DNA from: Planctomycetes bacterium syqfu
GTDB taxonomy: Bacteria > Planctomycetota > Phycisphaerae > Phycisphaerales > Phycisphaeraceae
Direction of reading: 5' to 3'
NCBI GenBank assembly: GCA_020974905.1
Contig: CP087563.1
Coordinates: 4,650,001-4,714,000 of the forward strand
Length of the DNA: 64,000 nucleotides
The notes under the pieces are model-generated. The model searched no databases and was not told the origin of the DNA. It was given only the letters and a program-made list of their open reading frames with translations. Position numbers and translations under genes: made by a program. Positions 1 through 64,000 of this stretch are shown here, one piece after another. Position 1 is the first letter of the stretch, and each line of letters begins with the position of its first letter.

Positions 1-723
1 CCGGACATCGTGACCGGCTTAGCAACGCCGCTGAGCCTGCTGCAGGGCAAGGTGATTGGCGATGTCATCCGACATGGCAAACAGCTGGCGATCATTGCCG
101 ATGATCCAAGCCAAACCACCATCAACGTCCACCTGGGCATGACCGGTCGATTGATGGGCATAAACCGTCCGTTTCCCAAGCACTGTCACATCCGTTGGCA
201 GCTTGCCAATACTGATACGCTTGGTTTTATCGACCCCAGGCGGTTTGGCGGATTGTGGACATTTGGTGCACTGGCGGACCTCCAAGCCCAACGCTGGTCC
301 AAACTCGGGCCCGATGCGCTGCGAATCACACCGGATCAACTCGCCAAAGGCCTGGCGAAAACCAAACGCTGTCTGAAAGCTGCCTTGCTGGATCAGAACC
401 TTGTGGCAGGGCTGGGCAACATCTACGTGGATGAACTCTGCTTTAACGCCAGGATCCGGCCCGATAGAATCGCTTGTGCATTGACGGTGGATGACTGCAG
501 ACTGCTCGTGCGTGAAATGCGTAAGCTGCTCAAAACGGCCATCAAACGTGGGGGATCGACCTTGCGAGACTACGTGATGGTCAACGGCCAATCCGGGAAG
601 TTCCAGAATCTCCACAAGGTGTATGGACGAGCTGGGGAGAACTGCGTCAGATGCAAAGCACCACTGCATGGCCAACTCCTGGCAGGACGCACCACGGTGT
701 TCTGCCCTCATTGTCAGCAATAA
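1..723 (+). CDS. mutM: Formamidopyrimidine-DNA glycosylase (Fpg/MutM), 5' end missing
   Basis: Bifunctional DNA glycosylase/AP lyase that removes oxidised purines such as 8-oxoguanine. The reading frame is open from the first base of the window, and the family's N-terminal catalytic Pro-Glu-Leu-Pro segment is not present, so the gene starts to the left. Visible parts are the helix-two-turn-helix region (LLDQNLVAGLGNIYVDEL), the DNA-contacting DYVMVNGQSGKF stretch, and a C-terminal four-cysteine zinc finger (CVRC...CPHC) that ends the protein as usual. A GTG at position 10 is in frame but is not a credible start because it would remove the catalytic proline. Confidence 0.95.
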   Translation, partial: PDIVTGLATPLSLLQGKVIGDVIRHGKQLAIIADDPSQTTINVHLGMTGRLMGINRPFPKHCHIRWQLANTDTLGFIDPRRFGGLWTFGALADLQAQRWSKLGPDALRITPDQLAKGLAKTKRCLKAALLDQNLVAGLGNIYVDELCFNARIRPDRIACALTVDDCRLLVREMRKLLKTAIKRGGSTLRDYVMVNGQSGKFQNLHKVYGRAGENCVRCKAPLHGQLLAGRTTVFCPHCQQ

Positions 724-907
724 TTTTTCACGGCTGACGCACGATATCCACAAGGTCCCGAGCTTGAATTTTGCCGCTGGGTATAAGACTAAGAGTATAT
801 ATATAAATATAACTTCGTCTTAGTCATAAGCCCTGTCGATTTGAGTATAACTCCCGGAAGTTGTCTTTGGAGTATGTTCACACAAGAAGTTAAAGCAATG
901 AACAGCG

Positions 908-916
908 TGTGGATAA
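908..916 (-). promoter_or_regulatory. DnaA box, perfect consensus
   Basis: TGTGGATAA on the plus strand is the exact reverse complement of the DnaA 9-mer. It faces the second perfect box at 1042. Confidence 0.55.
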
Positions 917-1041
917 GCAGTCATTTAGGTTGTTACTTGTGTTGCGCGCATTGTCGACAACTCGGGTGATCAATCAGTTATTCGGACATTGTCGATTTGT
1001 CGCCAAAGTTGGCTACAACACATCGACAGCTAAACGCCAGA

Positions 1042-1050
1042 TTATCCACA
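1042..1050 (+). promoter_or_regulatory. DnaA box, perfect consensus
   Basis: TTATCCACA is an exact match to the DnaA 9-mer. By chance less than one such site is expected in the whole window on both strands, yet two fall within 143 bp. Confidence 0.55.
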
Positions 1051-1423
1051 GCTAATCCGCAGAATGCGCGCCAGGCAAATCGTCGAAAAATCATTCAAGT
1101 TTAAAGCTCTGTTGTTCATTACTTCGACCGACTCACGAAAAAAATTCACGACTTTTTCAAACTGCTGCGCAGTTTCAGCATCACATCGTGATGCAGCTAT
1201 TGGGTGACATCGCTTAGAACTCACAAAAGCGATACAACTCTGAACTTCCACGCACGTTTAAACATCGTGTCTGATTGATTTGATCAATAGCATCATTACG
1301 ACATCAACAAAGTAACCTAATAGCTGCGTTGCGACGTCAACGCTGTATCGTGCAGCGATAAAATAATTACGATGAAGAACACACCGAGAACATGAAACGT
1401 TGATCACATTATTAACTCAACGA

Positions 1424-2385
1424 TCACGAAAAGTCATTGTGGCGATGTTGAATCTCGCGGATGGGGATGCGGATCATCTTGCGTTGGCCGCGTTGCTGCG
1501 GATTTGTAATCAGCTCAATGAGTTCTTCGACCGCACGCTGAGCCATGGCCGGGAAATCCTGCTTACACACAAAGCCTTCGGCCAGGGGTAAGGCGGGCCG
1601 GGCCAACCATCGAAGACACCAAAGCGGATGGTGTAATCCTTGAGCCACTGCGGATTGTCTCGGACGAGTTTCATCACTTCAAAGTGCGCGTTACTGACAA
1701 TGCCGACTTCCTTGACGCCTTCGGGAATCTGGACGTTGCCATCATCGACCACGAAATTCACGTCATTGGCTTTGCACCACTTAATCGCGCCCTGGAGTCG
1801 GGTGTGGGTCACTTCGTTGATGTCATCGACATGGATGACCAGAAAATCACAGCCAGCAGTGACGCAGCTTTCGCAAAGCTGTGCCATCCCTTTGGCATTC
1901 TGCGTGGTCACCGTCACCGTGGGCACATCAGGGATCGAGCGGTCCAGGAGCACCAGCGGAAAGCCCGACTCCACGAGTTGCTTAACCGACGTGTCACCGG
2001 GCGTGTGTTGGCTGGGGATGAGAATCGCACCATCTGCAACACCTTGAGACAGTCTGCCGATCATGCGTTTGACGGTGCGTTGGTCCTGGTGATGCAGCGC
2101 GACGAGTGTGTCGTACTTGAGTTCACTGAGCATTAGTGATGCCGATTCACCTGCCACGGTTTCGAGCTTGGAATCGAGACTGGAAACGATCAGCCAGACG
2201 GTGTTGGTGGTTCCGGTCTGCAGCGAACGGGCAGCAAGGTTGGGTCGGTATCCCATTTGTTTGGCCGTCAGCTTGACCTTCTCGCGCGTGGCTTCCTTGA
2301 CCAGCGGATCATCCCGCAGGGCGCGCGAGGCAGTACTCACATCCACCCCACAAGCTTTGGCAATGTCTTTAAGCGTGATCCGCAT
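1424..2385 (-). pseudogene. LacI-family transcriptional regulator, frameshifted near the C-terminus
   Basis: The protein starts at 2385 (MRITLKDIAKACGV) with a typical LacI helix-turn-helix followed by a periplasmic-binding-protein-like sugar domain. After FGVFDGWP, around 1590-1610, this frame runs into unrelated sequence and stops at 1510. The family's usual C-terminal segment (AEGFVCKQDFPAMAQRAVEE..., ending at 1424) continues in a neighbouring frame. Joining them needs a -1 shift, in a C/G-rich stretch. The cause may be a real one-base deletion, a sequencing error or, less likely, recoding. It lies just downstream of the alpha-mannosidase on the same strand and may have been its regulator. 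A start at 2442 would add an atypical hydrophobic extension made from repeat DNA. Confidence 0.8.
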
Positions 2386-2416
2386 GGGTTTGTTTATCTC
2401 CTGTTTAAAGACAAGA

Positions 2417-2511
2417 AACCACAGATAAACACAGATGAACACAGATAAGACAAGACATATGCCTTGTGGTTTCTGAATCCAATCTGTGTTTATCTGTGTT
2501 CATCTGTGGTA
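2417..2511. repeat. Inverted repeat built of ACAGATRAAC units (family D relative)
   Basis: Two arms of about 29 bp (2418-2446 and 2482-2510) are near-perfect reverse complements. Each is a small tandem array of ACAGATAAAC/ACAGATGAAC. It sits between the mannosidase stop and the LacI start and resembles the other CACAGAG-type inverted repeats of the window. Confidence 0.8.
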
Positions 2512-2550
2512 AAAATGCCTTGAAAACAAGGGGTTTATTCGTGAGTTACA

Positions 2551-5500
2551 TTAATTAATTTTCACAGTGACGATCTCAAACGGCTTGAGGGTCAGTGACA
2601 CCTTGTTGTCGATGACGGGCAACTCCTCGCCGTCGGTCCATTCCATGAGGTTGGTGACGGTGACCTTGCTGCCAGCCGGGACGCTCAGGGTTGCCCTGCC
2701 GCGATAGCCGTGGGATTCGACGATGCGGGCGATCAACGCGTCGGACTTCTCAGCGCGTTTGAGTACTTCCAATGTGGCATTTCTTGATTCGAGTTTCACC
2801 GGACTTTCCAGCTTGCCAGCATATCCTGCAAACATCACCGGAAATTGATTCAGACAACGCGCCTGCTGCATGACATCACTGCGCACCAGGTCATCGACGT
2901 GTGGCAGGAGACTGTAGGTAAACGTATGTTCACCCATGTCCGCATCAGGGTCCGGCCAGGTGGGAGACCGCAGCAAGGTTAATTCCAGCGTGTTGTCCAG
3001 AATACGGTGACCGTATTTACAGTCATTGAGCAATGCCACGCCAAACGTCGGCTCGGACATGTCCACGTATTTGTGACAGGCCACTTCGAACCTTGCCATA
3101 TCCCAACTGGTGTTGGTGTGTGTCGGGCGTTTGAGATAGCCGTACTGGATATCGCAACTCGCTTCGGTCGTGCTGATGGTGGTGGGGAAAGCGACTTTCA
3201 AAAGCTTGTGTTGTTCAGCCCAATTAACCTTGGTTGCAAAGTCCAGACGTTTACCCCCGCCCCCGAAGGTTTCCAGGGTGATCGTCTGCTCGATGGTGGA
3301 GGCTTCACCGAGGGTTGCAGTGATGCTTAGCACGCTACGCACCGGGCCTTGCTCAAGTTTGATGGATTGGACGGTGGTCGTGCCGACATATTCGGTGCGG
3401 TGATACGCGTCGATATCCCAGGCGTCATAGGCCGTCGGGCGGTCGTTGTACAAGCTCAACACGTTACCTGCTTCACGCAGGGCTTCGATGTCCGCCTGCT
3501 TGTCATGCGCACTGATGAGTTGGCCGTCCTTGTTAAACACATACTTGACCACATCGTTTTCAAGCACCAGCTCGTCGACGGTTTTGAGTTGCTTGCAGTC
3601 ATCAACCTTTTTAAGTTCGACACTGCTCAGCGGGGCAATGTTCAACTGCACGACGACGCGATCACCTTCACGCTGCGAACTCATGGGCAAGCTGTCACAG
3701 GTCGCACCACCCCAACCTTCGGGAAGCGTGACCACGCCCGACCATGCGTGAGATAGCGAGTTGAAATACACCACGGAATCGGCGTCAGCGGTGAGTAACT
3801 TCGGTGCGACATCCGCCTGCATCTCGTCAAGCTTGGCAAGCATGTCCGCGTGTTCCTGATGGGTCACCTGATACACGTTGTTAATCGAGGAACCGGGGAT
3901 GATGTCGTGGAAATGATTGAGCAAAAGCGTCTTCCACAGCTTGTCGAAAGTCTCGATCGGGTAGCTGTCAACACCCGCTGCAGTGCAGATGATTTCCATC
4001 TCGCGCAGGCGGTGTTCGAGTTGACGGTTTTGCTTTTTGACCAGGGCCTGCGTGGTGAGTGTGCCACGGTGATATTCCAGATACAACTCGCCGACCCACT
4101 TGGGCAGTTCGTGTTTGATGTCGTGCAATGATTCGAAGAAGTTCTCCGCCGTGTTGAACTGCACACGCGGGCAACCTTCCAGGTCCTTCATGCGCAGCGC
4201 ACGTTCGATGTGATCCGGGCGCGGCCCACCACCACCATCACCAACGCCGAATAATGACATGATCTTGCTGGCAACGGCTTTTTCTTTGAAGCGTTGTTGA
4301 GACCCAATCAAACTTCCGGGGGTCATGTCGGAGTTGTATGTGTCTTCGGGTGGGAAATGCGTGAGGATCTCCGTGCCGTCGATGCCTTGCCAGAAGAAGG
4401 TGTTGTAGGGGAAGGTGTTGAACTGAGACCAACTGATTTTTTGGGTAAGGAATGTATCCACACCTGCAAGATGCATGATCTGTGGCAGGGCAGCTGAGTA
4501 ACCAAACACGTCGGGAATCCACAGGTTGGTCACATCTTTGCCAAACTCATCCATGAAGAAATTCTTGCCATGAATGAATTGGCGGACCAGTGATTCACCA
4601 TTGGGAATGTTGCAGTCCGATTCAACCCACATCCCGCCCTGGAGTTCCCATTTGCCGTCTTTAACCGCCTGTTTGATGCGTTCGAAGAGTTCGGGCTGAT
4701 CTTCCTTGACGAACTGATAATGCTGTGGCTGGGAGGCCCCGAAGATGTAACCGGGATAGTCCTTGATGAGTTTGATCTGGTTAGCAAAGGTGCGCACACA
4801 CTTGCGTCGACCTTCGCGGACCGGCCAAAGCCAGCCGGTGTCGATGTGAGCGTGACCGACCGCGTAAACATCCATCTCCGAAGCGCTGGTTTTCAGAGAC
4901 ATGATCGGCTTGAGTGATTCGCGTGCAGCTTCAAACGCCATCGGGTCTGAACCGAGAATGTCACAGCAATCCTGAAGCGCTTTGAAAATCTTGGCACGTC
5001 GGACCGAGCCTTCATGCAGACCTTCGTAAAGGTTAAACATCAGCTTCATGTCCAGTGACAATTGGAAGGCAGCATCGTTGAAGACTGCCAAACGAATCTT
5101 TTCAACGGTTCCTTCTCGTTCACCAAAACGCGTCGGCTCGTTGCGGTCGATGTCCTTGCATTTCACATCATCCAACGGCGTGACACCGAAGTAACCAGCA
5201 ACGGAACCTTCAAGCCAGAACTCGAGTTTTTCGCCTGCTTTTGCAGACTTGGTCAACGGGACATACTGGCGGATCGCCCGGTCATCCCAGATGGATTTGT
5301 AACCGATGTGCTGATCCACCGTGCCGTCTGCGTGGTAGACACAGCCTTCGGTGGAGATGTTGATCCACAGCTGGATTTCCTTGCCATCGAAGTCCGCGGG
5401 GACCTCGCCGGTGATGTGAAACCAGACCAGGTCCCAGCGATTGCCCCAGGTGTCACCTTCCTTGATGGGCTTGTATTCACCGCCGAGTCTGCCGTCGAAG

Positions 5501-5643
5501 TTGGTGCCTTCGATGGGCTTGCCGGTGTTCCAGTAGGTGACATTCAGTGGGAGGGTCTTACCGATGATCGCCAGCTCGACACGTTCGATCGCCTGGGAGA
5601 TGCGGTTGAAGTACAGCTTTTCGTGACGTGGGTTGTGGTACAT
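2551..5643 (-). CDS. Alpha-mannosidase, glycoside hydrolase family 38
   Basis: A retaining alpha-mannosidase of about 1030 residues, probably cytoplasmic because no signal peptide is seen, that would trim mannose from imported glycans. An N-terminal beta domain is followed by the catalytic domain with the zinc-binding GHAHIDTGWLW motif (about residue 264), the nucleophile Asp in WIPDVFGY (about 378) and the later zinc histidine in NHFHDIIPGSS. The C-terminal third is the family's beta-sandwich region. The start at 5643 (MYHNPRHEKLYF) is preferred; a start at 5673 adds ten residues. Upstream lie a sigma70-like promoter and a LacI-type palindrome, and a (broken) LacI gene follows downstream, which suggests a mannose-glycan catabolic unit. 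Confidence 0.93.
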   Translation of the reverse strand: MYHNPRHEKLYFNRISQAIERVELAIIGKTLPLNVTYWNTGKPIEGTNFDGRLGGEYKPIKEGDTWGNRWDLVWFHITGEVPADFDGKEIQLWINISTEGCVYHADGTVDQHIGYKSIWDDRAIRQYVPLTKSAKAGEKLEFWLEGSVAGYFGVTPLDDVKCKDIDRNEPTRFGEREGTVEKIRLAVFNDAAFQLSLDMKLMFNLYEGLHEGSVRRAKIFKALQDCCDILGSDPMAFEAARESLKPIMSLKTSASEMDVYAVGHAHIDTGWLWPVREGRRKCVRTFANQIKLIKDYPGYIFGASQPQHYQFVKEDQPELFERIKQAVKDGKWELQGGMWVESDCNIPNGESLVRQFIHGKNFFMDEFGKDVTNLWIPDVFGYSAALPQIMHLAGVDTFLTQKISWSQFNTFPYNTFFWQGIDGTEILTHFPPEDTYNSDMTPGSLIGSQQRFKEKAVASKIMSLFGVGDGGGGPRPDHIERALRMKDLEGCPRVQFNTAENFFESLHDIKHELPKWVGELYLEYHRGTLTTQALVKKQNRQLEHRLREMEIICTAAGVDSYPIETFDKLWKTLLLNHFHDIIPGSSINNVYQVTHQEHADMLAKLDEMQADVAPKLLTADADSVVYFNSLSHAWSGVVTLPEGWGGATCDSLPMSSQREGDRVVVQLNIAPLSSVELKKVDDCKQLKTVDELVLENDVVKYVFNKDGQLISAHDKQADIEALREAGNVLSLYNDRPTAYDAWDIDAYHRTEYVGTTTVQSIKLEQGPVRSVLSITATLGEASTIEQTITLETFGGGGKRLDFATKVNWAEQHKLLKVAFPTTISTTEASCDIQYGYLKRPTHTNTSWDMARFEVACHKYVDMSEPTFGVALLNDCKYGHRILDNTLELTLLRSPTWPDPDADMGEHTFTYSLLPHVDDLVRSDVMQQARCLNQFPVMFAGYAGKLESPVKLESRNATLEVLKRAEKSDALIARIVESHGYRGRATLSVPAGSKVTVTNLMEWTDGEELPVIDNKVSLTLKPFEIVTVKIN

Positions 5644-5689
5644 CGTGCGTTTCCGTAGCGTATGTCCTACCACATTGGTAAGAACGGAT

Positions 5690-5703
5690 TACAAACGTTT
5701 GTA
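5690..5703. promoter_or_regulatory. LacI-type operator palindrome upstream of the alpha-mannosidase
   Basis: TACAAACGTTTGTA is a perfect 14-bp palindrome with the central CG typical of LacI/GalR-family operators. It lies about 16 bp downstream of the predicted -10 box and so would cover the transcription start. The nearest candidate repressor is the LacI gene at 1424-2385. Confidence 0.6.
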
Positions 5704-5719
5704 TTTGATCAAGACCGAC

Positions 5720-5748
5720 AGTATCCCGTGAAATTGGATTCAAATCAA
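5720..5748 (-). promoter_or_regulatory. Sigma70-like promoter for the alpha-mannosidase
   Basis: Read on the minus strand: TTGATT (5748-5743), a 17-bp spacer, then GATACT (5725-5720). The position relative to the operator palindrome and the start at 5643 is sensible. Confidence 0.5.
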
Positions 5749-5846
5749 GAGCGTAAAGTTGTTTTACGGGTGTAAAGTTGGATTGTGATGCGGTTTTGCT
5801 GGCGTGATTTTGGTTGGGGTTCCAAGATAAAAAATTTCAATGCATT

Positions 5847-6145
5847 TTTACCGCAGAGGCGCAGAGGCGCTGAGGACGCAGAGTTCAAACAGGATGTTTA
5901 TTCTTCTTTTGATTCAGGCGAACCGCGTCGTATCGACGCGGGATTGAGCGAAGCTCAAATACTGTTTGATGATGTCATTTGAATTTCGACTTCGTCGAAT
6001 CCCGCAGTGACACACCGCGGCTCGCCTGAATTGCATTGTTCTCTCTTAACTCTGAGTCTTCTGCGTCTTGTAAGTTGTTTTTCAAGCGATTGGTTGTTGT
6101 TATAAAAAAGCGAGGAGCCTTTGTGGGCTCTGCGGTGAAAATGTC
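5847..6145. repeat. Family D inverted repeat (CCGCAGAGGCGCAGAG type) with a family C repeat nested inside
   Basis: The left arm (5847-5886) is rich in GCAGAGGCGCAGAG; the right side (6050-6145) carries the complementary CTCTGAGTC..., CTCTGCGG and the AAATGTCTTG tail seen in other copies. A separate palindrome (family C) occupies 5913-6031. This fills the gap between the mannosidase and the dehydrogenase; no gene is visible. Confidence 0.65.
5913..6031. repeat. Family C inverted repeat (TTCAGGCGARCCGC ... GCGGCTCGCCTGAA)
   Basis: The arms begin TTCAGGCGAACCGCG and end CGCGGCTCGCCTGAA, with internal GGGATTGAGCGAAGCTCAA and a complementary TCGACTTCGTCGAATCCCGC segment. Related copies occur near 32.7, 33.6 and 35.5 kb. 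Confidence 0.75.
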
Positions 6146-6150
6146 TTGTT

Positions 6151-7578
6151 TCACATACCCGAAACCCCCGGGATCAGGCGCAGGATACGGTCCGGGCCGT
6201 TGGTTGCGATGTAGATCGCGCCGTCAGGTCCGACTGCTGCATCGCGGACGCGGCCCATGCGTTTGATGATGACTTCCTGGTCGGTGACTTCTTCACCTTC
6301 AATCTTGACGATGCGGACTTCCTGGAATGCCAGCGCGGTGACGAGCAGGTGGTTCTTCCATTTGGTAAAGAGATCACCGTTGTAGAACTCGATTCCACAG
6401 ACCGCGATGGAGGGGGTCCAATGGATGATGGGATCGACCATGCCTTTCATGGTGGTGAAAGGGGTGATCGGCGTGCCGTTGTAATTGATGCCGAAGGTGA
6501 CTTCCGGCCAGCCGTAGTTGGCGCCTTTTCGGATGAGGTTCAGTTCATCCCCACCGCGCGGGCCGTGCTCGGATTCCCAGACTCTGCCGGTGACAGGGTG
6601 GACGGAGAGGCCTTGGGGGTTGCGATTACCGAAGGTGTAAATGGACTTGATGGCATTGGGTTCATTGACGAATGGATTGTCAGCAGGGATCGAGCCATCA
6701 CGGTTGATGCGATGGATTTTGCCGTTGGGCTTGGTGATATCCTGTGCCTCGTTTTGGTATCCACGTTCACCGATGGAGAAGTAGAGATAACCATCGGGGG
6801 GAAAGACGATGCGCGAACCGTAGTGATGTCGGGTGCGTTTGTAGAGATCGTGAGGTGCTTCAAAAAGAACCTGTTGATCGGTCCATTGGTGGTCGACGAT
6901 TTTGCCTCGAACCACGCGCGTCATGGCAAGGTTCTGATCATCAAGCTTGTGTGAGTAGGACAAATAAACCCATTGGTTTTGCAGGTAATCCGGGTCGACG
7001 TTGACATCGAGCATACCGCCCTGGCCGTTGTGCCAGACTTCGGGGGTGTTGGCAATGGGGCGTGGGTCGAGGATACCGTTTTTGACGATGCGCAGTCCGC
7101 CGGGGCGTTCGGTGATGAGCATGGTCATCGGATCAAGGAAGCAGATGGCCCAGGGGATTTTCAACCCCGCAACCCACTGTTCGACTTTAAGCGTGTAGTC
7201 ATTGCCCTTGAGGGTTGCGACGGTCTGGCCGACCTTGGGCTCAGAGCCGGTGGGGTTGGCCTGATAGTCCTTGACGGTTTTCTGAATGTAGTTGACTAAA
7301 CCGTTGATCTGTTCGCTGGAGAAATTGCCATGCGCCGGCATGCCACGGTCCGCGATACCATCACGGATGACTTTGGCCATCGACGCACGATCCTTGGCAA
7401 ACTCCCATTGATCATCAAGCATGCTCTTGGCATTACCACCCTGAAGATTCAGCCCGTGACAGGCAGCACAGTTTTTCAAAAACAGTTGGGCTGAGTTATC
7501 CAGATCCTGTGCGAAAATGACTGTAGGGCTGAGAAAACACAGGACAACAAACCATTTCATGAGGTGTTTGGGCATCAT
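6151..7578 (-). CDS. Secreted PQQ-type sugar dehydrogenase with N-terminal cytochrome c domain
   Basis: Probably oxidises aldoses in the periplasm and passes electrons to its own haem. A signal peptide (residues 1-23, ending VIFA) is followed by a cytochrome c domain with the haem-binding CAACH at 37-41 and a likely axial Met in GMPAHGNF. The rest is a six-bladed glucose/sorbosone dehydrogenase propeller (KIPWAICFL, GQGGMLDV, NRNPQGLSVHP, SEHGPRGGDELN, GANYGWPEV). These motifs match the soluble aldose dehydrogenase family. PQQ use is inferred from the family, and no PQQ synthesis genes are nearby. The second ATG, at 7575, is an equally possible start. Confidence 0.88.
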   Translation of the reverse strand: MMPKHLMKWFVVLCFLSPTVIFAQDLDNSAQLFLKNCAACHGLNLQGGNAKSMLDDQWEFAKDRASMAKVIRDGIADRGMPAHGNFSSEQINGLVNYIQKTVKDYQANPTGSEPKVGQTVATLKGNDYTLKVEQWVAGLKIPWAICFLDPMTMLITERPGGLRIVKNGILDPRPIANTPEVWHNGQGGMLDVNVDPDYLQNQWVYLSYSHKLDDQNLAMTRVVRGKIVDHQWTDQQVLFEAPHDLYKRTRHHYGSRIVFPPDGYLYFSIGERGYQNEAQDITKPNGKIHRINRDGSIPADNPFVNEPNAIKSIYTFGNRNPQGLSVHPVTGRVWESEHGPRGGDELNLIRKGANYGWPEVTFGINYNGTPITPFTTMKGMVDPIIHWTPSIAVCGIEFYNGDLFTKWKNHLLVTALAFQEVRIVKIEGEEVTDQEVIIKRMGRVRDAAVGPDGAIYIATNGPDRILRLIPGVSGM

Positions 7579-7701
7579 ATCACTCGAAAGTTATTTGAGA
7601 TTTCCAAGTGACATTGTACAGGCAGCGGTTGATGCCCAACAGGATTAATCGTGGCACGTTGGTTTGAGGCGCGTGATCTGAGGGTGATGCGCGCATAAAA
7701 A

Positions 7702-7778
7702 TGGACTGACCGTGTCGCGGTTCAGGGTTCTAAAACGACCCTCGAACATAATGCTGATTCTTCGCGACGATCAGTCCA
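7702..7778. repeat. Structured inverted repeat with internal hairpin
   Basis: Outer arms TGGACTGACCGTGTCGCG and CGCGACGATCAGTCCA pair with a small bulge. Inside lies a small AGGGT/ACCCT hairpin. No second copy was seen in the window. It could be a small structured RNA or a degenerate repeat. Confidence 0.45.
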
Positions 7779-7925
7779 CTTTCTCTGATAGGTTAATCGT
7801 GCTACCTCCTTGACCATGTTTATTCGTTGATCACTTTATCACTTGAAATAGACGATATGTTGAGCATACAGTCAAGGGATTTAATGGTGTTTTTTAAATC
7901 GCCTTCCAGTAAGAAAATTTCTTTC

Positions 7926-8010
7926 CGTCACTCCCGCGCAGGCAAGAGCCCCGTTGAATATGCAAGTGCACACAGAATGCTACTGGATTCCCGCCTGCGC
8001 GGGAATGACG
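7926..8010. repeat. Family A REP pair (CGTCAYTCCCGCGCAGGCGGGA), copy 1
   Basis: Two REP hairpins face each other around a spacer with GCAAGTGCACACAGAATGC. The first arm is damaged (GGCAAGAGCCCC). At least six more complete or partial copies occur in the window, always between genes. Confidence 0.85.
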
Positions 8011-8080
8011 AAATAATGAACAAGAACACAGGCTTGTTTCTGCACTTCAACAGCTAACGATCAGAGAACTTCACGATGCA

Positions 8081-8154
8081 AAGAGCCGCGCACACAGTAA
8101 GCGGTTTAAATCAAGTGCGTGTCAAGTCATCCGCTTACTGTGTGTGCGGCTCTT
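8081..8154. repeat. Family E palindrome, 24-bp arms
   Basis: AAGAGCCGCGCACACAGTAA and following bases (8081-8104) are repeated in reverse complement at 8131-8154 with one mismatch. A half copy lies at 13011-13034. Confidence 0.85.
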
Positions 8155-8182
8155 GATATTGAATTGATCGTGATAAACGTGT

Positions 8183-8659
8183 TTACGCCTGTTGCCAGTT
8201 CAGACATCGGCCGGTGCCTTTGCACAGATCGCATTCGGGGATTTCGCCTTCGACACATTCCATGCATTCGCCGATGCGGTTGTCGATGACCTGGTGAATC
8301 AACGAACTCAAACCCAGCGGGGCAGTGACGAGGTATTCAATCCCCGGGTGCTTGGCAGCTGCTTCGGCGGTGATTGCGGGAATGTCTTCATGCCAGTGTT
8401 TACCGGGGAGTAAAAAGTACGGCATGACCACGACCCGCTTGGCACCCTTTTCCACACACCGATCAAACGCGGTGGGGATCAGAGGCTCGGCAATTTCCAT
8501 GTGGGCTGGCTCGACAATCTGCCACTGCGTCTGCTGGCGGTACGCTTCGACCACCTGCAACAACATCGCGTTGGACTCTTCACGACGTGAACCGTGGTCG
8601 ACAACAATAATGCCGGTGGTGGCAACATCGGTTTGGGCGGGTGTAGTGCTCATGTCCAT
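8183..8659 (-). CDS. CbiX/SirB-like sirohydrochlorin chelatase with cysteine-rich C-terminus
   Basis: Small single-domain chelatase that would insert cobalt or iron into sirohydrochlorin for cobalamin or sirohaem. It has the family's metal-site histidine in IIVVDHGSRREESN and the second conserved segment VVMPYFLLPGKHWHEDIP. The C-terminal tail has the pattern C-x2-C-x7-C-x2-C-x5-C, which could hold zinc or an iron-sulphur cluster. No other tetrapyrrole genes are nearby, so metal choice cannot be decided. The start at 8659 gives a 158-residue protein; an ATG two codons later (8653) is possible. A start at 8713 adds an unlikely extension. Confidence 0.85.
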   Translation of the reverse strand: MDMSTTPAQTDVATTGIIVVDHGSRREESNAMLLQVVEAYRQQTQWQIVEPAHMEIAEPLIPTAFDRCVEKGAKRVVVMPYFLLPGKHWHEDIPAITAEAAAKHPGIEYLVTAPLGLSSLIHQVIDNRIGECMECVEGEIPECDLCKGTGRCLNWQQA

Positions 8660-8834
8660 ATCATAGCCAGCTTTGGAATCATTCCAAGTTGTAAACACCC
8701 AAAACAAACACAAAACATGTTACTCTGTTTCGGTACTGCAACGTTTGAGAATCACAAAGGTATTCTTGAACAACGCGCAACCGGCGAGTGATCCAGTGAC
8801 AGATCGTCGGATGCATCAATATGGAGCTTGATAC

Positions 8835-10529
8835 ATGAATCGAATTTGGAAGTTTGGGTGGACCTGTTTTCTGACTTTGGGTTTGGCATGGCAAGTTGCC
8901 AACGCACAAACGCAGGTGGTTTTGGAGCATGTTCCGGCTAATACAGATCGTGTCTTTGTCTTTGCTTCATTGCAAGGCTTGTCCGATGACCTTCTCGCGC
9001 TGGGCAATCTCACGGGCATGCAGCAATTGGTCCCACCCAACCCATTGATGATGATTCAGGCCGAAAGTGGCCTGATGCTCGGTGTTGATGCCAACGCACC
9101 AACCGTGATCATGCTCAATGGCAAGATGCCCATGCGTCCGGGCGAGGATGATTCGGTGATGTCCATGCTCCTGCCGATGACCGCCAAAGATCAGTTCATG
9201 CAGAATTTTGCTGACATCAAAGTCGATGAGCATGACGGCGGCATTCAGTCCGCCAATCTCAAAGGCGAAGTCATCTACTTCAAGCCGGTCACCGACAAGT
9301 ACATGCTCATGTCCGACAAGCTTGAACAGGTATCCAGCTACAAAAAACCGGCTGCGGATCACTGGCTCAAACAGCAGGGCAAAATCTGCATCGACCAGAT
9401 GACCAAAAGTGATCTGGTCATTCTCTATAGTCCGGATGCACTGAAAAAAGACGTCCCCAAGAAATCACCTTTGCCCTTGCAGGTTCAGACTGCTGATCTG
9501 ATGAAAGATGTCCAGGGCGCTGCAGCCAGTTTCACGGTCAATGCCGATGGGATTGACCTTGGTTTTGCCATGCAGTTCAAACCCAACACCTCCTGGCAAT
9601 CCTTCTTTGCCAAGGCGCCAGCACAGAAAATCTCCGGCTTTGAGATGATGCCCGATCGTGCCTGGATTCTGGCCTCCAAGGTGATGCTCTCACATCTGAA
9701 TCTCCAGCAGTTTTCCGACAACATCATCGCAAGCCTGCCTGAAGATCAGAAACCAGTCGTTGACACCAAGCCGCTGTTTGAAGCGATGTCCGGTTATGAG
9801 AAACTCGAACAGATGCTCGTTGCTGATGCCCAGGGACAATGGAAAGTCGTCAATGCCTTGAAGCATCCGGGATACACCAAGGAGATGTTCGCCCAGTTTC
9901 AACAGTCACTGACGGATGCGCAAAAGCAGTTGGCAGACAATCCCGATGTACCGGTGACTTTTGAAAACCAAGCCGATGCATTGGACATCCCCGGCGCGTT
10001 GGGTACGCATGTTCTGACGATCAAGAGCAATGACGAAATGATCAATCAAGGCATGATGCGCAATGCAGGCACCGACGCCTTGAAAGTCTATTTTGCCTAC
10101 ACCGACAAGGGCGTGGTCAGCGTGATGGGGGATGAGGATCTGCTTAAGCGATCTGTCGACGCGATGGCAGCAGACGAACTGGAGACTGCCCTGGGTAAAA
10201 CGACGCAGGTTCTGCAGGTGAATCTCCCCGAGAACTGTTTTGCAGCAGGCTACATGAATCTGACGCAGACCATTCGCTTTGTTCAGACGATGATGCTCAA
10301 GAATCCGGCGACCGCACAGTACGCAATGATCCTGAGCATGATCCAGTTGCCCGAAGACATGCCCCCACTGGTTGGGAACATTGCCAACACCGACGGCGGT
10401 GTGCGCTTTGGTGTGTTCCTGCCCAGCAAGACCGTGTCGATCACCGCCCAGCGCGTTAAGCAACTATGGATGATGATGGCGCCCATGATGAATCCCCAGC
10501 AGCAGGAACCGGACGTGCAGATTCAGTGA
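8835..10529 (+). CDS. Secreted protein of unknown function (564 aa)
   Basis: I do not recognise this family. A clear signal peptide (residues 1-24, MNRIWKFGWTCFLTLG...VANA) indicates export. The mature part is methionine-rich, has no cysteine pairs or obvious catalytic motif, and looks like a soluble alpha/beta protein with repeated LPxxM segments. Two stretches (around residues 30-110 and 380-470) both concern short hydrophobic runs followed by acidic turns, which could mean duplicated domains, but this is weak. It stands alone, diverging from the chelatase and followed by a family B repeat and a strong terminator. Confidence 0.75.
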   Translation: MNRIWKFGWTCFLTLGLAWQVANAQTQVVLEHVPANTDRVFVFASLQGLSDDLLALGNLTGMQQLVPPNPLMMIQAESGLMLGVDANAPTVIMLNGKMPMRPGEDDSVMSMLLPMTAKDQFMQNFADIKVDEHDGGIQSANLKGEVIYFKPVTDKYMLMSDKLEQVSSYKKPAADHWLKQQGKICIDQMTKSDLVILYSPDALKKDVPKKSPLPLQVQTADLMKDVQGAAASFTVNADGIDLGFAMQFKPNTSWQSFFAKAPAQKISGFEMMPDRAWILASKVMLSHLNLQQFSDNIIASLPEDQKPVVDTKPLFEAMSGYEKLEQMLVADAQGQWKVVNALKHPGYTKEMFAQFQQSLTDAQKQLADNPDVPVTFENQADALDIPGALGTHVLTIKSNDEMINQGMMRNAGTDALKVYFAYTDKGVVSVMGDEDLLKRSVDAMAADELETALGKTTQVLQVNLPENCFAAGYMNLTQTIRFVQTMMLKNPATAQYAMILSMIQLPEDMPPLVGNIANTDGGVRFGVFLPSKTVSITAQRVKQLWMMMAPMMNPQQQEPDVQIQ

Positions 10530-10540
10530 TGTCATCGAAC

Positions 10541-10611
10541 AAAGCCGTGTCCCTCCCGGGGCGCGGGTTGTAACGACACAAACACCCGTGACTCAGGAGA
10601 GTCACGGCTTT
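10541..10611. repeat. Family B inverted repeat (AAAGCCGTG ... CACGGCTTT), copy 1
   Basis: Arms AAAGCCGTGTCCCTCCCGG and complementary GAGAGTCACGGCTTT flank CGCGGGTTG/CACCCGTGA inner arms. It starts 12 bases after the stop codon of the secreted protein. Other copies also lie just after genes. Confidence 0.8.
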
Positions 10612-10634
10612 GAAGAACAAAATACAAGACATAA

Positions 10635-10679
10635 AAAAAACCGCAGATCTCAGTTACGAGATCTGCGGTTTTTTATTTT
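10635..10679. terminator. Bidirectional intrinsic terminator
   Basis: CCGCAGATCTC and GAGATCTGCGG form an 11-bp stem with a 6-base loop, flanked by A and T runs on both sides. It serves the secreted protein gene (+) and probably pgk (-). Confidence 0.9.
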
Positions 10680-10703
10680 GAGTCGTCGTACAACGCTCCA
10701 TTT

Positions 10704-10788
10704 GTCATTCCCGCGCAGGCGGGAATCCAGTGGTATTCAGTGAACACTTGCAAGTTCCACTGGACTCCCGTCTGCACGGGAGTGACGG
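10704..10788. repeat. Family A REP pair, copy 2
   Basis: GTCATTCCCGCGCAGGCGGG and the complementary CCCGTCTGCACGGGAGTGACG flank the conserved CACTTGCAAGTTCCACTGGA spacer. Confidence 0.85.
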
Positions 10789-10843
10789 AAAGTTGTGTCG
10801 GTTGCTCGGTATCAATTCACCAACACAGTGCAACATGCCAGTG

Positions 10844-10856
10844 AAACTTCCGGGGG
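10844..10856. repeat. Recurring 13-mer AAACTTCCGGGGG
   Basis: An exact 13-mer located directly downstream of the pgk stop (read on the minus strand as CCCCCGGAAGTTT). The same 13-mer occurs exactly at 4310-4322 and 61726-61738. Confidence 0.6.
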
Positions 10857-10865
10857 CCGGGGGGG

Positions 10866-12059
<1,194 letters not shown>

Positions 12060-12187
12060 GGGAAGACTCCTTTGTCTTTGAGTTGATGTTTCGAACCGTA
12101 ACGCATTGGGTGGTTCGGAGGGACATGATAACGAATATCCCTATAAAAGTCGCGTCAGTCTTGTGTTGTGAATAAAACGTTAGTGCA

Positions 12188-12215
12188 TTGACTTGCATGT
12201 TGAGCGTGGTACGAT
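12188..12215 (+). promoter_or_regulatory. Sigma70-like promoter for the SYLF lipoprotein gene
   Basis: TTGACT (12188-12193), a 16-bp spacer and TACGAT (12210-12215). It leaves a leader of about 110 bases before the start codon. Confidence 0.45.
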
Positions 12216-12329
12216 CGTTTGTTGAACACGGAACCACAGGCAGGCGTAACGGTTACGTTTGTCTGATGACCGGGCAGAGAGAACTACCTCAACACAGGGT
12301 TCCGTGTAGAAAAAGCAAGGAGTTTCAAA

Positions 12330-12878
12330 ATGAAACGTATCCTGACACTGAGTTTAATGACCCTGATGGCTGTGGCTTTGACGGCTTGTGAAACGGCCCC
12401 AACGACCCAATCGGGCAAGAGTGAGTTGGAATCCAAGGCCGCCGCCGCTATTTCGCGGTTCAAAGCAACGGACCCGTCGATGTCCAACCACTTCTTCTCC
12501 ACCGCCAAGGCCTATGCGGTCTTCCCGACCGTGGGCAAAGGTGCTGTTGGTGTAGGCGGTGCCTATGGCAAGGGTGTCCTTTACCAGGGCGGTTCCGTGG
12601 TGGGGTACTGTGACCTGTCACAAGGTTCGATCGGCTTCCAGCTTGGTGGCCAGGCCTACAGCGAAATCATTTTCTTTGAAGACGAACTGGCCTTGCAGAA
12701 CTTCAAGTCCGGCTCGTTGGAATTCGCAGCCCAGGCTTCAGCCGTTGCCGCCGCCGCTGATGCATCAGCCAATGCCGATTATGATCACGGTGTTGCGGTC
12801 TTTACCCTTGCCGGTAAAGGCTTGATGTACGAAGCTTCCATCGGTGGTCAGAAGTTCAGCTATCAGCCCAAGTATTAA
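12330..12878 (+). CDS. SYLF-domain (YSC84-type) lipoprotein
   Basis: Signal peptide with lipobox LTAC (lipidated Cys20), then a SYLF domain, a lipid-binding beta fold also found in eukaryotic YSC84/SH3YL1. Typical features are the early helix with KAYAVFPTVGKGAVGVGGAYGKG and the later GFQLGGQAYSEIIFFEDE segment. Probably anchored to a membrane and possibly phosphoinositide- or lipid-binding; the bacterial role is unknown. A strong AAGGAG ribosome site precedes the ATG, and a terminator follows. Confidence 0.9.
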   Translation: MKRILTLSLMTLMAVALTACETAPTTQSGKSELESKAAAAISRFKATDPSMSNHFFSTAKAYAVFPTVGKGAVGVGGAYGKGVLYQGGSVVGYCDLSQGSIGFQLGGQAYSEIIFFEDELALQNFKSGSLEFAAQASAVAAAADASANADYDHGVAVFTLAGKGLMYEASIGGQKFSYQPKY

Positions 12879-12930
12879 TTCGGATAACAACAATCGGACG
12901 TTGATCCGATTGGAAGTTGGCACAAACAAC

Positions 12931-12962
12931 AAACCCTGTGTTCGTGTGACGCAGGGTTTTTT
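12931..12962 (+). terminator. Intrinsic terminator after the SYLF gene
   Basis: AAACCCTG and CAGGGTTT pair around a 13-base loop, followed by a T run. Confidence 0.8.
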
Positions 12963-13010
12963 CGTGCGCAAAGAGATTCAGTATGGGAGATTCACGCGGC
13001 TCTATTCACA

Positions 13011-13034
13011 AAGAGCCGCGCACGCAGTAAGCGG
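13011..13034. repeat. Family E half-palindrome
   Basis: AAGAGCCGCGCACGCAGTAA and the following GCGG match the left arm of the palindrome at 8081. The right arm is missing; a MITE copy begins 16 bp further on. Confidence 0.75.
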
Positions 13035-13049
13035 ATGTCTTGACATAAG

Positions 13050-13170
13050 GCATTTTTCACTCAAATGTAGCGTCTGGCGTGCTCATGTCTGCGTGCGTCC
13101 TCGATGAAAAACCAATTCAATAGCCGCAAGCTGACAGCTCGCGCGTCACCCGTCGACGCGACACTTGAGT
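13050..13170 (+). mobile_element. MITE (family F), right end truncated
   Basis: It begins GCATTTTTCACTCAAATGTA and shares its whole body with the copy at 45876-46017, including CCAATTCAATAGCCGC and the AGCTGACAGCTC core. The right terminal repeat is lost after ACACTTGAG. The left end matches the end of the IS630 element at 19.4 kb. Confidence 0.8.
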
Positions 13171-13202
13171 TCTGTGATTGGTATTGCAGATTGAAATTCA
13201 GA

Positions 13203-13427
13203 TCAGCCGATCAGATCGATTTTGGATTGGATACGTGCTTTAACCATGCGGACATTCTGCTGCATTTGTCTGGTGAAGGGCGTCGTGCCTGAGTATTCGC
13301 CACCACCTTGCCGAACGCGATTGTAACGATCGACCATGCGGCGAAATTCGCCAACACGCCCCATGGTTACCGGACCTGTGCGAGCCGGGAACGGACTGGG
13401 GACATTAACTCGTTGGATTATACTCAT
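13203..13427 (-). CDS. Small hypothetical protein (74 aa)
   Basis: I do not recognise it. The sequence is basic (MSIIQRVNVPSPFPARTGPV...) with a glycine-rich turn (RQGGGEYSG) and a C-terminal amphipathic helix rich in Arg/Lys/Gln. An AAGGG ribosome site lies about seven bases before the ATG, and no other frame in this stretch is credible. It lies between a MITE and a family C-like repeat. Confidence 0.5.
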   Translation of the reverse strand: MSIIQRVNVPSPFPARTGPVTMGRVGEFRRMVDRYNRVRQGGGEYSGTTPFTRQMQQNVRMVKARIQSKIDLIG

Positions 13428-13551
13428 GTTTCTGCCCTTGACGCTTATTCAGACGTCAACAGAAACGAAGAATACAGATACAAACCGTGCAAATGAAAAG
13501 GTGAGATTTTATTCAGATAGGTGATTTATGTGCGGACGTTCTACATTTGAC

Positions 13552-13664
13552 GTAGCTTCGCTTCGACCGGGGCGACACGCCCCCGGCTCGCTTGTTACAG
13601 GAAGCTGACGCATTCACATCAGCGAGCCGGACTGTGTCAGTCCGGTCAGAGCAAAGCTCTGCTC
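13552..13664. repeat. Diverged family C-like inverted repeat
   Basis: GTAGCTTCGCTTCGACCGGG and CGGCTCGCT on the left are mirrored by AGCGAGCCGGACTG and CAGAGCAAAGCTCTGCT on the right. It resembles family C only in the GGCTCGC segments and AGC-rich ends. Confidence 0.5.
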
Positions 13665-13694
13665 ATATCCCCCAACGCGCTCTTTGCAACCCAA

Positions 13695-15182
13695 TCACTG
13701 CTTGAGTTTGTATGTCCAGCGGGATACTTGGCCGACGATGCGCGTGGGCATGAGGATGGCCTGGCGGGTGTTGTGGAAGATGTTGGTACTCACATCGCGT
13801 AACAGGTCACGCGTTGCCGTCGCCTTGGGTTCGTCCAATCGCAGGATCAGCAGACACACGATAAACCGGATCACCACCACCAATAGCATCAGCATGACGT
13901 GATACGTGATCACCATGTCCAGCGCGGGAAGCTCGATGCGGACCCCTTTAAACAGGGAAGCAAACAGGGACCCCAGTGCGCCGGAGATAATCCCTCCAAT
14001 CGCGATGGCCATGGCATTGATCGCCACTGCCGCACTCGTGCCGCCCTGCTTGGAACTGGAAAAGTCCAGCAGGATATTGAGGTTGGTGATCTCCCAACCC
14101 GGTAAACACGCTGCTTCGATGATCACGATCGGAAGCGCGATCAGTAGATGTACCAACCCGCCTTGTCCTGCAATCACCCAGCCGATGAATCCGACGGTCA
14201 TTACGCTCATGCACAGGAACATCACCGGTTTTTTGCCATGCTGATCGATTCGGCGTCCCCAGAATCGGTAGGTGAACATGGTGACCAGGCGCTGCATCGC
14301 CACCATCAGCAGGTTGGCCATGAACGCGGTCATATTGCCCACGTCGAACATGTACAGCCAGATGTACTGACCGATGAAACCGGTGCCGATGAGGAAGATG
14401 AAGTTAACCAGCAGGTACCGGCGGAATGCACGGTTAGCCAGCGGTTTTTTCAGGTTGTAAAGCAGTTGCGGGTTCCAGCCTTTGCCCACCACCGGTTTGG
14501 GGTCCGGCGCCAGGGCATGGCGGAGAATCGCGAAAAAGCCGATCAGTCCGCCCAAAGCAAGGAGCATGCTACAGAGTTTGAGCATCAACAGGGGTTGGCG
14601 TGCCTGCGCTTTTTCAGCAATGTCGATCAGGTAACCGACCCCCAGCACCACCGCCAGGATCACCGGCTGACTCCAGCGCAGGCAGAAACTCACAAACCGA
14701 CCGCGCAACGACGGGGGTACCGCATCAGCCAGCCAAGCCGTGTTGGCCGGACCCGCTAGGTTGTTGAAGATCCAGTTGATCGTCACCAGGCCCACCAGTA
14801 ATCCCCAGCGCAATGATTCCTGGTCTTCGGGGACAACCCATGGAATCAATGCCACAAGTACCCACATGAATCGACCGATCAGGAAGCAGGACACCGCGGT
14901 GGCTTTGCGGTGGCCGAAACATTCAAGCATGATGCTTGCAGGAATCTGGAACAAGGCACCGATAAACGGAGCAGCAGCCAGAAACCCGAAATAGCTGTCA
15001 GGCAGGTTGATACTCTTGGCAAATTTCGTGAAAGCCGCACCCGTGATGATGAAAATCCAGACATTGGATAAAATCCATCCCAGTGGCACATGCTTGACAA
15101 ACTGTCGCATGTCTGAATCGCGGCGGTTGCTGCGTTTTTCTTCACGGAACCATTTGGGCAGTAGGGGGCGCTTATACTGCAT
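13695..15182 (-). CDS. MFS transporter (about 12 membrane segments)
   Basis: An integral membrane carrier of 495 residues with evenly spaced hydrophobic segments, starting at WILSNVWIFIITGAAF (about residue 36). Family-like features are the cytoplasmic loop after helix 2 (MLECFGHRKAT), the conserved arginine loops (PPSLRGRFVSF) and YRFWGRRIDQHGKKPVM between helices 8 and 9. The substrate cannot be told. It diverges from the PL22-like propeller gene, so uptake of a sugar or oligosaccharide is a reasonable guess. An AAGG ribosome site supports the 15182 start. Confidence 0.88.
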   Translation of the reverse strand: MQYKRPLLPKWFREEKRSNRRDSDMRQFVKHVPLGWILSNVWIFIITGAAFTKFAKSINLPDSYFGFLAAAPFIGALFQIPASIMLECFGHRKATAVSCFLIGRFMWVLVALIPWVVPEDQESLRWGLLVGLVTINWIFNNLAGPANTAWLADAVPPSLRGRFVSFCLRWSQPVILAVVLGVGYLIDIAEKAQARQPLLMLKLCSMLLALGGLIGFFAILRHALAPDPKPVVGKGWNPQLLYNLKKPLANRAFRRYLLVNFIFLIGTGFIGQYIWLYMFDVGNMTAFMANLLMVAMQRLVTMFTYRFWGRRIDQHGKKPVMFLCMSVMTVGFIGWVIAGQGGLVHLLIALPIVIIEAACLPGWEITNLNILLDFSSSKQGGTSAAVAINAMAIAIGGIISGALGSLFASLFKGVRIELPALDMVITYHVMLMLLVVVIRFIVCLLILRLDEPKATATRDLLRDVSTNIFHNTRQAILMPTRIVGQVSRWTYKLKQ

Positions 15183-15411
15183 GGGTTCAGACCTTTTGGA
15201 GGATGGCCGACGTCTGATCCGAAACAGGACTGATCCGGTACCGGGAATCCGGTTGACCGGGCAACGCCAGCTTCGGAAAATTCAGGGAATCCAGACACGC
15301 AGGCAGGTAGACGATCCAACAGTTTTTCAGGGTCACACAACCCGCTGATCCGTGCGCTGGACAAATTACAAGCGGGACATGCTATCGCGCTTCATTCAGG
15401 TAGCAACCCCT

Positions 15412-15445
15412 AAAATGGTCAGAAAAATGAGAAAGACCATTTTTT
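15412..15445. promoter_or_regulatory. Hairpin with T run in the leader of the PL22-like gene
   Basis: AAAATGGTC (15412-15420) and GACCATTTT (15435-15443) form a perfect 9-bp stem with a 14-base loop, followed by further Ts. Because the flanking genes diverge, an ordinary end-of-gene terminator is not expected here. An attenuator or protein-binding dyad is more likely. Confidence 0.5.
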
Positions 15446-15502
15446 GCGAAATTGGCGGTCTACAATCATTTGCGTACCCGCTACATGTGCAAAGGACAAC
15501 CG

Positions 15503-16624
15503 ATGCCACAACCGATGTTTTGCCTTGGTGGCTATGAACTCAACCGCTATCACACGTATCCGCACAGCAACGGGTTTACGGTTGATGGACGCCAGATGGT
15601 CGTGATGCAGATGATGCCCGATCACACTTCGTTGTGGCTTGTGATCACCGAGTTGCTTGATTCATCGCCACAGTCCATTTCGCCCGGACGACGGATCGCT
15701 TCCTTTGACCTGCCTCAACCGGTGCGTGACAAAAAGCCGATCCCCATCTGGCCGGACATCGCGCTGAACAAAAACCTTCTCACTGTCTCCGTTCAGGACA
15801 GTATCTGGCTGTTGAATCTCGATGACATCGGCAGCAAGCCGCAACTGATCTACGTCGCCCCCAGGGGTTGGCAGCTTTCGGATCTGACGAGTCTCAAACC
15901 CGACGCCTCTGCCGTGTGTTTTGGGATTGAGGATCAAGCCAACGGCATCAGTCGCTGTATGGAGATTGATCTTGAAACCCGCCAGCCGCGCGTGCTCTTG
16001 GAAGAAGACGCGCGCTTGATCAACCATTTTCACTACAGCCCGTACGATCCGGATTGGATCGGTTTTTCCCATGAAGGACCAGCAACCGAAATCCCCGATC
16101 GCGTTAACGGCTACCATCCGACACAGGCTCCCAACGGTTGTTGTCTCTTTGATCAACATTCTGATGAACCGGGCAAACTGCTGGCAGTCGGACATGAACG
16201 CTGGTGTTTTGATGAAGCGGCTGCGATCGCCGTTGCCTATGGCGCCAGTCCGGCTGGACCGCGCGGGGTGTATCGCATCTTCACTGATACCAGTAAGCCT
16301 GCCCAGCTTCTGAGCCAGGCCGATCGGGATTGGCATTGCAATCTCAGCCGCGATGGCAAGCGTGTGGTCGTGGACACCTCAGGCCCATCGGATCAACCGG
16401 GATGTGGTTGGGAGAATGCGGGTAAGTTCAGTGATGTGGTTTATCTGGACGTGACCACCGGTCAACGGACATTGCTTTCGCGGACCCAACGGGCAATGCA
16501 CCCCTGGCATCCACACCCGGCATTCAGTCCCGATGGACGCTGGGTCTTTTTCAACGATTTCAACGGTGATGCCAATAACCCACGCGGTCGGGTTGGGTGT
16601 GTCTGCATCGACGCGTTGAACTGA
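15503..16624 (+). CDS. Beta-propeller protein related to oligogalacturonate lyase (PL22) / TolB
   Basis: Seven-bladed propeller of about 373 residues without a signal peptide, close in length to PL22 oligogalacturonate lyases, which cleave unsaturated pectin oligomers in the cytoplasm. Features consistent with that family are the N-terminal LNRYHTYPHSNGFT segment, DGKRVVVDTSG, and the histidine cluster HPWHPHPAFSPDGRWVFF that would bind the metal. A general TolB-like propeller is the alternative. The ATG at 15503 has a very good AAAGGA site seven bases upstream, so a longer start at 15452 is not needed. Confidence 0.7.
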   Translation: MPQPMFCLGGYELNRYHTYPHSNGFTVDGRQMVVMQMMPDHTSLWLVITELLDSSPQSISPGRRIASFDLPQPVRDKKPIPIWPDIALNKNLLTVSVQDSIWLLNLDDIGSKPQLIYVAPRGWQLSDLTSLKPDASAVCFGIEDQANGISRCMEIDLETRQPRVLLEEDARLINHFHYSPYDPDWIGFSHEGPATEIPDRVNGYHPTQAPNGCCLFDQHSDEPGKLLAVGHERWCFDEAAAIAVAYGASPAGPRGVYRIFTDTSKPAQLLSQADRDWHCNLSRDGKRVVVDTSGPSDQPGCGWENAGKFSDVVYLDVTTGQRTLLSRTQRAMHPWHPHPAFSPDGRWVFFNDFNGDANNPRGRVGCVCIDALN

Positions 16625-17030
16625 ATTGACGTCATGGTCAGGATTTGGGAATAGGGCAAGACAACATGCCACAAAAAACCAATCGACCGACACAATACAT
16701 CCTCGAGCCCTCGCCATAAATTCCTGGCCATCATCCAGCAGCTTTGTTTATCCAGAACACAGGTTTTGGAAGTTATCTGACCTCGCATTCGTCCAGAATT
16801 GCTCATTCATCCAATACCCGCCGATAAGTCGCAAAGTGAAAATCGCCCATTCGTCACAGGTGATACCCTGAATCGATAGACATCTCATCCATTCTCAAGT
16901 TGTTCTTTACTGAGCTTAGGTAATAGTCGATGAATCTGGAGATGATACTTCGGTCTTACATAGACCATTGAAGCAGACGGCCTGATTGACTGCCAGGTGT
17001 GCAGCGAAACAGACCGTCGGAGTATGGTGC
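16625..17030. other. Intergenic stretch with nothing recognised
   Basis: No gene, repeat family member, clear terminator or promoter was seen in these 406 bases, apart from the ribosome site GGAG at 17019-17022 for the kinase. Confidence 0.5.
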
Positions 17031-19229
<2,199 letters not shown>

Positions 19230-19320
19230 GATTCATATCGACTCAGCATCACGCAGTGATGCAGCTAAAGCAGTTCAAATCATTAATCTCCACCCTACGT
19301 CAGAATACCACGTGCATAAT

Positions 19321-19340
19321 GCCCCTGCGCGGGAATGACG
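19321..19340. repeat. Family A REP remnant
   Basis: Only the end of one arm, CCTGCGCGGGAATGACGAAA, is present, 20 bp before the MITE. Confidence 0.6.
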
Positions 19341-19391
19341 AAACCTGAGACGGCATGGAGATTATTGCATTTTTCACTCATAGAGCATTTT

Positions 19392-19952
19392 TCATTCAAG
19401 TGTAGCGTATCCACAGCTTTTGAAGTAGGCATGGCATTCATCCACTGTGACACGGCCAAATGCTTCTGCGACCGCTTGGTGGAGTTGCTCAATGGATCGG
19501 GCGGCCGCTCGACGCAGCCATGCTTTGATCTTTGACCACATCTTTTCAATGGGATTGAGGTCCGGCGAATAGGCCGGCAAGTACCATAGATCACAACCTG
19601 CAGATTCAATGGCCTGTCGAATGCCTGTGACCTTGTGAGCTGCCAGGTTGTCCATCACAACGATTTGACCGGGACGCAATGCTGGACACAAACAACGCCG
19701 AACATAGCCGTCAAACGTCGCAGCGTTTATCGTCCCGTCCAACAGCAAGGTGGCAGACGGCAACACGCCTTGATAGCCGATGGCACTGATGAGCGTGCTG
19801 GTTTTCCAGTGGCCATGCGGTGCCGCATCGTGACATCGTTGCGCAGAAAGTGCCCAGCCATAACGGCGCGTCATGTTGGTTTGTGCACCGGATTCATCGA
19901 GAAAAACGAATTGTTTAGCATCGACGAATTGTCGAGCGATGCGAAAATTCAT
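19392..19952 (-). CDS. IS630 transposase, C-terminal DDE domain (second frame)
   Basis: Catalytic half with the three acidic residues in FVFLDESG, VVMDNLAAHK and LNPIEKMWSKIKAW, the last being the family's NPIE glutamate. The ATG at 19952 falls inside the natural continuation of the upstream frame, so this is probably made as a fusion by frameshifting rather than from its own start. Confidence 0.85.
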   Translation of the reverse strand: MNFRIARQFVDAKQFVFLDESGAQTNMTRRYGWALSAQRCHDAAPHGHWKTSTLISAIGYQGVLPSATLLLDGTINAATFDGYVRRCLCPALRPGQIVVMDNLAAHKVTGIRQAIESAGCDLWYLPAYSPDLNPIEKMWSKIKAWLRRAAARSIEQLHQAVAEAFGRVTVDECHAYFKSCGYATLE

Positions 19953-19959
19953 TCGACGC

Positions 19960-20346
19960 TCAACGATGTCCGGTCGATCCTGTTCGCTGGCTCGAAGCGT
20001 CTTTTTTAAAAGACCATCCCATGTTGCTCAACGCGCGATAAATCGTCGTCAGGCCACAACGCACGTGGCCTTGCTTGATGAGTTGTTCCTGAAGTTGAGC
20101 CAGTGTGCTGTCGGGGCGTTGCTCAATGAGGCGACGCAACTGCTTGCGTCCCTGGTCGGTCAATCGGCAGTAACGTGCTCCGCCACCGGGTTGCGCAGCG
20201 ATCTGCCCGTCTTCACGTCGGCGTTGTTTGAGTCGCCTGACCCACGCCGGACTGACTGCAAACACCCGTGCCACTTCGGTCGTGCCATGGCCTTGATCGC
20301 ACATCGATAGCACACGCTTGCGCAAATCAATCGAATAAGCTTTCAT
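19960..20346 (-). CDS. IS630 transposase, N-terminal DNA-binding part (first frame)
   Basis: Two helix-turn-helix modules (SIDLRKRVLSMCDQG..., then a winged region) like the IS630 N-terminus, starting MKAYSIDLRKRV at 20346. The frame reads WSFKKDASSQ at its end. The expected continuation, KTLRASEQDRPDIVERRMNF, lies in another frame. Crossing needs +1 (or -2) slippage at TTTTAAAAAAG, a plausible recoding site, or else an indel has split the gene. Confidence 0.8.
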   Translation of the reverse strand: MKAYSIDLRKRVLSMCDQGHGTTEVARVFAVSPAWVRRLKQRRREDGQIAAQPGGGARYCRLTDQGRKQLRRLIEQRPDSTLAQLQEQLIKQGHVRCGLTTIYRALSNMGWSFKKDASSQRTGSTGHR

Positions 20347-20580
20347 CCAGTAGCCTCCTTGCTGGAGGATAGGGTATAGCAAACATACCCGTGGCGCTAG
20401 ACCTGAATGAAAAATGCTCTATGTCGCGTGGACGTGTGACGCGCGAGCTGTCAGCTCGCGGCTATTGAATGGGTCTTTCATTGATGACGCACGCAGACAT
20501 GAGCGCGCCAGACACGACATATGAGTGAAAAATGCAATAATCGCTTATGACGCCTTTGAACACAGACGCGATTAAATAAC

Positions 20581-21633
20581 TTACCCCGGCAGCTGATCCA
20601 ACGAATCCTGCAATGATTTGATGATAGGCAAATCAGGATTGATCAACTGGATATGCAACAGGTGTTGCTGAGCCTTGTCCTTGTCACCAGCCTTGATCCG
20701 CCATTGCGCTGCCTTGGCTGCAAGGTCCCAGTTACGCAGATCTTTGGCCAGCAGTTGTTCGTAGACTTCCGCGGCCTTGCCCGGTTCACCGAGTTGATCC
20801 CAGTATTTAGCCATCTCCGCAGCGATGGGCAGTTGGGCTTTTTCGGCATCGGTGAGATTGCCCATGACCGTAAGCGCTTCGTTGGGCTTACCCAGTTCAG
20901 ACAGCAATCGTGCCTGCTTCCGCAGATACACGACCTTGGTCTTGCGCTTGGCCAAGGGCGACTGATCGATGGCTTGCTGCATGGTGTAAACCGCCTGGGC
21001 GATTTGGTTTTGCTTGACCTGGCAGTCCGCCTTGCCGTTGAGCGCGAGGATCATGTCTGAGTCCAACGCGTAGGCTTTTTCGTAGCATTCCTGAGCCTGG
21101 GACCAGTTACTTTGTTCGAAGTAACTTTGGCCCAGGTACAGCCAATACTGCGCGTTGGACGGTTCGAGTTTGACCGCAAGGCTCAGGTGATCCGCTGCGG
21201 TCTTGGGGTCCTTTTGCATCAGGGCAATGTTGCCCGCCAGCAGATGCACCGGCCCCTGATCGGGGTCGAGCTTCAGGGATTTGTCGATGTAGCTTTGGGC
21301 GTTGGTCAGATCACCTTTGTCAAAATAAAGTTGGCCGACGAAGAGTTGGCCCGGCGCAAACTCGGGATGTTTCTCTGCGATCTCTTTGGCTTGTGTGATG
21401 AGTTTGTCCAGATCAATCTTGCCCCGCCGTTGATGCATATATAATTGGCGGAGTGGCTCGAATTGGGCTTCGATATCTTCGAGGGTCTGCTTCTGAACAG
21501 GCGATGGCATTCTTTCATCAGGCCCCGGCGCATTTTGCAGAAAGACCGCGCAGAAGATCACAATCGTGAGCATCACGGCCAGCACCATGCCAAAGAGAAC
21601 GGGGTTGTGTCGGATATTGCGTTTTTCAGTCAT
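20581..21633 (-). CDS. Membrane-anchored TPR protein
   Basis: Starts MTEKRNIRHNPVLFG; one membrane helix (VLFGMVLAVMLTIVIFCAVF) at residues 12-31 places the rest outside the cytoplasm. The remainder is at least six tetratricopeptide repeats (APGQLFVGQLYFDKGDLTNA, VHLLAGNIALMQKDPKTAA, AQYWLYLGQSYFEQSNWSQA, ILALNGKADCQVKQNQIAQA). It probably acts as an assembly scaffold. No partner is suggested by the neighbours. A longer start at 21693 would place basic residues in front without a ribosome site. Confidence 0.85.
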   Translation of the reverse strand: MTEKRNIRHNPVLFGMVLAVMLTIVIFCAVFLQNAPGPDERMPSPVQKQTLEDIEAQFEPLRQLYMHQRRGKIDLDKLITQAKEIAEKHPEFAPGQLFVGQLYFDKGDLTNAQSYIDKSLKLDPDQGPVHLLAGNIALMQKDPKTAADHLSLAVKLEPSNAQYWLYLGQSYFEQSNWSQAQECYEKAYALDSDMILALNGKADCQVKQNQIAQAVYTMQQAIDQSPLAKRKTKVVYLRKQARLLSELGKPNEALTVMGNLTDAEKAQLPIAAEMAKYWDQLGEPGKAAEVYEQLLAKDLRNWDLAAKAAQWRIKAGDKDKAQQHLLHIQLINPDLPIIKSLQDSLDQLPG

Positions 21634-21656
21634 CGGTACAAGGTACCGCCAACGCG

Positions 21657-21684
21657 AAGCCGTGTCACTCCTGTGGCACGGGTT
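21657..21684. repeat. Family B half repeat
   Basis: AAGCCGTGTCACTCCTGTGG then CACGGGTT matches the left arm of family B. The right arm is absent. Confidence 0.6.
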
Positions 21685-21732
21685 ATGTTTCATGCATCAT
21701 ACGCACGTTTTAAGCAATTAATCTTCACGCTT

Positions 21733-21825
21733 CGTCACTCCCGCGCAGGCGGGAGTCCAGTGGAACATGCAACACGCGCACCGAATACCACTGGATTCCA
21801 GACTTCCGGGGGCGCTGGAATGACG
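21733..21825. repeat. Family A REP pair, copy 3, variant apex
   Basis: A standard left arm (CGTCACTCCCGCGCAGGCGG). The right arm apex reads GACTTCCGGGGGCG in place of CCTGCG, as in the copy at 49655. Confidence 0.8.
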
Positions 21826-21858
21826 ATATGAATCTCAGTTGTCATGTAATGCTAAAAC

Positions 21859-22515
21859 TCAGGCACACTTGCCCAGTGACTTGCCATCGGACTTGATGGG
21901 TTTGGCTTGATTCTCAATAGCTTCGCGGGCACACTTGGCTTTGTGGCGCCAGTACTTGATACCAATATAGACTGCTGCAACGACAAGCAATCCGCCGATG
22001 ACGCCGATCTGTCCCTGTTTGGCCCACTTCCAGACGTTTTCCAGATGGTTCCAGAAAAAGTAACCAGCAAGCATCAAGGCCGGCGCTGAGAGCAGACACG
22101 CCATGCCGTCAAAGAGCAGCATCTTCCATGCCGGGACGTGGAGCTTGCCAGCCGAGAAATACACCGGCGTGCGGAGACCGGGCATGAAGCGGGCGATGAA
22201 AATCACCTTGCCCCCATGCTGGGCAAAAAACTTCTGGGCCTTGGCCATCTTCTTGTCACAGAGATAACGACGGAGAATCGGCAGTTTGCGTATGGGTTCG
22301 CCGTACTTTCGACCGAGCATGTAGACGATGAAGTCCGCCCCGATGAGCGAGATGAGTCCGACGGGGAGCATGATGTAGATGTTGGCCTGTCCCGAGCCAC
22401 ACATGTACCCGCCCCAGATCAGCGGGACATCTTCGGGGATGGGTACACCAAAGCCACTGATCGTGAGGATCAGGAAAACACCCAGGTAAGACCAGTGAGC
22501 TAAAAAGGCTTCCAT
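21859..22515 (-). CDS. DedA-family membrane protein
   Basis: 218 residues with the VTT/DedA (SNARE-associated) fold, a family of lipid flippases or scramblases of the inner membrane. Seen are ISGFGVPIPEDVPLIWGG near the start, the amphipathic loop GRKYGEPIRKLPIL, and the diagnostic FIARFMPGLRTPVYFSAGKLHVP. A basic, cysteine-containing tail follows the last helix. It starts 12 bp after the CCA transferase gene ends, so the two are probably co-transcribed. Confidence 0.92.
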   Translation of the reverse strand: MEAFLAHWSYLGVFLILTISGFGVPIPEDVPLIWGGYMCGSGQANIYIMLPVGLISLIGADFIVYMLGRKYGEPIRKLPILRRYLCDKKMAKAQKFFAQHGGKVIFIARFMPGLRTPVYFSAGKLHVPAWKMLLFDGMACLLSAPALMLAGYFFWNHLENVWKWAKQGQIGVIGGLLVVAAVYIGIKYWRHKAKCAREAIENQAKPIKSDGKSLGKCA

Positions 22516-22527
22516 ATCACATCCAGT

Positions 22528-23799
22528 TTACCCACCATTGTCTGATGAGTTGCCTAGTACTTTCGATTTTATCCAGGCCAGGGCCTGCTGACGGTTGCAC
22601 ACCGTGCCGTCAAGTTGTGCATCGTACGCTTGATCGAGCCAATCGCCAAACGCCGGGCTGGGTTTGAGTCCCAGTTCGATCAAATCACTACCCCCGACCC
22701 ACGGCTGGGGATTCACCCCCTGGGCCTGCAAAATCGGGACTTGGACTCTCAAATCATCGGCTATGGGGCGGACGATCTGTACCTCTTTCATCGCCTCAAA
22801 TAGGATTCGACCTTGAGCAAATCGACTCATCGCAAGCAACCGCTTTTTGCCCGCGACACCTAACTCATGCCACTGCATTAACTTGGCGGTGACGCGCAGG
22901 GTGTTGACCAGTGCATCGCGCTGCTCATTACTCATGGACAGCGCGTTGCGCCATTGGGTCATGGTGCGCTCAAAGCCTTGTGCTAAAAAGGGTAATAGCT
23001 CAAAGCCATGTCGGGCATGCCGATCCAGCATCCATGCTGCCAAACAGACGGCTGCGTCCACCTCATCATGATCCGGCAGGGCACCGAGCGTCGTCAGGGC
23101 AACATCGCGGTGATCCTCATTGAGCGTGGGGCCGTCCAAATGCAGGTCTTGAATGAGTTTGGCTGCCAATTGACGTTGGACGGGTTCGACGGAGTTAGCC
23201 AACATCAGTTCGACTTCAATGCCGATGCGTTCGCGGGAGATTTGCCCCAGGTAGCGCGCGTGATTGCGGATCGCCCGGGCGGTCTTGGTTTCGATCTCAA
23301 AGCCCATGCGAGCAGCAAATCGGATGGCACGGAGCAGCCTCAGATAATCCTCATTAAACCGTTTGTCGGGGTCCCCGATCGCGCGGATGATGCCCGCTTT
23401 GAGGTCGTCCTGCCCGCCGACGTAGTCGATGATTTTATTTTCGATGGGGTCTTCAAACAGCCCGTTGATCGTAAAGTCGCGTCGCTGGGCGTCATGCTCC
23501 GCATCGGTGAATGCCACACCATCAGGCCGGCGTCCGTCGGAGTAGCCCCATTCGGTGCGGAAGGTGGCGACCTCGATGTGACAGCCCATCAGTCGGACCA
23601 GCACCACGCCAAAGGCTTCACCCACCAGTTGCGTGTTATGGAAAATCGCCGCCAACTCCGAAGGGGTGGCAGATGTCGCGACATCGTAATCCTTGGGGTC
23701 GATCCCCAGCAGTCGATCGCGCACGCAACCCCCAGCCAGGTACGCAACGTAACCGGCATCCTTGAGGATCGAGATGATTTTCGTGGCGGCATCGAGCAT
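22528..23799 (-). CDS. CCA tRNA nucleotidyltransferase / poly(A) polymerase family
   Basis: Class II nucleotidyltransferase acting on tRNA 3' ends or RNA tails. The head domain has LAGGCVRDRLLGIDPKDYDVATSATP with the two catalytic Asp, then FRTEWGYSDGRRPD and RRDFTINGLFEDP, followed by the neck signature RFNEDYLRLLRAIRFAARMGFEI. At 423 residues it fits the bacterial family. Sequence reading alone does not settle whether it adds CCA or poly(A). First gene of a probable two-gene unit with dedA. Confidence 0.92.
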   Translation of the reverse strand: MLDAATKIISILKDAGYVAYLAGGCVRDRLLGIDPKDYDVATSATPSELAAIFHNTQLVGEAFGVVLVRLMGCHIEVATFRTEWGYSDGRRPDGVAFTDAEHDAQRRDFTINGLFEDPIENKIIDYVGGQDDLKAGIIRAIGDPDKRFNEDYLRLLRAIRFAARMGFEIETKTARAIRNHARYLGQISRERIGIEVELMLANSVEPVQRQLAAKLIQDLHLDGPTLNEDHRDVALTTLGALPDHDEVDAAVCLAAWMLDRHARHGFELLPFLAQGFERTMTQWRNALSMSNEQRDALVNTLRVTAKLMQWHELGVAGKKRLLAMSRFAQGRILFEAMKEVQIVRPIADDLRVQVPILQAQGVNPQPWVGGSDLIELGLKPSPAFGDWLDQAYDAQLDGTVCNRQQALAWIKSKVLGNSSDNGG

Positions 23800-23830
23800 A
23801 CGTCAGGTTCACGTTTTGATCACGCAATTG

Positions 23831-23904
23831 GAGCACCAGATGTCAATCTGGTGCAGGTTATCAACGTGCCAATTCAACCTGCACCACATTAACATGTGGT
23901 GCTC
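23831..23904. repeat. Cruciform-type inverted repeat
   Basis: Arms of 29 bp (starting GAGCACCAGATGTCAATCTG and ending ACATGTGGTGCTC) pair at about 25 positions. Each arm itself holds a small CACCA/TGGTG hairpin. Confidence 0.65.
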
Positions 23905-23941
23905 AAGTGATCATTTCACATAGGTGTCAGTTGGCATCAGT

Positions 23942-24232
23942 TCAAAATTCAAAGTCCATCGCCATCAACACCGCGTCTTCACGCAGCGGTCCTGCGACGG
24001 CGACATGTTCAGGATGCGGTGCGTAGACTTCCAGCGCTTCCTTGCTTTCAAGGGTGACCAGCAAACCGTGTGTGAAACCCTGGGCGCGATCGGTGAAGTT
24101 CTTGCCGACCGAGAGATGCAGAATGCCGGGGATTTTGCCTTCCAGAGAACGCAGACCTGCAAGGTGTTCTTCCTGGCGAGCCGGGGTGATCTCTTCGCGG
24201 AACTTGATCCAAACCATGTGTTGTACGGGCAT
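23942..24232 (-). CDS. Dabb-domain (stress-responsive alpha/beta barrel) protein
   Basis: A 96-residue dimeric ferredoxin-like barrel protein. Family features are VQHMVWIKFREEITPARQEEH at the start, LSVGKNFTDRAQGFTHGLLVTLESKEAL and the closing HPEHVAVAGPLREDAVLMAMDFE. The function of stand-alone members is mostly unknown. The ATG at 24232 has AAAGG about eight bases upstream; a much longer in-frame extension to 24580 is only the shadow of hldE. Confidence 0.88.
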   Translation of the reverse strand: MPVQHMVWIKFREEITPARQEEHLAGLRSLEGKIPGILHLSVGKNFTDRAQGFTHGLLVTLESKEALEVYAPHPEHVAVAGPLREDAVLMAMDFEF

Positions 24233-24267
24233 GTTGTTGCCTTTCTGTGATTTTATTTTTGTCTGAC

Positions 24268-24344
24268 ATTTAGCCGCGTCACTTGTGACGCGCGATGTCT
24301 TGCGTTGTGGTAAGCCAAGCGCCTCGCAAGCGAGGCGGCTAAAT
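24268..24344. repeat. Inverted repeat between hldE and the Dabb gene
   Basis: ATTTAGCCGC and GCGGCTAAAT form the outer arms. Inner segments GTCACTTGTGAC and GCCTCGCAAGCGAGGC are palindromes. It may act as a terminator region for hldE, although no T run follows. Confidence 0.6.
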
Positions 24345-24350
24345 GATGCA

Positions 24351-25856
24351 TTATCTCTTTGTCGCTTCGATTTTCTGGATGATGTTGGTGGTGCTTCGTC
24401 CTTCGACCAGGCCGACGACGGTGACCTGCCCGCCGTAGGATTCGACGAACTCGTGGCCGACGACTTTGTCCTTGGTGTAGTCACCCCCCTTGACCAGGAC
24501 ATCGGGCTTGATCGCTCGCAGCAGGTCCATGGGGGTGTCCTTGTCGAACACGATGACATAGTCCACGCTGGCAAGCTCACTGAGCACCATCAGGCGGTCA
24601 TCCTGTTTGTTGACCGGGCGGTCCTTGCCTTTGATCTTGCGGATCGACGCATCGGAGTTCACACCCAGCACAAGGATGTCGCCCTGTGCCTTGGCCTGGC
24701 GGAGATATGCCACGTGACCAGCATGGAGGATGTCAAAACACCCATTGGTAAAGGCGATTTTCTTGCCCTGCTTGCGGTATGCCGTGATCTCGGGAAGCAA
24801 CTGATCCACCGTGCGGATTTTGCCCAATTCGGCATGTTGCTTCTGGAGTAACGCGATCAACACCTCATCCAATTCAATCGGCACGACCCCGAATTTTTCG
24901 ACTTCCAGACCCGCAGCAACGTTCGACAGACTCACCGACATCGGCCAGTCCGCGCCGTTGGCTAAGGACGCAGCGAGCATCGCAATCACCATGTCCCCCG
25001 CGCCGGTCACGTCATACACGCTCCGCGCTTCAGTCGGGATGGCGATGGGCTTTTTGCCTTTGACCAACAGCAGTGCGCCGCGCTTATCCAGCGTGAGCAC
25101 CACGGTCTGCAATTTGAGTTCACGCAGAAGCGTCTTGGCCATCAGGTCGGTTTCCGACGGCGTCATGCCGGTCGCTAAGCATGCTTCGGTGGCGTTGGGG
25201 GTGATGGTCGTCGCGCCGCGGTACTTGGTGTAATCTTCAATCGCTGCAGGGTCGACCAGCACGGGAATCTTGTGTTGTTTGGCGGTCTTGATCAGATGCT
25301 GACACACCGCAGGCGTCATCGCACCCTTGTTGTAGTCTTCGATGATCAGCGCATCAGCCCGGGCGATGAGTCGGTCACCCGCTGCCATGAGTTTCTGGGC
25401 GATCGTCGGACTGGCTGGTGATTTATCTTCGGTGTCGACCCGGAACATTTTCTGAGCATGACGATGCTGAGCAAGACCCACGAAGTTCTGCTTGATGGTG
25501 GTGGGGCGGCTTGGGTCATCAATTAACCCGGTGGTGGTGCAGCCTTTTTCCTTGAGTGATTTTTTCAGGTCAAACCCATTGCGGTCTTTACCGACGATCC
25601 CCAGGCAGGAGACCTTGCATCGCAAAGCAATGAGGTCCAGGCAGACGTTGGACGCACCGCCGGGGACCCATTTCTGGTCTTCAATCGCCAGCACCGGGAC
25701 CGGCGCGTCGGGCGAGAGCCGCTGAGCATTGCCATAGACATAATGGTCGAACATAAAGTCCCCAGCCACGACGATGCGCTTGGCACGCGCGGGCTTGGGC
25801 CACGAGTCGATAAAACGGATCGCCTGATCCACGGAGTTGACGTTTTGAGCGGTCAT
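24351..25856 (-). CDS. hldE: Bifunctional heptose-7-phosphate kinase / heptose-1-phosphate adenylyltransferase
   Basis: Makes ADP-heptose for lipopolysaccharide core. The N-terminal PfkB-type kinase domain shows GDFMFDHYVYG, PGGASNVCLDL and the catalytic DVTGAGDMVIAMLAA. The C-terminal nucleotidyltransferase shows FTNGCFDILHAGHVAYLRQAK with the HxGH motif, then KGGDYTKDKVVG and GRSTTNIIQKI. At 501 residues it is slightly longer than the Escherichia coli enzyme. It implies an outer membrane with heptose-containing glycolipid. It stands alone; the downstream Dabb gene is separated by a hairpin repeat. Confidence 0.95.
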   Translation of the reverse strand: MTAQNVNSVDQAIRFIDSWPKPARAKRIVVAGDFMFDHYVYGNAQRLSPDAPVPVLAIEDQKWVPGGASNVCLDLIALRCKVSCLGIVGKDRNGFDLKKSLKEKGCTTTGLIDDPSRPTTIKQNFVGLAQHRHAQKMFRVDTEDKSPASPTIAQKLMAAGDRLIARADALIIEDYNKGAMTPAVCQHLIKTAKQHKIPVLVDPAAIEDYTKYRGATTITPNATEACLATGMTPSETDLMAKTLLRELKLQTVVLTLDKRGALLLVKGKKPIAIPTEARSVYDVTGAGDMVIAMLAASLANGADWPMSVSLSNVAAGLEVEKFGVVPIELDEVLIALLQKQHAELGKIRTVDQLLPEITAYRKQGKKIAFTNGCFDILHAGHVAYLRQAKAQGDILVLGVNSDASIRKIKGKDRPVNKQDDRLMVLSELASVDYVIVFDKDTPMDLLRAIKPDVLVKGGDYTKDKVVGHEFVESYGGQVTVVGLVEGRSTTNIIQKIEATKR

Positions 25857-25945
25857 GAGGCGTATGATAAGCCAAAGCGCGGTAGGGGACTAGTGACGGA
25901 CGACTTATGTGACTTCACCCGCAATGGGTTTTCGTTCGTTTGGGT

Positions 25946-26152
25946 TTTTAACGCGAAGGTGCAAAGGACACGAAGGTCGCGAAGAAAGACAAAAACAAAT
26001 TAAACCACAGAGTCACAGAGAACACAGGGCCTGAAATAAGACATGAGTCTTACTCTACAGATATTTTAAAACTCTGTGCCTCTGTGTCTCTGTGGTTAAA
26101 AACGGTCTTGAAAAACTTTGCGTCCTTCGTGATCTTTGTGCTCTCGCGTTAA
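25946..26152. repeat. Family D composite inverted repeat
   Basis: Nested arms: the outer GCGAAGGTGCAAAGGACACG pairs with CGTCCTTCGTGATC...CTCTCGCGTTAA, and the inner AACCACAGAGTCACAGAG pairs with CTCTGTGTCTCTGTGGTT. About 49 bases (GAAGGTCGCGAAGAAAGACA and following) are identical to the copy at 35.6 kb. It fills the gap between hldE and ymdB. Confidence 0.85.
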
Positions 26153-26238
26153 TGAAAAAAACTGACAAAGGACAGCCCGTCACAAGATCGTGAAAACCTT
26201 CACTGGTGAGTGCTTAGTGATTGTGTTATGTTTGCAGA

Positions 26239-27081
26239 ATGCGAATTGTGATGCTTGGTGATATTGTCGGAGCGTGTGGCCGCCAGTCGGTTGCTCAGCT
26301 CATCCCGCAGATTCATGAACAGTACAAGCCCGACGTGGTGCTCGCCAATGCCGAGAACACGGCCAACGGTTCGGGACTCACGCCCGACCAGTATCGCAAG
26401 CTCTGCAAAGCCGGGATCGATGGCATGACGCTTGGTGATCACGCGCTGCGAAAGCGCGAAATCTTCTCCATCCTCCAGGACGAAAACAACATCATCCGCC
26501 CGGGCAATCTCCCTGAAGGTGCGCCGGGTAAAGGTTGGATGGCTGTGCAGCCCAGGGATGAGAGTCTGCCACCGGTGTATGTGATGATTGTGCTGGGCAA
26601 CATGTTCATGGGCCTTAATGCCAATGACCCGTTTGCCTCGGTGGATCGGATGATGGCACAACTGCCTCGCACCGCGGACGACAACGCGATCATTCTCGTG
26701 GAGATGCATGCGGAAACCACCAGCGAGAAACAGGCGATGGGCTGGCATCTGAACGGCAAGGTCTCAGCGGTCTTCGGTTCACACACCCATGTCCCCACCG
26801 CCGACGCCTGCGTGCTCCCCGATGCCAAGCAGGCCAAACGCAAGACCGCCTACATCTCCGACCTGGGCATGTGTGGTGGACATTATTCGGTCATCGGGCG
26901 ACGGGTGGAACCTGTTTTGACACATTTGCGCACCGGCGTTTACATGGCCTTCGACGTGGCAGATCAGGACCCGCGTATCAACGGCATTGTCATCGACATC
27001 GACGAAACCACCGGCTCGGCCACCGCCATCGAACGCTTCACCATGCATGCCGACCGCAACAAGTCTCCGTTTATGGCGTAA
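26239..27081 (+). CDS. YmdB-family metallophosphoesterase
   Basis: Dinuclear-metal phosphodiesterase; Bacillus YmdB cleaves 2',3'-cyclic nucleotides. Motifs visible are MRIVMLGDIVGACGR, LANAENTANGSGL, MTLGDHALRKREI, VEMHAETTSEKQAMG and FGSHTHVPTADA, covering the known ligands. The usual GNH ligand is GDH here, an Asn-to-Asp change at a metal site. The start at 26239 begins exactly at the family's MRIVMLGD; a start at 26221 adds six atypical residues. The gene ends at the C-rich TAACCCCGGAAC tail that resembles the recurring 13-mer. Confidence 0.92.
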   Translation: MRIVMLGDIVGACGRQSVAQLIPQIHEQYKPDVVLANAENTANGSGLTPDQYRKLCKAGIDGMTLGDHALRKREIFSILQDENNIIRPGNLPEGAPGKGWMAVQPRDESLPPVYVMIVLGNMFMGLNANDPFASVDRMMAQLPRTADDNAIILVEMHAETTSEKQAMGWHLNGKVSAVFGSHTHVPTADACVLPDAKQAKRKTAYISDLGMCGGHYSVIGRRVEPVLTHLRTGVYMAFDVADQDPRINGIVIDIDETTGSATAIERFTMHADRNKSPFMA

Positions 27082-27140
27082 CCCCGGAACCCCCCGGAAG
27101 CCTCCCGAAAATCGTCGTAACTTTTCTTGATCTCAACTCA

Positions 27141-27222
27141 AAAGCCGTGTCGCTCCTGCGGCACGGGTTGTTTAGTCTTTTACACTGCGATCGACCCGTG
27201 ACCCGGGAGGGGCACGGCTTTG
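27141..27222. repeat. Family B inverted repeat, copy 2
   Basis: AAAGCCGTGTCGCTCCTGCG and complementary GGGAGGGGCACGGCTTT arms. It lies 59 bp after the ymdB stop. Confidence 0.8.
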
Positions 27223-27434
27223 GCATGTATTCGATCTCAAACGCTGACAGGTCTGACTTGGGGTGATCACTTGCCAAATGGTCATTTGCATCGCGGATTC
27301 GACCAAACTCCGTCGGGTATTCGACCGATACGTAAAAAGTGAGTGCAACTAAACCCACTGGATCTGTCAACGCGCAACGCCGACCGGGGCAAACCCAGGT
27401 ACCGCATCATCCGTCGATTTGGAACGACGCACCG

Positions 27435-28319
27435 ATGCGCGCCAAGATCATGCTCCTCATTGCCATCGCGGCCGTGGGCGGCTGTATCGTCGGCATGCTC
27501 GAAGTCTACATGGGCCAACATGCCTACATTCTCGCTTCGGGACTCGGCGGACTTTGCCTGGTGTTATTCGGTCTTTCCAAGGCGTGGTGTTGGTTGCCGT
27601 TGGAGAACCTCATCAAACAGCTTGAGAGCATCGACAAGACCGACCGTCCCAAGCAGATTCAATCCCTGCCATTAAAGCGCGTTGATGAAGTCGGCCAGAT
27701 CGCGCGGGTGATTCATGAACTGATGGCATGGACGATCCGCGAACACATTCAGGCCCGCCAACTCCGCAAGAGTTTTGCAGACGAAGTGAACAAAGCCATC
27801 AACCGTGCCACCACGGACCTCAAAAACATGGCCATGCGCGATCCACTCACCGGCCTTGGCAACCGGCGCTTTGTCGATGAAAACCTTGAAGACCTGGTGC
27901 AGTCGGCTCGTCATACGCAGACAGATCTGGTGTGCATCGGATTTGACGTGGACAACTTCAAGCAAGTCAATGACACGCTCGGACATGCTGTCGGTGATGA
28001 GCTTTTGATTTTCATTGCTTCGCTGATTCAGGCTTCGGTGCGTGGGGATGACTACCCGATTCGCCTTGGTGGTGACGAGTTTTTACTGCTGATGCCCGGC
28101 TGTGACATCGACCATGCTTCCCGGATCACCGAGCGGATGGTGGTGCTTTTCCGTCAGCATGCCCAAAGCGCTTTCCCGCAGGTACCGGTGAGTCTGTCGG
28201 TGGGGATGGCTTCGCTGTATCAGGACAATCCTGCAGACGGCCGCGAACTCATGGAGATCGCTGACCAACGCCTCTACAAAGCCAAACACGGTGGCAAAGA
28301 CCGTTTGGTGACCTGTTGA
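27435..28319 (+). CDS. Membrane-bound diguanylate cyclase (GGDEF)
   Basis: Synthesises c-di-GMP. Two N-terminal helices (IMLLIAIAAVGGCIVGMLEV and ILASGLGGLCLVLFGLSKAW) are followed by a HAMP-like linker (LPLKRVDEVGQIARVIHELM), a coiled stretch and the cyclase domain with DPLTGLGNRRF, DNFKQVNDTLGHAVGD and the active RLGGDEFLLL. An inhibitory-site RxxD (RGDD) lies five residues before GGDEF, so product inhibition is expected. The ATG at 27435 directly precedes the first membrane helix; an upstream start at 27339 gives an unlikely polar extension. Confidence 0.93.
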   Translation: MRAKIMLLIAIAAVGGCIVGMLEVYMGQHAYILASGLGGLCLVLFGLSKAWCWLPLENLIKQLESIDKTDRPKQIQSLPLKRVDEVGQIARVIHELMAWTIREHIQARQLRKSFADEVNKAINRATTDLKNMAMRDPLTGLGNRRFVDENLEDLVQSARHTQTDLVCIGFDVDNFKQVNDTLGHAVGDELLIFIASLIQASVRGDDYPIRLGGDEFLLLMPGCDIDHASRITERMVVLFRQHAQSAFPQVPVSLSVGMASLYQDNPADGRELMEIADQRLYKAKHGGKDRLVTC

Positions 28320-28334
28320 ACATGTCATTGGGTT

Positions 28335-28428
28335 AAAGCCGTGTCACTCCCGTGGCACGGGTTGGTTCATCACGAACAACATCACATTAACTTCAAGACA
28401 ACCCGCGACTCAGGAGAGTCACGGCTTT
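28335..28428. repeat. Family B inverted repeat, copy 3
   Basis: AAAGCCGTGTCACTCCCGTG and complementary CAGGAGAGTCACGGCTTT. It starts 15 bases after the GGDEF gene's stop codon. Confidence 0.82.
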
Positions 28429-28517
28429 GTGTGTGATGGTTGCGCGTGATAACCCACATCTTGTTAGAAATACCGGACCTGTCCAGTCAACCCCATCAAA
28501 TGGCCGATAGGTAACCT

Positions 28518-29648
28518 ATGTCGGATCCCTCGCAACCTGTTATCGGTCATGTGTTACACCAACTGGCGTATGCCGGTGCGGAGGTGTTGGCTGCAGCGTT
28601 GGCAAGGCAACTCAAAGATCAGTTCCATTCGGTCTTCCTCTGCCTTGATGGCTTGGGGCAGCTTGGTGAGGAACTCGAAGCCGAGGGCTTTACGGTGGTG
28701 CAACTCGGTCGCGAGCCGGGGATTGACCTGAAGGTGTCCAAACGGATTCGTCAGGCGGTCAAGGATCACAAGATTGATCTGCTTCATGCCCATCAGTACA
28801 CCCCGTTTTTCTACTCCGCCATGTCCCGTCGCATGCGACACACCCCGCCGATCCTCTTTACTGAGCATGGGCGACATTACCCTGATCAACGCAAACTCAA
28901 ACGCGTCATTGCCAACAAAATTCTCTGGCGTCAGCATGATCGTGCGACCGCCGTGGGTCGGTTTGTCGCCAGAGCTTTGGTTGCCAACGAAGGCTTCCCG
29001 CGCACTGATGTCCAGGTGATCTACAACGGCATTAATCCTGACCAGTTCATGCTCCCCAATCCCAGCCAGATTCGATACCTGATGCGCAAGGAACTGGGAC
29101 TCACCGAAGACCAGCCCATCGCGCTGCAGGTCGCCCGGTTCCACCCGGTCAAAAGTCATGCGACTTCCATCAAGGCCTTCAGTCACGTGGTCGAGCAGTT
29201 GCCCAATGCCGTCTTGCTTTTGGCAGGTGACGGGCAGGACAAGCAGCTGATGCAGGAGTTGGCCAGACAGCTTGGGATCAGTTCGCAGGTTCGCTTTCTG
29301 GGTGTCCGAACCGACATCCCCAAACTCATGGCAGCGTCGGATGTCTTCGTGCTCTCATCGCTGAGTGAAGGCATCTCCGTCACCCTGCTCGAAGCCATGG
29401 CAGCAGGCGTCCCCATCTGCACCACCGATGTCGGGGGCAACAGTGAAATCGTCGAACACACCGTCACCGGCCTGCTCTCCCCAAGACAGGATGCCAAGGC
29501 GCTGGGTTCCAACCTTGTCCAACTGCTCATTGACGCACCGTTGCGACGTAAATTCGTCGATGCCTCCCGCCGTAAACTGCTTGCCCAATTCAATCAGCAG
29601 CAGATGCATGAGGGATACACCAAGCTTTACCGGTCAATGATTCATTGA
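28518..29648 (+). CDS. Glycosyltransferase family 4
   Basis: GT-B fold transferase of 376 residues, probably for cell-surface polysaccharide or glycolipid. The acceptor domain begins VIGHVLHQLAYAGAEVLAAALA; LLHAHQYTPFFYSA and TEHGRHYPDQRK are typical. The donor domain has IYNGINPDQF, VARFHPVKSHA, LLLAGDGQDKQ, VRFLGVRTDIPKLMAASDVF and the nucleotide-sugar E-x7-E motif SEGISVTLLEAMAAG. The GGTAACC region gives only a weak ribosome site. Next to it is a nucleotidyltransferase-like gene on the same strand, suggesting a joint role in glycan synthesis. Confidence 0.93.
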   Translation: MSDPSQPVIGHVLHQLAYAGAEVLAAALARQLKDQFHSVFLCLDGLGQLGEELEAEGFTVVQLGREPGIDLKVSKRIRQAVKDHKIDLLHAHQYTPFFYSAMSRRMRHTPPILFTEHGRHYPDQRKLKRVIANKILWRQHDRATAVGRFVARALVANEGFPRTDVQVIYNGINPDQFMLPNPSQIRYLMRKELGLTEDQPIALQVARFHPVKSHATSIKAFSHVVEQLPNAVLLLAGDGQDKQLMQELARQLGISSQVRFLGVRTDIPKLMAASDVFVLSSLSEGISVTLLEAMAAGVPICTTDVGGNSEIVEHTVTGLLSPRQDAKALGSNLVQLLIDAPLRRKFVDASRRKLLAQFNQQQMHEGYTKLYRSMIH

Positions 29649-29754
29649 CATAAGCAATTGCATATCACAGACATACACGCCTTGGCGTCTTGGCGATTCG
29701 TGAAAACGGACTTATGATGTGTCCAGGTTTTGACGATGGAACACCTGTAAGACC

Positions 29755-30963
29755 ATGACCAACCAGACGCCCCGATTATTGATCTCCGACGATTCGCTAG
29801 ACGCCTTTACACCGCTAACCGACCTGCGCGCGGTTTTTGAGCTTCGTACCGGCATGCTTACCACGATGCAGCGCATCGAATTGGTCACCGGCCTTAAAAC
29901 CGCTGCCCTCACTGTCAAGCCAGCCTTGGAAGCGGTGCTCCAAGCACGCTATCCCGACATCGCGGTCAATACGCTACCGGATGGTGATGATCAGGCGGTG
30001 TTGATGGTCAATGGTCAATGCACCACGCACGAGGCTCTAGGACAAGTCGCACGACTGCCCGAGGGACATCGACTCTGCCTGCCGGATGGCACGGTGGTGG
30101 CTGCCCACTTCCCCGCAGGGTCGGGTTCGAATCTTGATGCCAGTTCGCTTAAGTGCATCACCGTCCAGGTCGACGCGTTGATTCACTACCCCTGGGACAT
30201 CCACAAAGTCCTGCATGCGAATCTGGTCCACGACATTGAACACGGCCAATTCCAGGCGGTTGGCAAAATTGATGACCGCTACCCGGGCGTGACGAGTTTT
30301 GGTGATCATGCCATCAAGGTGCACAGTTCCGCCAGGATTCAGCCGGGTGTGATTCTTAACAGTGAAGCCGGGCCGATCTGCATTGATGAAGATGTGCTCA
30401 TTGAATCACCTGCTGTCATCCAGGGACCGTGCGCGATCTGCAAGGGCGCGATGATCGCCCCGATGACCCAACTGCGCAGTGACACCGTCATTGGCCCGGT
30501 GTGCAAAGTCGGTGGCGAGATCAAGGCTGCGGTGATCGCAGGTTACTCCAATAAAGCCCATGCCGGCTATTTGGGCAATGCGCTGGTGGGTTACTGGGTG
30601 AATCTCGGTGCAGACACCACCGCGAGTAATCTCAAGAACACCTACTCGCCCGTCCGCATGCAGTTGTCTCCCGATGGCGAACGTTACGACACCGGTTTAA
30701 GCAACCTCGGCCCGATCATCGGGGACTTCGTCCGCACCGGCATCACCACCCGCATGCCCACCGGCACCGTCATCGGCACAGGGACCATGATCGCTCAATC
30801 CACCTTCACCCCCACCTGTGTCCCGCCCATGCGCTTTATCACCGACAATGCTGATCAACCCTATGACGCAGACAAGCTCATCGACACCATCAAGGCCATG
30901 ATGTCCCGCCGCGAGCAAACACTGACCGATGCCGAGGCCCAGCGCCTGCGCGCGTTGGTGTGA
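29755..30963 (+). CDS. GlmU-like sugar nucleotidyltransferase with left-handed beta-helix
   Basis: 402 residues. The N-terminal half has the family's ISDDSLDAFTPLTDLRAVFELRTGM instead of a canonical G-x-G-T-R-x(n)-P-K nucleotide loop; similar proteins in Bacteroidetes and Planctomycetes are annotated as putative sugar nucleotidyltransferases. The C-terminal half has hexapeptide repeats (VIQGPCAICKGAMIAPMTQLRSDTVIGPVCKVGGEI) and GYSNKAHAGYLGNALVGYWVNLGADTT, like the GlmU acetyltransferase domain. Substrate unproven. It follows the GT4 gene by 106 bp on the same strand. Confidence 0.82.
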   Translation: MTNQTPRLLISDDSLDAFTPLTDLRAVFELRTGMLTTMQRIELVTGLKTAALTVKPALEAVLQARYPDIAVNTLPDGDDQAVLMVNGQCTTHEALGQVARLPEGHRLCLPDGTVVAAHFPAGSGSNLDASSLKCITVQVDALIHYPWDIHKVLHANLVHDIEHGQFQAVGKIDDRYPGVTSFGDHAIKVHSSARIQPGVILNSEAGPICIDEDVLIESPAVIQGPCAICKGAMIAPMTQLRSDTVIGPVCKVGGEIKAAVIAGYSNKAHAGYLGNALVGYWVNLGADTTASNLKNTYSPVRMQLSPDGERYDTGLSNLGPIIGDFVRTGITTRMPTGTVIGTGTMIAQSTFTPTCVPPMRFITDNADQPYDADKLIDTIKAMMSRREQTLTDAEAQRLRALV

Positions 30964-31068
30964 GTGGTGTTGTTCGACTTTTGATACGATCAACACAAAC
31001 CGGCAGATGAATGAACCTGACGGATTTAGAGCAGTCCAAACAATTAATCTTGATACTATCTTTCACTT

Positions 31069-31153
31069 CGTCATTCCCGCGCAGGCGGGAATCCAGTGGC
31101 ATTCTGTGCGCACTTGCAAGTTCCACTGGACTCCCGCCTGCGCGGGAGTGACG
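31069..31153. repeat. Family A REP pair, copy 4
   Basis: CGTCATTCCCGCGCAGGCGG and CCGCCTGCGCGGGAGTGACG flank GCACTTGCAAGTTCCACTGG. It fills the centre of the 397-bp gap; the remainder shows no gene. Confidence 0.88.
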
Positions 31154-31360
31154 GTGAGTGTAGATTCTTGGTTTGAGCTACTCTTATTTCATGACAACAA
31201 GCTTTGATCCGCCAGATTATGATCTGAGATCGCGGGTGGGTCTCTTTTGTTTAAATCAATGAATAAAAAATCATTTGGCTGCAACCGGTTTTGCTCCACA
31301 TGCGTATGTCGCATTAACCCCGCATTTCTGTCCGACACATCTTGATCATGGAGCTCGTTT

Positions 31361-32647
31361 ATGGTGACGTCTTTCTTCCGGATGGTCCTTCTGACCTGCC
31401 TTCTCGTCTCGCCTGCTTTGGCGGATCTCAAAAGCTATGTTCAAAAACCTGACCCCAGCTACCAGTACGAAGTGGTCAAGCAGGAAGCGATGGGCCAATC
31501 CAATGTGCGCATCGTCAAGTTCACCAGCCAGACCTGGGAAGACAAAGCCTGGGAACACTGGATGTATCTCGTCTCCCCGCACACCATTCAACATGAAGGT
31601 AAAGGCGTCCTCGTCATCGTCGGCGGGTCCAATCGCCCCGGCATTCCCAAACTCCCCAAGGAAGCACTCATCATCACCCAGGCCTGCGAACAGTTGGGCG
31701 TCCCCGTTGCCATCCTCGGCCAGGTTCCCAATCAACCGCTGTATGGCAAGCTCAAGGAAGACAATCTCATCGCCCACACCATGACCATGTACTTTGAGTC
31801 AGGCAACGAGGAACAGGTCCTGCTCATGCCGATGGTCAAGTCTGCGGTCAAAGCCATGGACTGTGTTTCATCATTGATCAAAGAATCCACCGGTAAAGGC
31901 ATCGACAAGTTCGTCGTCACCGGTGCCTCCAAGCGCGGCTGGACCACCTATCTCACTGCGGCTGTCGATCAGCGCGTCATGGCTGCTGCCCCCATCGTCA
32001 TCGACATGCTCAAACTCCCCGAGCAGATGGAAAAACAAAAGCGGGTTTACGGCGAACAACTCAGCCCCAAGATCACGCCCTACACCTCCCGTGGTGTGCT
32101 TCAACATCTTAACTCCGAACGCGGTAAAGCCCTCGTCAAACTCATCGACCCCTATGAATACAGGCATTTATTGACCATGCCCAAGTTGTTACTGCTTGGG
32201 ACGAACGATCCGTTTTGGACCGTGGATGCTGCCAATGTGTATTACGATGACCTGCCCGGCGAGAAGTACATCAGTTATGTCCCCAACGCGGGACACGGTT
32301 TGGACCTGAGCATCATCCCGACCCTGCTTAACTTCATGAAGTCCGCGGTGAGTCATACGCCGTTAGCTGAATTTGCCTGGACGCGCAACGATGATGGTTC
32401 GACCACGGTTAAATGTGTCGACAAACCCATGTTGCTTGAGTTGATCACTTCCAACAATCCGACGATGGATTTTCGGCAGGCAAAATGGGAGACGACGGTG
32501 ATGCCGATCAATGGCGATTCAATTGATATCAAACCCAGTGAACCCAAGCAGGGGTATCTTGCGTATTACGTGAAAGCAACCTACGCGTCAGCTCACCAAG
32601 TGCCTTACTCGCTGAGTACGCAGATCACGGTTTTGGGCGGACAGTGA
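31361..32647 (+). CDS. Secreted PqaA-family (PhoPQ-activated) alpha/beta hydrolase
   Basis: A signal peptide (residues 1-21, MVTSFFRMVLLTCLLVSPALA) and a large alpha/beta-hydrolase domain of the PhoPQ-activated pathogenicity-related family, common in planctomycetes. A likely nucleophile Ser lies in VTGASKRGWTTYLTA, an acid in LLGTNDPFWTVDAA and a His in VPNAGHGLDLS. The family's natural substrate is unknown. The C-terminal 100 residues form an extra beta domain. GGAG seven bases before the ATG supports the start, and a terminator follows. Confidence 0.9.
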   Translation: MVTSFFRMVLLTCLLVSPALADLKSYVQKPDPSYQYEVVKQEAMGQSNVRIVKFTSQTWEDKAWEHWMYLVSPHTIQHEGKGVLVIVGGSNRPGIPKLPKEALIITQACEQLGVPVAILGQVPNQPLYGKLKEDNLIAHTMTMYFESGNEEQVLLMPMVKSAVKAMDCVSSLIKESTGKGIDKFVVTGASKRGWTTYLTAAVDQRVMAAAPIVIDMLKLPEQMEKQKRVYGEQLSPKITPYTSRGVLQHLNSERGKALVKLIDPYEYRHLLTMPKLLLLGTNDPFWTVDAANVYYDDLPGEKYISYVPNAGHGLDLSIIPTLLNFMKSAVSHTPLAEFAWTRNDDGSTTVKCVDKPMLLELITSNNPTMDFRQAKWETTVMPINGDSIDIKPSEPKQGYLAYYVKATYASAHQVPYSLSTQITVLGGQ

Positions 32648-32695
32648 GAATGGATACCCGTCTCGCACACCCCTGATCTGCAAGCTTATCCAGAG

Positions 32696-32724
32696 AACCG
32701 AGCTACCCACGTGGCTCGGTTTTT
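32696..32724 (+). terminator. Intrinsic terminator after the PqaA-family gene
   Basis: AACCGAGC and GCTCGGTT stem with a CACGTGG-containing loop, followed by a T run. Confidence 0.85.
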
Positions 32725-32731
32725 CGTTGCA

Positions 32732-32857
32732 CTCAGGCGAGCCGCCGTGTGTCACGGCGGGACAAAGCGCAGCTTTGCATGAAGTTGCAATGACACACAT
32801 GCACAATCAAGTTGAGCATCGCTCAAACCCGCGTTGACACAACGCGGCTCGCCTGAG
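32732..32857. repeat. Family C inverted repeat, copy 2
   Basis: CTCAGGCGAGCCGCCGTGTG and complementary AACGCGGCTCGCCTGAG ends, with GGGACAAAGCGCAGCTTTG and TTGAGCATCGCTCAA inside. Confidence 0.82.
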
Positions 32858-32930
32858 AAGTTCTTATCTCGATTGCTCCATTCGATTAAGATGTACAAAC
32901 CACGCACGTCTGTTTTACAGGAGCACATTC

Positions 32931-33632
32931 ATGTCACGTCACCGGGGATTGTCATTGATCGAGATACTGGTGGTCATTGTCATCGTTGCGATCACAGTGC
33001 TGCTTTATCTTGGATTGACACAACCGGGTAAAACAGAATATCGAACCTACACACAATGTATGGCTCAACTCAAAACATTGACACTTGCCATGCATACCTA
33101 TGCTTATGATCACGAAGATTATTTCCCCGGCGTGGATGCGCAGGGACATGTCATATCACCACAGGTAACTGCTCGGTTTAAGCTCTTGAAGACGTACCTG
33201 GATAAACCCCACATGTTCGTTTGCCCAGCAGATAGCATGCGGCATCAAGCTGTAGATTTTGACAATCTCAGTGCTGACAACATTTCCTATGCCCTGTTAA
33301 ATCAATCGCGTGATGAGATGACCGTCGGTCAAAAAGTGCTTGTGAACAATCAACAAGCCGCAATGATCCCAATGATTAGTGATCGAGCGATACGCAAAGC
33401 AGATGGACCAATGGCTGTACGCTCAACCCATCCGATCCCCCATGATTACAAGGGAGATTGGATCGGCTGTGTCGCATGGATGGATGGGCATGTCAGTCTT
33501 GAACGATCAGCGACGGTGCGAACGGCATTTAATCTTGGGCAACCCAATAGCAATGATTTTCTCTTCGATACTCACGATGCAAGCATGGTTTATCGCGGCA
33601 AGGATCAGTTGATCGATCCGGGGCATGAGTGA
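32931..33632 (+). CDS. Pseudopilin-like protein (type IV prepilin N-terminus)
   Basis: 233 residues with a prepilin-peptidase site G/LSLIE and the hydrophobic helix EILVVIVIVAITVLLYLGL. The globular part has the QLKTLTLAMHTYAYDHEDYFPG segment and a C-terminal VAWMDGHVSLE, the layout of the DUF1559-related or GspG-like proteins that planctomycetes carry in large numbers. It stands alone with no secretion genes nearby, so it probably uses machinery encoded elsewhere. A strong GGAG ribosome site precedes the ATG. The gene lies between two family C repeats. Confidence 0.88.
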   Translation: MSRHRGLSLIEILVVIVIVAITVLLYLGLTQPGKTEYRTYTQCMAQLKTLTLAMHTYAYDHEDYFPGVDAQGHVISPQVTARFKLLKTYLDKPHMFVCPADSMRHQAVDFDNLSADNISYALLNQSRDEMTVGQKVLVNNQQAAMIPMISDRAIRKADGPMAVRSTHPIPHDYKGDWIGCVAWMDGHVSLERSATVRTAFNLGQPNSNDFLFDTHDASMVYRGKDQLIDPGHE

Positions 33633-33643
33633 TTCATTTCACA

Positions 33644-33776
33644 CTCAGGCGAGCCGCCGTGTGTCACGGCGGGATTGAGCGAAGCTCAACATATTCGCGT
33701 TGCACGTAGACACAAACATTCAGAGACATTCAAAGCTGCGCTTTGTCCCGCTGTGACACACAGCGGCTCGCCTGAA
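33644..33776. repeat. Family C inverted repeat, copy 3
   Basis: Same outer ends as copy 2 (CTCAGGCGAGCCGCCGTGTG and CAGCGGCTCGCCTGAAG). Copies 2 and 3 flank the pseudopilin gene in the same orientation. Confidence 0.82.
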
Positions 33777-33849
33777 GCGCATAATAAACCACATCGTGGT
33801 TCAAACACGATTGCGTTCCCGACACATCAACAAAGTTGTGAATCGCAAC

Positions 33850-35376
33850 TCAGCGGCGTTTTTTGCGTTGCTTGAATTTCTGTTTGAAGCTGGGTTTCTT
33901 GGGGGCTTTGCCCATGCCGCCCATGCCACCCATCATCGCGCGGGGGTCCATGCCGGCACCCATGGCATTACCCATGCCCGACATCGCTTTGAGTTTGGAG
34001 AGCATGCCCATGCCCGACATTTGCTTGCCCATCTGTGAGACCATGTCAAAGCCTTTGACCAACTGCGCGACGTCTGCGGGTTTGGTGCCTGAGCCTTGGG
34101 AGATGCGGCGACGGCGTGAGTTGTCCAGCAGGTCCACATCCGTGCGTTCCTTTTTGGTCATCGACTTGATGATGGCTTCGGTGCGGTTGATTTCCTTGTC
34201 ATCGATATCCATCTGGGCAATCTGATTCCCAATGCCAGGCAGCATGCCCAGCAGGGATTTCATGGAGCCCATCTTCCGCATCATGTTCAGCTGATTTAGG
34301 AAGTCGTCCATGGTCATCTTGCCCTTGGCCATCTTTTCCTGCAGTTCCAAAGCTTCTTCTTCGGAGACCTGCTGCTGGGCTTTTTCGACCAAACTCACCA
34401 CGTCACCCATGCCCAGGATACGCGAGCTGATGCGTTCGGGATGGAACTCTTCCAGGGCATCGAGATGTTCACCGACACCCAGGTATTTGATGGGCTTGCC
34501 GGTGATCTGGCGGACGGACAGCGCTGCACCGCCACGGGTGTCCGAATCGAACTTGGTGAGAATCACGCCATCAAGTTCGAGTTGGCTGTTAAACGCCTTG
34601 GCGGAGTTCACGGCGTCCTGCCCGGTCATTGCGTCGATGACGAGCAGAATCTGGTGCGGTTGGACCGCAGATTGCACCTGACGCAGTTCGCCCATCAACT
34701 CATCGTTAACGTGCAGACGGCCGGCGGTATCGAGGATGACGACATCACATTTTTCCTGGCGGGCTTTGGCGACGGCATTGCGACAGACAGTGACTGCGGC
34801 ACCCACGGCTTTGCCATACTCGGCAACCTTGTCCAGTTCGGCATGGAACAGAACGTCGGGGCCCTTGTCGAATTCTTCGTTGACCTGATTGGCTAACACT
34901 TCCAACTGATGCACAGCGGCGGGGCGTTGGAGGTCGGCAGCGGCAACCATGACTTTCTTGCCCTGCTTTTTGAGCACGGCAGCGAGCTTGCCGGTCGTGG
35001 TGGTCTTACCCGAACCTTGCAATCCGGACATCATCACGACTGTCGGGCCGGGGGAGACGAACATGATGCCCGGTTGAGCTTCGAATTCGTCAGCTTCCTG
35101 ACCAACGGGTACGCCGGACATGGTGGCAACGAGCTCGTCGTGGACGATCTTGATCATCTGCTGACCGGGTTTGAGTGACGCAAGGACTTCTTCACCCAGG
35201 GCTTTTTGCTGAATGTTCTCGCAGAACTGCTCGACGACCTCGTAGTGAACGTCCGCTTCAAGTAGCGCGGTGCGCACATCGTCCATGGCCTCGCGGACAT
35301 TGGATTCAGATATCTTGCCCTTGCCCGAGAGTTTCTTCAGGGCGTTACTGAATTGATCCGTCAGATTTCCAAACAT
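33850..35376 (-). CDS. ffh: Signal recognition particle protein Ffh (SRP54)
   Basis: GTPase that carries ribosomes making membrane proteins to FtsY. N domain (MFGNLTDQFSNALKKLSGKG), G domain with Walker A GLQGSGKTTTTGK at about 118-130, DTAGRLHVNDELM, TKFDSDTRGGAALS and the closing loop GVGEHLDALEEFHPER, then the methionine-rich M domain that binds 4.5S RNA and signal peptides. The tail is unusually glycine/methionine-rich (MGGMGGMGKAP) and ends in a very basic KFKQRKKRR. The 508 residues make it slightly longer than average. No SRP RNA was identified nearby. Confidence 0.97.
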   Translation of the reverse strand: MFGNLTDQFSNALKKLSGKGKISESNVREAMDDVRTALLEADVHYEVVEQFCENIQQKALGEEVLASLKPGQQMIKIVHDELVATMSGVPVGQEADEFEAQPGIMFVSPGPTVVMMSGLQGSGKTTTTGKLAAVLKKQGKKVMVAAADLQRPAAVHQLEVLANQVNEEFDKGPDVLFHAELDKVAEYGKAVGAAVTVCRNAVAKARQEKCDVVILDTAGRLHVNDELMGELRQVQSAVQPHQILLVIDAMTGQDAVNSAKAFNSQLELDGVILTKFDSDTRGGAALSVRQITGKPIKYLGVGEHLDALEEFHPERISSRILGMGDVVSLVEKAQQQVSEEEALELQEKMAKGKMTMDDFLNQLNMMRKMGSMKSLLGMLPGIGNQIAQMDIDDKEINRTEAIIKSMTKKERTDVDLLDNSRRRRISQGSGTKPADVAQLVKGFDMVSQMGKQMSGMGMLSKLKAMSGMGNAMGAGMDPRAMMGGMGGMGKAPKKPSFKQKFKQRKKRR

Positions 35377-35472
35377 GCAGTACCTCGTCTTGGTCAGCTA
35401 AGTCCGTAGAACCCTAAATCGTAGTTTTTAGAGAGGTAAAACGCAATTTCGGGCAGGTGAGCAAGGCACACT

Positions 35473-35527
35473 TTCAGGCGAGCCGCGTTGTGTTCCGGGG
35501 GCAATGCGGGTTTGAGCGAAGCTCAAG
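35473..35527. repeat. Family C partial repeat, copy 4
   Basis: TTCAGGCGAGCCGCGTTGTG and GGTTTGAGCGAAGCTCAAG are present; the right half is missing and replaced by a family D repeat. Confidence 0.7.
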
Positions 35528-35553
35528 TTTAACGGTGTGTCGGTGGATTTTGT

Positions 35554-35746
35554 TTTTACGCGAAGGCGCGAAGGACACGAAGGTCGCGAAGAAAGACAAA
35601 AACAAATTAAACCACAGAGTCACAGAGACTGAAAAAGGCATGAGTCTTAATCATTATTTGTCTTAAACTCTGAGCCTCTGTGTCTCGTGGTTAAAAATGT
35701 CTTGAAAAACTTCGCGACCTTCGTGTCCTTCGCGCCTTCGCGTTAA
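35554..35746. repeat. Family D composite inverted repeat
   Basis: Same nested design as at 25.9 kb. The outer arms TTTTACGCGAAGGCGCGAAG and CTTCGCGCCTTCGCGTTAA pair almost completely; the inner arms carry AACCACAGAGTCACAGAG. Confidence 0.87.
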
Positions 35747-36000
35747 TCAGCAAACTTAACAGACGCCGATGTATCAAGCGTCACATAGACGTCACCTCAG
35801 AGGGTGTTAATTCGACGTTTAACCGATGCTACCAGGTGGGAACTGCTTCATGCTTATCTGCCTTTTCATCAATAGATGTCGCAAATCCTCTTGTGCATGC
35901 GCGTAAAATCAGCTAAAAAGGTCTCTTAATACAATTTAGAACACTTTGCATGCCTCGATCCGATCCATTATCCTACCTCCTTGAACTCTCAGGTGGGAGC
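35747..36000. other. Upstream region of atpD without a visible gene
   Basis: No gene is supported. The only structured parts lie at its 3' end (next two entries). A confident promoter could not be assigned. Confidence 0.5.
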
Positions 36001-36017
36001 GAGGCGATGGTCGCCTC
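36001..36017 (+). promoter_or_regulatory. Hairpin in the atpD leader
   Basis: GAGGCGA TGG TCGCCTC is a perfect 7-bp stem with a 3-base loop, 60 bp before the start codon. No T run follows, so it is not an intrinsic terminator. Confidence 0.5.
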
Positions 36018-36059
36018 AAATGAGTTTCAAACACGTCCACGATGGTCGCGGTTGATTAA

Positions 36060-37526
<1,467 letters not shown>

Positions 37527-37560
37527 TCCGCGGCTGCTTTGGAAGATAGATAAAATCAAA

Positions 37561-37595
37561 AAGACCGCGAGTGTTCAAACTCGCGGTCTTTTTTT
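37561..37595 (+). terminator. Strong intrinsic terminator after atpD
   Basis: AAGACCGCGAGT and ACTCGCGGTCTT form a perfect 12-bp stem with a 6-base loop, followed by seven Ts. Confidence 0.95.
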
Positions 37596-37643
37596 ATGCG
37601 CGTTGTGCATGATGTCAATCAATGATGAATCACGCAGTTTTGT

Positions 37644-37727
37644 AAAGCCGTGACCCTCCCGGGTCGCGGGTTGCCTTGTGTTTACGCTGACAAGGCCACA
37701 CCTGCCGCAGAAGCGACACGGCTTTTG
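37644..37727. repeat. Family B inverted repeat, copy 4
   Basis: AAAGCCGTGACCCTCCCGGG and GCAGAAGCGACACGGCTTT arms, between the atpD terminator and the end of the SnoaL-like gene. Confidence 0.78.
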
Positions 37728-37735
37728 TGAGATGA

Positions 37736-38098
37736 TCAATCCATGTTGTAATAAAACCGTTCGTGCACGATCTTCCCGTTTTCCCAACGGGCGACAGCAA
37801 TTTGTTCGACGTCCATCACTTTGTCATCGGTGGTCGTCCATTTCATGTGCTGTTCGGACAGTGAAACATTGTCAGCAACGGCAGTCGCTTTGACATCAAA
37901 CACATGCCATTCCTTGACGTTGGCAAGGAACTGTTTTTCGCGCTCGATGTTGGCAGCCTTGCCTTCGGTGGTGTGATACGGCTCGGTCATGATCACGTTG
38001 TCGGCATAAAATTCGTCCATTGCTTCGAGGATTTTACCTTCTGCGATGTAATCATTGAGTTCATTGATGCGAATGTTGTTGGTGGTGGCGGTTGTCAT
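37736..38098 (-). CDS. SnoaL/NTF2-like protein (120 aa)
   Basis: A small cone-shaped alpha+beta protein: helices (INELNDYIAEGKILEAMDEFYADNV) followed by strands with YHTTEGKAANIEREKQFL, LSEQHMKWTTTDDKVMDVEQIAVARWENGKIVHERFYYN, the typical SnoaL-like end. Such proteins bind small hydrophobic ligands or act as isomerases; here the role is unknown. It shares an upstream 20-bp motif with the marR gene behind it and is probably under MarR control, for example in a stress or aromatic-compound response. Confidence 0.85.
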   Translation of the reverse strand: MTTATTNNIRINELNDYIAEGKILEAMDEFYADNVIMTEPYHTTEGKAANIEREKQFLANVKEWHVFDVKATAVADNVSLSEQHMKWTTTDDKVMDVEQIAVARWENGKIVHERFYYNMD

Positions 38099-38141
38099 GA
38101 TTGATCTCCATTGGAAAAGGTATCTTGTGTTTTGAGGATAA

Positions 38142-38161
38142 TTGTTAAAACAAGTATTGGG
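38142..38161. promoter_or_regulatory. Putative MarR operator upstream of the SnoaL-like gene
   Basis: TTGTTAAAACAAGTATTGGG lies 44 bp before the start codon and is identical at 17 of 20 positions to the motif upstream of marR at 38782-38801. Confidence 0.6.
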
Positions 38162-38257
38162 TGTGTTAAAGAGACCACCGTGGTCATCTGTTATTTATTC
38201 CATGTATTGGGCAATCGGTTAACTGGTTGGTTCAAAGCCATGATCCCTCTGACAGGA

Positions 38258-38755
38258 TCAAGGGTGACGGGCTTCAAACAACAGCTTGGCCAACTTCTTG
38301 AGTTTGATATCGGGGAGATGACCCAGTTGCTGCTGGTGAAGTTTTTTGACCGGGTTTTTCAGTGTTTTTAGAGTCTGCGTACCTTTGTCGGTGATGATCA
38401 CATACACCACACGGCGGTCTTGCTCACAGCGTTGGCGTTCGACAAAGCCCAGCTTGACCAGTCGGTCGATGAGTCGGGTGACATCGGGATCGCGGTGGAC
38501 CATATCCTTGCTGATGGATTGGCTGGGAATACCTTGCTTGCCTCGGGCCCCAACAATCCGCAGCACGTTGTAGCTGGAGTCCGACAAACCGTGTTGGCTA
38601 AAGAGCTGTTTGAACTGGCTGGTGAACTGATCCGTGGTGCGGACCAGACTGAGCATGACTTCCTCGCAGATGTCGTCAAACGGGTGCTTCTTGCCAATCT
38701 CCTCTTGGAGATTCCGTGGGGGCGTGATCTTGGTTGTGATGATTGTACGACTCAT
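38258..38755 (-). CDS. MarR-family transcriptional regulator
   Basis: A winged-helix repressor of 165 residues. Seen are the dimerisation helix TTDQFTSQFKQLFSQHGLSDSSYNVLRIVGA, the recognition region IPSQSISKDMVHRDPDVTRLIDRLVKLGFVERQR and the wing CEQDRRVVYVIITDKGTQTL. These proteins usually respond to phenolic ligands or oxidants. A palindromic motif 27 bp upstream of its own start suggests autoregulation, and a near copy upstream of the SnoaL-like gene suggests that gene is a target; the divergent DoxX gene may be a third. Confidence 0.92.
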   Translation of the reverse strand: MSRTIITTKITPPRNLQEEIGKKHPFDDICEEVMLSLVRTTDQFTSQFKQLFSQHGLSDSSYNVLRIVGARGKQGIPSQSISKDMVHRDPDVTRLIDRLVKLGFVERQRCEQDRRVVYVIITDKGTQTLKTLKNPVKKLHQQQLGHLPDIKLKKLAKLLFEARHP

Positions 38756-38781
38756 GTCCCAATACTATGGGCAAACAATAG

Positions 38782-38801
38782 TTGTTGCAACAGGTATTGG
38801 G
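38782..38801. promoter_or_regulatory. Putative MarR operator upstream of marR
   Basis: TTGTTGCAACAGGTATTGGG contains the perfect palindrome TGTTGCAACA (38783-38792). CCAATAC just before (38759-38765) mirrors GTATTGG at 38794-38800. Confidence 0.6.
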
Positions 38802-39007
38802 GGTTTTGTCACACAAAACAGTTTGGTCTTTTAGTTGTGGTGGCTGTAACCTGGGATTCTGACTGGTCATCTGCAGGAAACATCAGGATTGGGAAATCAC
38901 ACAAAATTTTGAATTCTGACGGATTGATTACCGGTTTGGTGGAATAAAGGTCAATCTTTGGCAGTTTTACTCAGACACCTCATTCTCTTTACAAGGAATC
39001 AACCATA

Positions 39008-39493
39008 ATGAGTCAGAATACTCCCGCGACACCCGTTAAATGTGAGATCCAAAGTTGTGCTGCCAGCCTGGGTTTGCTCGTCCAACGGCTGATTGTCGGT
39101 TATGTCATGTTCTACCACGGCTCTCAAAAACTCTTTGGCTGGTTTGGTGGGGGCGGGTTTGAAAAAACCGTCAGTGGGTTCGACAGCATGGGATTCCCGA
39201 TGCCCAAGATCATGGCTGCGTTGGCTGGCGGTGCTGAGTGCTTTGGTGGCATTTTGCTTGCCATCGGATTGTTCACGCGCCCGTCTGCGTTCCTGATTTT
39301 CTTCACCATGATGGTTGCCAGTTTCAAAGTCCATGGCGATGCGTTCTCCGCTCGTGAAGGTGGCATGGAATATCCGCTGACCCTGGGTTTGGTGGCATTG
39401 GGTTTATTGCTCACCGGTTCCGGTAAATTGGCGGTCAGTCGCCTGCTTGGTTTTGGGAAAGCCAAGACCCTGCCACGCCTGGTGATGGGTTAA
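39008..39493 (+). CDS. DoxX-family membrane protein
   Basis: Four-helix membrane protein of 161 residues. Typical are LGLLVQRLIVGYVMFYHGSQKLFGWFGG, GFPMPKIMAALAGGAECFGGILLAIGLFTRPSAFLI and MEYPLTLGLVALGLLLTGSGK. DoxX-type proteins take part in redox and thiol stress or quinone-linked processes in several bacteria. Divergent from the MarR gene and likely part of that regulon by position, although no matching operator was found at its own promoter. An AAGGA ribosome site and a strong terminator frame the gene. Confidence 0.92.
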   Translation: MSQNTPATPVKCEIQSCAASLGLLVQRLIVGYVMFYHGSQKLFGWFGGGGFEKTVSGFDSMGFPMPKIMAALAGGAECFGGILLAIGLFTRPSAFLIFFTMMVASFKVHGDAFSAREGGMEYPLTLGLVALGLLLTGSGKLAVSRLLGFGKAKTLPRLVMG

Positions 39494-39555
39494 ACGTCGA
39501 GGCTTTACATCACATCATGATGTGGTTTGGCCTGCATGAATCACATACAGACATC

Positions 39556-39589
39556 AAAAAACCCTGCGCTTCTGGGCGCAGGGTTTTTT
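39556..39589. terminator. Bidirectional intrinsic terminator (DoxX gene / glycosidase)
   Basis: AAAAAACCCTGCGC and GCGCAGGGTTTTTT form a perfect 14-bp stem with a 6-base loop. It serves both converging genes. Confidence 0.95.
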
Positions 39590-39619
39590 GTTATTTGAAG
39601 TGTCTATGAGTGAGCGCGA

Positions 39620-41545
39620 TTAAATCTCGCCATGCAGTTCGTCGCCTGCACCAGCTTTGATTTGATTGACCGGTGGTGTGATGGATTGAATTTCAATATG
39701 CTCAAAATCACCTTCGACGATGATCGGCATTGGGCCAATGGGCAGGTCCAGCAGGCTGTAATCAAACGCGTTGGCATTGCGCTTAATGCGTTTGCCCCAT
39801 GATCGGGTGAACTGCATGCCAGTGACTTGTTTGATGTTCAATGGCGATGGTTTGGCATCACGGCCGGTGTACTTCAGATGCAGCAAGGCCTGGCCGACGA
39901 TGGGGCTGTCCCAGCGGCGCTCGGTGTACTCCATCGAAGTGGTCGACCACATGGCATGTTTGATCTTGCCATCAGGCATTTTGAATCGCAGGATCCAGAT
40001 TGACGGGTCACCGACATCAACACGATCCAGATATTCACCCTGTTCAACAATGTCTTTGATATCGCGTGCTGCAATCATCGCAGGTAGAGGCATGAACTTG
40101 TAGGTGATCTCAAAGACCGGTCCGCCTGACAGATGGAAATACCAGATGCCACGGATAAACGGGCGCGTCTTGGCGAGCAGATACATGCGAGAAAGATACT
40201 GAGCCTGCGTGTTGTGATCAACCTTGGCGTCAGACTTGGTGTACCAGGCTGTTTCGGTGATGTAGAACGGCAGGGGTTTACCGCCGTTGAAATGTTGACT
40301 GTAACGGATCTGCATCTGCGTCACCCAGTCATGCCAATATTCCGGGCTGTCGTAGGGGCGGGTGTAGGTGTGCATCGAAAGACCATCACAGTACTCGGGC
40401 AGTCCAGCTGCAAGACAACGATCAAACCAATCACTGTGACGTAGCGATAACGAAGCATGACCACCTGCTAAAAATGTTGCATCCGGATCGATGGCTTTGA
40501 GTCGGGGATAGACGGCTTTGACGAAGTTGGCGTAGTCCACGGGATCACCCAATGGACGTTTGCCGTTCTTCATTCGGGGATAGCCCAGCCCCATGTCCCA
40601 TTCGTTCCAGATTTCGTAGTACTTGATCCGCCCCTTGTAGTGATTGACGACAAACTCGGCATAACGGATGAAGCCCTCAAGCGCTTGACCTTCCTTGGGG
40701 TGACCAAGATTTTTGTCATAAAGTTGATTGCCATAAAGCAGGATGGCAAGGGGCTGGATGCCGTTACTTTCACTCAGATGGATCATGTCTTCGACGAACT
40801 GTGGGATTTGGTATTGTCCCTTTTTCTTCTCGACTTCACGCCAGAGAATTTCATCGCGGAGATAGGAAAAGCCGGCCTGCTTGACCATCTCGATGGACTG
40901 CTGCGGTGTCTGGTTGGTGAACTGCTTGCCCATGTGTGTCCCGATACCGAAGATGAATGGTTTGGGCGGGGCCATCCTGGGGACATAGTTTTGAGCCTGC
41001 TGTTTGAGCTTACTGTCGGTTAAGCGGATCTCGTCAAGCTTGATGGTGTTTCTGGGACTGTCATCACCAGTATGACGGAACATCAAACGAAAGCCGTTGT
41101 ACGCATCGGTGACGCCGTTGGCTTTGGCGAACTCGGGGAGATTGTATTTGAGTGTTTTCTTTTGACGTGTGTTGATGCCTTTGGTCAAGTACTTCATGCC
41201 ACTGACACCTTTGCCCCCACGTCCGTTGTTGAAGAACTCAATGAGAATCTGGAGCCTGGTATCGCTGCTGAAGTCCGCCAGGTCGATTTCCAGCGTGTCA
41301 TACTCGCCGATACGAACAGGCTGCTTATCGGGACGAGACCAGCGGATGAAGTTTTCGGCATCCTTGGCCTTGGTCAGCACAATGTAGCCGGGCATCTCGT
41401 GCGTCGCATTCAAGCTGACCTGCTTGTCCTCGTACATGTAAAAGTTGTTGGTATTATCCATTTTGTCCAGAACGATGGCCTTTGCCGTGGATGCAAACAG
41501 GCTGGCCAGGGACAAACTCAGAACGCAAGCGAACTTGAATGACAT
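39620..41545 (-). CDS. Secreted clan-A glycoside hydrolase (GH39/GH5-like) with N-terminal binding domain
   Basis: 641 residues. A signal peptide (MSFKFACVLSLSLASLFASTAKA) precedes a beta-sandwich domain of about 170 residues that looks like a carbohydrate-binding module (YDTLEIDLADFSSDTRLQI...NTIKLDEIRL). Then comes a (beta/alpha)8 barrel with the acid/base Glu in YYEIWNEWDMG and the nucleophile Glu in FYITETAWYTKS, the two-glutamate pattern of clan GH-A. Substrate is not evident. The start at 41545 gives the signal peptide at the extreme N-terminus; the longer start at 41617 lies inside the operator palindrome. Divergent LacI regulator and shared half-sites suggest induction by a sugar. Confidence 0.85.
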   Translation of the reverse strand: MSFKFACVLSLSLASLFASTAKAIVLDKMDNTNNFYMYEDKQVSLNATHEMPGYIVLTKAKDAENFIRWSRPDKQPVRIGEYDTLEIDLADFSSDTRLQILIEFFNNGRGGKGVSGMKYLTKGINTRQKKTLKYNLPEFAKANGVTDAYNGFRLMFRHTGDDSPRNTIKLDEIRLTDSKLKQQAQNYVPRMAPPKPFIFGIGTHMGKQFTNQTPQQSIEMVKQAGFSYLRDEILWREVEKKKGQYQIPQFVEDMIHLSESNGIQPLAILLYGNQLYDKNLGHPKEGQALEGFIRYAEFVVNHYKGRIKYYEIWNEWDMGLGYPRMKNGKRPLGDPVDYANFVKAVYPRLKAIDPDATFLAGGHASLSLRHSDWFDRCLAAGLPEYCDGLSMHTYTRPYDSPEYWHDWVTQMQIRYSQHFNGGKPLPFYITETAWYTKSDAKVDHNTQAQYLSRMYLLAKTRPFIRGIWYFHLSGGPVFEITYKFMPLPAMIAARDIKDIVEQGEYLDRVDVGDPSIWILRFKMPDGKIKHAMWSTTSMEYTERRWDSPIVGQALLHLKYTGRDAKPSPLNIKQVTGMQFTRSWGKRIKRNANAFDYSLLDLPIGPMPIIVEGDFEHIEIQSITPPVNQIKAGAGDELHGEI

Positions 41546-41589
41546 GGTTGATAAATCTCCCAATGGGGCAGGGTTAAATTGAACATTTT

Positions 41590-41609
41590 TGAACATATAA
41601 GTATGTTCA
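41590..41609. promoter_or_regulatory. LacI-type palindrome upstream of the glycosidase
   Basis: TGAACATATAAGTATGTTCA has perfect 8-bp arms around TAAG. Its TGAACA/TGTTCA half-sites equal those of the palindrome at the LacI promoter, and a further half-site TGAACAT lies at 41580-41586. Confidence 0.65.
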
Positions 41610-41725
41610 TTAATCAATCAATGGTATCCAACAGGATGCAGAGGTCAACCAGTTCTGGGTTAAAAACTGTGTTTTTCGTTGGAACAGGCCTGTAGGGCAA
41701 ATTTCCACGAAAACAGTCATTGGGC

Positions 41726-41754
41726 TTGACTTACCCATTGCCGGGACCTAGGAT
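41726..41754 (+). promoter_or_regulatory. Sigma70-like promoter of the LacI-family gene
   Basis: TTGACT (41726-41731), a 17-bp spacer and TAGGAT (41749-41754). The start of transcription would fall inside the operator at 41759. Confidence 0.65.
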
Positions 41755-41758
41755 TTTG

Positions 41759-41772
41759 TGTTCAATTGAACA
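41759..41772. promoter_or_regulatory. Operator palindrome for LacI-family autorepression
   Basis: TGTTCAATTGAACA is a perfect 14-bp palindrome, five bases after the -10 box and 12 bases before the ATG. Confidence 0.7.
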
Positions 41773-41784
41773 ATTGGAACAAAA

Positions 41785-42861
41785 ATGAACGAAGAAGCAA
41801 GTACAATTCGCGAAGTGGCCGCCCATGCCGGGGTCTCGGTGGGAACCGTCAGCCGTGTGCTTAATGGGGGCAGTGGTGTTCGCAGTCATACACTCGAGCG
41901 CGTGATGCAGTCTGCAAGAACGCTCAATTACCAGTTGCCTGATCGCCGTCCGGTTCACAAGAACCATCCCAGCCGGTTGCTCTCGACCAACACCGGCAAT
42001 ATCGGGCTCTACTTTGCCACCATGTCCCATAGTTACATTGATCATCCCACCAGTGCCGCCTATCTCACCGGACTCACCGAATGCTGTGAGCAACATGGGC
42101 TGCACCCGATCACTGAGTACGCCAAGCCCGGTCTGCCCATGCCCAGTATCGTCGAGCTCAACAAGATCGACGCCCTGATCGTCAAGGGGGAGGTTACCGA
42201 GGACTGGCTCACGCAAACTGCTTCAAAAATCCCGGTGGTCATGCTCAATGCACATGATCATGATCGTGTGCACGACACTGTGAATTGTGATGATCATCAC
42301 AGCGGTCTGGATGTGACGCGCTATCTCTGGGAACGCGGTCACAAGCGCATCGCTTTTCTCGGCGACACGCCCAAGCACAACATGCATATTCGGCGGATGC
42401 AGGGCTATGAACAGTTCATGCGCATTCACGATGCCTACGATCCGCAGTTGGTCTATATCCAGCCGGATACAAAGGTCGGGCCCCACGTCCCCAAGAAAGT
42501 TTACCCCATGTTTGTCGAGCAGCTTACCGCCTGGTTGAACCTGCCAGCCGCGCAACGTCCCACTGCTGTGATTGCTGCCAATGATTGGGTGGCCGCAGGT
42601 GTTTATCGCAGTGCCCAGCAGTTGGGATATTCCATTCCCGATGATCTGAGTGTGATTGGTTTTGACAATACGCCCGGTTTATGTGACGGGTTAATGCCAG
42701 CTTTGAGCAGTTTCGAAATTTCACTTGCACAAGCTGCCCAAACCGCAGCCGAAATCCTGATCGCCAAATTGCAGAATCACTGGTATCAAAGTCAATCCGT
42801 GTTGCAATTGGTGGCAGGTCAACTCATCGAACGCGATTCGGTGAAAACCCTTGATCGCTAG
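41785..42861 (+). CDS. LacI-family transcriptional regulator
   Basis: 358 residues. The N-terminal helix-turn-helix reads STIREVAAHAGVSVGTVSRVLNGGSGV, followed by the hinge region and a periplasmic-binding-protein-like domain (LIVKGEVTEDWL, VNCDDHHSGLDVTRYLWERGHKRIAFLGD, AVIAANDWVAAGVYRSAQQLGYSIPDDLSVIGFDNTP) ending in the usual LIERDSVKT. It should sense a sugar released by the divergent glycosidase. The promoter start region is covered by its probable operator, so it represses itself. Confidence 0.94.
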   Translation: MNEEASTIREVAAHAGVSVGTVSRVLNGGSGVRSHTLERVMQSARTLNYQLPDRRPVHKNHPSRLLSTNTGNIGLYFATMSHSYIDHPTSAAYLTGLTECCEQHGLHPITEYAKPGLPMPSIVELNKIDALIVKGEVTEDWLTQTASKIPVVMLNAHDHDRVHDTVNCDDHHSGLDVTRYLWERGHKRIAFLGDTPKHNMHIRRMQGYEQFMRIHDAYDPQLVYIQPDTKVGPHVPKKVYPMFVEQLTAWLNLPAAQRPTAVIAANDWVAAGVYRSAQQLGYSIPDDLSVIGFDNTPGLCDGLMPALSSFEISLAQAAQTAAEILIAKLQNHWYQSQSVLQLVAGQLIERDSVKTLDR

Positions 42862-42933
42862 AAAACGCCGACATCCTGATGCTTTATTTCAGGTATCGGG
42901 CCTTCGTCCATCTGGGAGCAGGAGACATTGATC

Positions 42934-43734
42934 ATGAACCTTCAAACGCGAGTACATCGCACCGGTTTCACACTCATCGAGCTATTGGTTGTCATCAGTA
43001 TCATTGCGTTGCTCATTGCTGTTTTGCTACCCGCTCTGGCCAAGACACGCCAAACCGCTCAGCGCATCCAGTGTGCAACCAATCTCAAACAGATCGCTTT
43101 GGGGACCTACGGCTATACCTCCGACAACAAGGGGTATCTCATCCATCATGCAACCACTTGGGATATCTGGGATCGTCAAATCTCACGTTACATGGGCGCT
43201 TTGGATTGTTGGCAGTCCGGTGATCCCAAAAAAGCATTTGCTTTGCTCAAGTGTCCGTCGGATGATGTGCAACACACGGACTTATCCGGCAGCAGCAACA
43301 ACCGTGAAGACGAACAAGGTCGTTCCTACACGGCATCCGTCATCAGTTCCAATGCGTTTAAAAATTACGGGGCTGGCACCATCGAACGCAAGAAAAACCG
43401 TGCCCGTGGTGTGGTCTGGGTCTCCGGCTCAACGATCTCCGACTACCCTGAACGCCTGCGGATCGATGACATCCAAAACGGCAGCAATCTGGTCTTCATC
43501 AACGATTTTTATAAGTTCAACAACATCCAGTGGCGTCCGGAGCAGAAACACCAGGTCATGCCCATCGGTGATTGGTGGATTCAGACCCTTAACCCGATGC
43601 CTGCTCACATGGAGTCGGTCAACAACTATGCTTTCATTGACGGCCACGCTGCAACCGTTCGTCCCGAAGATATCAGCCTTGAGCCCAACGAATCAGTCAC
43701 CTGCGCCCGCTTAACCAGCAGCTACAACGACTGA
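42934..43734 (+). CDS. Pseudopilin-like protein (planctomycete prepilin type)
   Basis: 266 residues with the prepilin N-terminus [29 protein letters not shown], cleaved after Gly, then [21 protein letters not shown], the pattern found in great numbers in Phycisphaerae. The C-terminal part has the [18 protein letters not shown] motif (DGH before the end). A GGAG site nine bases before the ATG at 42934 supports the start. It lies 72 bp after the LacI gene on the same strand and could be co-regulated with it. A terminator follows. Confidence 0.9.
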
Positions 43735-43831
43735 CCCCAACCTCTGGGCTCCCAGGAAGTCAGCTTCATGCAACTTCCCACAATGTCAAATTCCTCAGTA
43801 TGTTGTGACGTTTAACCAATTCAACCAATAA

Positions 43832-43872
43832 AAAACCTCGCCATCGGTGCTACCGACAGCGAGGTTTTATTT
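43832..43872. terminator. Intrinsic terminator, probably bidirectional (pseudopilin / tRNA-Gln)
   Basis: AAAACCTCGC and GCGAGGTTTT stem enclosing a small CGGT/ACCG hairpin, followed by ATTTT. On the minus strand it lies four bases after the tRNA. Confidence 0.85.
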
Positions 43873-43876
43873 TAAG

Positions 43877-43949
43877 CTGGCCTGGAAGGACTTGAACCTT
43901 CAACCTCCTGAACCAGAATCAGGCGTTCCGCCAATTGAACTACAGGCCA
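43877..43949 (-). tRNA. tRNA-Gln (anticodon CTG)
   Basis: All four arms fold: acceptor TGGCCTG/CAGGCCA, D stem GTTC/GAAC, anticodon stem CCTGA/TCAGG with loop TTCTGGT (anticodon CTG), T stem GAAGG/CCTTC with loop TTCAAGT. The discriminator base is G; the CCA end is not encoded (next bases CTTA), so CCA must be added by an enzyme such as the one at 22528-23799. Confidence 0.95.
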
Positions 43950-44223
43950 TTAGGCATCGTGGATTGACTGGTATTGGCCACGACGATTTGATTTATCGGA
44001 GAGAAATCGTACCGCGCAATAGTTTTTTCGTCAATTTTGTGCTCACGTCACTCAGGGCGGTCTCCGAGCCATTCAACAGCCACGCATGGCACGGTTTACT
44101 CACGGTGAATCAGTGCGATGTGATGGCCTGCAAGTTTGCTTTTCGAGTCGAGCAAAAGTTGCTTGACACTGATCCTGGCGAAGGACATACTCATATGTTG
44201 GCCTGTCTTGATCCGTGGTGAAG
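43950..44223. other. Intergenic stretch with nothing recognised
   Basis: It contains the promoter side of both the tRNA (-) and the FGE-like gene (+), but no site I can assign with confidence. Confidence 0.4.
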
Positions 44224-45744
44224 ATGATGCGCATGAGATGGATACAACAATGCCTGTTTGGCCTGTTGCTGGCGTTACCGCTGCACGCCCAGAGTCGCTC
44301 GGCCGGGGTGTCCGGTACTTCCCGGGGGACGTTGACCGTGATGAGCATGCCGGTGGAGTGTGAAGTGCGCATTGCTGCACATGACAAGCAGTGGATCAAG
44401 AAGTCTTCGGAACAATACACGTTCAACAATTTGCCTGCTGGTGAGTATGAAGTCTCGGGTCGGTATGTTGGTCGGGTTGTTGATATCAAAGTCACCATCA
44501 AACCCGGTCAATCGCAGACGGTGTTTCTGAATTTCCTGGCCAAGGATCTTTCTGAAATCCCCGCCCAAAGTCCAGCACAGGATGCGCTCAAACAACTCTC
44601 CAGCGCTCAGACTTACTGGGAGCAACAGAACCTTGCCAAGGCATGGGACGCCATTCAGGAAGCGCGGACGCTTTACACCGATGACCCTGAAATTCAGGAC
44701 GTCTACAGCAAGATCAACACCGAGCGTAACCGCCGGATAAACGCCCTGTGGACATCTCTGGAGCGTGCCCGGCGCGTCAAGGACCGCCAGGTCATGCTCA
44801 CTTCGCTGTCTAAACTCCAGAAGATTTCCCCCAACCATCCCGGCGCCCAGCAGGTCAGTCGTGAGGAAGGCATTACGTTCAATTCACTGGACATGATGAT
44901 GCTGCGGATCAAGGCAGGGCGATTTGCCATGGGATGCAGCCAGACGCTTGAGGAACTCAATAAGCTTGGGGGCAACCAACTCAAGCTCTATGAGAACGAA
45001 ACGCCGGTCCATTCGGTGACCATCAGCCAGCCGTACCTCATCTCAGCGACCCCGGTGACGCGGGGCCAATTTGCCCAGTTCATCGAACAGTCCGGCTATG
45101 TCACCGAAGCCCAGCGTGGCGGATTCGTTGCAGGACTCAGCGAACGAAACATGCACCGGGTTAAAGGGCTGAGTTGGGATGCACCGGGCTTTGAGCAAAG
45201 TGATGAGCATCCGGTGGTGTGCGTGACGTACAACGATGCTAACGCCTTTTGCCAGTGGTTAGGTAAGCTTGAGAACACGGTGTATCACCTGCCCACCGAG
45301 GCGCAGTGGGAGTATGCAGCACGTGGCGGGACGCGCGAGATGTTCTGGTGGGGTCAGCAGATCGACAAGGACAAACCGCAGGCCAATCTCAGCGACCATG
45401 CACTGTATCTGTGGAAGAAGGACAACTTCACGCGACGCCAACGCGATGTGAAATGGGATGACGGCTTTGCGTTCACGTCCCCCGTTGCCAGCTTCTTGGC
45501 CAACCCGTGGGGTATGCATGATATGTTGGGCAATGTCTCAGAATGGTGCAGGGACTGGTTTGCACCCTACTCCGCAACGCACATCACCGACCCGCAGGGA
45601 CCGGCACAGGGTAAGGACCGCGTCGTTCGTGGTGGCAGTTGGTACGACACCCCGGTCACCAGTCGCGTCAGTCACCGCGGCGGGCAGCGCGGCAATCGTG
45701 CGTTCACCAACATCGGCTTTCGCATCGTCCGCGAGATGCGTTGA
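44224..45744 (+). CDS. Secreted FGE-like (SUMF1) domain protein with PEGA-like N-terminal domain
   Basis: About 506 residues. After a signal peptide (ending LPLHAQ) comes a PEGA-like beta domain (RGTLTVMSMPVECEVRIAA... FNNLPAGEYEVSGRYVG), a helical TPR-like stretch (QTYWEQQNLAKAWDAIQEARTLYTDDPEI) and a formylglycine-generating-enzyme fold (MMLRIKAGRFAMGC, TPVTRGQFAQFIEQSGY, LPTEAQWEYAARGG, NPWGMHDMLGNVSEWCRDWF, VVRGGSWYDT). The active-site cysteine pair that should follow GGSW in true FGEs is absent, so it is not a sulfatase activator. It is probably a binding protein. ATGs at 44224 and 44227 are equally likely starts. Confidence 0.87.
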   Translation: MMRMRWIQQCLFGLLLALPLHAQSRSAGVSGTSRGTLTVMSMPVECEVRIAAHDKQWIKKSSEQYTFNNLPAGEYEVSGRYVGRVVDIKVTIKPGQSQTVFLNFLAKDLSEIPAQSPAQDALKQLSSAQTYWEQQNLAKAWDAIQEARTLYTDDPEIQDVYSKINTERNRRINALWTSLERARRVKDRQVMLTSLSKLQKISPNHPGAQQVSREEGITFNSLDMMMLRIKAGRFAMGCSQTLEELNKLGGNQLKLYENETPVHSVTISQPYLISATPVTRGQFAQFIEQSGYVTEAQRGGFVAGLSERNMHRVKGLSWDAPGFEQSDEHPVVCVTYNDANAFCQWLGKLENTVYHLPTEAQWEYAARGGTREMFWWGQQIDKDKPQANLSDHALYLWKKDNFTRRQRDVKWDDGFAFTSPVASFLANPWGMHDMLGNVSEWCRDWFAPYSATHITDPQGPAQGKDRVVRGGSWYDTPVTSRVSHRGGQRGNRAFTNIGFRIVREMR

Positions 45745-45780
45745 ATGCCGATGTCAAAACACTTGTCTCCATATTGTCTT

Positions 45781-45865
45781 CGTCATTCCCGCGCAGGCGG
45801 GAATCCAGTGGCATTCTGTTCACACTTGCAAGTTCCACTGGACTCCCGCCTGCGCGGGAGTGACG
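45781..45865. repeat. Family A REP pair, copy 5
   Basis: Nearly identical to the copy at 31069, including the spacer CACTTGCAAGTTCCACTGGA. It starts 36 bp after the FGE-like gene and abuts a MITE. Confidence 0.88.
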
Positions 45866-45875
45866 GAAGATGAAG

Positions 45876-46017
45876 ATTATTGCAATTTTCACTCAAATGT
45901 AGCGTCTGTCACGTTCATGTCTACGTGCGTCTTCAATGAAAAACCAATTCAATAGCCGCGAGCTGACAGCTCGCGCGTCACCCGTCGACGCGATACTTGA
46001 GTGAAAAATGCAATAAT
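45876..46017 (+). mobile_element. MITE (family F), intact 142-bp copy
   Basis: Terminal inverted repeats ATTATTGCAATTTTCACTCA and, from the right, ATTATTGCATTTTTCACTCA. Internally it has an AGCTGACAGCT palindrome and CGTCACCCGTCGACGCG. TA dinucleotides sit next to TTGCATTTTTCACTCA at both ends, as expected for a TA-targeting element of the IS630/Tc1 kind. Confidence 0.88.
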
Positions 46018-46068
46018 TCGTTGAACTGTTCTAAAAACAGTTGATATCCTTATCCAAAACTCAGGTTT

Positions 46069-46106
46069 GCAGGTTCCACTGGACTCCCGCCTTCACGGGA
46101 GTGACG
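46069..46106. repeat. Family A REP, half copy 6
   Basis: GCAGGTTCCACTGGACTCCC with a CGCCTTCACGGGAGTGACG arm; the left arm is missing. Confidence 0.75.
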
Positions 46107-46151
46107 ATACTTCGTGTTCATTGTTTGGATCACGCATCACCAGTGACCATC

Positions 46152-46183
46152 AAAAAAGCCCGACGGTTTCATGTCGGGTTTTG
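46152..46183. terminator. Intrinsic terminator downstream of the cytochrome c oxidase-type genes
   Basis: AAGCCCGAC and GTCGGGTTT pair around an 8-base loop with A and T runs on either side. It serves the minus-strand gene ending at 46207. Confidence 0.8.
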
Positions 46184-46206
46184 TGATGGTCGTTGGTTGT
46201 CGGCGT

Positions 46207-47649
46207 TTACTGGGCAGCCGGTTCCGTTGTGGTGGTATCCGTAGCAGCCGGTTCGGGTGCAGGTGTTGCATCCACGCCACCATCCGGTTGGGTCACCTTG
46301 AGAATGTAATTGGCGATGGCGGTCAAGCGCTCTTCACCCACATGTCCCATGGCAGGCATTGGCGCGGGGAACTGCTCAGCTCGTTTGCGACCTGGCGCCT
46401 TGGCCCATTCGACGATCCCCTTGGGATTGCCCTTGTAAATCTGAGCGATTTCCATGAGCGTCGGGCCGGCAAGGACGGTGTCTTTGGCGTGGCAGGTGGC
46501 GCAGATCGTGTTAAAGAGTTTGGCACCGTCGAGCACCATGCCGCCCTCGGCTTCTTCGAGTTGCTTGAGTTGCCAGGCGGCATCACGCGATTTGACGTAG
46601 ATGTCTGTTTCATACTCCATGTCCAGCGTATGCGACATGAGTGTTTTTTCACGGTACATGTGTCGGCCTGTGCCCATACACAAAACGGTGACCGATAGCA
46701 GGATCACGATCGGCTTGAACATGTGGCCGATCACTTCGTCCTTGGCTTTGAGTTCCAGCGTCAGGAGAATCACCGCGATGACCGCAAAGAGAATGCCGAT
46801 GACCAGGACGACATTCATCGCATCCATGCTTGAACTGTTGGGAAGCGTCAGCCAAACCAGCGGGCCGATGGCAAATTGGAACACGGTGAACGCCGCAGCC
46901 ATCATGTAAAACCGGCGCTTGAGTCCTGCACGGTTGATCTCGGTGAAGCGATCTTCGACTTTAAAGGACGGCAAGCCGACATACCAGACCATGAACAAAC
47001 CCGTCACCGCCAGCGAGGCATTAAAGAAATGCAGGAACCGCGAGATGACGTTGTTGTTGATGAACATGGCAGAGAAAAAGCCCTGCACCTGCCCCCACTT
47101 TTCCGGGAAAAGCATCAGGTTAATGTTGGTCAGAAACACAAACGGGATGCAGAACAGCAGCAGCAGCGCGAACACGACAATGCTGTGATGCAGCTTGCGA
47201 TGTGCCTGCATGAAGTCGCTATGCCAGGTGTATTTGTGCAGGTACAGCAGCAGGAAGGCGGTGATCGCGGTGGGGACAATACCGATCCACACATAGCCGG
47301 TCAAGGCGTTGGCGGTGTAGAAGTAGACGGTGTAAATCACATTGATCGCAAGCAGCGGCGCAACACCCATGACCACAGCCATGGACTTGTTGACGGTGAT
47401 TGTCTTGGCAATTTCGTAAGCAAGGATGTCATCGTCGTTCGAGCCCTTGAGAATGCTACGGCCCTGGAAAAAGGCGGTGAGAATCGTCCCGCCGAGCATC
47501 AGGTTCACAAACAGGATATGCACCAGGAACATGGCAATGAGCACGCCCACAATCAACTCACGCGGAGCAGGCAGGGGCAACGGGATGTCATGCGGTACTG
47601 GCGTTTGCGTTTGTGCCAGGGTTATGAGATTCAAAAGCGTTGGCGTCAT
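46207..47649 (-). CDS. Multi-helix membrane protein with C-terminal cytochrome c (bd-oxidase-like partner subunit)
   Basis: 480 residues: about eight membrane helices beginning APRELIVGVLIAMFLVHILFVNLMLGGT, with conserved His in FLVHIL and in LHKYTWHSDF...HRKLHH, then a soluble domain with haem site CATCH (383-387), a probable axial Met in MPAMGHVGEE and an acidic Pro/Thr tail. The helix layout recalls a CydA-type subunit, and the gene sits directly downstream of a clearer CydA homologue with the same cytochrome c fusion. I read the pair as one respiratory complex taking electrons from cytochrome c. No CydB-like gene is present. That function is inference. Confidence 0.72.
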   Translation of the reverse strand: MTPTLLNLITLAQTQTPVPHDIPLPLPAPRELIVGVLIAMFLVHILFVNLMLGGTILTAFFQGRSILKGSNDDDILAYEIAKTITVNKSMAVVMGVAPLLAINVIYTVYFYTANALTGYVWIGIVPTAITAFLLLYLHKYTWHSDFMQAHRKLHHSIVVFALLLLFCIPFVFLTNINLMLFPEKWGQVQGFFSAMFINNNVISRFLHFFNASLAVTGLFMVWYVGLPSFKVEDRFTEINRAGLKRRFYMMAAAFTVFQFAIGPLVWLTLPNSSSMDAMNVVLVIGILFAVIAVILLTLELKAKDEVIGHMFKPIVILLSVTVLCMGTGRHMYREKTLMSHTLDMEYETDIYVKSRDAAWQLKQLEEAEGGMVLDGAKLFNTICATCHAKDTVLAGPTLMEIAQIYKGNPKGIVEWAKAPGRKRAEQFPAPMPAMGHVGEERLTAIANYILKVTQPDGGVDATPAPEPAATDTTTTEPAAQ

Positions 47650-47692
47650 CTGTAGGGTTATCCTTGAGTCATTGGCTGTTTGTTGATTTCAT

Positions 47693-47845
47693 TTTTAACG
47701 CGAAGGTCGCGAAGGCGCAAAGGACGCGAAGAAAAATCAGTTCAATGAATTTTGATCTCTCTGTGATTGACATGCATCGCAACACCTGTGTGTTAAAAAT
47801 TTCTTTGTCTTACCTTCGTGATCCTCGTGCCTTCGTGTTAATAAA
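47693..47845. repeat. Family D inverted repeat between the two oxidase-type genes
   Basis: TTTTTAACGCGAAGGTCGCG and TTCGTGATCCTCGTGCCTTC-type right arms; the inner CACAGAG segment is mostly lost. It sits inside the putative operon. Confidence 0.75.
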
Positions 47846-47860
47846 CATAAACGCACGTTT

Positions 47861-49315
47861 TCACGGAGTTGCATTTGAAGTGTCATCACCACTTGCTGAT
47901 ATTTGCACTGTCTTTTTCGGTGAAGCATCCGGTGAAATGACAATGCCACCCGACTGCATGCCCGGTAGCGTTTCACCGGTTTGCTTGATGTGCAGGATGT
48001 AGGCGACGAGCGCTTCGAGTTCTGCATCGTTACCCGGGAAGGGGGGCATGAAGGGACGGGCGTTGTGCATGCCCTGAATGTATGCCTTCATTGCTGTTGC
48101 ATCCCACGGCTTATCCGCACCGTAGAGATTGTTGAACTTGGGGACCATGCCGTTGACGCCCTGCGTGGTGTGACATCGCGTGCAGGCAATGTTGAAAACA
48201 TCCTGCCCCGCGATGACCTTGTTGTCTTCGGTCACTTCGCGGACATGGGTATAGGTTGCATACTTGAGCATGCCCTCGGATTGAAGCAGCGGGTAATCCT
48301 CCACCCGGATGCCGTTGGCATACATGTAATTGCCGATGACATACGGCTTGCGGATGAACTCGCGGACACGTTCGAATTGACCGAGCAAGGCGGTGATCAA
48401 CACAAACGGGATGAGCAATGCCAACCGGGGCATGAACCTGGGTTTGAGCAAGCCGATGGCAAGCGTTGCGACCACAATGATGAAACTCACCCACGTGATC
48501 CATAGCAAATCATTGGACTTGGCAGCCCACTGCTGTGTCGCGATGGCAACGTCGTAGTTGCTCTGCATCATCGTCGGGATCCGGTCGTGATACCACAGAG
48601 CACCCACCATCAACAGTGGCAACCAACACAGACTCCAGATGGCAACAAAGCGAATCGCCTTGTTGAGAAACTCCCGATCCTTCTTGACAAAAAAGATCAT
48701 CAAAAACCAGGCAAACAAACCCGCACCGATCATGGCTAGCGGTGTACGGAAGGCAAGCTGTGGTAAGTACAATGGATTGAGTACGCCGGTCACCAAACCG
48801 GGGGTCGTCGTCCAGTCTCCGGGGTCCATCATGAAGCCGAGGATGGCAACGATGATCGCCATCGTGCCCCAACTGGCAATGGACAGCGTCAAGCCAATGC
48901 GAATGTGGTTGAGTTTGGCTTTGGGGGAATGCTGCATCTTCGGCCAAAGCAGGTAGTACGCCAGGATCAGCGAGACTTCAATGACGAAGATGATCCACTC
49001 GGTAAACCAACCCCAGAAGAACACGCGGATCAGCGAGCCGATCGCATAGGGATTGATCAGTGAGGTCGACAGCCATATCCCCACGCCGGTCAGCGCGCCT
49101 GCGGTCGTGGTGATGATGAAGCAGACGAACAGAATCTTGTGCGCCAGTGTGTCCCATTTCTTCTGGCCGGTCTTGTAACCGAAATACTCCATGAGCGTAA
49201 TCAGGGGCATCATGCCCACCGCCATGGGATGGTTAATCATCACGTGAATGATGGCAATGACCGCGATGAGCATGCGGTTACCCGCGTCGTCCATATGGAA
49301 GATCGGAAAATCCAT
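47861..49315 (-). CDS. CydA-like (cytochrome bd superfamily) subunit with C-terminal cytochrome c
   Basis: 484 residues from the ATG at 49315. The membrane part follows the CydA plan: NRMLIAVIAIIHVMINHPMA with the haem-ligand-like His, MEYFGYKTGQKKWDTLAHKI, then TGVGIWLSTSLINPYAIGSL and FFWGWFTEWIIFVIEVSLIL with the conserved Glu. The long quinol-binding Q loop is absent. A cytochrome c domain follows, with CTRCH (378-382) and an axial Met in MPPFPGNDAE. Such cytochrome c-fused CydA relatives form non-quinol branches of the superfamily, so cytochrome c rather than quinol is the likely donor. It leads a two-gene unit. Whether O2 or another acceptor is reduced is not known. Confidence 0.78.
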   Translation of the reverse strand: MDFPIFHMDDAGNRMLIAVIAIIHVMINHPMAVGMMPLITLMEYFGYKTGQKKWDTLAHKILFVCFIITTTAGALTGVGIWLSTSLINPYAIGSLIRVFFWGWFTEWIIFVIEVSLILAYYLLWPKMQHSPKAKLNHIRIGLTLSIASWGTMAIIVAILGFMMDPGDWTTTPGLVTGVLNPLYLPQLAFRTPLAMIGAGLFAWFLMIFFVKKDREFLNKAIRFVAIWSLCWLPLLMVGALWYHDRIPTMMQSNYDVAIATQQWAAKSNDLLWITWVSFIIVVATLAIGLLKPRFMPRLALLIPFVLITALLGQFERVREFIRKPYVIGNYMYANGIRVEDYPLLQSEGMLKYATYTHVREVTEDNKVIAGQDVFNIACTRCHTTQGVNGMVPKFNNLYGADKPWDATAMKAYIQGMHNARPFMPPFPGNDAELEALVAYILHIKQTGETLPGMQSGGIVISPDASPKKTVQISASGDDTSNATP

Positions 49316-49570
49316 GTTGTCTCGTACCCTCGTTAGAAAATGTCGCTGCGATTTGTTTGAAACCCACATTTGCAGCAGACCATAGAATATCAGACCCAGC
49401 CTCTAACCAGACTTAAAGACCCTGTGGCATTCTGACGCATTTTGTTCATCCAGACAGTCAATGCCAACCGGATCACTGATCTACTTTCGGTTGATCACAC
49501 ATCGGATCATCAGGTTTTATGTTGGGCGAATCGTCGCGGTGGGTCATGTGATCAATCAGTCCCGCACACA

Positions 49571-49612
49571 AGCCGCCAGATGAAGCCCGAGGGGATGAAT
49601 CTGACGGGTGAA
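49571..49612. repeat. Family G repeat unit (AGCCGCCAGATGAA ... GAATCTGACGGGT)
   Basis: AAGCCGCCAGATGAAGCCCG and GATGAATCTGACGGGTG match parts of the inverted repeat at 51838-51928. Confidence 0.5.
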
Positions 49613-49654
49613 CCTTACCGATTAGAGTAACTCAAGCAATCAAACGCCACCTTC

Positions 49655-49745
49655 CGTCACTCCCGCGCAAGCGGGAGTCCAGTGGAATATGCAAGCGTCA
49701 TCAGCATGCCACAGGATTCCCGACTTCCGGGGCGCGGGAATGACG
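49655..49745. repeat. Family A REP pair, copy 7, variant apex
   Basis: CGTCACTCCCGCGCAAGCGG on the left. The right arm reads GATTCCCGACTTCCGGGGCG before CGGGAATGACGG, the same ACTTCCGGGG apex as at 21803. Confidence 0.8.
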
Positions 49746-49832
49746 GAAGATAAAGACGACATGGAGAAGAATGACTTGTATTGTGCTGACAACGTTGCTG
49801 TACGATGCGGAAACGTCATCGCAAACACATAA

Positions 49833-49864
49833 AAAAACACGCGCCATAACGACGCGTGTTTTGT
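49833..49864. terminator. Intrinsic terminator of the AsmA-like gene
   Basis: AAAACACGCG and CGCGTGTTTT stem, flanked by A and T runs, 22 bp after the minus-strand stop at 49886. Confidence 0.88.
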
Positions 49865-49885
49865 GTTTTGAATAGCGTTTATGGT

Positions 49886-50866
49886 TTACTCGGACTTTTC
49901 TTCTTCCTTGTCCTTGTTACCACCGAGCAGTCCGCCGACGCCTTTGAGCAGTCCGTCTGCGGCTTTTTCGATTTCCTTGGTGGTGCCTTCGACGGCTTTA
50001 CCTGCTTCCTCGGTCACACCTTCAGCAGCTTTGCCGACACCTTCGGTGACATTGCCGACCTGGTTGAGGGTTTCACCGACGGTGTCACCGATGATCTGCG
50101 TGCCGATGTCACCGATGGCTGAGAGACCTTCAAGCCCTTTACCCAGTTCGTCGGTGATGATCGGGGGAAGCAGGCCACCACCCTGGCGGATGATTTCCGC
50201 GAGCATGGTCTGCACGATTTTGGCAATGACGGTGGACATCTGGGCGCCCGCGTCCTTGGCGGAGCCGACATTGGTCAGGTGGATGGGTTCTTTGAGTTCG
50301 ATGGTCTTTTTGACTTCACCGCCAATGCCCAGTGCATCGAGATTGACGTGGACCTTGACGTTTTTGATGAGAATGTCCTGGATGACAAAGCCTGTATCAC
50401 TGGTTGCGTCATCGGTCGATTCGTCTGCTGCCGGTTCTTTGCCGGACTTGATGCTGTCTGCGGTTTTCTGCAGGTTGTCGAGAATCACCTGGTAGTTGGC
50501 ACCGGCTTTGGTCTTCTCGATGCTCAGCTCCACGGTATCAAAGTGCAGCTTTTTGACGACGACTTTATCCGAGCGGATCGTCGAGGTGTCCAGTGCAAAT
50601 TCGCCATGACCGATCTTCATGAAGTTGTCATAGCTAAAGCCTTCGGGGTTGGTGATGTTCAGGTCATCCAGGTCACATTCACCGGAGAAAATGGCGATGT
50701 CAATTGACCCAAGTGTGGTGGGTACACCCAGGGCATAGGTCCCGCCGCGTTCAATGCCGGTCTTGGCAATATTGTTGATTTGTGAAAACAGGATGCCCAC
50801 GCCAATGACAATCAGCAGCAAGAGGACAACGACGATGACGACCAACGCTTTGAAGATTTTTTTCAT
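49886..50866 (-). CDS. AsmA-like membrane-anchored protein
   Basis: 326 residues. One N-terminal membrane helix (LVVIVVVLLLLIVIGVGILF) is followed by a periplasmic beta-rich domain with IERGGTYALGVPTTLGSIDIAIFSGECDLDDLNITNPEGF, a signature of small AsmA/YhdP-type repeats linked to outer-membrane lipid transport. The last 90 residues are a low-complexity Gly/Glu/Ala/Thr helix (TEGVGKAAEGVTEEAGKAVE) ending in a charged tail. GGGAG upstream of the ATG gives a good start. It stands alone between a terminator and the divergent esterase gene. Confidence 0.8.
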   Translation of the reverse strand: MKKIFKALVVIVVVLLLLIVIGVGILFSQINNIAKTGIERGGTYALGVPTTLGSIDIAIFSGECDLDDLNITNPEGFSYDNFMKIGHGEFALDTSTIRSDKVVVKKLHFDTVELSIEKTKAGANYQVILDNLQKTADSIKSGKEPAADESTDDATSDTGFVIQDILIKNVKVHVNLDALGIGGEVKKTIELKEPIHLTNVGSAKDAGAQMSTVIAKIVQTMLAEIIRQGGGLLPPIITDELGKGLEGLSAIGDIGTQIIGDTVGETLNQVGNVTEGVGKAAEGVTEEAGKAVEGTTKEIEKAADGLLKGVGGLLGGNKDKEEEKSE

Positions 50867-51074
50867 GAGGTTCTCCCTGTGTGTTCATGCAAGTAGCATG
50901 AGGCCCGGTGTGTTTGTCTGTTAGTCATTGTATCAGCGATGATCAATTTTGCAGTGTTAAACCTTGTGAATAAAAGATGTAACTGTCCGTCAAATTGTGG
51001 TATAACCATGTCTCCACAAAACGGGCAAGAGTTGTCCGACACCATATACCCAATCGCATCTCCGGAGACACAGT

Positions 51075-51815
51075 ATGAAAATCATGATCCTGTTGGCATG
51101 GCTGATCATCAGTGCAGCATTGACCGCTCGCGCCTGGGCAGAGGATGTCAAAGCACAACGACAAACTGCTGAGACGATGACCTATGAAGATGGGGCAACA
51201 CTCCAGTATTGGTTCTACCAACCGCAGGGCGAGAAAGTCAAAGACAAGAAGTATCCGTTGATGCTGTTTTTGCATGGTGCAGGTGAACGTGGCGATGACA
51301 TCAACCGCGTGCTCCAACATGGTCCGCCGATGCAGATTGCCAAAGGCAAGGACTTTGATGCCTACGTCATCAGCCCGCAATGTCCGCGCAAGAGTTGGTG
51401 GCCGGCAGGTGACATGATTCGCCAACTTGATTTACTACTCAAAAAAGTCTGCAACGACTATCCCATCGACCGCAGTCGCATCTACATCACCGGCCTGAGT
51501 ATGGGGGGGATGGGGACGATGGCAATGGTCCAATCGTTACCTGACCGCTTTGCCGCAGCCGTACCGATCTGCGGTCGCGGTGATGTCTCCAAGGCAGAAA
51601 AAATGGTGGACGTGCCGATGTGGTTCTTCCACGGTGATGCCGACTCCACCGTCAAGCCTGAAGGCTCCACCGCCATGGTCGAAGCGATCAAGCAGGCAGG
51701 GGGCAACAAGGTCAAACTCACCATGTATCCCGGTGTCGGTCACAACTCATGGACCAAGACCTACAACAACGAAGAAGTCTACGAATGGCTCTTTGCTCAA
51801 CGCAAGGGCAAGTGA
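51075..51815 (+). CDS. Secreted alpha/beta-hydrolase (carboxylesterase/peptidase-like)
   Basis: 246 residues with a signal peptide (to about residue 22). The oxyanion region LMLFLHGAGERGDDI, nucleophile Ser in ITGLSMGGMGTMAM, acid Asp in FFHGDADSTVKP and His in YPGVGHNSWT make a complete catalytic triad. It resembles the predicted-peptidase and phospholipase/carboxylesterase group often secreted by polysaccharide-degrading planctomycetes, where members remove acetyl or feruloyl esters. Actual substrate unknown. The neighbours (oxidoreductase and GH26-like gene on the same strand) suggest glycan use. Confidence 0.9.
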   Translation: MKIMILLAWLIISAALTARAWAEDVKAQRQTAETMTYEDGATLQYWFYQPQGEKVKDKKYPLMLFLHGAGERGDDINRVLQHGPPMQIAKGKDFDAYVISPQCPRKSWWPAGDMIRQLDLLLKKVCNDYPIDRSRIYITGLSMGGMGTMAMVQSLPDRFAAAVPICGRGDVSKAEKMVDVPMWFFHGDADSTVKPEGSTAMVEAIKQAGGNKVKLTMYPGVGHNSWTKTYNNEEVYEWLFAQRKGK

Positions 51816-51837
51816 GGTTTGAGATAGGTTCCCAAGC

Positions 51838-51928
51838 AGCCAGATAAGTGACGAAGCGGCGAATCTGACGGGGTCGGTTAACCATGGACTTGAATGACCC
51901 GGCAGATTCACTGCGTTCATCTGGCGGC
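51838..51928. repeat. Family G inverted repeat
   Basis: AGCCAGATAAGTGACG... GAATCTGACGGGGTC is mirrored by GACCCGGCAGATTCACTGCG... ATCTGGCGGCT. It occupies part of the 373-bp gap before the FAD oxidoreductase; the remainder (51929-52188) shows no gene or clear site. Confidence 0.65.
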
Positions 51929-52188
51929 TTGTGTCTACAAATGTAAATAACAATCACCATTTTTTGATATTCAACGAGTGTATTCACAAACCCCATCAAT
52001 CACCGCATGAATCCGCATTCAAGCATAGCGCGACCTGCTATTGCTCCTTGAAAACAGGTGTTAAACGCATTGTCAGCTTTTGCCAATGCTGGTATACCCA
52101 TGCGATTGAAATCCGAAACCGATCGCGCATCGCTGCATCTCTCTGTGACATCACCGATACGTGCATCTGAACCTGAAAGAGTCCAAAC

Positions 52189-53532
52189 GTGACACGGTAC
52201 ACCTTAACCCAACGTGAAATTCAGTTCGACGATTCCTGGGATGTCATTGTCATCGGCGGCGGGCCGGCAGGTTGCACCGCAGCAGCATCCGCAGCGCGCG
52301 AAGGTGCTCGGACCCTGCTCGTCGAAGCCACCGGTGTCCTGGGGGGCATGGGTACCTCCGGTTTGGTTCCCGCATGGTGTCCCTTCACCGACAAAGAACA
52401 AATCATCTACAAGGGACTGGCGGAAGGCATCCTCAAAAAATGCATCGCTGGTATGGATCATGTGCCCAAAGATCAATTCAACTGGACACCCATCGACGCG
52501 GAACTGCTTAAGCGCATCTATGACGACCTGGTCACCGAAGCCGGCGCGGACGTGCTGTTTCACACGACTTTGAGTGCTGTGGATACCAACGACGATGGCC
52601 ATGTCACTGCGGTGATTCTCAGCAATAAAGCAGGTCTGACCGCCTACCGTGCCAAGACGTATGTGGACTGTAGTGGTGATGCGGACCTCGCTGCCTGGGC
52701 CGGCGCCGAGTTTCATAAGGGGGATGATGAGACCGGTGAGATGCAGCCGGGGACGCATTGTCTGCTACTGAGTAATGTCGATATGTATCACTATGCTCAC
52801 GGCGAGTCACTTCACCCAGCCAATCCCAACAGCCCCGCGCACCAGATGGCCAAAGACCCGCGTTACCCGTTGATCACCGATGCCCATGCCTGCAACAACA
52901 TCGTCGGCCCGGGCACCATCGGCTTTAATGCCGGTCACATCTGGGATGTCGATAACACCGATCCGGTTTCACTATCCAAAGCTTTGATGACCGGCCGGAA
53001 GTTCGCTGCCCAGTTCCGTGATGCGTTAGCCGAGTATGCCCCCAAAGCCTATGCAGGCAGCTTCCTTGTGAGTACCGGCTCGCTGATGGGCATCCGTGAG
53101 ACCCGTCGGATCATGGGCGATTATGTCCTCACGCGCGAAGACTATATTGAACGTCGCAGCTTTCCCGACGAGATCGCTCGCAACAGTTACTATCTGGATG
53201 TGCATCTGAGTCTTGCTGCCAAGAAGGATAAGACCGAAGCACAGTTGGATAAGGAAAACGCACGATATGGCCCGGGTGAAAGTCATGGTATTCCCTATCG
53301 CTGTCTGACACCCAAGGGATTGAAGAACGTGTTGGTTGCCGGGCGCGCGATCTCATCGGACCGTGCTGTGCAGGGCAGTACCCGTGTCATGCCGGTGTGT
53401 TTAGCCATGGGTGAAGCCGCCGGCTTAGCCGCTGCGATGGCATCCAATGGTGACGTCGTGGACACCCATGCGGTGGACACCAACGATCTGCGTAAGCGAC
53501 TTAAGGATTACGGTGCATACTTGCCGGAGTGA
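52189..53532 (+). CDS. FAD-dependent oxidoreductase (PF12831-type)
   Basis: 447 residues with an N-terminal dinucleotide fold WDVIVIGGGPAGCTAAASAAREGARTLLVEA, the LGGMGTSGLVPAWCPFTD loop, TYVDCSGDADLAAWAG, an RETRRIMGDYVLT motif and the C-terminal FAD contact NVLVAGRAISSDRAVQGSTRVMPVCLAMGEAAGLAAAMA. This family is common in polysaccharide-degrading planctomycetes; substrates are unknown. The start is a GTG at 52189 with a modest AAGAG upstream. The GH26-like gene follows 72 bp later, after a small hairpin, and may share transcription. Confidence 0.9.
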   Translation: MTRYTLTQREIQFDDSWDVIVIGGGPAGCTAAASAAREGARTLLVEATGVLGGMGTSGLVPAWCPFTDKEQIIYKGLAEGILKKCIAGMDHVPKDQFNWTPIDAELLKRIYDDLVTEAGADVLFHTTLSAVDTNDDGHVTAVILSNKAGLTAYRAKTYVDCSGDADLAAWAGAEFHKGDDETGEMQPGTHCLLLSNVDMYHYAHGESLHPANPNSPAHQMAKDPRYPLITDAHACNNIVGPGTIGFNAGHIWDVDNTDPVSLSKALMTGRKFAAQFRDALAEYAPKAYAGSFLVSTGSLMGIRETRRIMGDYVLTREDYIERRSFPDEIARNSYYLDVHLSLAAKKDKTEAQLDKENARYGPGESHGIPYRCLTPKGLKNVLVAGRAISSDRAVQGSTRVMPVCLAMGEAAGLAAAMASNGDVVDTHAVDTNDLRKRLKDYGAYLPE

Positions 53533-53550
53533 TCGAACAGGTGAATATAG

Positions 53551-53571
53551 CCGAGTCATCTTGACTCGGTT
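53551..53571 (+). terminator. Hairpin between the FAD oxidoreductase and the GH26-like gene
   Basis: CCGAGTCATCTTGACTCGG folds into an 8-bp stem with a 3-base loop, followed by TT only. A weak terminator or partial attenuator. Confidence 0.5.
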
Positions 53572-53604
53572 GGGTTGGATCAGCAGCAACAGAGAGCCAA
53601 GCAA

Positions 53605-54648
53605 ATGCAAGCCATGCGATTCTGGGACAGACTGCTATTGATCTTAATGCTGCTGACGGGTTGTGCTCAAGAGCGTTTGCCAGCCGACACACAAAAAGCG
53701 GACTCAGCCAACGTGTTCAATGATCCGCGATATCCAGGCACTGGCAAGACACTCGTGCTGGTCGGGCAGGACGTGCAGAGCATCGATGGTTATCTCAAGC
53801 ACGTTGATCCTGATCCGGCGGGGTTCATGATCTACACCGATATCCGTTATCTCTCGGGTTTGGATACGCCCGCAGATGATGGCGGTGGCCTGCGTCATGC
53901 TGCCCATTACACCCAGAATCCAGAATATGATCACACTGTTGTGCAAATGGGTTTGTGGATGGTCGACCAACTCAAACCCGTCATCGCAGGCAAATGTGAT
54001 AAGCAGATCAACAAACTCGGTCAATGGATCAAATCGGTCAAGCGTCCGGTGTATCTGCGGATTGGCTATGAATTCGATGGGCCTTGGAATCACTATGAAC
54101 CAGCGGATTATGTGCTTGCCTATCGTCACATCGTCGACCAGTTACGTGCGATGCAGGTGATCAACGTGGTGTATGTCTGGTCCTCTGCTGCGGCCCCCGG
54201 TTATCACGGCTACGCATTGGATGCATGGTATCCCGGCGATGCATACGTGGATTGGATCGGCATCAGTGTCTTCCGCCAATTCGCAGGCACATTGGGAACC
54301 ACCCAGGACCTCCACCGCGTCTGTCACTTTGCCCAGACACACCACAAACCCATCGGCATCATGGAGTCAACCCCCTATGGCAGCGTCGGCGGTATCACCG
54401 ACAAAACCTGGGACAACTGGTTCATGCCAATGTTCAAACTCATCGAACAATACGACATCCGCATGCTCTGCTACATCAACGCCAATTGGGACACCCAGAA
54501 AATGTGGGCTGGTCAGGGCTGGGGCGATACACGCTTGCAGAATAATCCGACGGTGATCAAGAAGTGGTTGGAGACAATTTCCAAAGTGCGATACGTGTTG
54601 AATGAGAACAAAACACATGACGTCTTACCGTATGTACTCAGCCAATAA
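53605..54648 (+). CDS. GH26-like lipoprotein (putative beta-mannanase family)
   Basis: About 347 residues. A short signal peptide ends in the lipobox LLTGC, so the protein is tethered to a membrane. The barrel has PVYLRIGYEFDGPWNHYEPADYVLAYRHI with the acid/base Glu, NVVYVWSSAAAPGYHGYALDAWYPGDAYVDWIGISVF and the nucleophile Glu in KPIGIMESTPYG, the pattern of clan GH-A family 26. Beta-mannan or a related glycan is a likely substrate. The start at 53605 gives MQAMRFWDRLLLILML; 53614 is also possible. Its 3' end overlaps the converging lipoprotein gene by 24 bp. Confidence 0.8.
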   Translation: MQAMRFWDRLLLILMLLTGCAQERLPADTQKADSANVFNDPRYPGTGKTLVLVGQDVQSIDGYLKHVDPDPAGFMIYTDIRYLSGLDTPADDGGGLRHAAHYTQNPEYDHTVVQMGLWMVDQLKPVIAGKCDKQINKLGQWIKSVKRPVYLRIGYEFDGPWNHYEPADYVLAYRHIVDQLRAMQVINVVYVWSSAAAPGYHGYALDAWYPGDAYVDWIGISVFRQFAGTLGTTQDLHRVCHFAQTHHKPIGIMESTPYGSVGGITDKTWDNWFMPMFKLIEQYDIRMLCYINANWDTQKMWAGQGWGDTRLQNNPTVIKKWLETISKVRYVLNENKTHDVLPYVLSQ

Positions 54649-55452
54649 CGCCTCAACCGTCTTGGTATATGCCTGGTCGATAAGATTGTTGAGTTGCTTC
54701 TGGTTTGCTGGATCGCGGTTGAATGCGCCAGTGAGGATTTGACCGTTGACAACCTTGGGATGGAAGGCTTCCCACTGTCCGGTTTTCACATCAATCAGAC
54801 AGACTTTAATGCGAAGCCGCATGTACTTGGTTTCGTCGGGGATGATCATGCCTGCAATGGGGATCCACGAGATCAACTTGGTTTGGTGATTGATCACGCC
54901 GGATTCCAGATATCGCCAGTAAACCATAATGGTGTTGATGCCTGATTGGGCAGCAGCAAGTCGCATGACCTGGGCATGGGTGGGTTTGGGTTGTTGCTCA
55001 TGTTCGCAGGACTTGTGTGATTTCGATTGGGATTGATCAGCCGAAGACACCGCAGCAGCAGCGACGATGAATTTGGTCAGTGAGACCCATTCTGATTCGG
55101 GTGTTTGGCGTTTGTATTGGGTGACACCTGAAAAAGTCTGTATATGAAAAATCGGCTCGAGCAGGTCCATCATTTTTGTATCTGGCAGGGGTTGACCGGA
55201 TTGTACGATCATCAGGCGTTGGCCTTTTTGAAGCGTCGGTGCTATTCGTGGATGATCCAGTGCATCACGAATTTGCTCATCGGAGATATGTTTGTCCAGA
55301 TCAATGCCCAGTAGTTCGTAATCGGACAGTTCAGCAGTGAAGTCATTGAGTTGAAATTGCTTGATGGTGCGATCCGAAAAACCTGGCCCCTGACACCCCA
55401 CAAGCCCAAGATAGACGGCAGCTGCAAGGACGACGACAACAGAATTTCTCAT
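54625..55452 (-). CDS. Lipoprotein of unknown function (275 aa)
   Basis: I do not recognise it. Starts MRNSVVVVLAAAVYLGLVGC, with a lipobox LVGC. The mature part contains a DALDHPRIAPTLQKGQRLMIVQSGQPLPD segment that looks like an exported domain with a short LPS-assembly-like or PEGA-type strand pattern, a histidine/glutamine-rich linker (SHKSCEHEQQPKPTH), then a beta-rich half (MRLRIKVCLIDVKTGQWEAF). Possibly a surface or trans-envelope protein. An ATG further upstream adds residues without a signal peptide at the N-terminus. Confidence 0.72.
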   Translation of the reverse strand: MRNSVVVVLAAAVYLGLVGCQGPGFSDRTIKQFQLNDFTAELSDYELLGIDLDKHISDEQIRDALDHPRIAPTLQKGQRLMIVQSGQPLPDTKMMDLLEPIFHIQTFSGVTQYKRQTPESEWVSLTKFIVAAAAVSSADQSQSKSHKSCEHEQQPKPTHAQVMRLAAAQSGINTIMVYWRYLESGVINHQTKLISWIPIAGMIIPDETKYMRLRIKVCLIDVKTGQWEAFHPKVVNGQILTGAFNRDPANQKQLNNLIDQAYTKTVEALLAEYIR

Positions 55453-56072
55453 GATGAGTTCCGGAAGTGATGTGAAACATGAAAACAGGACGGGAATGTG
55501 TACCTCCATTTTTGTGACCGGTTGCAGGCTCGAGCCAAAAATCTTAAGACATTTCAATCTTGTTTTGGGGTTGTCGGGCCCTGTTCATCTGGTTAAAATG
55601 GGCGGCCCATTTGTGCCTGCCCTGATTCCGTCCGCGGCAGGCGAAGTGACCTGTGACATTCACGGATGAATGCCCCCCCGGAAAGCCCTCAAAAGCTCCG
55701 GAACGCCTGCCCCTGGAAGTTTCCCGGAAACCCCCGGATCCCCCCGGAAGGTTTGGCCTTCGGGACGTGTTGGCTTGGGCTGGTTATGGGGGGACCCGGC
55801 TGTGTCCAAGGAATCTTTTTCAGTGACACAGCAGAAGCAACCGGGTTGGACTGTGGTGTTGGATGGTGGCATTCGATTGAGCCATATGTTGGGTTTGACT
55901 GCGGTTGATCATAGACCGAGTCACAAAATATTGTGGTATGAGCCGTCATCGTGGTGGTGATGACGGATGTAATGGAAATAACGTTAAGGTTCTGTCAATA
56001 TCAGGTTTAATGAACTTGAGGGTGGCCTTGTCGTTTGGTTGGAAATATTAAAAATTCTAATCTTATGGCAGA
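55453..56072. other. Gap with CCGGAAG-rich stretch, no gene supported
   Basis: 55670-55760 is unusually C/G-rich and contains CCCCTGGAAGTTTC (55710-55723), CCCGGAAACCCCCGG and CCCCCGGAAGGTTT (55740-55753), variants of the recurring 13-mer. The open frames here overlap on both strands and lack start signals. A/T-rich sequence from 55960 leads to the lysR promoter. Confidence 0.5.
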
Positions 56073-56100
56073 TTGACATTAACTTGACTAATGTTAAAAT
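56073..56100 (+). promoter_or_regulatory. Promoter of the LysR gene with embedded LysR-type dyad
   Basis: TTGACA (56073-56078), a 16-bp spacer and TAAAAT (56095-56100). The spacer holds ACATTA (56076-56081) and TAATGT (56089-56094), an inverted repeat of the LysR-box kind. The distance to the ATG at 56110 leaves almost no leader. Confidence 0.6.
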
Positions 56101-56109
56101 GGCCCGGCT

Positions 56110-57093
56110 ATGGATACGATGCGCCTGTACTGCGAAGTGGCTCGACACCAGAGCTTTTCCAAAGCTGCGGCAGCGCTGGGTTTGACCCAGTCAGCCATCA
56201 GTCAGCGTATCGGTGCCCTTGAGAAGGAACTGGACATCGTGCTTTTCGATCGTTCGGTGCGACCTTTGGCATTGACCCCGCAGGGGGAAGTGTTTCTCAA
56301 GGAAGCGAAAATGCTCGTGGATCGCTATGACAAGCTGGTCCACAAAGTGACGCAGATGCAGCATGGACTGTCAGGCAATGTGATCGTGGAAACGATTTAT
56401 TCGGCTGGCATCGACCTGCTCAACGGCGTCAAACAGGCTTTTGAGAAGGCCAACCCGCAGGTGTCGGTGCAGATTGCCTACAAGCGACCGGAGGAGATTC
56501 ACGATTCGGTCAAACATGGGCGCTGTGATCTTGGCATCGTCTCTTACCCGCGTCATTGGCGCGATGTGGGGGTGACGCCGCTGCGGGATGAACCGATGGC
56601 CGTGATCTGCACGCCGGAGCACGCGCTGGCGAGCAAGAAGCAGGTTCACGCCTCGGAGTTGGGGGAGTGGCCGTTGGTGGCGTTTGAATCGTCGCTACCG
56701 GTGGGACGCCATGTGCGACGTTATTTGCGTCAGCACGGTGTGACCCCGCGTGTGGTGGGTGAGTTTGACAACATTGACACCATGCGTCACGCGTTGACGG
56801 AGGTGGCAGACAGTTACGCGATTTTGCCAGTGTGTCACACACTCAAGCAGATCGCTCGCGGTGCTTTGGTTGCGTTGGCCTTGACGCCCCAACTGGTGCG
56901 GCCGCTGGGTGTGATTTACGACCGTCATGGTGGCATGGGGCGTGGTCATACCAAGGGGGGACGGGTACGAGAATTTACGCCCGCCGTTGAAGCGTTTTTG
57001 GATTTCCTGCTTCAAGAGGTTGGCAAGACAGATGAGGGTTTGAAGACTTCGCCGTTGGAAAACTCGCAACTACAAGGAGTCGGTTCAGCATGA
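56110..57093 (+). CDS. LysR-family regulator, overlapping gltB
   Basis: 327 residues. The winged-helix N-terminus (MDTMRLYCEVARHQSFSKAAAALGLTQSAISQRIGALEKELDIVLFDRSVRPLALTPQGE) is canonical, followed by a linker helix and a type 2 periplasmic-binding effector domain (GNVIVETIYSAGIDLL, CDLGIVSYP, YAILPVCHTLKQIARGALV). The tail from about residue 275 is longer than usual. Its TGA overlaps the gltB ATG in ATGA, so the two are translationally coupled. It may sense nitrogen or carbon status (for example 2-oxoglutarate) to control glutamate synthase. Such a fused arrangement is less common than a separate gltC. Confidence 0.92.
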   Translation: MDTMRLYCEVARHQSFSKAAAALGLTQSAISQRIGALEKELDIVLFDRSVRPLALTPQGEVFLKEAKMLVDRYDKLVHKVTQMQHGLSGNVIVETIYSAGIDLLNGVKQAFEKANPQVSVQIAYKRPEEIHDSVKHGRCDLGIVSYPRHWRDVGVTPLRDEPMAVICTPEHALASKKQVHASELGEWPLVAFESSLPVGRHVRRYLRQHGVTPRVVGEFDNIDTMRHALTEVADSYAILPVCHTLKQIARGALVALALTPQLVRPLGVIYDRHGGMGRGHTKGGRVREFTPAVEAFLDFLLQEVGKTDEGLKTSPLENSQLQGVGSA

Positions 57094-60000
57094 AGAGCAC
57101 TCACGACCAGCAACAGCAGGCCATGCTCGGATATACCAAGCGCCCGGAGGCTTACGGTCTTTATGACCCGGCCAACGAAAAGGAAAACTGCGGTGTGGGC
57201 TTTGTGGCACACATCAAGGGCGTTCCCAGTCACCAGATCATCATCGATGCAGATGAAGCGCTCAAACGCATGACGCATCGTGGTGCATGTGGTTGTGAAG
57301 CCAATACCGGTGACGGTGCAGGCATCATGACGGGTTTGCCTTACAAGTTCCTGGCCAAGGTTGCCAAACGTGACATGAATGTGGATTTGCCTGCCAAGGG
57401 CAAGTACGCTGCGGGTAACGTGTTTCTGCCGACCGACGAAGCGCACGCCAAACACTGCATGGAGGTGGTCGAAAAGCTCATTGCTGAAGAAGGTCAGACG
57501 CTTCTGGGTTGGCGTGACCTGCCCACGGATCGTGAAGCAGCGGACCTGGGTCATACCGCCCGTGTGGCTGAGCCTGCGATGAAGCAGCTTTTCATCGGTG
57601 CTGCTGAAGGTTTGGAAGGCGATGCACTGGAACGCAAGATCTACATGATCCGCAAGCGTGCGTCGCACATCCTGCGTGGTCATGATCACGATCAGGCACA
57701 CATGTTCTACATCTGCTCACTGTCGACGAAGGTGATCATCTATAAAGGGATGCTCATGGCCGAGCAGGTCATGCCTTACTATCCCGACCTTCAGGACGAA
57801 GACTTCGAGTCTCACCTGGCGATGGTTCACTCGCGTTTCTCCACCAACACCTTCCCGTCATGGGACCGTGCACAGCCTTGCCGCTTCATGAGTCACAACG
57901 GTGAAATCAACACGCTGCGTGGCAACAAGAACTGGATGTTCGCCCGCCAGGGTGTCTGCGAAGATGTCCGCGAAAACGGGTTTGGCAAAGACCTGCGTAA
58001 GCTTTTCCCCGTCGTCGAACCGGACTGCTCGGACTCGGGCACCTTCGACAACGTGCTGGAGTTCTACCTCATGACCGGCCGCACGCTTCAGGAAGCCGTC
58101 ATGATGATGGTCCCCGAAGCCTGGCAGAGCCATGAATCCATGTCCCCAGCCAAGCGCGCTTTCTACGAATACTATTCCGCCCAACAGGAACCGTGGGACG
58201 GCCCGGCATCGGTCGTCTTCACCGACGGTCACTACATTGGCGCAACGCTCGACCGTAACGGTCTGCGTCCCTCGCGTTACTACGTCACCCATGACGACCG
58301 CGTCATCATGGCTTCGGAAGTCGGCGTCGTGCCTGTCGATCCCAAGAACGTCAAGTTCAAGGGTCGCCTCCAACCGGGCAAGATGTTCCTGGTCGACTTT
58401 GAACAAGGTCGCATCATCCCCGACGAAGAACTCAAAAGCACCCTCGCAGCCAGTCGCCCCTATGGTCAATGGCTTGCTGAAAATCGCATTGAACTGACGG
58501 ACATTGGTGCGGACCACGAACCGCATGGCTTTGATGACGACACCGTCCTCAAGCGCATGCAGGCGTTCGGCTACACCACCGAAACCATCCAGTTCATGCT
58601 CAACGGCCTGATCAACTCCAAGAAGGACCCGATCGGTTCGATGGGTAACGATGCAGCGCTGGCTGTCCTCTCCGACAAGCCGCGTATGGTGTATGACTAC
58701 TTCAAGCAGCTCTTTGCCCAGGTGACCAACCCGGCCATCGACTCGATTCGTGAAGAAGTGGTCATGAGTCTGGAATGTTTCATTGGTCCGGAAGGTAACC
58801 TGCTTCAAACCACGCCGCAGCACGTGAATCGTCTGCGTGTGCCGCACCCGATTCTGACCAATGAAGAAGTCACCGCCATCAAGCATATGGATGGCGAGTT
58901 TGCAGGTCGCAAATGGAAGACCCGCACGATCGACATCACATGGGATAAGGCTGAAGGCCCCGCGGGTCTGGGTCGCACCTTGGATCGCATCTGCCAGGAA
59001 GTCGACGAAGCACTTGCAGCAGGCGATACCATGGTGGTCTTGTCGGACCGCGCGATTTCTGAAAGTCGCGTGCCGGTCAGCGCGTTGATCGCTGCTGGTA
59101 CGGTCCATCATCATTTGGTTCGCAACGAAGCCCGTACGCGTTTGGGCATCGTGCTTGAAACTGGCGAAGCGCGCGAAGTGCATCACTTCTGCCTGTTGAC
59201 CGGTTACGGTGCCGATGCGATTAACCCGTACCTTGCCTTTGAGACCCTTTGGCATTGCCAGCGTCACAACATGCTCAGCGAAGAATTCTCCGGCGATCCT
59301 GAAAAGGCCGACGAGAAGATCGTTGCGGCATATCGCAAGGGTGTTGCCAAAGGCATGCTCAAGGTGATGGCCAAGATTGGTATCTCGACGTTGCAGTCGT
59401 ACAAGGGTGCCCAGATTTTCGAAGCTGTCGGCTTGAACACCGACGTCGTCGATCGTGCCTTCGTCGGCACGGCCAGCCGCATCAAGGGTGTGGGTCTGGA
59501 AGTACTCGCTGAAGAATTGATCCGCCGTCACACGCTGGGTTTCCCCACGCGTGGCATGGCTTTGCCGGTGCTGCCCAACGATGGTCAGTTCCACTGGCGT
59601 GCCGATGGTGAGAAGCACATGCTCAACCCGACCACCATTGCCGCGGTTCAGCAAGCTTCCAAGCAAAACAGCCCCGAAGCCTATGAAATCTTCGCCAAAG
59701 CCGTCGACGAAGACGCCCGCAGCCAATGTACATTGCGTGGTCTGATCGACTTTAAGTTCGATGAAGCCAAGGCCATCCCGTTGGAAGAAGTCGAACCAGC
59801 AAGTGAAATCGTCAAGCGGTTCCGCACTGGTGCGATGAGTTTCGGTTCGATCTCCGCTGAAGCCCACGAGTCGATGGCCATTGCCATGAACCGCCTGGGT
59901 GGCAAGTCCAACACCGGTGAAGGGGGCGAAGACGATGCACGCTTCACACCAGACGCCAACGGTGATCTGCGTCGCTCGTCCATCAAGCAGGTGGCTTCGG

Positions 60001-61724
60001 GGCGCTTTGGTGTGACCAGTTGGTACCTGACCAATGCGGATGAAATTCAGATCAAGATTTCCCAGGGTGCCAAGCCCGGCGAAGGTGGCGAACTGCCCGG
60101 CCATAAGGTCGATGACATCGTCGCCCGCCTGCGTCACTCCACGCCCGGCGTCGGTCTGATTTCACCCCCGCCTCACCATGACATTTACTCCATTGAAGAC
60201 CTCTCTCAGCTCATTCATGACCTGAAGAACTCCAACCCGTCTGCTGGCATCAGCGTGAAGCTGGTTTCAGAAGTCGGCGTGGGTACGATTGCATCCGGTG
60301 TCGCCAAGGCCAAGGCCGATCACATTCTGATCGCCGGTCACGACGGTGGTACCGGTGCTTCGCCGATGACCAGTATCAAGCATGCCGGCCTGCCCTGGGA
60401 ACTTGGCTTGGCTGAAACGCATCAGACGCTTGTGATGAATGACCTGCGCAGCCGCGTGAGTATTGAAACCGACGGTCAGCTTAAGACCGGTCGCGACCTT
60501 GCCATCGCTGCTGCACTTGGTGCTGAGGAATATGGTTTTGCCACCGTTCCGCTGGTGACTTTGGGTTGCATCATGATGCGTAAGTGTCACCTCAATACCT
60601 GTCCCGTGGGTATTGCCACGCAGGACAAGGAACTTCGCAAGAAATTCAAGGGTAAGCCCGACTACGTCGTCAACTACTTCTTTATGGTCGCTGAAGACCT
60701 GCGCAAGATCATGGCCAAGCTTGGCGTTCGCAAGATCGTCGATCTGGTCGGTCGTGTGGATCTGCTTAAGACCAAGGAAGCGATTTCTCACTGGAAGGCC
60801 AAGGGCATTGACCTCACCGCCATCCTCACCCCGGCCAAGGCACCGGAACACCGCCCCAATGCTGGTTTCTACAAGCAGATGCAGCAGGATCACGGTCTGG
60901 AGTTCTCGCTGGACAACAAGCTCATCGAGTTGGCCAAGCCTGCACTCCAAGCTGGCTCACCAGTGAAGATTGAACTACCCGTTGAGAACATCAATCGTGT
61001 GGTCGGCACCACGCTTTCCCATGAAGTCTCCAAGGCGCATGGTAAGGACGGCCTGCCTGACGACACCATCCACATCAAGCTCAACGGCTCTGCCGGTCAG
61101 TCGCTGGGTGCCTGGATGACCAAGGGGATGACCATCGAACTCGAAGGCGATGCCAACGACTACGTCGGCAAGGGTCTGTGTGGCGGTCGCATCGTCATCT
61201 ACCCGCCCAAGGAATCATCCTTCGTCCCCGAAGAAAGCATGATCATCGGTAACGTTTCACTCTACGGTGCGACCAGCGGTGAAGCCTACTACCGCGGTAT
61301 GGCAGCAGAACGTTTCTGCGTGCGTAACTCCGGTGCCAAGACCGTCGTCGAAGGTGTCGGTGATCACGGTTGTGAATACATGACCGGCGGCGTCGCTGTC
61401 ATCCTCGGCCCGACCGGTCGTAACTTCGCTGCAGGCATGTCCGGCGGTGTGGCCTACGTCTGGGATCAGGATCAGCAGTTCCTTACCCGCTGTAACCTCG
61501 AACTGGTTGACCTGGACAAGGTCGAAACCGAAGAGGACATCGCCCAGCTCAAGGAACTGATTGAAAATCACAAACAGTACACCGGCTCCACGGTGGCTGC
61601 AGATGTTCTGGATCGTTTTGATGACCTGTTACCGCAGTTCATCAAGGTCATGCCCCGTGACTACAAGCGCATCCTCAACGAACGCAAAGCCAAGGACCAG
61701 GAACTGGAAACCTCCGACGCGTAA
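57090..61724 (+). CDS. gltB: Glutamate synthase large subunit
   Basis: GOGAT alpha subunit, 1544 residues, transferring glutamine amide to 2-oxoglutarate. A 33-residue propeptide precedes the catalytic N-terminal Cys34 (ENCGVGFVAHIKG). The amidotransferase domain has HSRFSTNTFPSWDRAQPCRFMSHNGEINTLRGN and GLRPSRYYVTHD. The FMN domain has FRTGAMSFGSISAEAHESMAIAMNRLGGKSNTGEGGED, ISPPPHHDIYSIEDLSQLI and GHDGGTGASPMTSIKHAG, then the 3Fe-4S cysteines (CIMMRKCHLNTCPVGIA) and the C-terminal beta-helix (DYVGKGLCGGRIVIYPP). Starts within the lysR stop codon with AAGGAG upstream. Codon use is highly biased. Confidence 0.98.
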   Translation: MKSTHDQQQQAMLGYTKRPEAYGLYDPANEKENCGVGFVAHIKGVPSHQIIIDADEALKRMTHRGACGCEANTGDGAGIMTGLPYKFLAKVAKRDMNVDLPAKGKYAAGNVFLPTDEAHAKHCMEVVEKLIAEEGQTLLGWRDLPTDREAADLGHTARVAEPAMKQLFIGAAEGLEGDALERKIYMIRKRASHILRGHDHDQAHMFYICSLSTKVIIYKGMLMAEQVMPYYPDLQDEDFESHLAMVHSRFSTNTFPSWDRAQPCRFMSHNGEINTLRGNKNWMFARQGVCEDVRENGFGKDLRKLFPVVEPDCSDSGTFDNVLEFYLMTGRTLQEAVMMMVPEAWQSHESMSPAKRAFYEYYSAQQEPWDGPASVVFTDGHYIGATLDRNGLRPSRYYVTHDDRVIMASEVGVVPVDPKNVKFKGRLQPGKMFLVDFEQGRIIPDEELKSTLAASRPYGQWLAENRIELTDIGADHEPHGFDDDTVLKRMQAFGYTTETIQFMLNGLINSKKDPIGSMGNDAALAVLSDKPRMVYDYFKQLFAQVTNPAIDSIREEVVMSLECFIGPEGNLLQTTPQHVNRLRVPHPILTNEEVTAIKHMDGEFAGRKWKTRTIDITWDKAEGPAGLGRTLDRICQEVDEALAAGDTMVVLSDRAISESRVPVSALIAAGTVHHHLVRNEARTRLGIVLETGEAREVHHFCLLTGYGADAINPYLAFETLWHCQRHNMLSEEFSGDPEKADEKIVAAYRKGVAKGMLKVMAKIGISTLQSYKGAQIFEAVGLNTDVVDRAFVGTASRIKGVGLEVLAEELIRRHTLGFPTRGMALPVLPNDGQFHWRADGEKHMLNPTTIAAVQQASKQNSPEAYEIFAKAVDEDARSQCTLRGLIDFKFDEAKAIPLEEVEPASEIVKRFRTGAMSFGSISAEAHESMAIAMNRLGGKSNTGEGGEDDARFTPDANGDLRRSSIKQVASGRFGVTSWYLTNADEIQIKISQGAKPGEGGELPGHKVDDIVARLRHSTPGVGLISPPPHHDIYSIEDLSQLIHDLKNSNPSAGISVKLVSEVGVGTIASGVAKAKADHILIAGHDGGTGASPMTSIKHAGLPWELGLAETHQTLVMNDLRSRVSIETDGQLKTGRDLAIAAALGAEEYGFATVPLVTLGCIMMRKCHLNTCPVGIATQDKELRKKFKGKPDYVVNYFFMVAEDLRKIMAKLGVRKIVDLVGRVDLLKTKEAISHWKAKGIDLTAILTPAKAPEHRPNAGFYKQMQQDHGLEFSLDNKLIELAKPALQAGSPVKIELPVENINRVVGTTLSHEVSKAHGKDGLPDDTIHIKLNGSAGQSLGAWMTKGMTIELEGDANDYVGKGLCGGRIVIYPPKESSFVPEESMIIGNVSLYGATSGEAYYRGMAAERFCVRNSGAKTVVEGVGDHGCEYMTGGVAVILGPTGRNFAAGMSGGVAYVWDQDQQFLTRCNLELVDLDKVETEEDIAQLKELIENHKQYTGSTVAADVLDRFDDLLPQFIKVMPRDYKRILNERKAKDQELETSDA

Positions 61725-61725
61725 A

Positions 61726-61738
61726 CCCCCGGAAGTTT
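61726..61738. repeat. Recurring 13-mer CCCCCGGAAGTTT after the gltB stop
   Basis: An exact copy of the motif that follows pgk at 10844-10856, two bases after the gltB stop codon. Confidence 0.6.
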
Positions 61739-61895
61739 CAAGACAGTTTTTACCGCAGAGGCGCAGAGAGCGCAGAGTTAAAACAGGACAAAATTTCAGA
61801 ACCAATAGATGTAAGCATTCAGAGAATCTGACTGACAAGAAAACAAAAATTCTTCTCTTTCCGATCTCTGCGTCCTCTGCGTCTCTGCGGTTCAA
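61738..61895. repeat. Family D inverted repeat between gltB and gltD
   Basis: TTTTTACCGCAGAGGCGCAG and CTCTGCGTCTCTGCGGTT ends; the inner part has AGAGCGCAGAG and TCTCTGCGTCCTCTGCG. It interrupts the gltBD operon, and its upstream 20 bp (TTCAAGACAGTTTTTACCGC) recurs next to the IS110 element. Confidence 0.82.
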
Positions 61896-61921
61896 AAATA
61901 AAAATAGATGGAGACAAACCC

Positions 61922-63478
61922 ATGGGTAAGCCCACCGGTTTCAAAGAGTATCCCCGGAACAAGAATCCTTACGCAGACCCCACCCAACGGGTCAAGAACT
62001 TTGATGAGTTCACGCTACCCTTGAACGTCCTGGATCGTCAGACCCAGGGCGCACGCTGCATGGACTGTGGCATCCCGTTCTGCATGTCGGACACCGGTTG
62101 CCCCATCGACAACCTCATCCCCGAGTGGAACGACCTGGTCTACAACGGCAAGTTCGAGGAAGCCATCCATCGTCTGCACAAGACCAACAACTTCCCCGAG
62201 TTCACCGGCCGCGTCTGCCCTGCACCCTGCGAAGGTGCCTGCGTGCTGGGTATCAACGAACCGCCTGTGACCATCAAAGACCAGGAAATGTTCATCATCG
62301 ACACAGCCTTTGAAAATGGTTGGGTCACCCCCAACACCCCCGTCAGTCGGACGGGTAAGAAGGTTGCCATCGTCGGTAGTGGCCCTGCCGGTCTTGCTGC
62401 AGCCGACCAGCTCAATGCAGCGGGTCACGAAGTCACCGTCTACGAACGTCACGACCGCATTGGTGGTCTGCTGATGTACGGCATTCCCAACATGAAGCTC
62501 GATAAGAAGATTGTCGACCGTCGTGTGAGTCTGCTTGCCAAAGCGGGCGTAAACTTTGTGGTCAATGCCTTTGTCGGCGGTGATGAATCCACGCCGGCAG
62601 GTGTCGGCCCCAAGGACGAAAACATCCAGTACATCGACCCCAAGCAACTCGTCGAAGATTTCGACGCTGTGCTCATTGCCACCGGCGCCACCAAGGGTCG
62701 CGACCTGCCGATCCCCGGTCGTGAACTTAACGGCATTCACTTTGCCATGGAGTTCCTGCACGGCAACACCAAGGCTTTGGTCGACGCCAACTATGCAGAC
62801 CGCTTTGAACCGCCCATCGACGCACGTGGCAAGAACGTCATTGTCATCGGTGGTGGTGATACCGGTAACGACTGTCTGGGTACCTCGATCCGTCATGGCT
62901 GTAAGGGTCTTGCCAACTTCGAACTCATGCCCCAGCCGCCAGCAGACCGTGCTGAGAATAATCCCTGGCCGACCTGGCCGCGCATCATGCGCACCGATTA
63001 CGGTCACCAGGAAGCCATCGCCAAGTTCGAGGCTGACCCCCGCGAATATGCCATCCTCTCCAAGGAATTCATCGACGATGGCAATGGCAACGTCAAGGGC
63101 ATCAAGACCGTCCGCGTTGACTGGGCCAAGCCTGACGGCAAAGCACCGTTCTCCGAAATCCCCGGCACCGAGCAAACCTTCGAAGCCGACCTGGTCTTCC
63201 TGGCCATGGGCTTCCTCGGTCCTGAACAGATGATCACCGAAAAGCTCGGCCTGGAATCCGACCAACGCTCCAACATCAAGGCAGCCTTCGGTCCCCATGC
63301 CACCAACATCCCCGGCGTGTTTGCAGCAGGCGACTGTCGCCGTGGTCAGTCCCTGATCGTCTGGGCGATTGCTGAAGGTCGCAACGCTGCAAAGAGCATC
63401 GACGAATACCTCATGGGCTACTCTGAACTCCCCGCACCGGGACAGGTAGCATCCCAACTGGTTGGCGCGAATGCATGA
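61922..63478 (+). CDS. gltD: Glutamate synthase small subunit
   Basis: GOGAT beta subunit, 518 residues, feeding electrons from NAD(P)H to gltB. N-terminal Fe-S cysteines lie in [26 protein letters not shown] and [14 protein letters not shown], followed by an FAD fold ([49 protein letters not shown]), an NAD(P)H fold ([23 protein letters not shown]) and the closing [28 protein letters not shown]. It follows gltB after a family D repeat and ends at a strong terminator. Confidence 0.98.
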
Positions 63479-63512
63479 TGTGATTGGCTAAACCCCGTCC
63501 TCATCATCGCGT

Positions 63513-63552
63513 AAAGCCTCGCCTGAACTCCTTTGTCCAGGCGAGGTTTTTT
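63513..63552 (+). terminator. Intrinsic terminator after gltD
   Basis: AAGCCTCGCCTG and CAGGCGAGGTTT stem with a 12-base loop, followed by a T run. Confidence 0.9.
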
Positions 63553-63572
63553 ATGCGCGTATTCCAAAACAG

Positions 63573-63592
63573 TTCAAGACAGTTTTTACCGC
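63573..63592. repeat. Remnant of a family D repeat at the IS110 junction
   Basis: TTCAAGACAGTTTTTACCGC is identical to the left end of the repeat at 61738. The match stops at 63592, where CAAGCGGC replaces AGAGGCGC, marking the probable insertion point of the IS. Confidence 0.7.

Positions 63593-64000
<408 letters not shown>

Follow-up and report, generated by a model that had tools for sequence, protein, structure and literature searches.

Introduction

Quinol is the substrate of the well-studied enzymes of the cytochrome bd type, while copper is a constituent of the well-studied oxidases of cytochrome c. In archaeal CydAA' two CydA paralogues reportedly associate with each other and oxidise quinol, and c domains are said to be lacking; the gene pair treated here, found in a stretch of 64,000 nucleotides from Planctomycetes bacterium syqfu (the window), resembles it in being a pair of CydA paralogues, which we call A and B, but c domains are found only in our pair. 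With canonical CydAB, the bd-I oxidase of E. coli, A shares the fold and the active-site residues, and the differences are that A has neither the b558 ligands nor the quinol loop, that a CydA paralogue stands in the place of CydB, and that c haems have been added.

Three families of the bd superfamily are described, in papers citing Murali, Gennis and Hemp (2021), as differing in subunits, quinol sites and haem sites, and OR-C of these authors is named as a bd-superfamily family in PMC10839748. For the bd-like oxidases of Nitrospira and Nitrospina (OR-N), the literature suggests that cytochrome c is the electron donor and that they work as a CydAA' pair. Our pair is likewise bd-like and the Nitrospina protein also lacks the quinol residues, but that protein has 14 helices and no c fusion in the description available, whereas the window proteins have eight helices and a c domain each.

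The kind of enzyme to which A and B belong is already in print as 'cytochrome cbd' (PMC4831470), and the window pair is a further example. In that text MCA1187 of Methylococcus capsulatus is 28.3-fold up in low copper and was detected by mass spectrometry in copper-limited cells only, and the neighbours of MCA1187-type genes are proposed to form a complex. By its description, MCA1187 shares with A the eight helices, a C-terminal CxxCH motif, H19 and E99 (E. coli CydA numbering), and also the loss of H186, M393 and the quinol loop; another glutamate of helix 4 is said to be kept and helix 9 not to be conserved. The neighbouring MCA1186 is absent from the available entries of the c-cytochrome table, whereas B in the window has its own c haem, and M. 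capsulatus has a separate dihaem c4, MCA1185, an arrangement that looks like the group 1 relatives described below.

Results

An earlier note on this stretch had proposed two adjacent CydA-like membrane subunits fused to cytochrome c, and both reading frames are indeed present in the span 46207-49315 (Table 1). The C-terminal cytochrome c domains were recognised by Pfam in both (PF13442, E=5e-10, in A; PF00034, E=2.4e-6, in B), and the presumed sixth haem c ligands are Met423 of A (33/33 rows) and Met431 of B (31/32). Eight helices were counted in each predicted model, so of the eight to nine given in the note the lower figure stands and the higher does not. The side of the membrane that holds the N-terminus has fewer lysines and arginines than the other (7 against 12 for A, 6 against 14 for B), and the models together with this charge bias place the predicted c-haem domains of both proteins on the side of the N-terminus, that is on the outside.

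Table 1. Positions of the two subunits, their putative ligand residues and the repeat between them, in window coordinates
Feature	Position	Strand	Remarks
Subunit A (P0001)	47861-49315	-	484 aa; c-haem motif CTRCH
A His24, equivalent to E. coli CydA H19, active-site haem ligand	49244..49246	-	33/33 rows
A Glu106, equivalent to CydA E99	48998..49000	-	33/33 rows
A Glu113, equivalent to CydA E107	48977..48979	-	33/33 rows
A Glu319, equivalent to CydA E445	48359..48361	-	33/33 rows
A haem c motif CTRCH, residues 378-382	48170..48184	-	C378 and H382 each 33/33
Inverted repeat	47691-47800	.	17-nt arms, 82% complementary; inside the 211-bp A-B gap
Subunit B (P0002)	46207-47649	-	480 aa; c-haem motif CATCH
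B His44, equivalent to CydA H19	47518..47520	-	32/32 rows
B His207, equivalent to CydA H186 (b558 ligand)	47029..47031	-	H 21, E 10, F 1 (32 rows)
B Met325	46675..46677	-	Present exactly with His207 in 38 rows with data
B His330, at the E445 position	46660..46662	-	H/Q in group 2, mostly E in group 1
B haem c motif CATCH, residues 383-387	46489..46503	-	C383 and H387 each 32/32

The gap between A and B is of similar length in the nearest relatives (L013, 201 bp; L014, 223 bp), and in 22/32 pairs it is -8 to 20 bp. The inverted repeat within it is perhaps a small inserted element. Scans of the pair for promoters and terminators stayed at chance level, with five of each against 4.0 and 4.5 expected.

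The membrane part of A was not recognised by Pfam or NCBIfam, PF01654 included, and phmmer gave a weak match (E=0.0035) to the CydA chain of G. thermodenitrificans, 5doq_A, so the assignment to the family was made by profile-profile comparison and by fold. The profile of A matches CydA at E=1.4e-9 and CydB at 0.006. All ten PDB matches of its predicted model at E <= 0.001 are bd oxidase chains (Z 25.9-28.4), CydA subunits to judge by chain letter and length, and the best of them superposes 316 residues at rmsd 3.1 (Z 28.4), at a sequence identity to the solved CydA chains of just 12-16%. CydB chains are also listed among the fold matches of both A and B, and so are subunits of alternative complex III and of polysulfide reductase (Foldseek, VIA-align), well below CydA.

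Profile and multiple alignment place in A the b595/d ligand residues, which the earlier note had made a test of its reading. Glu113 corresponds to E107, which we take to be a residue of the proton path, and Glu319 to E445, presumably a ligand of haem b595; close to the latter lies Arg322, the equivalent of R448, kept in 33/33 aligned rows. The alignments, read on the predicted model, show that A keeps the residue set of a putative di-haem O2 site (H19, E99, E107, E445 and R448) and a proton path. The ligands of b558 are lost: H186 is replaced by phenylalanine in 31 and leucine in two of the 33 rows, and no methionine is found at M393 (0/24 group 2 rows of A). The quinol-binding loop is also missing, as the note had said, K252 and E257 being gaps in 24/24 group 2 rows of A in the tree alignment.

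That B, too, belongs to the CydA family and not to an unrelated family of membrane proteins is borne out by profile, fold and tree. Its profile matches CydA at E=2.5e-7 and CydB at 0.03, and Pfam gives PF01654 at E=0.18 only. The eight best Foldseek matches of the predicted model are CydA-type chains of bd oxidases (Z 23.5-25.9), the best with 308 residues at rmsd 3.5, although none of the matches of B reached E 0.001 (best 1.5e-3) and identity to the solved CydA chains is 10-14%. On the alignments and the predicted fold, B is an ancient paralogue of CydA. It is not a second catalytic copy, because E99 and E107 are absent from it. The c haem is absent from one B, that of Agrobacterium L082, so the c domain of B does not seem essential to the design.

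A His/Met pair reminiscent of the b558 ligands is found in B at positions 207 and 325, where the 38 rows with data hold 27 His-Met, ten Glu-Tyr and one Phe-Leu, and one more row has a gap. His330 was considered as the partner of His207 and rejected, as in the rows with His207 position 330 is histidine in 23 and glutamine in four, while Met325 tracks position 207 without exception. The three Glu/Tyr rows that the tree includes sit in one clade, and the loss of the pair may represent about two events only. It is possible, if not what we favour, that B is a purely structural partner, similar to CydB, with no b haem besides its c haem, and that the His/Met variation is neutral packing. The joint replacement by Glu/Tyr in ten rows fits this, as does the scarcity of histidine at position 207 in group 1 (2/16 rows). 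The H19-like histidine is, on the other hand, kept in 39/39 B rows of the tree (23 of group 2 and 16 of group 1), and the E445-like position holds glutamate in 12/16 group 1 rows, both of which would be odd in a protein that has no b haem. This alternative is a detail inside the main reading, its likelihood does not add to those of the other alternatives, and the role of the complex would be unchanged.

In all 32 loci with a complete A, B follows directly after it. Relatives of the window type come from Phycisphaerae (Planctomycetota), Bacteroidota, Verrucomicrobiota and gammaproteobacterial methanotrophs, at 46-84% identity for A and 40-78% for B, and the A family includes the methanotroph loci L016, L017 and L042. 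Given the identity, the spread over phyla and the gene order, the pairing is not a matter of chance, and A and B appear to form a conserved heterodimer that is older than its two subgroups, group 1 and group 2. Two group 1 relatives (L048 and L119) have an operon of the order B, Rieske protein, cytochrome b, A. An 866-aa frame in L119 and L097 was considered as a fusion of cytochrome b and oxidase and discarded, since its first ~400 residues are read-through, and the cytochrome b of that region is encoded on the same strand but in a different frame.

CydB was absent according to the earlier note, and PF02322 has no match in the host genome (0/1), which excludes the canonical subunit alone. PF01654 has no match there either, a result that applies to canonical CydA only, as A itself escapes this model. 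A haem-copper oxidase is encoded in the host genome as well, with an NrfD gene ~6 kb from COX1. A cytochrome b of the bc type gave no match in the host genome, and alternative complex III is for this reason the candidate for oxidising quinol.

Families that handle copper were found in 8/37 loci, all outside Planctomycetota (relatives of SCO1, MbnP, MauG or YtkA in L020, L022, L028, L029, L038, L040, L042 and L045), a count that covers the stretch fetched around each pair, several of which end at contig ends, and that includes self-hits, as three loci (L020, L042, L029 or others) gave query sequences. The test was made by tblastn; greedy picking of reading frames had missed genes in G+C-rich loci (A in L110, L111 and L112). 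Pfam found SCO1 in seven of the 141 neighbour genes (from four loci) and MauG in three. MbnP lies inside four loci against 0.11 expected (P ~3e-6), assuming uniform placement and rounded genome sizes. Under the same assumptions SCO1 lies inside four against 0.19 (P ~3e-5), a value that is too favourable, because the 20 genomes picked from 36 included all four positive loci. A methanobactin operon lies beside a distant relative, a group 1 pair in Methylosinus. No copper gene was found by tblastn near the pair in the window, in the Phycisphaerae loci L013, L014, L015 and L034, or in L108-L112, the five group 2 loci that came from the search of the phylum. The copper context is seen in other phyla only and is not universal.

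Discussion

We consider it probable, from the ligand residues and the predicted folds, that A and B pair as a heterodimer and that this bd-superfamily complex works as a cytochrome c:O2 oxidoreductase free of copper. The ligand residues, the CydA fold and the paired genes make this the best reading, and it agrees with the earlier suggestion of a bd complex of two related subunits that is fed by cytochrome c. Quinol would be oxidised by another complex, in the host possibly alternative complex III, and a c-type carrier would bring the electrons to one or both of the fused c haems. From there they would enter the b595/d-like haem pair of A, bypassing b558, and O2 would be reduced at this pair with protons from the cytoplasm. 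B would replace CydB and supply the second c haem, and its His/Met forms, including the one in the window, may hold a b haem that acts as a relay.

As the acceptor, which the earlier note had left open, O2 is favoured by the conservation of its active site and by the published copper-limitation data for the relative MCA1187. The same complex could be a detoxifying, cytochrome c-dependent reductase that uses NO, peroxide or another small oxidant, since sequence does not fix the acceptor and E99, E107 and E445 would also fit NO reduction and peroxide chemistry. A protein of the haem-copper family is already present in 33/33 genomes searched, and canonical bd oxidases are said to aid against NO and oxidative stress. 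We nevertheless find this improbable, as A retains the residues of the O2 site and the proton path, as the 25 commonest of the 184 Pfam families in the 141 neighbour genes include none for nitrogen oxides, and as the published relative is induced by low copper.

A quinol oxidase with another quinol site, for instance in B near His207 and Met325, whose c haems would be a side branch or an exit to soluble cytochrome c (a quinol:cytochrome c reductase), could draw on the b558-like pair in 27/38 rows and on the fold matches of A and B, at Z 15-18, to membrane subunits of alternative complex III, with which they share the helical bundle, but it is very improbable, as the pair is lost in 11/38 rows with the remainder of B retained, the quinol loop is missing from the tree rows of A and B alike, and the Rieske and cytochrome b operons of two relatives would make a quinol step redundant. 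A membrane cytochrome c of the urate oxidase PuuD type (PMC4562309) was also considered and rejected, with no such Pfam match and fold matches to CydA.

The oxidase made of A and B probably serves, in several phyla, when there is too little copper to supply the haem-copper oxidases; for the host of the window pair such a role is only a guess. Taken in full, our picture is of a copper-sparing terminal oxidase with two c-haem entries and a dispensable His/Met b haem in B, a two-gene module that has spread between phyla and keeps the cytochrome c branch going in bacteria with bc1 or alternative complex III when copper runs out, and in all its parts together it is tentative and rather doubtful.

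What is added here to the published 'cytochrome cbd' is the conserved A/B heterodimer, the copper-gene neighbourhoods (8/37 loci) and the Rieske and cytochrome b loci of two distant relatives. The copper-gene neighbourhoods in some phyla predict induction by copper shortage. The A/B pair is a small and definable target whose conservation extends over Phycisphaerae, flavobacteria and methanotrophs, and if it works as a bd-type cytochrome c oxidase it would add a third design to the terminal oxidases.

Predicted structure and ligands of the pair

The earlier note on A and B was right in substance: both are CydA-like membrane subunits, and both end in a class I cytochrome c domain. The two genes lie 211 bp apart, and their nearest relatives are in records named Phycisphaerales or Phycisphaeraceae, on which basis the host is assigned to Planctomycetota. 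None of the six neighbouring proteins searched (AsmA/DUF748-like, sulfatase-modifying-factor-like, alpha/beta hydrolase, FAD oxidoreductase, LacI regulator, glycosyl hydrolase) has an evident link to them.

Features of the A/B region in the window
Feature	Position	Strand	Remarks
A	47861-49315	-	484 aa
B	46207-47649	-	480 aa; downstream of A
Short inverted repeat	47691-47800		between A and B
Second short inverted repeat	49651-49749		5' of A; similar to a REP or MITE element
tRNA-Gln (CTG)	43876-43949	-	sole ARAGORN tRNA in the window

Eight membrane helices were counted manually in each AlphaFold model (mean pLDDT 77.8 for A, 84.4 for B); of the eight to nine proposed before, eight stands and nine does not. 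Ten PDB matches of A have E <= 0.001 (1.4e-5 to 6e-4), all of them bd oxidase chains that are CydA as judged from chain letter and length, and A superposes on CydA-type chains with Z scores of 25.9-28.4, aligning 304-324 residues at rmsd 2.8-3.6. B has no PDB match below E 0.001, the best starting at 1.5e-3, and its top eight matches are CydA-type chains (Z 23.5-25.9, 303-312 residues, rmsd 3.3-3.8). Profile-profile comparison gave E=1.4e-9 (A) and 2.5e-7 (B) against CydA, versus 0.006 and 0.03 against CydB, and together with the structure matches this makes both proteins CydA relatives. The host genome has no match to CydA, CydB or cytochrome b. We infer that B occupies the position that CydB holds in the canonical enzyme. 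Lysines and arginines are fewer in the N-terminal-side loops than on the other side (7 versus 12 in A, 6 versus 14 in B), and the N-terminus and the c domains therefore lie outside. Maturation of c-type haem requires the c domain to be there.

The positions compared are numbered as in E. coli CydA. In A, H24, E106, E113, E319 and R322 match H19, E99, E107, E445 and R448, and each is kept in 33 of 33 rows. The H186 position holds Phe in 31 rows and Leu in 2, no Met is found at the M393 position in 24 group 2 rows (window-type pairs), and the Q loop is missing from the alignment of A, as the earlier note had said of the quinol-binding loop. B has H44 at the H19 position (32/32) and lacks both E99 and E107; at E445 it has Glu in 12 of 16 rows of the distant group 1, and His or Gln in the 23 group 2 tree rows. 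At H186 it has His in 21 rows, Glu in 10 and Phe in 1 (n=32). When the set is widened to 39 rows, of which 38 have data, residues 207 and 325 of B pair as His207-Met325 (27/27), Glu-Tyr (10/10) and once Phe-Leu. To judge from the sequences, His207 and Met325 are likely a haem site, which the other rows have lost, perhaps in two events. The roles of the E. coli residues follow PMC4831470 in part.

Distribution and history

A contig scan gave 37 loci, 35 of them window-type and two distant (L048, L049). B lies directly 3' of A in all 32 window-type loci with a complete A; the other three end within A. In a wider set CxxCH is present in 37 of 39 B rows, the exceptions being a Phycisphaerae locus where the contig end cuts B (L034) and Agrobacterium (L082). 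The A alignment matches 20 of 246 genomes of the host's phylum at E <= 1e-10: six are window-type, two (G063, G145) match solely through long proteins without a c motif, and the remainder are distant relatives. This makes the pair uncommon within the phylum. Of 61 genomes, most of them from the host's family and order, 3 carry a close A (G000, the host, G002 and G003). Two genomes of the phylum encode CydA-like proteins without a c motif (L103, 699 aa; L104, 601 aa), perhaps of the Nitrospira OR-N kind.

Group 1 pairs have the c domain on A and none on B, and the host itself carries one (G000:C1 ~654.8-657.4 kb; L050 6850-9409). It adjoins an apparent RND efflux operon, recognised on inspection and from its resemblance to an RND-like protein in another locus (L016). 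A quick IQ-TREE tree of 95 rows, with SH-aLRT support and without bootstrap, was flagged for long branches (in group 1 B these include L099, L048, L083 and L084). In it a single clade (97) holds every A and a second (99) every B; support is 98 for group 2 A, 91 for group 2 B, 81 for group 1 A and 84 for group 1 B. Each clade spans both groups, and therefore the A/B duplication predates their split and the two were inherited as a pair.

Copper context and possible electron supply

Among 141 neighbour genes of 27 window-type loci, the commonest families are AraC regulators (9) and SCO1/SenC (7, in four loci), with three MauG and two MbnP. Copper-handling families are present in 8 of the 37 loci; MbnP is found within four loci versus 0.11 expected, and SCO1 within four versus 0.19 (20 genomes, selected by us). 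On a Methylosinus plasmid a group 1 pair adjoins the methanobactin genes (L084 8983-13925); feoB flanks it on the other side, and the stretch between also encodes a small cytochrome of the c type and a two-component system. On the Agrobacterium plasmid the pair is followed by a similar two-component system. A small protein of ~125 aa, of which one member was searched and had no Pfam match, recurs near the pair in Bacteroidota (9 loci, e.g. L022 4484-4855), often adjoining SCO1 and AraC genes. With tblastn, no copper genes were found anywhere in the window, nor in the four loci from Phycisphaerae and five other group 2 loci from the phylum, so the copper link comes from loci outside the host's own lineage.

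The gene order B-Rieske-cytochrome b-A is seen in two group 1 loci, one in an acidobacterium (L048 3278-7422) and one in a genome of the host's phylum (L119 8146-12250); here a bd-like oxidase is encoded together with a complex of the bc type. Rieske and cytochrome b had no match in any other locus. This order ties the pair type to the quinol-to-cytochrome c branch. In the host, which gave no cytochrome b match, an NrfD-family protein is encoded ~6 kb from a COX1 gene, which is consistent with an alternative complex III that would feed cytochrome c.

Among the open-licence PMC papers listed by the searches there is no biochemical study of the pair. A cytochrome c-fed bd enzyme is already in print, and the novelty is therefore limited to a further member, in which the pair is a well-defined two-subunit form. 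A haem-copper family protein was found in all 33 genomes searched, and a back-up enzyme beside the haem-copper oxidase would fit, short of proof, as the role of the pair.
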